Shown: one piece after another, positions 1 through 12,165 of the stretch
How positions within the stretch are numbered: position 1 is the first letter of the stretch
How the letters are laid out: every line of letters begins with the position of its first letter
DNA from: Chlorobiota bacterium
GTDB taxonomy: Bacteria; Bacteroidota; Ignavibacteria; Ignavibacteriales; Ignavibacteriaceae
Length of the DNA stretch: 12,165 nt
Direction: 5' to 3'
Assembly (NCBI GenBank): GCA_008363265.1
Contig: RHKR01000026.1
Location: forward strand, 2,436 to 14,600
The notes under the pieces: generated by a model
Told to the model about the DNA's origin: nothing
Seen by the model: only the letters and a program-made list of their open reading frames with translations
The model's database searches: none
Translations under genes and position numbers: made by a program

Positions 1-292
1 TGCCCCGGCTATCGACCGATACTTTAAGAAGATTGTTGTTCGAGAGGGATGAAGTGTCGCCGGGTATGTGGCTGTGATTTTTGAAGTAGTGCCCATCGTA
101 TCTGTCGAGTCCGCCCCAGGTTGCTATCCAAAGGAAACCCTCCTGACTTTGGGCAATCGACCTTACCGCTGCTTGAGAAAGCCCCTGCTCAACGCCGAGC
201 AGTACAGGTTTTCTCTGCGCGAACCACTGCTCCTGCTGCATCAAAAGCAGCAGGAAAGTAAACAGCGTGATCCGCGCAAAAACCCGTGTCAT
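1..292 (-). CDS. Secreted beta-propeller sensor protein, N-terminal fragment (two-component regulator propeller type)
   Basis: This is the first 97 codons of a minus-strand gene whose remainder lies beyond the left edge. It reads MTRVFARITLFTFLLLLMQQ, a signal peptide with a likely cut near WFA-QR (about residue 25). It then has a Reg_prop-style repeat at about 38-66 (GLSQAAVRSIAQSQEG, FLWIATWGGLDRYDG) and a second segment with the typical SLSNN spacing (72-87). In known members these repeats form the periplasmic propeller of hybrid histidine kinases, diguanylate cyclases or LuxR/HTH-linked sensors common in Bacteroidota; which output domain this one carries cannot be seen. I chose the ATG at 292 because the nearest upstream ATG in another frame (300) hits TGA at once, and a G-rich ribosome-binding-like run precedes it. 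The YitT gene ends 22 bp upstream on the same strand, so co-transcription is possible. Confidence 0.82.
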   Translation of the reverse strand, partial: MTRVFARITLFTFLLLLMQQEQWFAQRKPVLLGVEQGLSQAAVRSIAQSQEGFLWIATWGGLDRYDGHYFKNHSHIPGDTSSLSNNNLLKVSVDSRG

Positions 293-314
293 CCCGGCAT
301 TCCCCCCTTTGTTC

Positions 315-1250
315 TCAGATCCTTCGCCTGAATCCGTCACCCAGGATCTCATGAACATTGTTGATGATCATGAAGGCTGTGGGGTCAACCTTGTGGACGA
401 TCTCAGTGAGTTTTGGCAGCTCTTTATTTGTGATAACCGTATAGATAACCTCACGGTCGATGTTGCGGTAGAGACCTCTCGACTTCAAGGCAGTCGCCCC
501 GCGGCTAAGTTCGTTCATAATAGCCTCACCTACCTCATCGTTCTTGTCGGAGATGATTATCGCCGCCTTGGCATAGTCGAATCCGTCGATTATCAGGTCA
601 ACCAGTCTTGAGGAGATGAAGAGGAGAAGAATGGCATAAAGTGTGAGTGAGAGGGCCGGTTTTTCGGGGCTCAGGCCTTTCCACTCGATAACCGAACCGG
701 CGAGGAGTATCACGAAGATATCGATCAGAATGATCGCCGTGCCCGGTTTCATGCCATATTTCTTTTTCAGAATTGCAGCCACGATGTCAGAGCCCGCGGT
801 GGTTCCTCCGAACTTGAAGATAATGCCGAGACCCGTTCCAAGGAGAACAGCTCCGATTATTATCAGAAAGAGGAAATCATGTTTGAGAAGGTCCTGTACG
901 GTTTGGGAGTCCTGCAGGCGGATGAAGCCGAGACCGGGGAAATCACCCCTGAGCATGTCGATGAAGAAGGAGTTGATTGTAAAGCCGTAAAAGGTTCTTA
1001 TTCCGAACGATTTTCCAAGCTCCTTCAGCCCCCATATATATAACGGTACATTCAGCACCCAGATCGCGATACCGACGGGGATGGCCCCGTTCGTAAAATA
1101 ATAAAGCGCCATCGAGAGTCCGCTGACACCTCCCGGCACCACTTTCGCGTCGATAAGGAAGATGCTGATACCGAGCGCCATTATAAAGGCACCGAGGGCG
1201 ATCAACAAGTAATCTGTTATAATTCGTTTTTTAGATTTAATAAGGTCCAT
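315..1250 (-). CDS. YitT family membrane protein with C-terminal DUF2179 domain
   Basis: This is a polytopic inner-membrane protein of the YitT (DUF161) family, about 311 aa. Hydrophobic segments fill residues 13-225, including the family-like stretch FGGTTAGSDIVAAIL about two thirds of the way through that region. A soluble C-terminal DUF2179-type alpha/beta domain follows (about 230-300, with SRGLYRNIDREVIYTVI and ending VHEILGDGF). The biochemical role of the family is not settled; a transport function is assumed from its topology. Two starts are possible: ATG at 1250 (MDLIKSKKRI, close to the first membrane segment as in relatives, with AGGA very close to the ATG) or TTG at 1283, which has a better spaced AGAGG and would add 11 residues. 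I prefer the ATG. The gene is divergent from the MerR-type regulator and stands just upstream of the propeller gene. Confidence 0.9.
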   Translation of the reverse strand: MDLIKSKKRIITDYLLIALGAFIMALGISIFLIDAKVVPGGVSGLSMALYYFTNGAIPVGIAIWVLNVPLYIWGLKELGKSFGIRTFYGFTINSFFIDMLRGDFPGLGFIRLQDSQTVQDLLKHDFLFLIIIGAVLLGTGLGIIFKFGGTTAGSDIVAAILKKKYGMKPGTAIILIDIFVILLAGSVIEWKGLSPEKPALSLTLYAILLLFISSRLVDLIIDGFDYAKAAIIISDKNDEVGEAIMNELSRGATALKSRGLYRNIDREVIYTVITNKELPKLTEIVHKVDPTAFMIINNVHEILGDGFRRRI

Positions 1251-1283
1251 ATTCCTGTGTTTTTTTGTTTTTTGAGTTAGCAA

Positions 1284-1417
1284 AAATACCTCTTTTACCC
1301 CACGCGATAAAAATTATGAAGAATGATTCATTTTTTACTTGCACCTGAAGTTTAAAAAGATATATTAGTGTACGTTAACTGTTATCTTTTTTTGAAACGA
1401 ACGTTCAGGTATAGGTT
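1284..1417. promoter_or_regulatory. Divergent intergenic region between YitT and the MerR-type regulator
   Basis: This AT-rich gap holds start signals for both directions. On the plus strand TTGCAC (1339-1344) and TATATT (1361-1366) are separated by 16 bp and could be -35/-10 elements for the regulator gene. Two short symmetric words could be operators: AATGATTCATT (1322-1332), which is symmetric around its central base, and GAACGTTC (1399-1406), a perfect 8-bp palindrome 11 bp before the regulator start. ACGTT also occurs at 1372-1376, next to GTTAAC. No strong ribosome binding site precedes the regulator ATG. All assignments here come from reading the bases and are weak. Confidence 0.3.
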
Positions 1418-2134
1418 ATGAAAGAGATATTCACCGCGGATGAGTTCGCATCAAAGCTCGGAATATCAAAAAGAATACTCGCTGACTGGGAGAAGGAGGA
1501 ACTTGTAAAGCCCTCCGGTACTTCAGATGAGGGAGTTCCCCTCTACACTGCCTGGCAGTTTGAGCGGGGGCAACACCTCAAGAAGCTACACGAGCTCGGC
1601 TACGGGTTCGACGATATTAAAAAGATCATTAAGAAAGTGGGCCTCCCAAAAGTGAGCTCGGAAAACGGAAAACAGAACCTGAACGAGAGCTATCTGACCG
1701 TCGGGCAGATAGCTGAAAGCGTGAAGGTAAGCCCCAGAACCATCAAGCACTGGGAGGAGATGGGGATAATCGAACCCGATATGCGCAGCGAAGGAGGTTA
1801 CCGCCTCTACGCCCGCCGCTGGGTTTTCATCGCCAATCTGATAAAAGACCTCCAGCTCTTCGGCTACTCCTTGGACGAGATAAAAAAGGTGTCCGACTAT
1901 TTCCGCGTGTTTCTCGACCTCTCATCAAACCTCGAGACACACAAGATCGACGACGCGGAAGGAAAACTTAACGAGCTGCTGATCGCGATCGATGGTTTGT
2001 TCGACAAGATGGAGCTCTTCAAAGCCGGGATCTCCCGTTGGGAAGACCTCCTGAAGAAAAAGAAAAAAGAGATAATCACGCTCAAACAGAAAAATTCAAA
2101 ACGCCCGCAGGCGGCCACGGAGGATCAAAAATGA
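1418..2134 (+). CDS. Transcriptional regulator with two tandem MerR-type DNA-binding domains
   Basis: This 238-aa regulator carries two MerR winged helix-turn-helix domains in one chain. The first is at about residues 4-75 (FTADEFASKLGISKRILADWEKEELVKPS, then LYTAWQFER and a GYGFDDIKKII helix). The second is at about 92-162 (YLTVGQIAESVKVSPRTIKHWEEMGIIEP, GGYRLYARR, LFGYSLDEIKKV) and is the better match to the family. A helical C-terminal part (165-225) looks like a coiled coil and ends in a Lys-rich tail. Classic MerR proteins have one such domain and dimerise, so two per chain may allow binding as a monomer or to a longer operator. No Cys-based metal site is visible. The stop codon overlaps the start of the hydrolase gene (ATGA), so the two are translationally coupled and the regulator probably controls that unit. 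Confidence 0.88.
   Translation: MKEIFTADEFASKLGISKRILADWEKEELVKPSGTSDEGVPLYTAWQFERGQHLKKLHELGYGFDDIKKIIKKVGLPKVSSENGKQNLNESYLTVGQIAESVKVSPRTIKHWEEMGIIEPDMRSEGGYRLYARRWVFIANLIKDLQLFGYSLDEIKKVSDYFRVFLDLSSNLETHKIDDAEGKLNELLIAIDGLFDKMELFKAGISRWEDLLKKKKKEIITLKQKNSKRPQAATEDQK
2119..2123 (+). promoter_or_regulatory. Ribosome binding site of the hydrolase gene
   Basis: GGAGG lies 7 nt before the ATG at 2131, inside the last codons of the regulator. It fixes the hydrolase start at 2131, not at the in-frame ATG at 2038, which lies well inside the regulator gene. Confidence 0.75.
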
Positions 2135-3372
2135 GCTTCCTCGACCTTTATTCGAATCTAAAGGAACACTTTAATACTGTTGATCCAATTATAGATATCA
2201 ATGGTCACGATGTAAGAGTGACCAACCACCCCTTCATCAGCGACACTTCGAGGGCCTTCCCCGAGGGAGATGAGTACTCTGAGCTCAATCCTCTGGTGAA
2301 AGCCCTTATGAAGTATTACCTCTCGCAGAATGAGTTCTCCGACCGCTACCTGATGAAACGGCTGAACACCCCTGACAGCACGGTTGAAGAGAACAATTCG
2401 TTCACATTCTCGATGATGAGCGATGAAAAGGCGGCCAATTCTGACACCGCGATCCTCCTTCTGCACGGACTGAACGAACGCGGCTGGGAGAAATACCTCC
2501 CCTGGGCACACCGTCTGGTGAAACTGACGGGGCAACCCGTCATCCTCTTTCCACACGCGTTTCACATGCACAGGGCGCCGAAGTGCTGGTCGGATTTCCG
2601 CCTGATGAAAGAGATATCGAACGAACGGAAAGTGCTCCTCCCGGCAGTTGAGATGTCGAGCCCCATAAATGTCGCCATCTCTTCCCGACTCCAGTTCGTA
2701 CCGCAGAGATTCGTCTATTCAGGACTTCAGACCATCTACGACATCACTAAACTGGCCCAGATGGCTCAGGAAGGTGAGATAGCGGGACTGAAACCGGGCA
2801 CAAAACTTAACATATTCGGCTACTCGATCGGCGCGTTCATCGCCCAGATAGTGATGATGAGCAACCCCCTCGGGCTTTTCAACAGTTCGAAGTGCGTCCT
2901 TTTCTGCGGGGGAACCACCCTTGACAGGATGGAGCCGACAAACAAATACATCCTCGATAGCGAGGCCGCCGGGGCACTGAAGGATTTCTATGTCCACCGT
3001 CTCGAGCAGAACCTTGCCACTGATGACAGACTGAGGGCACTGTTCAGTCCCGACGCGGGCGAAACCTTCCTTTTCAAGTCTATGCTCTCACATGATGCAG
3101 GGCTGATCGCGCGTAAAAGACACCTCGCCAAGATAAGGGACAGGATCTGCGGCATCGCCCTCGATAAAGACCTCGTTATGCCCCCGTGGGCGATCGGCGA
3201 GGCACTCGCGAGCGATCACCCGAGAGAGATATCATTCGACACGGTTGATCTCGACTACGACTACACCCACGAGAATCCCTTCCCCATCCTCACTAAGATA
3301 AGGGACAAAGTCGATGACGGTTTCTCTGCCGTTTTCTCGAAAGCAGCATCATTTTTCAACGGCGCGGAGTGA
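2131..3372 (+). CDS. Alpha/beta hydrolase, DUF6051-like
   Basis: This 413-aa predicted soluble serine hydrolase has no signal peptide. An extended N-terminal region (1-100) precedes the core. The oxyanion-hole strand reads AILLLHGLNERGWEKYLPWA (H112-G113). The nucleophile elbow is IFGYSIGAFIAQ with Ser232. The acid is probably in GIALDKDLVMPP (Asp345 or Asp347), and DYTHENPFP supplies His380, so a Ser-Asp-His triad can be proposed. Length and the LFPHAFHMHRAPKCWSDFR insertion after the core strand remind me of the uncharacterised DUF6051 family; that family name is from memory. The substrate is unknown. The gene overlaps the tandem-MerR regulator by 4 nt and has a good GGAGG site, so the pair is one transcription unit, perhaps induced by the hydrolase substrate. 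148 bp of AT-rich DNA separates it from the cytochrome operon. Confidence 0.85.
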   Translation: MSFLDLYSNLKEHFNTVDPIIDINGHDVRVTNHPFISDTSRAFPEGDEYSELNPLVKALMKYYLSQNEFSDRYLMKRLNTPDSTVEENNSFTFSMMSDEKAANSDTAILLLHGLNERGWEKYLPWAHRLVKLTGQPVILFPHAFHMHRAPKCWSDFRLMKEISNERKVLLPAVEMSSPINVAISSRLQFVPQRFVYSGLQTIYDITKLAQMAQEGEIAGLKPGTKLNIFGYSIGAFIAQIVMMSNPLGLFNSSKCVLFCGGTTLDRMEPTNKYILDSEAAGALKDFYVHRLEQNLATDDRLRALFSPDAGETFLFKSMLSHDAGLIARKRHLAKIRDRICGIALDKDLVMPPWAIGEALASDHPREISFDTVDLDYDYTHENPFPILTKIRDKVDDGFSAVFSKAASFFNGAE

Positions 3373-3520
3373 CCCTTCCTTCAGCGAATAATAACAAAAC
3401 CGTATTATTATAGTAAAATATTTTATAAATATAGCGATTTTTCTTGCCTGATTTCGCACGGGAATTTATTTTAGGGTATAAAATAAATTTTTGTTTTGAA
3501 CATTGAAGTAATCGAAGATC
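3373..3520 (+). promoter_or_regulatory. AT-rich promoter/operator region before the octaheme cytochrome operon
   Basis: No gene fits in this gap. It starts with a weak AT hairpin (AATAATA 3387-3393 with TATTATT 3403-3409), which could end the hydrolase transcript. Further on, TTGCCT (3444-3449) and TATTTT (3467-3472) have 17-bp spacing and could be a promoter for the cytochrome operon. The second element lies inside a perfect 11-bp inverted repeat listed separately. The start codon at 3521 has only a weak upstream GAAG. Confidence 0.35.
3463..3489. repeat. Perfect 11-bp A/T inverted repeat, candidate operator
   Basis: AATTTATTTTA (3463-3473) is followed by a 5-nt spacer GGGTA and its exact reverse complement TAAAATAAATT (3479-3489), 31 bp before the octaheme cytochrome start. 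It overlaps a possible -10 element. It has no G or C in the arms and only TTTTG after it, so a dimeric regulator site is more likely than a terminator. The matching regulator is unknown. Confidence 0.5.
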
Positions 3521-5098
3521 ATGAAAAAAATAGTCGTAATTCTGGTTGTTTTTTTCCTTACCGTTATTAGCGTGATATTGTTTCTCAGACCCAACGAGAT
3601 TCCTCAGAGCCTGACCTCACAATTGAAGGAAAAATACACTCAAAAGCATGTCCCATCCGTTGACCACAAAAAATTCACGGCTCTCCAAAAGAACTTTTCA
3701 CACCCACGGGAAGTGACCGAAGTCTGCATTACCTGCCACACCGAAAGACACAAGGAAGTGATGCAGTCGAGCCACTGGAACTGGCAGAGGGAAGAGTATG
3801 TGAAAGGCCGCGGCATTATCCATATCGGAAAACACAACGCGATCAACAACTTCTGCATTGGCGTCGAAGGTAACGAGCAAAGCTGCGCGAAGTGCCACAT
3901 CGGCTTCGGTATGACCAGCGACCTGAAGGCCCTGACCGACTCGACCAACATAGACTGCCTCGTCTGCCACGACAACTCCGATACCTATGTGAAAGGCTCG
4001 GAAATGGCGGGTGCCCCGGACCCAAAGGTTAACCTGAGCACCGTCGCGCAAAATGTCGGAAAACCAACACGCTCCAACTGCGGCGTTTGCCACTTCTATG
4101 GCGGCGGCGGAAATAATGTCAAGCACGGCGACCTTGAATCATCGATGTTCGAACCATCCAAGGATATCGATGTCCACATGGCTGTCGAGGGGGCAAATAT
4201 GTCATGCGTCGACTGTCACACCTCCCAAAATCACAAGATGAAGGGGAAGGTTTACTCCCTCTCTTCTATGAACCGCGACAGGTCATCATGCGAACAGTGC
4301 CATACCGAGGCACCACACGAAGCGGCAATTCTGAACGAACACACACTTAAGGTTGCATGCCAAACCTGCCATATCCCCGTTTACGCCAAGGTTAACGCCA
4401 CCAAAACCGAGTGGGACTGGTCGACCGCGGGTCAACTGAAAGACGGAAAACCCTTCGAGATAGACGACAAAGACGGTAACCACACCTATCTTTCTATAAA
4501 AGGAACATTCAAGTGGGGCAAAAACCTGAAGCCTGACTACATCTGGTTCAACGGTACTGCCGACCACTACCTCCTCGGAGACACCATAGCAGACACTTCC
4601 AAACCCCTTCAGATTAATACCCTGAATGGCTCTTACTCCGATCCCGACTCGAAGATCACCCCCGTGAAAATTCACAAGGCTAAACAGCCTTACGACCCCG
4701 TTACCAAAATGCTGATTCAACCGAAACTCTTCGCCGACACGAAAGGTGAGGGTGCTTTCTGGAAGGACTTCGACTGGAAGCGCGCCTCCGCTGTCGGTAT
4801 GGCCGAGGTGAACCTCCCCTTCAGCGGTGAGTATTCATTCATTGAAACTGAGATGACCTGGCCCATTAACCACATGGTCTCCTCAAAGGAACTTACCGTT
4901 GACTGTGTCGAGTGCCACTCCCGTAACGAAAGCAGACTCGCGGGACTGAACGACTTCTACATGCCCGCCCGCGACTACTCACCACTGATCGACACCGCCG
5001 GCAACTGGGTGATCATCCTGAGCATCATCGGCGTCTTCGCCCACGGCTCAGCGCGCGTTTACTCCTCCAGAAAACAGAAGAAAGGGGCCTCAAAATGA
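3521..5098 (+). CDS. Octaheme cytochrome c, tetrathionate reductase (Otr) type, membrane-anchored
   Basis: This 525-aa periplasmic multiheme cytochrome has eight CxxCH sites: residues 69-73, 122-126, 146-150, 187-191, 229-233, 257-261, 280-284 and 462-466. The long heme-free stretch before the last site, the segment HNAINNFCIGVEGNEQSC (105-122) and DCLVCH followed by TYVKG fit the octaheme tetrathionate reductase family. In Shewanella Otr the active-site heme has a Lys ligand in place of His and a nearby Cys; Lys158 and Cys112 are my candidates here. Known members reduce tetrathionate and in vitro also nitrite and hydroxylamine; the true substrate here is not shown. Both ends are hydrophobic (4-22 and about 493-509, then a basic tail), so the protein seems tethered by two membrane segments. 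Its stop overlaps the cytochrome b start (ATGA), which supplies the likely electron donor. Confidence 0.9.
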   Translation: MKKIVVILVVFFLTVISVILFLRPNEIPQSLTSQLKEKYTQKHVPSVDHKKFTALQKNFSHPREVTEVCITCHTERHKEVMQSSHWNWQREEYVKGRGIIHIGKHNAINNFCIGVEGNEQSCAKCHIGFGMTSDLKALTDSTNIDCLVCHDNSDTYVKGSEMAGAPDPKVNLSTVAQNVGKPTRSNCGVCHFYGGGGNNVKHGDLESSMFEPSKDIDVHMAVEGANMSCVDCHTSQNHKMKGKVYSLSSMNRDRSSCEQCHTEAPHEAAILNEHTLKVACQTCHIPVYAKVNATKTEWDWSTAGQLKDGKPFEIDDKDGNHTYLSIKGTFKWGKNLKPDYIWFNGTADHYLLGDTIADTSKPLQINTLNGSYSDPDSKITPVKIHKAKQPYDPVTKMLIQPKLFADTKGEGAFWKDFDWKRASAVGMAEVNLPFSGEYSFIETEMTWPINHMVSSKELTVDCVECHSRNESRLAGLNDFYMPARDYSPLIDTAGNWVIILSIIGVFAHGSARVYSSRKQKKGASK

Positions 5099-5763
5099 AA
5101 AAACAGGTTTATATCTACAGATCATTCGAACGCTTCTGGCACTGGACTCAAGCCTTCCTCATCTTTTTTCTGGCCGCGACCGGTTTCGAAGTGCATGGCT
5201 CGTTTACCTTTTTTGGGTATCAAAACGCGGTCGAGTACCACAACATCGCCGCCTATGCATTTATTGTACTTATTGCATTTGCCATATTCTGGCACTTCTC
5301 AACCGGTGAGTGGAAGCAGTATCTGCCGACCTTTACTAACATTAAAGCCCAGATAAACTTCTATCTGATCGGCATTTTCAGCAACGCGCCACATCCTACA
5401 AAGAAAACGGTGCTCAGCAAGCTAAACCCGCTTCAGAGACTCGTTTATCTCGGTCTTAAGCTCCTAGTAATACCTGTCATGGTCATCTCCGGGCTTCTCT
5501 ATATGTTCTACCGCTACCCGCAGAAGGGAAGTGTCGTCGGACTGAACCTCGAGACGATCGAACCGATAGCGCTATTCCACACGGCCGGTGCCTTTGCCCT
5601 CATCGCTTTCATTGTCGTGCACCTTTACCTGATAACGACTGGTCATAAACCGACAACAAACCTTAAAGCGATGATCACGGGATATGAGGAATTGGACGAT
5701 GACCAGGGTGAAAAGCCGGAGAAAACAACAACCGCCCCTGAACCCGTAAAAACTGAAAATTGA
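5095..5763 (+). CDS. Membrane cytochrome b, quinol-to-octaheme electron donor
   Basis: This 222-aa inner-membrane b-type cytochrome is of the FdnI/hydrogenase-b/thiosulfate-reductase-b (cytochrome b/b6 domain) kind. Four membrane segments are visible by eye: about 16-33, 51-68, 117-138 and 158-181. Candidate heme-iron ligands are His16 (ERFWHW), His49 or His67, His162 (LFHTAG) and His176 (VVHLYL), which would allow two hemes. The C-terminal 40 residues are charged, Thr/Pro-rich and probably cytoplasmic. AGGGG lies 7 nt before its ATG, and the ATG overlaps the stop of the octaheme gene, so the two products are probably made together. Quinol oxidation in the membrane and electron transfer to the periplasmic octaheme protein is the expected role; this is inferred from context. 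Confidence 0.88.
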   Translation: MKKQVYIYRSFERFWHWTQAFLIFFLAATGFEVHGSFTFFGYQNAVEYHNIAAYAFIVLIAFAIFWHFSTGEWKQYLPTFTNIKAQINFYLIGIFSNAPHPTKKTVLSKLNPLQRLVYLGLKLLVIPVMVISGLLYMFYRYPQKGSVVGLNLETIEPIALFHTAGAFALIAFIVVHLYLITTGHKPTTNLKAMITGYEELDDDQGEKPEKTTTAPEPVKTEN

Positions 5764-5771
5764 GGACCACG

Positions 5772-6299
5772 ATGAACGAAACTAAATATATGAATCCTTA
5801 TCTGGCAGGCTTCTTCCTGGGCCTGCTTCTGCTGATCACCATTTTTATCACCGGCCGGGGCCTCGGTGCCAGCGGCGCGGTTAAAAGCGGAGTTATAGCC
5901 ACAGTAACCTCAGTGGCTCCCGCGCACACACAGGACTCAAAATTCTACAGCGAGTACATGAAAGAGCACGACGACAACCCCCTGAAGAACTGGCTGGTGT
6001 TCGAAGTGCTGGGGGTTATCTTTGGTGCCTTCATTTCAGGACTCGTATCTAACAGGCTTAACTTTACCCTCGAAAAAATACCGACCGTAACCACCAAAAC
6101 CCGTGTGATAACCGCTCTCATAGGAGGTGCCCTCTTCGGACTCGGTTCGCAACTCGGTCGCGGATGCACCAGCGGCTCCGCCCTCAGTGGTATGGCGGTT
6201 CTCTCGGCAGGAGGCCTGATCACAATGTTCGCGATCTTCGGCGGGGCATATGCCTTCGCTTGGTTCTTCCGTAAATTATGGCTGGAAGGAGGTAAATAA
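5772..6299 (+). CDS. YeeE/YedE family half-transporter 1 (thiosulfate/sulfur transport)
   Basis: This 175-aa protein corresponds to one half of a YeeE/YedE (sulfur_transp, DUF395) carrier. The N-terminal membrane segment (9-27) is followed by a polar stretch (53-72), then segments at about 73-92, 111-128 and 143-166. The family signature GSQLGRGCTSGSALSG holds its only cysteine, Cys132. In characterised TsuA, Cys residues in such motifs line the thiosulfate path; full-length TsuA carries two such halves. The ATG at 5772 is chosen because GAGG (5762-5765) lies 6 nt before it; an alternative TTG at 5760 overlaps the cytochrome b stop and has no site of its own. The next gene, the second half, begins 1 nt inside its stop codon, so the two presumably form one heteromeric carrier. 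Confidence 0.88.
   Translation: MNETKYMNPYLAGFFLGLLLLITIFITGRGLGASGAVKSGVIATVTSVAPAHTQDSKFYSEYMKEHDDNPLKNWLVFEVLGVIFGAFISGLVSNRLNFTLEKIPTVTTKTRVITALIGGALFGLGSQLGRGCTSGSALSGMAVLSAGGLITMFAIFGGAYAFAWFFRKLWLEGGK
6287..6292 (+). promoter_or_regulatory. Strong ribosome binding site of half-transporter 2
   Basis: AGGAGG lies 6 nt before the ATG at 6299, the strongest such site in the window. It sits in the last codons of half-transporter 1 and supports coupled, abundant translation of the YeeE-rhodanese protein. Confidence 0.75.
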
Positions 6300-7483
6300 T
6301 GGGACCGTTAGTACCTGACTTCATCGGAAACGAACTTAACTTTGTTGTGGCTATCCTTATTGGGATCGGCTTCGGCTTCATTCTCGAACAGGCGGGCTTT
6401 TCAACCTCGAAGAAACTCGTCGGCCTCTTCTACGGATACGATTTCACAGTACTCCGTGTGTTCTTTACTGCCGGCATCACCGCTATGATAGGAGTGGTTG
6501 CTCTTGGTCATTTTGGGATGCTCGATCTCAGTCTTATATATGTGAACCCTACATTCCTCTGGTCCGCTATTGTCGGCGGACTCATAATGGGGCTCGGCTT
6601 CGTGATAGGCGGATTCTGTCCCGGCACCAGCGTCTGCGCGGCTGCGATCGGTAAGATCGACGCGATGATCTTCGTGCTTGGCGGTTTCATCGGCGTCTTC
6701 ATATTTGCCGAAGGTTACCCCATGTTCGAAGAACTCTACAAAGCAGAGAACCTTGGTTTCATTACCATTTACGACCTCACCGGCACTTCACAGGGACTTT
6801 TTGCTTTCGGAATGACCACAATGGCAGTCGGTGCCTTCTGGTTCACCACATGGGTAGAGAAAAAGGTAAACAAGAAAGAGAATCCCGAACTGCAGCCAAA
6901 AAAGATCTATCTCGGTCTTGGTCTCACCCTCTTCGTTCTCGGATTCTTCACTCTCTTCATGCCCGAGAGAAGAACAGAATTGCTTGCTGACGCGTCAGTG
7001 GCCGCTACTTCAGTCGAAACCAACACAATGAGCGTCGATGAACTCGCTTTTAGACTTCTCGACAAAGATAAAAAGCTTCAGATAATCGACCTTCGGACCG
7101 CGAAGGAATTCGATAAGTTCTCCCTCCCCGGCGCAACGAACATGACTTTCGACGAGCTTTTCGGAAAGGACGCGCATAAAGTTCTCGCTCTTAAACACAA
7201 AAAGACCCTCTTCATCGCTAACAGCGAAGCCGATGAGAGGAAGGCCGCGTTCATAGCCTCCGAACTTGGTTACAACAACTTCTCGATCCTCGAAGGTGGA
7301 CTTGCGACATTCAAAAAAGAAATTCTTGAATACAAATCAGACAAGGAACCAACCACCCGCCAGGAGAAAGACACCCATATCTTCCGCGTCCGGGCCGCCA
7401 AAGAGCTCCCCGCTTTGATCGCCGCCGCCAAGAAATCCGCCGCGCCCAAGAAAAAATCCACCCGCGTTATTGGGGGATGTTAG
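6299..7483 (+). CDS. YeeE/YedE half-transporter 2 fused to a rhodanese-like domain, ends in GGC
   Basis: This 394-aa fusion has a membrane part (about 13-221, six segments by eye) with the second YeeE signature GGFCPGTSVCAAAIGKIDA (Cys107, Cys113). It is followed by a rhodanese-like domain (about 242-341: MSVDELAFRL, IIDLRTAKEFDKFSLPGATN, LGYNNFSILEGGL). In active rhodaneses a Cys starts the loop after the strand equivalent to TLFIA; here the loop reads ANSEADERK (307-315) with no Cys, so classical sulfur transfer is unlikely. A Lys/Ala-rich linker (366-388) leads to the terminal VIGGC, whose Cys394 is the only Cys outside the transporter motif. The positive loop 187-202 suggests the rhodanese part may be periplasmic, but this is uncertain. 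The gene ends the four-gene operon, its ATG overlapping the previous TAA by 1 nt. Likely role: moving and binding thiosulfate or sulfane sulfur for the octaheme system. Confidence 0.9.
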   Translation: MGPLVPDFIGNELNFVVAILIGIGFGFILEQAGFSTSKKLVGLFYGYDFTVLRVFFTAGITAMIGVVALGHFGMLDLSLIYVNPTFLWSAIVGGLIMGLGFVIGGFCPGTSVCAAAIGKIDAMIFVLGGFIGVFIFAEGYPMFEELYKAENLGFITIYDLTGTSQGLFAFGMTTMAVGAFWFTTWVEKKVNKKENPELQPKKIYLGLGLTLFVLGFFTLFMPERRTELLADASVAATSVETNTMSVDELAFRLLDKDKKLQIIDLRTAKEFDKFSLPGATNMTFDELFGKDAHKVLALKHKKTLFIANSEADERKAAFIASELGYNNFSILEGGLATFKKEILEYKSDKEPTTRQEKDTHIFRVRAAKELPALIAAAKKSAAPKKKSTRVIGGC

Positions 7484-7522
7484 GTATTAGGTATTATTGG
7501 ATATGCAGACCTAACCAATAGG

Positions 7523-7540
7523 ACAAGCCTTCTGGCTTGT
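7523..7540. terminator. Small hairpin, possible terminator of the cytochrome operon
   Basis: ACAAGCC (7523-7529), loop TTCT, GGCTTGT (7534-7540) make a perfect 7-bp stem 40 bp after the YeeE-rhodanese stop. Only a short TT follows on the plus strand, so termination strength is doubtful. Confidence 0.4.
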
Positions 7541-7565
7541 TTGGACCGGTTGACTAAAAAATAGA

Positions 7566-7612
7566 ATTGCCCTTTAGGGCCGAAAATAACATTTTCGGCT
7601 CTGAAGGGCGAT
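7566..7612. repeat. Long hairpin, 22-bp stem with 3-nt loop
   Basis: The arms 7566-7587 and 7591-7612 pair along their whole length around the loop AAC, with only three G-T wobbles and no other mismatch. The core starts GCCCTTTAGGG and its partner ends CTGAAGGGC. Read on the minus strand, the hairpin is followed by AATTC and then TATTTTTTAG, so it could end transcription of the TonB operon. The near-perfect symmetry over 47 bp also fits an extragenic palindrome (REP-like) or the end of a small mobile element. Confidence 0.75.
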
Positions 7613-7622
7613 ATATCGTGTA

Positions 7623-7707
7623 ACATCTTAAGCGATCACACCTTTGCTATCAGGTAATTGAGGGATTACCGACAGTCGGAGCCTGAAAGGTGTTCGGTAT
7701 AAGATGT
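7623..7707. repeat. Compound palindromic structure, possible structured RNA or mobile palindrome
   Basis: ACATCTTA (7623-7630) pairs with TAAGATGT (7700-7707), CGA (7633-7635) with TCG (7694-7696), and ACACCTTT (7638-7645) with AAAGGTGT (7686-7693). CAGG (7651-7654) pairs with CCTG (7682-7685), directly stacked on the previous stem on its 3' side. Inside, GGTAAT (7653-7658) can pair with ATTACC (7665-7670), and CCGA (7669-7672) with TCGG (7676-7679); these compete with each other and with CAGG/CCTG. The nested order of stems is unlikely to be chance. Function unknown. Confidence 0.6.
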
Positions 7708-7736
7708 AAGGTGTTATTCCTTAAGAAAATGGAATC

Positions 7737-7767
7737 ATCCTGCAAATCCTTAAATCCTGTAAATCCT
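7737..7767. repeat. Short direct repeats (AAATCCT units)
   Basis: AAATCCT occurs at 7744-7750, 7752-7758 and 7761-7767, and the shorter ATCCT also at 7737-7741, giving unit spacings of 9, 8 and 9. On the minus strand they read as successive AGGATTT words. This sits just downstream of the TonB receptor gene. Confidence 0.6.
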
Positions 7768-7812
7768 GATTCGGACATCTTCAATTTCATCCATCAGCCT
7801 TCATCCCTATCC

Positions 7813-9666
7813 TCACATTCCATAATTAAGGTTCAGCCTCACCATCAATCCGGGTTCATAAACCTTGAAGCCGGCTTTGAACGGATCACGGAAATATGAT
7901 AGATGCGACTGATAATTGGCATTGGTGATGTTCTCAACCTCGAGGGAGGCTTTTATCCCTCTGAACTCACCTGAGACACCCGCGTCAAGGCGGTTCCAGG
8001 CAGGAGTAACGGTTTCGCTCACAGCCGCGTCAACCCTTGTCTGGCCATCCGACCAGGTGTGCCTTACAAAGAATACCATGTCCATCCATTTCGGTGAAGT
8101 AAGTTTCGTAACCACCTTCAACGGCAGGATCTCGGCGAGTGGCGTTGCATCACTTCTGTTCTCCGCCCATGTGTATGACGCGAGAATTTCGATGAACCTG
8201 TACTCAAGACCAAAATTCACGCCTGCCAGCATCGCGTTGATGTTGCGGTAGGTGACGAAGTTTGTTCCGCCCGCGGCTTTCCGGTCGAGATAGACATAGT
8301 TCGCGACATGATTCGCGTACAGTTCGAGTCTCGCGATCTTGCTAAGAAGTGTCGCCCGGAGGCCGGTCTTCAGCGGCTGATCAAGGTTTGGATTCCCCAC
8401 CCACGATGAACCTGTCGGTGCCCTTCTAACGGCAACGAAAAGGGCTTCCGTTTCCGGTAGTTCAGCCGCTGCCTCAGCCATCACGCCGAAAGCGAACTCA
8501 GAGCCTATCGCCTGTGAGTAGGCGGCACTCAGCCCCACAACCGGGAAGAGAGCCGTGGTCTTCGGATCGCTCCAGACGCGCTGGTAGTAGCTCTTCACTT
8601 CCTCTTTATCGAGATTGAAGTAAGAAACCCCCGCCTTGCCACCGAAAGTGAAATCACCAGTCTTGATCTGATGCGAAAGCGACGCAAAATACTGATTTAC
8701 ACCCGGCATAAGGGCGTTGTTTATCAGCATCGTCGGCATTTTGATGAAATTATCCGAGTTCCACTTCCTGAAGTACGCCTCATAGAAACTGCCGACCACT
8801 CCGATTGTCAGGTTTCTGGCATCGGTTTCCATCTGCATCATCGAGACACGGAGGTCGTTGTTCATCAGATGGCTGGTGTAGTTGGCGTAGATCTTGTGAC
8901 CCTTGTATGAGATGTTCGCGCTGAAAAGGCGGTTGAACCTCTCATCCATCTGCAGGTAAGGGAATGTAATGTTCTCGGTGTAGGCCACCGACGCGCCGTA
9001 CCTTAAGTTACCTGTTTCACCCTGATACGACACTTCCGCGAGGGTAAAATTGTAGTTGTCTTTGTAGCCGTAAAGCTCGTTGAAGGCCTTGCCGTCACCG
9101 TTGGTGTAGGGGGAGCCTTTAACGAAGTGGAGGGAGAGGCGGTTGTCCTTCATTCCCCCCGCGACCGAAAGGTCGAGTGCCGATGAAGCACCGGCTACAC
9201 CTCCCGCGCTCGCGAGAATAAAGGGCTCTTTACCGGGACTCTTTCTGTGGAGGGAAATAACACCGCCGAGACCCGACTGAAGGCCGCTCGATCCTTTAAG
9301 GAGCTCAAGTGTCTCCATTTCAAGCGGATTTATCCTCGAAACGGGGGCATCCATCCGGTTAACGCACGCGGGGTGAAACCGTTCGCCGTCGATCACGATG
9401 CTGATATCACCTTTCTTCAGACCGTCAGAATAAACATCCTGAGCAAAGAAAACGCCTTTTTTTATGAGTGAGATCCCCCCGTAAGCGAGGAGGTTCTCGA
9501 GGTTATCCCTCTGGATCGTGAGGGAATTGCTGTAAAGCTCCATTTTCTTTCCCGTGATATCAACGGGATCGAACCAATAGACCTTCATGCTGTCGCCATT
9601 CTGCCCGGATGCGAGGAACGGCAAAAGAAGCGACAGGGTAAAATAATTCCATTTCAAGCGGAACAT
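7813..9666 (-). CDS. TonB-dependent outer-membrane receptor, copper (OprC/NosA) type
   Basis: This 617-aa outer-membrane receptor has a signal peptide (1 to about 21, ending LASG-QN) and a possible TonB-box region near WFDPVDITGK. The plug domain (about 45-145) contains DISIVIDGERFHPACVNRMDAP and LEMETLELLKGSSGLQSGLGGVI, and a beta-barrel runs to the C-terminus. The ACVNRMD segment gives CxxxM (Cys101, Met105), and ANYTSHLMNN gives HxM (His266, Met268). In OprC from Pseudomonas, CxxxM and HxM bind copper, and NosA-type receptors share the ACxNRMDxP segment, so copper is the expected cargo. AGAGGA lies shortly before the ATG at 9666. The small Cys-motif membrane protein gene is 49 bp upstream on the same strand and the two look like one operon. 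Substrate is inferred from motifs, not shown. Confidence 0.9.
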   Translation of the reverse strand: MFRLKWNYFTLSLLLPFLASGQNGDSMKVYWFDPVDITGKKMELYSNSLTIQRDNLENLLAYGGISLIKKGVFFAQDVYSDGLKKGDISIVIDGERFHPACVNRMDAPVSRINPLEMETLELLKGSSGLQSGLGGVISLHRKSPGKEPFILASAGGVAGASSALDLSVAGGMKDNRLSLHFVKGSPYTNGDGKAFNELYGYKDNYNFTLAEVSYQGETGNLRYGASVAYTENITFPYLQMDERFNRLFSANISYKGHKIYANYTSHLMNNDLRVSMMQMETDARNLTIGVVGSFYEAYFRKWNSDNFIKMPTMLINNALMPGVNQYFASLSHQIKTGDFTFGGKAGVSYFNLDKEEVKSYYQRVWSDPKTTALFPVVGLSAAYSQAIGSEFAFGVMAEAAAELPETEALFVAVRRAPTGSSWVGNPNLDQPLKTGLRATLLSKIARLELYANHVANYVYLDRKAAGGTNFVTYRNINAMLAGVNFGLEYRFIEILASYTWAENRSDATPLAEILPLKVVTKLTSPKWMDMVFFVRHTWSDGQTRVDAAVSETVTPAWNRLDAGVSGEFRGIKASLEVENITNANYQSHLSYFRDPFKAGFKVYEPGLMVRLNLNYGM

Positions 9667-9715
9667 CTGTATCCTCTCGTTAAATTGATAAAGAGTTATC
9701 TAACTTGTTAAGGGA

Positions 9716-10105
9716 TCAGATCTTCGGAGGTGGTGCCGAGGGGCGAGCAGCGCGGGCAAGCAGCGCGCCGGGGTTGGTGGCAAAATAATCGAAATTTCCC
9801 GTTCCCGGGGTGGGAACTGTCGCCGTTATCAGAATCGAGGGGGGTAGCTCTTTTTGATCGGGGCGTTCCCCTTTCGGCGGAAGTTTTTCGTCGTTGTTTT
9901 CTTCGACAACCACTTTTTCGAGGTTATCGGTGAGTACACAACTGCCGCAGCAGTCGTTAACCTCTTCATCCTTTTCAACGCACAACTCCTCCACGATATA
10001 GTCGTAGTTCACCAGCCAGTCGATGAACGGACCGGTTATACGGAGGTAAGTTAGCGTTACAGTGACCAGCACGAAGACCGTGACGGCCATTCTGAAAAAT
10101 GACAT
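9716..10105 (-). CDS. Small membrane protein with a Cys cluster, partner of the copper receptor
   Basis: This 129-aa protein has one N-terminal membrane segment (about 4-24, FFRMAVTVFVLVTVTLTYLR). A motif of the form ELC-x8-DCCGSCVLTDNLEK follows (about residues 41-60) and holds all four cysteines. A charged, Pro-rich tail ends in SAPPPKI. Small proteins with NYDYIVE..C..KD....C.GKC-like motifs sit beside copper-type TonB receptors in many Bacteroidota, to my recollection, but their function is not established; metal binding is a reasonable inference. I start at ATG 10105, not at the TTG at 10111, because it is the first standard start; no clear ribosome binding site is visible for either. 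The receptor gene follows 49 bp later on the same strand, and dnaB is divergent. Confidence 0.75.
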   Translation of the reverse strand: MSFFRMAVTVFVLVTVTLTYLRITGPFIDWLVNYDYIVEELCVEKDEEVNDCCGSCVLTDNLEKVVVEENNDEKLPPKGERPDQKELPPSILITATVPTPGTGNFDYFATNPGALLARAARPSAPPPKI

Positions 10106-10268
10106 TTGCAAAATTTCAAAAAGGATAAAATAGTCTGCTTAAAAATAATCAATCCCGTTCAGATATTTAAGAATTTCTGTTAAACTTTTTTAGTGATCGA
10201 TTTCAGGGAGGGGAGTTACCCGAATATTGAATATCTTTACTTCCCGAAAAAATTAAAACTTTAGAGAG
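10106..10268. promoter_or_regulatory. Divergent intergenic region between the copper-receptor operon and dnaB
   Basis: This 163-bp AT-rich gap must hold promoters for both directions. I see no clear -35/-10 pair. It contains GGGAGGGGAG (10206-10215), a run of AT-rich words including GAATATTGAATATC, and AGAGAG right before the dnaB ATG. Nothing further can be supported. Confidence 0.35.
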
Positions 10269-11687
10269 ATGAGCAAGCAAGAGCAGAAGGAAACGGCTTT
10301 AAGCATAGCCAGTTTTTTACCCGCAACCATAACACCACCGCACGCACTCGAAATTGAACAGCTGGTCCTCGGAGCGATACTTATCGACCCCGAATCGATC
10401 AACAAGGCGGTTTCGGTTATCGAGAAAGACGCGTTCTACAAACCGGCACATCAGTTGATCTTCAGCGCGATGGTCAACCTGTACAACGAGCGTGAACCCG
10501 TGGACGTTTCGACGATCTTCAACGAACTGATGCGAACTAAAAAGCTTGAGGAAGTTGGAGGGTTGGTATACCTTTCGGAGCTCGGAAACAACATTTCTTC
10601 TGCCGCCAATATTGAGTACCACCTTAAAATTCTGGTTGAAAAGAAGATCCTTCGCGACCTGATCGCTGTATCACACGCGATCGCCGGCCGTGCCTATGCC
10701 GCCGAGGACACCGCGCTGAAGATACTCGACGAGGCGGAGACAAAGATCTTTCAGATCTCGGAAACACGGTCGAAAAAGACATATATCGACATGAAAAGGG
10801 CGGTCACCCAGACGATCGAGTATATCGAAGTGGTGCACAACAAAACCGCCGCGGGTGTTGTGGGTGTACCCACCGGCTTCTACGATCTCGACGATTTTCT
10901 CGGTGGTTTTCAGAACTCCGATCTTATCATTCTTGCCGCCCGTCCCTCGATGGGGAAAACGGCGCTCGCCCTCTCCTTTGCCAGAAACGCGGCGGTGCTT
11001 CACAAACTTCCCGTGGCGGTATTCTCACTCGAAATGGCGACAACTCAGCTTGTGACCCGTCTGATCTGCGCAGAGGCGATGATCCCGGGACAGAACCTCC
11101 GTAAAGGGAGGATGACCGCAGAGGAGCACTCCAGAATAGCAAAATATGGCGGACAGCTTGCCGAGGCACCGATCTACATAGACGATATGCCGGGGCAGAC
11201 AGTGCTCGAGATCAGGGCAAAATCGAGAAGGCTAAAAGCAGAATATGGAATTAAACTTATCGTGATCGATTACCTCCAGCTTATGCAGGGGCACACCGAC
11301 ACCGAAAGCCGCGAACGGGAAATATCGATGATATCACGGTCGCTGAAAGGTTTGGCAAAGGATCTTGATATACCGATCATTGCGCTTTCACAGCTGAACC
11401 GTGAGTCGGAAAAGAGGGTTGACAAGCGCCCGATGCTCTCCGATCTCAGGGAGTCGGGTTCGATCGAGCAGGACGCGGATGTGGTTATGTTCATCCATCG
11501 CCCCGAATATTACGGCAAGGATGTTGATTCGGATGGAAATTCATTGAAGGGTGTTGCGGAAGTGATCATCGCCAAGCACCGTAACGGCCCCGTCGGTGAT
11601 GTAAAACTGAAATTTCATCACGAGTACACCAAGTTCGATAACCTGCAGCACTTCTCCCCCTACGCGGGGAACGCGAACCCGATATAA
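10269..11687 (+). CDS. dnaB: Replicative DNA helicase DnaB
   Basis: This 472-aa hexameric helicase unwinds DNA ahead of the replisome and recruits primase. The N-terminal DnaB domain (about 24-125, PPHALEIEQLVLGAILIDPESI) is followed by a linker with KILDEAETKIFQI, which docks onto the neighbouring subunit. The RecA-like C-terminal domain has PTGFYDLDDFLGGF (201-214), the Walker A ARPSMGKT (224-231), FSLEMATTQL, the Walker B LIVIDYLQLM (330-339) and SQLNRESEKR (374-383). The DLRESGSIEQDADVV and HRNGPVG segments near the end are also typical. Length is normal and there is no intein at the Walker A or other usual insertion points. It stands alone here, divergent from the copper-receptor operon. 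The start at 10269 gives the normal N-terminal length, although its ribosome binding site is weak. Confidence 0.98.
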   Translation: MSKQEQKETALSIASFLPATITPPHALEIEQLVLGAILIDPESINKAVSVIEKDAFYKPAHQLIFSAMVNLYNEREPVDVSTIFNELMRTKKLEEVGGLVYLSELGNNISSAANIEYHLKILVEKKILRDLIAVSHAIAGRAYAAEDTALKILDEAETKIFQISETRSKKTYIDMKRAVTQTIEYIEVVHNKTAAGVVGVPTGFYDLDDFLGGFQNSDLIILAARPSMGKTALALSFARNAAVLHKLPVAVFSLEMATTQLVTRLICAEAMIPGQNLRKGRMTAEEHSRIAKYGGQLAEAPIYIDDMPGQTVLEIRAKSRRLKAEYGIKLIVIDYLQLMQGHTDTESREREISMISRSLKGLAKDLDIPIIALSQLNRESEKRVDKRPMLSDLRESGSIEQDADVVMFIHRPEYYGKDVDSDGNSLKGVAEVIIAKHRNGPVGDVKLKFHHEYTKFDNLQHFSPYAGNANPI

Positions 11688-11808
11688 TCCGTCATATTCC
11701 AGGATGTGAGACAGGGTAAATTGTATATAAGGGTTGTTTGTGGAGTCTTTTGATTTTCCTAATTTAACTTCAGGAAAAAACTGATTTATTCTTTTTAAAG
11801 GACCCTTT
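11688..11808 (+). promoter_or_regulatory. Gap between dnaB and the TcmP-like gene, with one hairpin
   Basis: TTTTCCT (11754-11760) and AGGAAAA (11772-11778) form a 7-bp stem with an 11-nt loop, followed after a short gap by a T-rich stretch (11786-11796). It could be a weak dnaB terminator. AAAGGA (11797-11802) lies 6 nt before the next ATG and serves as its ribosome binding site; together with CCCTTT it makes a near-palindrome. No promoter is clear. Confidence 0.4.
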
Positions 11809-12165
11809 ATGAGCGGGAAATTTGGCGGAAACTGGACAATCAAAAAACTGAATACCCTTAGGGACTATTTGATCGCGTACAAAAAGATCTTTGACGCAAA
11901 TCCTAAAGCACAACACCTAAGAACCCACTATATTGATGCTTTTGCAGGCGAGGGCGACCTTGTTTTCGGATCATCAACCGAAGAGACCCTGTTCGATATA
12001 CCCACCAACCACCCGGGAAGTGTGAAAATTGCGTTAAGTATTCCAAGTCCCTTCCACAAATATCATTTCATCGAAAAAGATAAAAACAGATACGAAAAAC
12101 TATTGGGACTCAATGACGAATTTCCACATTTGAGCGATCGTATCAGTATTCAACATGGCGACTGT
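11809..12165 (+). CDS. tcmP: TcmP-family (three-Cys-motif partner) protein, N-terminal fragment
   Basis: The first 119 codons are present and the frame stays open to the window edge. WTIKKLNTLRDYLIAYKKIF is followed by THYIDAFAGEGD (about 39-50), a Rossmann-type loop resembling motif I of SAM-dependent methyltransferases. Then come GSVKIALSIPSPFHKYHFIEKDKNRYEKL (acidic EKD after the second strand) and ISIQHGDC at the edge. This order fits the TcmP family, known as the genomic partner of three-Cys-motif (DUF5131/phage Gp37-Gp68-like) proteins. The family's biochemical role is unknown and it is often found in accessory DNA. The three-Cys-motif partner gene would be expected just past the right edge. 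AAAGGA precedes the ATG. Confidence 0.75.
   Translation, partial: MSGKFGGNWTIKKLNTLRDYLIAYKKIFDANPKAQHLRTHYIDAFAGEGDLVFGSSTEETLFDIPTNHPGSVKIALSIPSPFHKYHFIEKDKNRYEKLLGLNDEFPHLSDRISIQHGDC

Follow-up and report, generated by a model that had tools for sequence, protein, structure and literature searches.

A conserved operon joining an OTR-family octahaem cytochrome to a split YeeE transporter with a Cys-ended rhodanese-like domain

An octahaem cytochrome c of the OTR family, a cytochrome b and the two halves of a YeeE-type transporter, the second of them fused to a rhodanese-like domain, are encoded together in a Chlorobiota bacterium (Ignavibacteriaceae) in what is, by gene order and conservation, a conserved operon. 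Two aspects of this arrangement are new here, as judged from the sequences. The rhodanese-like domain lacks its catalytic Cys but possesses an invariant C-terminal Cys on a basic, predicted-disordered tail, and the same YeeE/rhodanese kit is paired with two unrelated reductases, often under a homologous MerR gene. We consider it slightly better than even (probability about 0.55) that the module is a quinol-driven periplasmic respiratory system for sulfur compounds, with a tethered covalent carrier and a sulfur channel.

The window, which is the whole stretch of 12,165 nt that was analyzed, is part of contig RHKR01000026.1 of assembly GCA_008363265.1 (genome G000 in our comparisons), a genome that is only 82% complete. 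Four genes on the plus strand occupy positions 3521-7483: OTR, the cytochrome b, YeeE half A (YEA) and YeeE half B with the rhodanese (YEB). The first two overlap by 4 nt, an 8-nt gap separates the cytochrome b from YEA, and YEA and YEB overlap by 1 nt. An earlier sequence-only reading had listed this gene set and these overlaps, and both were confirmed by open reading frame coordinates and family profiles. The start of YEA was placed at the ATG at 5772, with a TTG at 5760 as a possible alternative. Promoter and terminator matches at the locus were about as many as in shuffled sequence.

Table 1. Features of the four-gene locus, in positions of the window
Feature	Position	Strand	Evidence
OTR-family octahaem cytochrome c, 525 aa	3521..5098	+	TIGR04315 583 bits; PDB 1SP3, E 1e-124; 8 CxxCH
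K201 codon, aligned with Lys153 of Shewanella OTR (1SP3)	4121..4123	+	alignment
Cytochrome b561-type quinol oxidase subunit, 222 aa	5095..5763	+	PF01292, 104 bits
YEA, C-terminal half of YeeE/TsuA family, 175 aa	5772..6299	+	PF04143 positions 175-309
YEB, N-terminal half of YeeE family plus rhodanese-like domain, 394 aa	6299..7483	+	PF04143 positions 4-163; PF00581
Rhodanese-fold domain, residues 237-344, Ala307 at catalytic Cys site, predicted periplasmic	7007..7330	+	
Arm at the C-terminus, basic and predicted to be disordered (residues 377-394)	7427..7480	+	pLDDT <50 for residues 383-394
Terminal Gly-Gly-Cys codons of YEB	7472..7480	+	conserved in complete homologues

The physiological substrate of OTR is disputed, with sulfur compounds on one side and nitrogen compounds on the other. 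The OTR of the window exceeded the TIGR04315 cut-off (375 bits) over profile positions 1-440, was also matched by PF11783, and had a single PDB match, the Shewanella oneidensis enzyme (1SP3). The two proteins share the whole haem core, the eight haem motifs and the active-site Lys; K201, a number hand-counted from the alignment to 1SP3, was invariant in 11 aligned sequences. In contrast to 1SP3, the window protein has hydrophobic segments at both ends, a signal anchor (residues 4-22) and a C-terminal membrane helix (residues 489-507). It also lies in an operon with a cytochrome b and a split YeeE-rhodanese; the comparison with the Shewanella enzyme covers the protein. An active-site Lys outside a haem motif is a haem ligand according to an excerpt of PMC12285233. 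In the cytochrome b, His 16, 34, 49, 100, 162 and 176 were invariant in 103 of 103 sequences.

A census of 395 genomes of the same phylum yielded 60 OTR loci over the cut-off. All four genes were present in 34 of these loci, and OTR with both YeeE halves in 2 more; OTR with cytochrome b and without YeeE accounted for 14 loci (13 of them in one family), and OTR stood alone in 10. When a set of named loci was examined, the four genes were found in 62 of 74, and 3 more loci were cut inside YEB. Within the phylum sample, the module reached 14 families and 31 genera; it was also present in MAGs titled as other phyla, which were unevenly sampled, as loci outside the phylum were found by patterns from the window's own OTR. 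The downstream three genes had the same order wherever they were present (98 loci from both sets, repeats included), and the divergence of OTR was correlated across 86 loci with that of YEB (r = 0.91), YEA (0.79) and cytochrome b (0.79). The sequence-only reading had envisaged a self-contained sulfur-respiration module with a likely quinol donor and had proposed a search for the same gene order across phyla; the order was found, and adjacency of YeeE and OTR in this genome only, which it had named as counting against itself, was rejected by the phylum census and the named loci.

Exactly two PF04143 matches (E <= 0.001) occurred genome-wide in 26 of the 36 module genomes, that of the window included, and both were in the OTR locus; the association of OTR with YeeE is therefore more than chance. 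A YeeE coupling for all OTRs was rejected, as OTR and cytochrome b without YeeE were found in the one family with 13 such loci and in the Paracoccus and Photobacterium plasmids that were examined (three loci). OTR and YeeE were paired in at least three different arrangements, and the OTRs of two beta-proteobacterial MAGs adjoined a full-length YeeE-like gene and a multi-rhodanese. The OTR tree was built from 82 of the 126 distinct sequences, with alternate ones taken where YeeE and cytochrome b were present, plus all the rest.

Both transporter halves exceeded the PF04143 cut-off of 27 bits (YEA 78.9, YEB 54.3), with the C-terminal half encoded first and the N-terminal half second. The conserved pore Cys of TsuA are C22, C91 and C293, and the numbering of the latter two agrees with our alignment. 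The single invariant Cys of YEA, Cys132 (92 of 92 sequences), aligned with C293 of TsuA (alignment to 8J4C and 6LEO; residue hand-counted). Only three Cys recurred in YEB: C107 (88 of 88), which sits in the N-half, C113 (81 of 88) and the terminal Cys (88 of 88); no Cys was conserved near the YEB N-terminus, where C22 would fall. The TsuA/TsuB systems of Spirochaeta thermophila (6LEO, 8J4C) and E. coli share PF04143 with the window, and a Cys that aligns with C132. They differ in that two genes are used here, C-half first, and in that the partner is a predicted periplasmic Cys-tailed rhodanese, not a TusA-like cytoplasmic protein. E. coli TsuA needs a TusA-type partner; TusA was over its cut-off in only 10 of the 36 genomes with the OTR-YeeE arrangement, and no conserved fifth gene for a cytoplasmic acceptor lay beside the channel in the compared loci. 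TsuA is one chain of 330-350 aa (PMC11582611, in excerpt), whereas the window encodes one chain of 175 aa and another of 394 aa. The halves were far under the cut-off of the TsuA equivalog models and matched the YedE selenium families weakly (33 and 29 bits; cut-off 350). PDB relatives found for YEA were TsuA structures only. A PDB search with the single YEB sequence gave nothing informative, and with the YEB profile TsuA was absent from the best 60 of 69 matches, the significant ones being rhodaneses. Fold models were of low confidence for YEA (pLDDT 66.6, pTM 0.38) and for the membrane half of YEB.

The C-terminal domain of YEB was recognized as a rhodanese by sequence and by fold search (residues 237-384), and from charge and anchors it probably faces the periplasm. 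Its catalytic Cys was kept in 0 of 88 copies, with Ala, Gly or Ser, and once Asp, in its place; a catalytic rhodanese was rejected on this ground. All 88 copies had a Cys among the last 8 residues (GGC in 86, GGLC in 2), and the terminal Cys motif was present in 120 of 120 among the homologues listed. In 20 of 88 copies a further Cys lay after residue 236 and before the final 12 residues, and no such column reached 10%. These Cys counts leave out YEB shorter than 331 aa (L008, L009, L046 and L077, which were cut, and L105, read in two open reading frames), L074, which has a different arrangement, and identical repeats. The last 25 residues held a mean of 6.0 Lys and Arg compared to 1.7 Asp and Glu (88 copies). 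Neither the loss of the rhodanese Cys nor the invariant C-terminal Cys had been remarked on in the sequence-only reading.

The arm of SoxY is a C-terminal Gly-Gly-Cys-Gly-Gly motif, and Sud, the polysulfide-sulfur transferase that serves Psr, carries sulfur on its rhodanese active-site Cys. The Gly-Gly-Cys tail of YEB, flexible in the model, is akin to the swinging arm of SoxYZ with its sulfur-binding Cys (PMC11237559, in excerpt); the candidate carrier of the window differs in its rhodanese fold and its transporter tether. In lucinid symbionts, soxY adjoins otr according to the same excerpt. Wolinella Sud is likewise a rhodanese-type periplasmic sulfur carrier (PMC3397948, in excerpt), and its structure (1QXN) was matched by the rhodanese part of the YEB profile (E 0.0013); the window-type domains differ from it in having their Cys at the terminus instead of the active site.

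The YeeE halves and the Cys-ended rhodanese also follow an unrelated Phs/Psr-like molybdoenzyme at 27 loci (PHS loci), which encode 4Fe-4S and NrfD-like subunits. The rhodanese was Cys-ended in 26 of the 27, the exception (L162) being a short open reading frame without the tail. PhsA was the best NCBIfam match of the molybdoenzyme (508 and 470 bits for two proteins), under the cut-off of 694. A homologous MerR gene lay upstream of the reductase gene in both groups (21 of 134 loci for OTR, 19 of 29 for PHSA), and the two modules were found in tandem (L050, L052) or divergent (L070). On the YEB tree, 5 changes of partner label are required overall, but branches with good support demand only 1 (OTR) and 2 (PHS); L131, L152, L070 and L140 are long branches. 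Because the kit and the MerR type are shared with a Phs/Psr-like enzyme, sulfur compounds are indicated as the OTR substrate, and this argument is stronger than that of the sequence-only reading. That reading is supported in part, for a quinol-linked sulfur module that moves as one unit. Its expectation that the gene coupling would settle the OTR substrate is not supported, since OTR with cytochrome b and without YeeE is common, and neither is a plain thiosulfate transporter. An Otr-cytochrome b561 cluster has been published for Ignavibacteriae Ch128a (PMC7509429), and Psr/Phs near two sulfur transferases for Caldithrix (PMC5317091); in the excerpts of these accounts the YeeE halves, the Cys tail and the reductase exchange are not mentioned.

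In the proposal that we favor, the cytochrome b would pass electrons from the quinol pool to the membrane-anchored OTR, which would reductively cleave S-S bonds in a thionate or polysulfide, the conversion of tetrathionate to thiosulfate being the most likely reaction. Its own active site lost, the rhodanese-fold domain would hold sulfur covalently on the Cys of the flexible basic arm, and the arm would shuttle this sulfur between the active site of OTR and a Cys-lined channel that the YeeE halves together form. The sulfur produced, as thiosulfate or sulfane sulfur, would thereby be imported; we infer both the sulfur substrate and this direction of transport. Evidence against the proposal comes from the loci with OTR and cytochrome b but no YeeE, the ten solitary OTR loci, the scarcity of TusA and the PhsA-like enzyme under the PhsA cut-off. 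Two further points count against it. Thiosulfate import would compete with respiration should the PHS enzyme use thiosulfate as its substrate, and in Caldithrix, which has Otr and Psr/Phs, growth tests failed to support the predicted sulfur-compound respirations (PMC5317091, in excerpt). We suggest only tentatively that OTR and the Phs-like enzyme act mainly on sulfur bound to the terminal Cys of the arm, not on free thionates.

OTR could instead reduce dissolved tetrathionate while YeeE imports thiosulfate, with the Cys tail binding thiosulfate or regulating and no swinging carrier. The name of OTR denotes tetrathionate reduction, otr of an Acidobacteriota MAG was up 36-fold with tetrathionate (p = 0.0488; PMC8528874, in excerpt), a response that also speaks for the favored proposal, and TsuA takes up thiosulfate (PMC11582611, in excerpt). 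However, this leaves unexplained why the catalytic Cys is lost alongside a terminal Cys in 88 of 88 copies and why the same tail lies beside a PhsA-like enzyme, itself a would-be thiosulfate consumer, and we regard it as unlikely. Selenium (or tellurium) oxyanions, with both reductases reducing selenite and the YeeE halves transporting selenium, are improbable. The Srr selenite reductase operon does combine a Tat-exported molybdoenzyme with rhodanese-domain proteins (PMC12481199 and PMC8528874, in excerpt), and YEA and YEB have their YedE matches, but these are far under cut-off, the only PDB relatives found for YEA are structures of a thiosulfate transporter, and PhsA was the best named molybdoenzyme match, with no SrrA model among the matches.

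Less probable again is nitrite or hydroxylamine detoxification by OTR, with YeeE and rhodanese as an independent sulfur-assimilation pair on a shared promoter. A capacity of Shewanella OTR for nitrite and hydroxylamine reduction is reported in the title of a 2007 study, and OTR with cytochrome b exists without YeeE; however, an NrfA match over 500 bits was already present in 22 of the 36 module genomes, OTR occurs with YeeE in several arrangements, and the PhsA-like enzyme shares both the YeeE kit and the type of MerR regulator. The genome of the window is among the 22, and OTR as its only nitrite reductase was rejected; in the 14 genomes without an NrfA match of that strength, OTR may have a nitrite role. 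Least probable is export of cytoplasmic sulfane sulfur through the channel to the arm for removal as sulfide by the reductase (sulfur disposal), which would suit the missing fifth gene, the mostly absent TusA, the match to Sud and the binding of polysulfide chains by Wolinella Sud in the periplasm (PMC3397948, in excerpt), but the relatives TsuA and SoxT1A act in sulfur import and SoxT1B in signaling, and none exports in the excerpt of PMC11582611.

If the favored proposal and its bound-sulfur extension are true, one carrier-plus-channel unit would be run interchangeably by an octahaem or a molybdenum reductase, and protein-bound sulfur would be the real OTR substrate in this clade. The conserved operon gives a concrete hypothesis for the OTR substrate and a single residue to test, and it would describe a sulfur-relay device common to many uncultured anaerobes.

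The four tightly packed plus-strand genes described in the sequence-only reading, with a 4-nt overlap, an 8-nt gap, and a 1-nt overlap, were borne out by gene positions and family matches. Eight CxxCH motifs are retained in the octahaem cytochrome (OTR), along with a Lys corresponding to Lys153 in the 1SP3 alignment. The DUF6051 gene was placed outside the operon core because, among the compared loci, it adjoins OTR only in the window (cut copy, L001), L004, L110, and L111. The TonB-dependent receptor has a weak TonB-copper match, and the protein preceding it matches no family but contains the motif CCGSC; the two are perhaps copper related.

Features of the window with their family matches
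Feature	Position	Strand or place	Match
OTR-family octahaem cytochrome	within 3521-7483	+	TIGR04315, 583 bits vs cut-off 375; PDB 1SP3, E 1e-124
Cytochrome b561-type protein	within 3521-7483	+	PF01292
YeeE A, half-size	within 3521-7483	+	PF04143 profile positions 175-309 (C-terminal half)
YeeE B, half-size, rhodanese domain fused	within 3521-7483	+	PF04143 profile positions 4-163 (N-terminal half)
DUF6051 gene	2125-3369	just upstream of OTR	354 bits
Possible regulator	1418-2134		two tandem MerR-type matches
TonB-dependent receptor, preceded by 131-aa protein	7813-10111	-	

A search of named GTDB contigs, with the OTR of the window as query, yielded 74 loci, a set biased to close relatives. The complete set of OTR, cytochrome b, both YeeE halves, and rhodanese occurred in 62 of the 74. 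Three loci end inside YeeE B at contig ends (L008, L046, L077), 5 carry OTR plus cytochrome b on the same strand (L045, cut by a contig end; L067; L068; and L070 and L072, with YeeE on the opposite strand), 3 have OTR only (L071 and the cut L056 and L061), and L074 has a different arrangement. Titles included Ignavibacteria, Bacteroidota, KSB1, Acidobacteriota, Elusimicrobia, Planctomycetales, Myxococcales, and one Deltaproteobacterium; since every record is titled as a MAG, single phylum cases may be mis-binned. A less biased count used 395 genomes of the phylum, of which 55, with 60 loci including the window, had OTR over the cut-off. The search for the same four-gene order proposed in the sequence-only reading found all four genes in 34 of these 60 loci (window counted; YeeE B of L105 read in two ORFs). 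Two had OTR and both YeeE halves without adjacent cytochrome b, 14 had OTR with cytochrome b alone, 13 of these in a single family, and 10 had OTR only. Far from being confined to this genome, YeeE adjoined OTR in 36 genomes of the phylum sample (36 loci, 31 genera, 14 families) and under several phylum titles. Gene order was identical in 98 of 98 loci with cytochrome b and both YeeE halves (both sets; some contigs twice). Exactly two PF04143 matches, both at the OTR locus, were present in 26 of the 36 YeeE-linked genomes. Pairwise divergence was correlated among operon genes across 86 loci, most strongly for OTR vs YeeE B (r 0.91).

YeeE was missing beside OTR at 24 of the 60 phylum-sample loci and at all 3 plasmid-borne loci examined, of five found, and both counts weigh against reading OTR as an enzyme of sulfur chains. 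One small-genome family (L078-L090) has the OTR-cytochrome b pair in 13 of 13 loci, and a search of its genomes at E 1e-20 found no relative of YeeE B. OTR paralogues of shorter length (455-472 aa), with neither YeeE nor cytochrome b, were seen at L091, L093, L097, L103, L104, L106, L125, L127, L133, and L135; these ten and L071 form one separate clade. OTR adjoins several large genes of one cluster at L104 and L106.

Across an alignment of 88 complete, non-identical YeeE B proteins, Cys reached at least 10% in just three columns: C107 (88), C113 (81), and the terminal Cys (88). GGC lay within 3 residues of the terminus in 86 of the 88; YeeE B of L131 and L132 ends GGLCS. The rhodanese catalytic-Cys position, with its register taken from PDB rhodanese alignments and read by eye, was occupied by Ala (58), Gly (19), Ser (10), or Asp (1). 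A database search returned at least 3157 YeeE B relatives at E 1e-5, and 120 of 120 among the matches listed had the GGC end. YeeE A had one recurrent Cys (92 of 92), which aligns with C293 of TsuA (residue number counted from the alignment). The fold model of YeeE B had a fairly confident rhodanese domain at 237-344, whose best structural matches were rhodaneses, and its last twelve residues were disordered. Mean net charge was +2.8 in the loop leading into the final membrane helix and -0.2 after that helix, so the rhodanese domain would lie outside by the positive-inside rule. The N-terminal hydrophobic segment in 30 of 30 listed separate rhodanese relatives agrees with this location. Sud of Wolinella, a periplasmic rhodanese-type carrier (PMC3397948), is a precedent for a carrier here, and SoxY is a swinging-arm precedent for the Cys-tailed arm. 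In lucinid symbionts, a soxY gene is kept beside otr (PMC11237559).

A YeeE B profile search of the same 395 genomes gave matches in 66 at E 1e-20, and 35 matches away from OTR were compared. A Phs/Psr-like gene set (PHS), consisting of a molybdoenzyme with 4Fe-4S and NrfD-type subunits, was present at 26 of the 35. The best named match of the molybdoenzyme was PhsA (thiosulfate reductase), below cut-off (508 and 470 bits vs 694 for two proteins). At 25 of the 26 loci, YeeE A and then YeeE B follow, with a rhodanese-like protein that is separate except at L142 (fused to YeeE B); L145 has two such rhodaneses beside the set and no YeeE within view. Together with L052 and L070, which also have PHS sets, the PHS-YeeE loci numbered 27. 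The rhodanese had a terminal Cys in 26 of these (24 from the listing; L150 and L167 from reading overlapping ORFs); the exception, L162, has a short rhodanese ORF without it. Of 30 listed separate rhodaneses (24 PHS-linked, 6 not), 29 were Cys-ended, with the sole Cys there in 24. As a control, 33 further rhodanese matches not assigned by script to YeeE loci included 9 Cys-ended and 24 not; all 9 belonged to such modules, either as additional copies or as overlapping ORFs. That leaves 9 of the 35 loci: L138 (cut), L149, L153, L155, L158, L169, and the weak matches L170-L172. L149, L153, L155, and L158 represent a third module type, with no reductase: rhodanese (193-308 aa ORF), YeeE A, YeeE B, and an RMGC-ended rhodanese. 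Their rhodanese is a 300-residue protein or a fragment of one.

Homologous MerR-type regulators lay upstream of OTR (within 212 nt) at 21 of 134 loci and of the PHS molybdoenzyme at 19 of 29, and a MarR-type regulator preceded OTR at 18 of 134 (repeat contigs counted). The window had neither type at that place upstream of OTR. Its possible regulator with tandem MerR-type matches differs from the MerR preceding either reductase elsewhere. OTR and PHS modules are in tandem at L050 and L052. At L070, a PHS-YeeE module carrying three GGGC-ended rhodaneses runs divergently from an OTR-cytochrome b pair that lacks a YeeE of its own. In the YeeE B tree, OTR-linked copies were apart from most PHS-linked ones, and 5 partner changes were needed overall, with strong branches forcing 1 (OTR) and 2 (PHS). 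The OTR tree, which took in half of the YeeE-linked sequences, placed OTRs with YeeE and cytochrome b in one clade (SH-aLRT 97; 6 members otherwise labelled, all truncated loci), with L131/L132 and a beta-proteobacterial pair outside it. At L131/L132, OTR and split YeeE are followed by a haem-motif protein with membrane segments (cluster 63), with no usual cytochrome b adjacent. This multihaem protein is accompanied by a MarR regulator and an OsmC-like protein. MAGs titled Gallionella and Sulfuritalea have, by OTR, a YeeE-like gene of full length together with a multi-rhodanese that looks secreted (three rhodanese stretches at L072; L074 judged by eye). The main operon, L131/L132, and the Gallionella/Sulfuritalea loci, with their tree placement, therefore indicate at least three OTR-YeeE arrangements.

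Earlier papers already describe Otr paired with cytochrome b561 (PMC7509429) and rhodaneses accompanying Psr/Phs (PMC5317091; PMC12142623). The full-text literature searched, with subscription papers mostly outside it, held no mention of OTR with split YeeE, the terminal Cys, or the reductase exchange, and these three would be what is new here.

Two unrelated quinol-linked periplasmic reductases have the sulfur kit and regulator type in common. Because of this, the simplest account is that OTR and the PHS enzyme both act on sulfur chains, with the carrier presenting or collecting them. Several observations count against this reading. TusA, the kind of cytoplasmic partner that E. coli TsuA needs, was over the cut-off in only 10 of 36 YeeE-linked genomes. 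Caldithrix has Otr and Psr/Phs with two sulfur transferases, and growth tests failed to support the predicted respirations (PMC5317091); the selenite reductase Srr likewise has rhodanese neighbours (PMC12481199); and the Dethiobacter octahaem protein beside rhodanese genes, upregulated on thiosulfate, is SirA-like and not a close OTR (PMC10376724). Field data from a relative agree with a sulfur substrate: otr of a Ca. Sulfomarinibacter MAG was 36-fold up with tetrathionate at day 8 (p 0.0488) and 1.8-fold, not significant, at day 1 (PMC8528874). Taken together, with a strong NrfA match present anyway in 22 of the 36 YeeE-linked genomes, the kit and regulator held in common with a Phs/Psr-like reductase favour a thionate or polysulfide, rather than nitrite, as the substrate of OTR.
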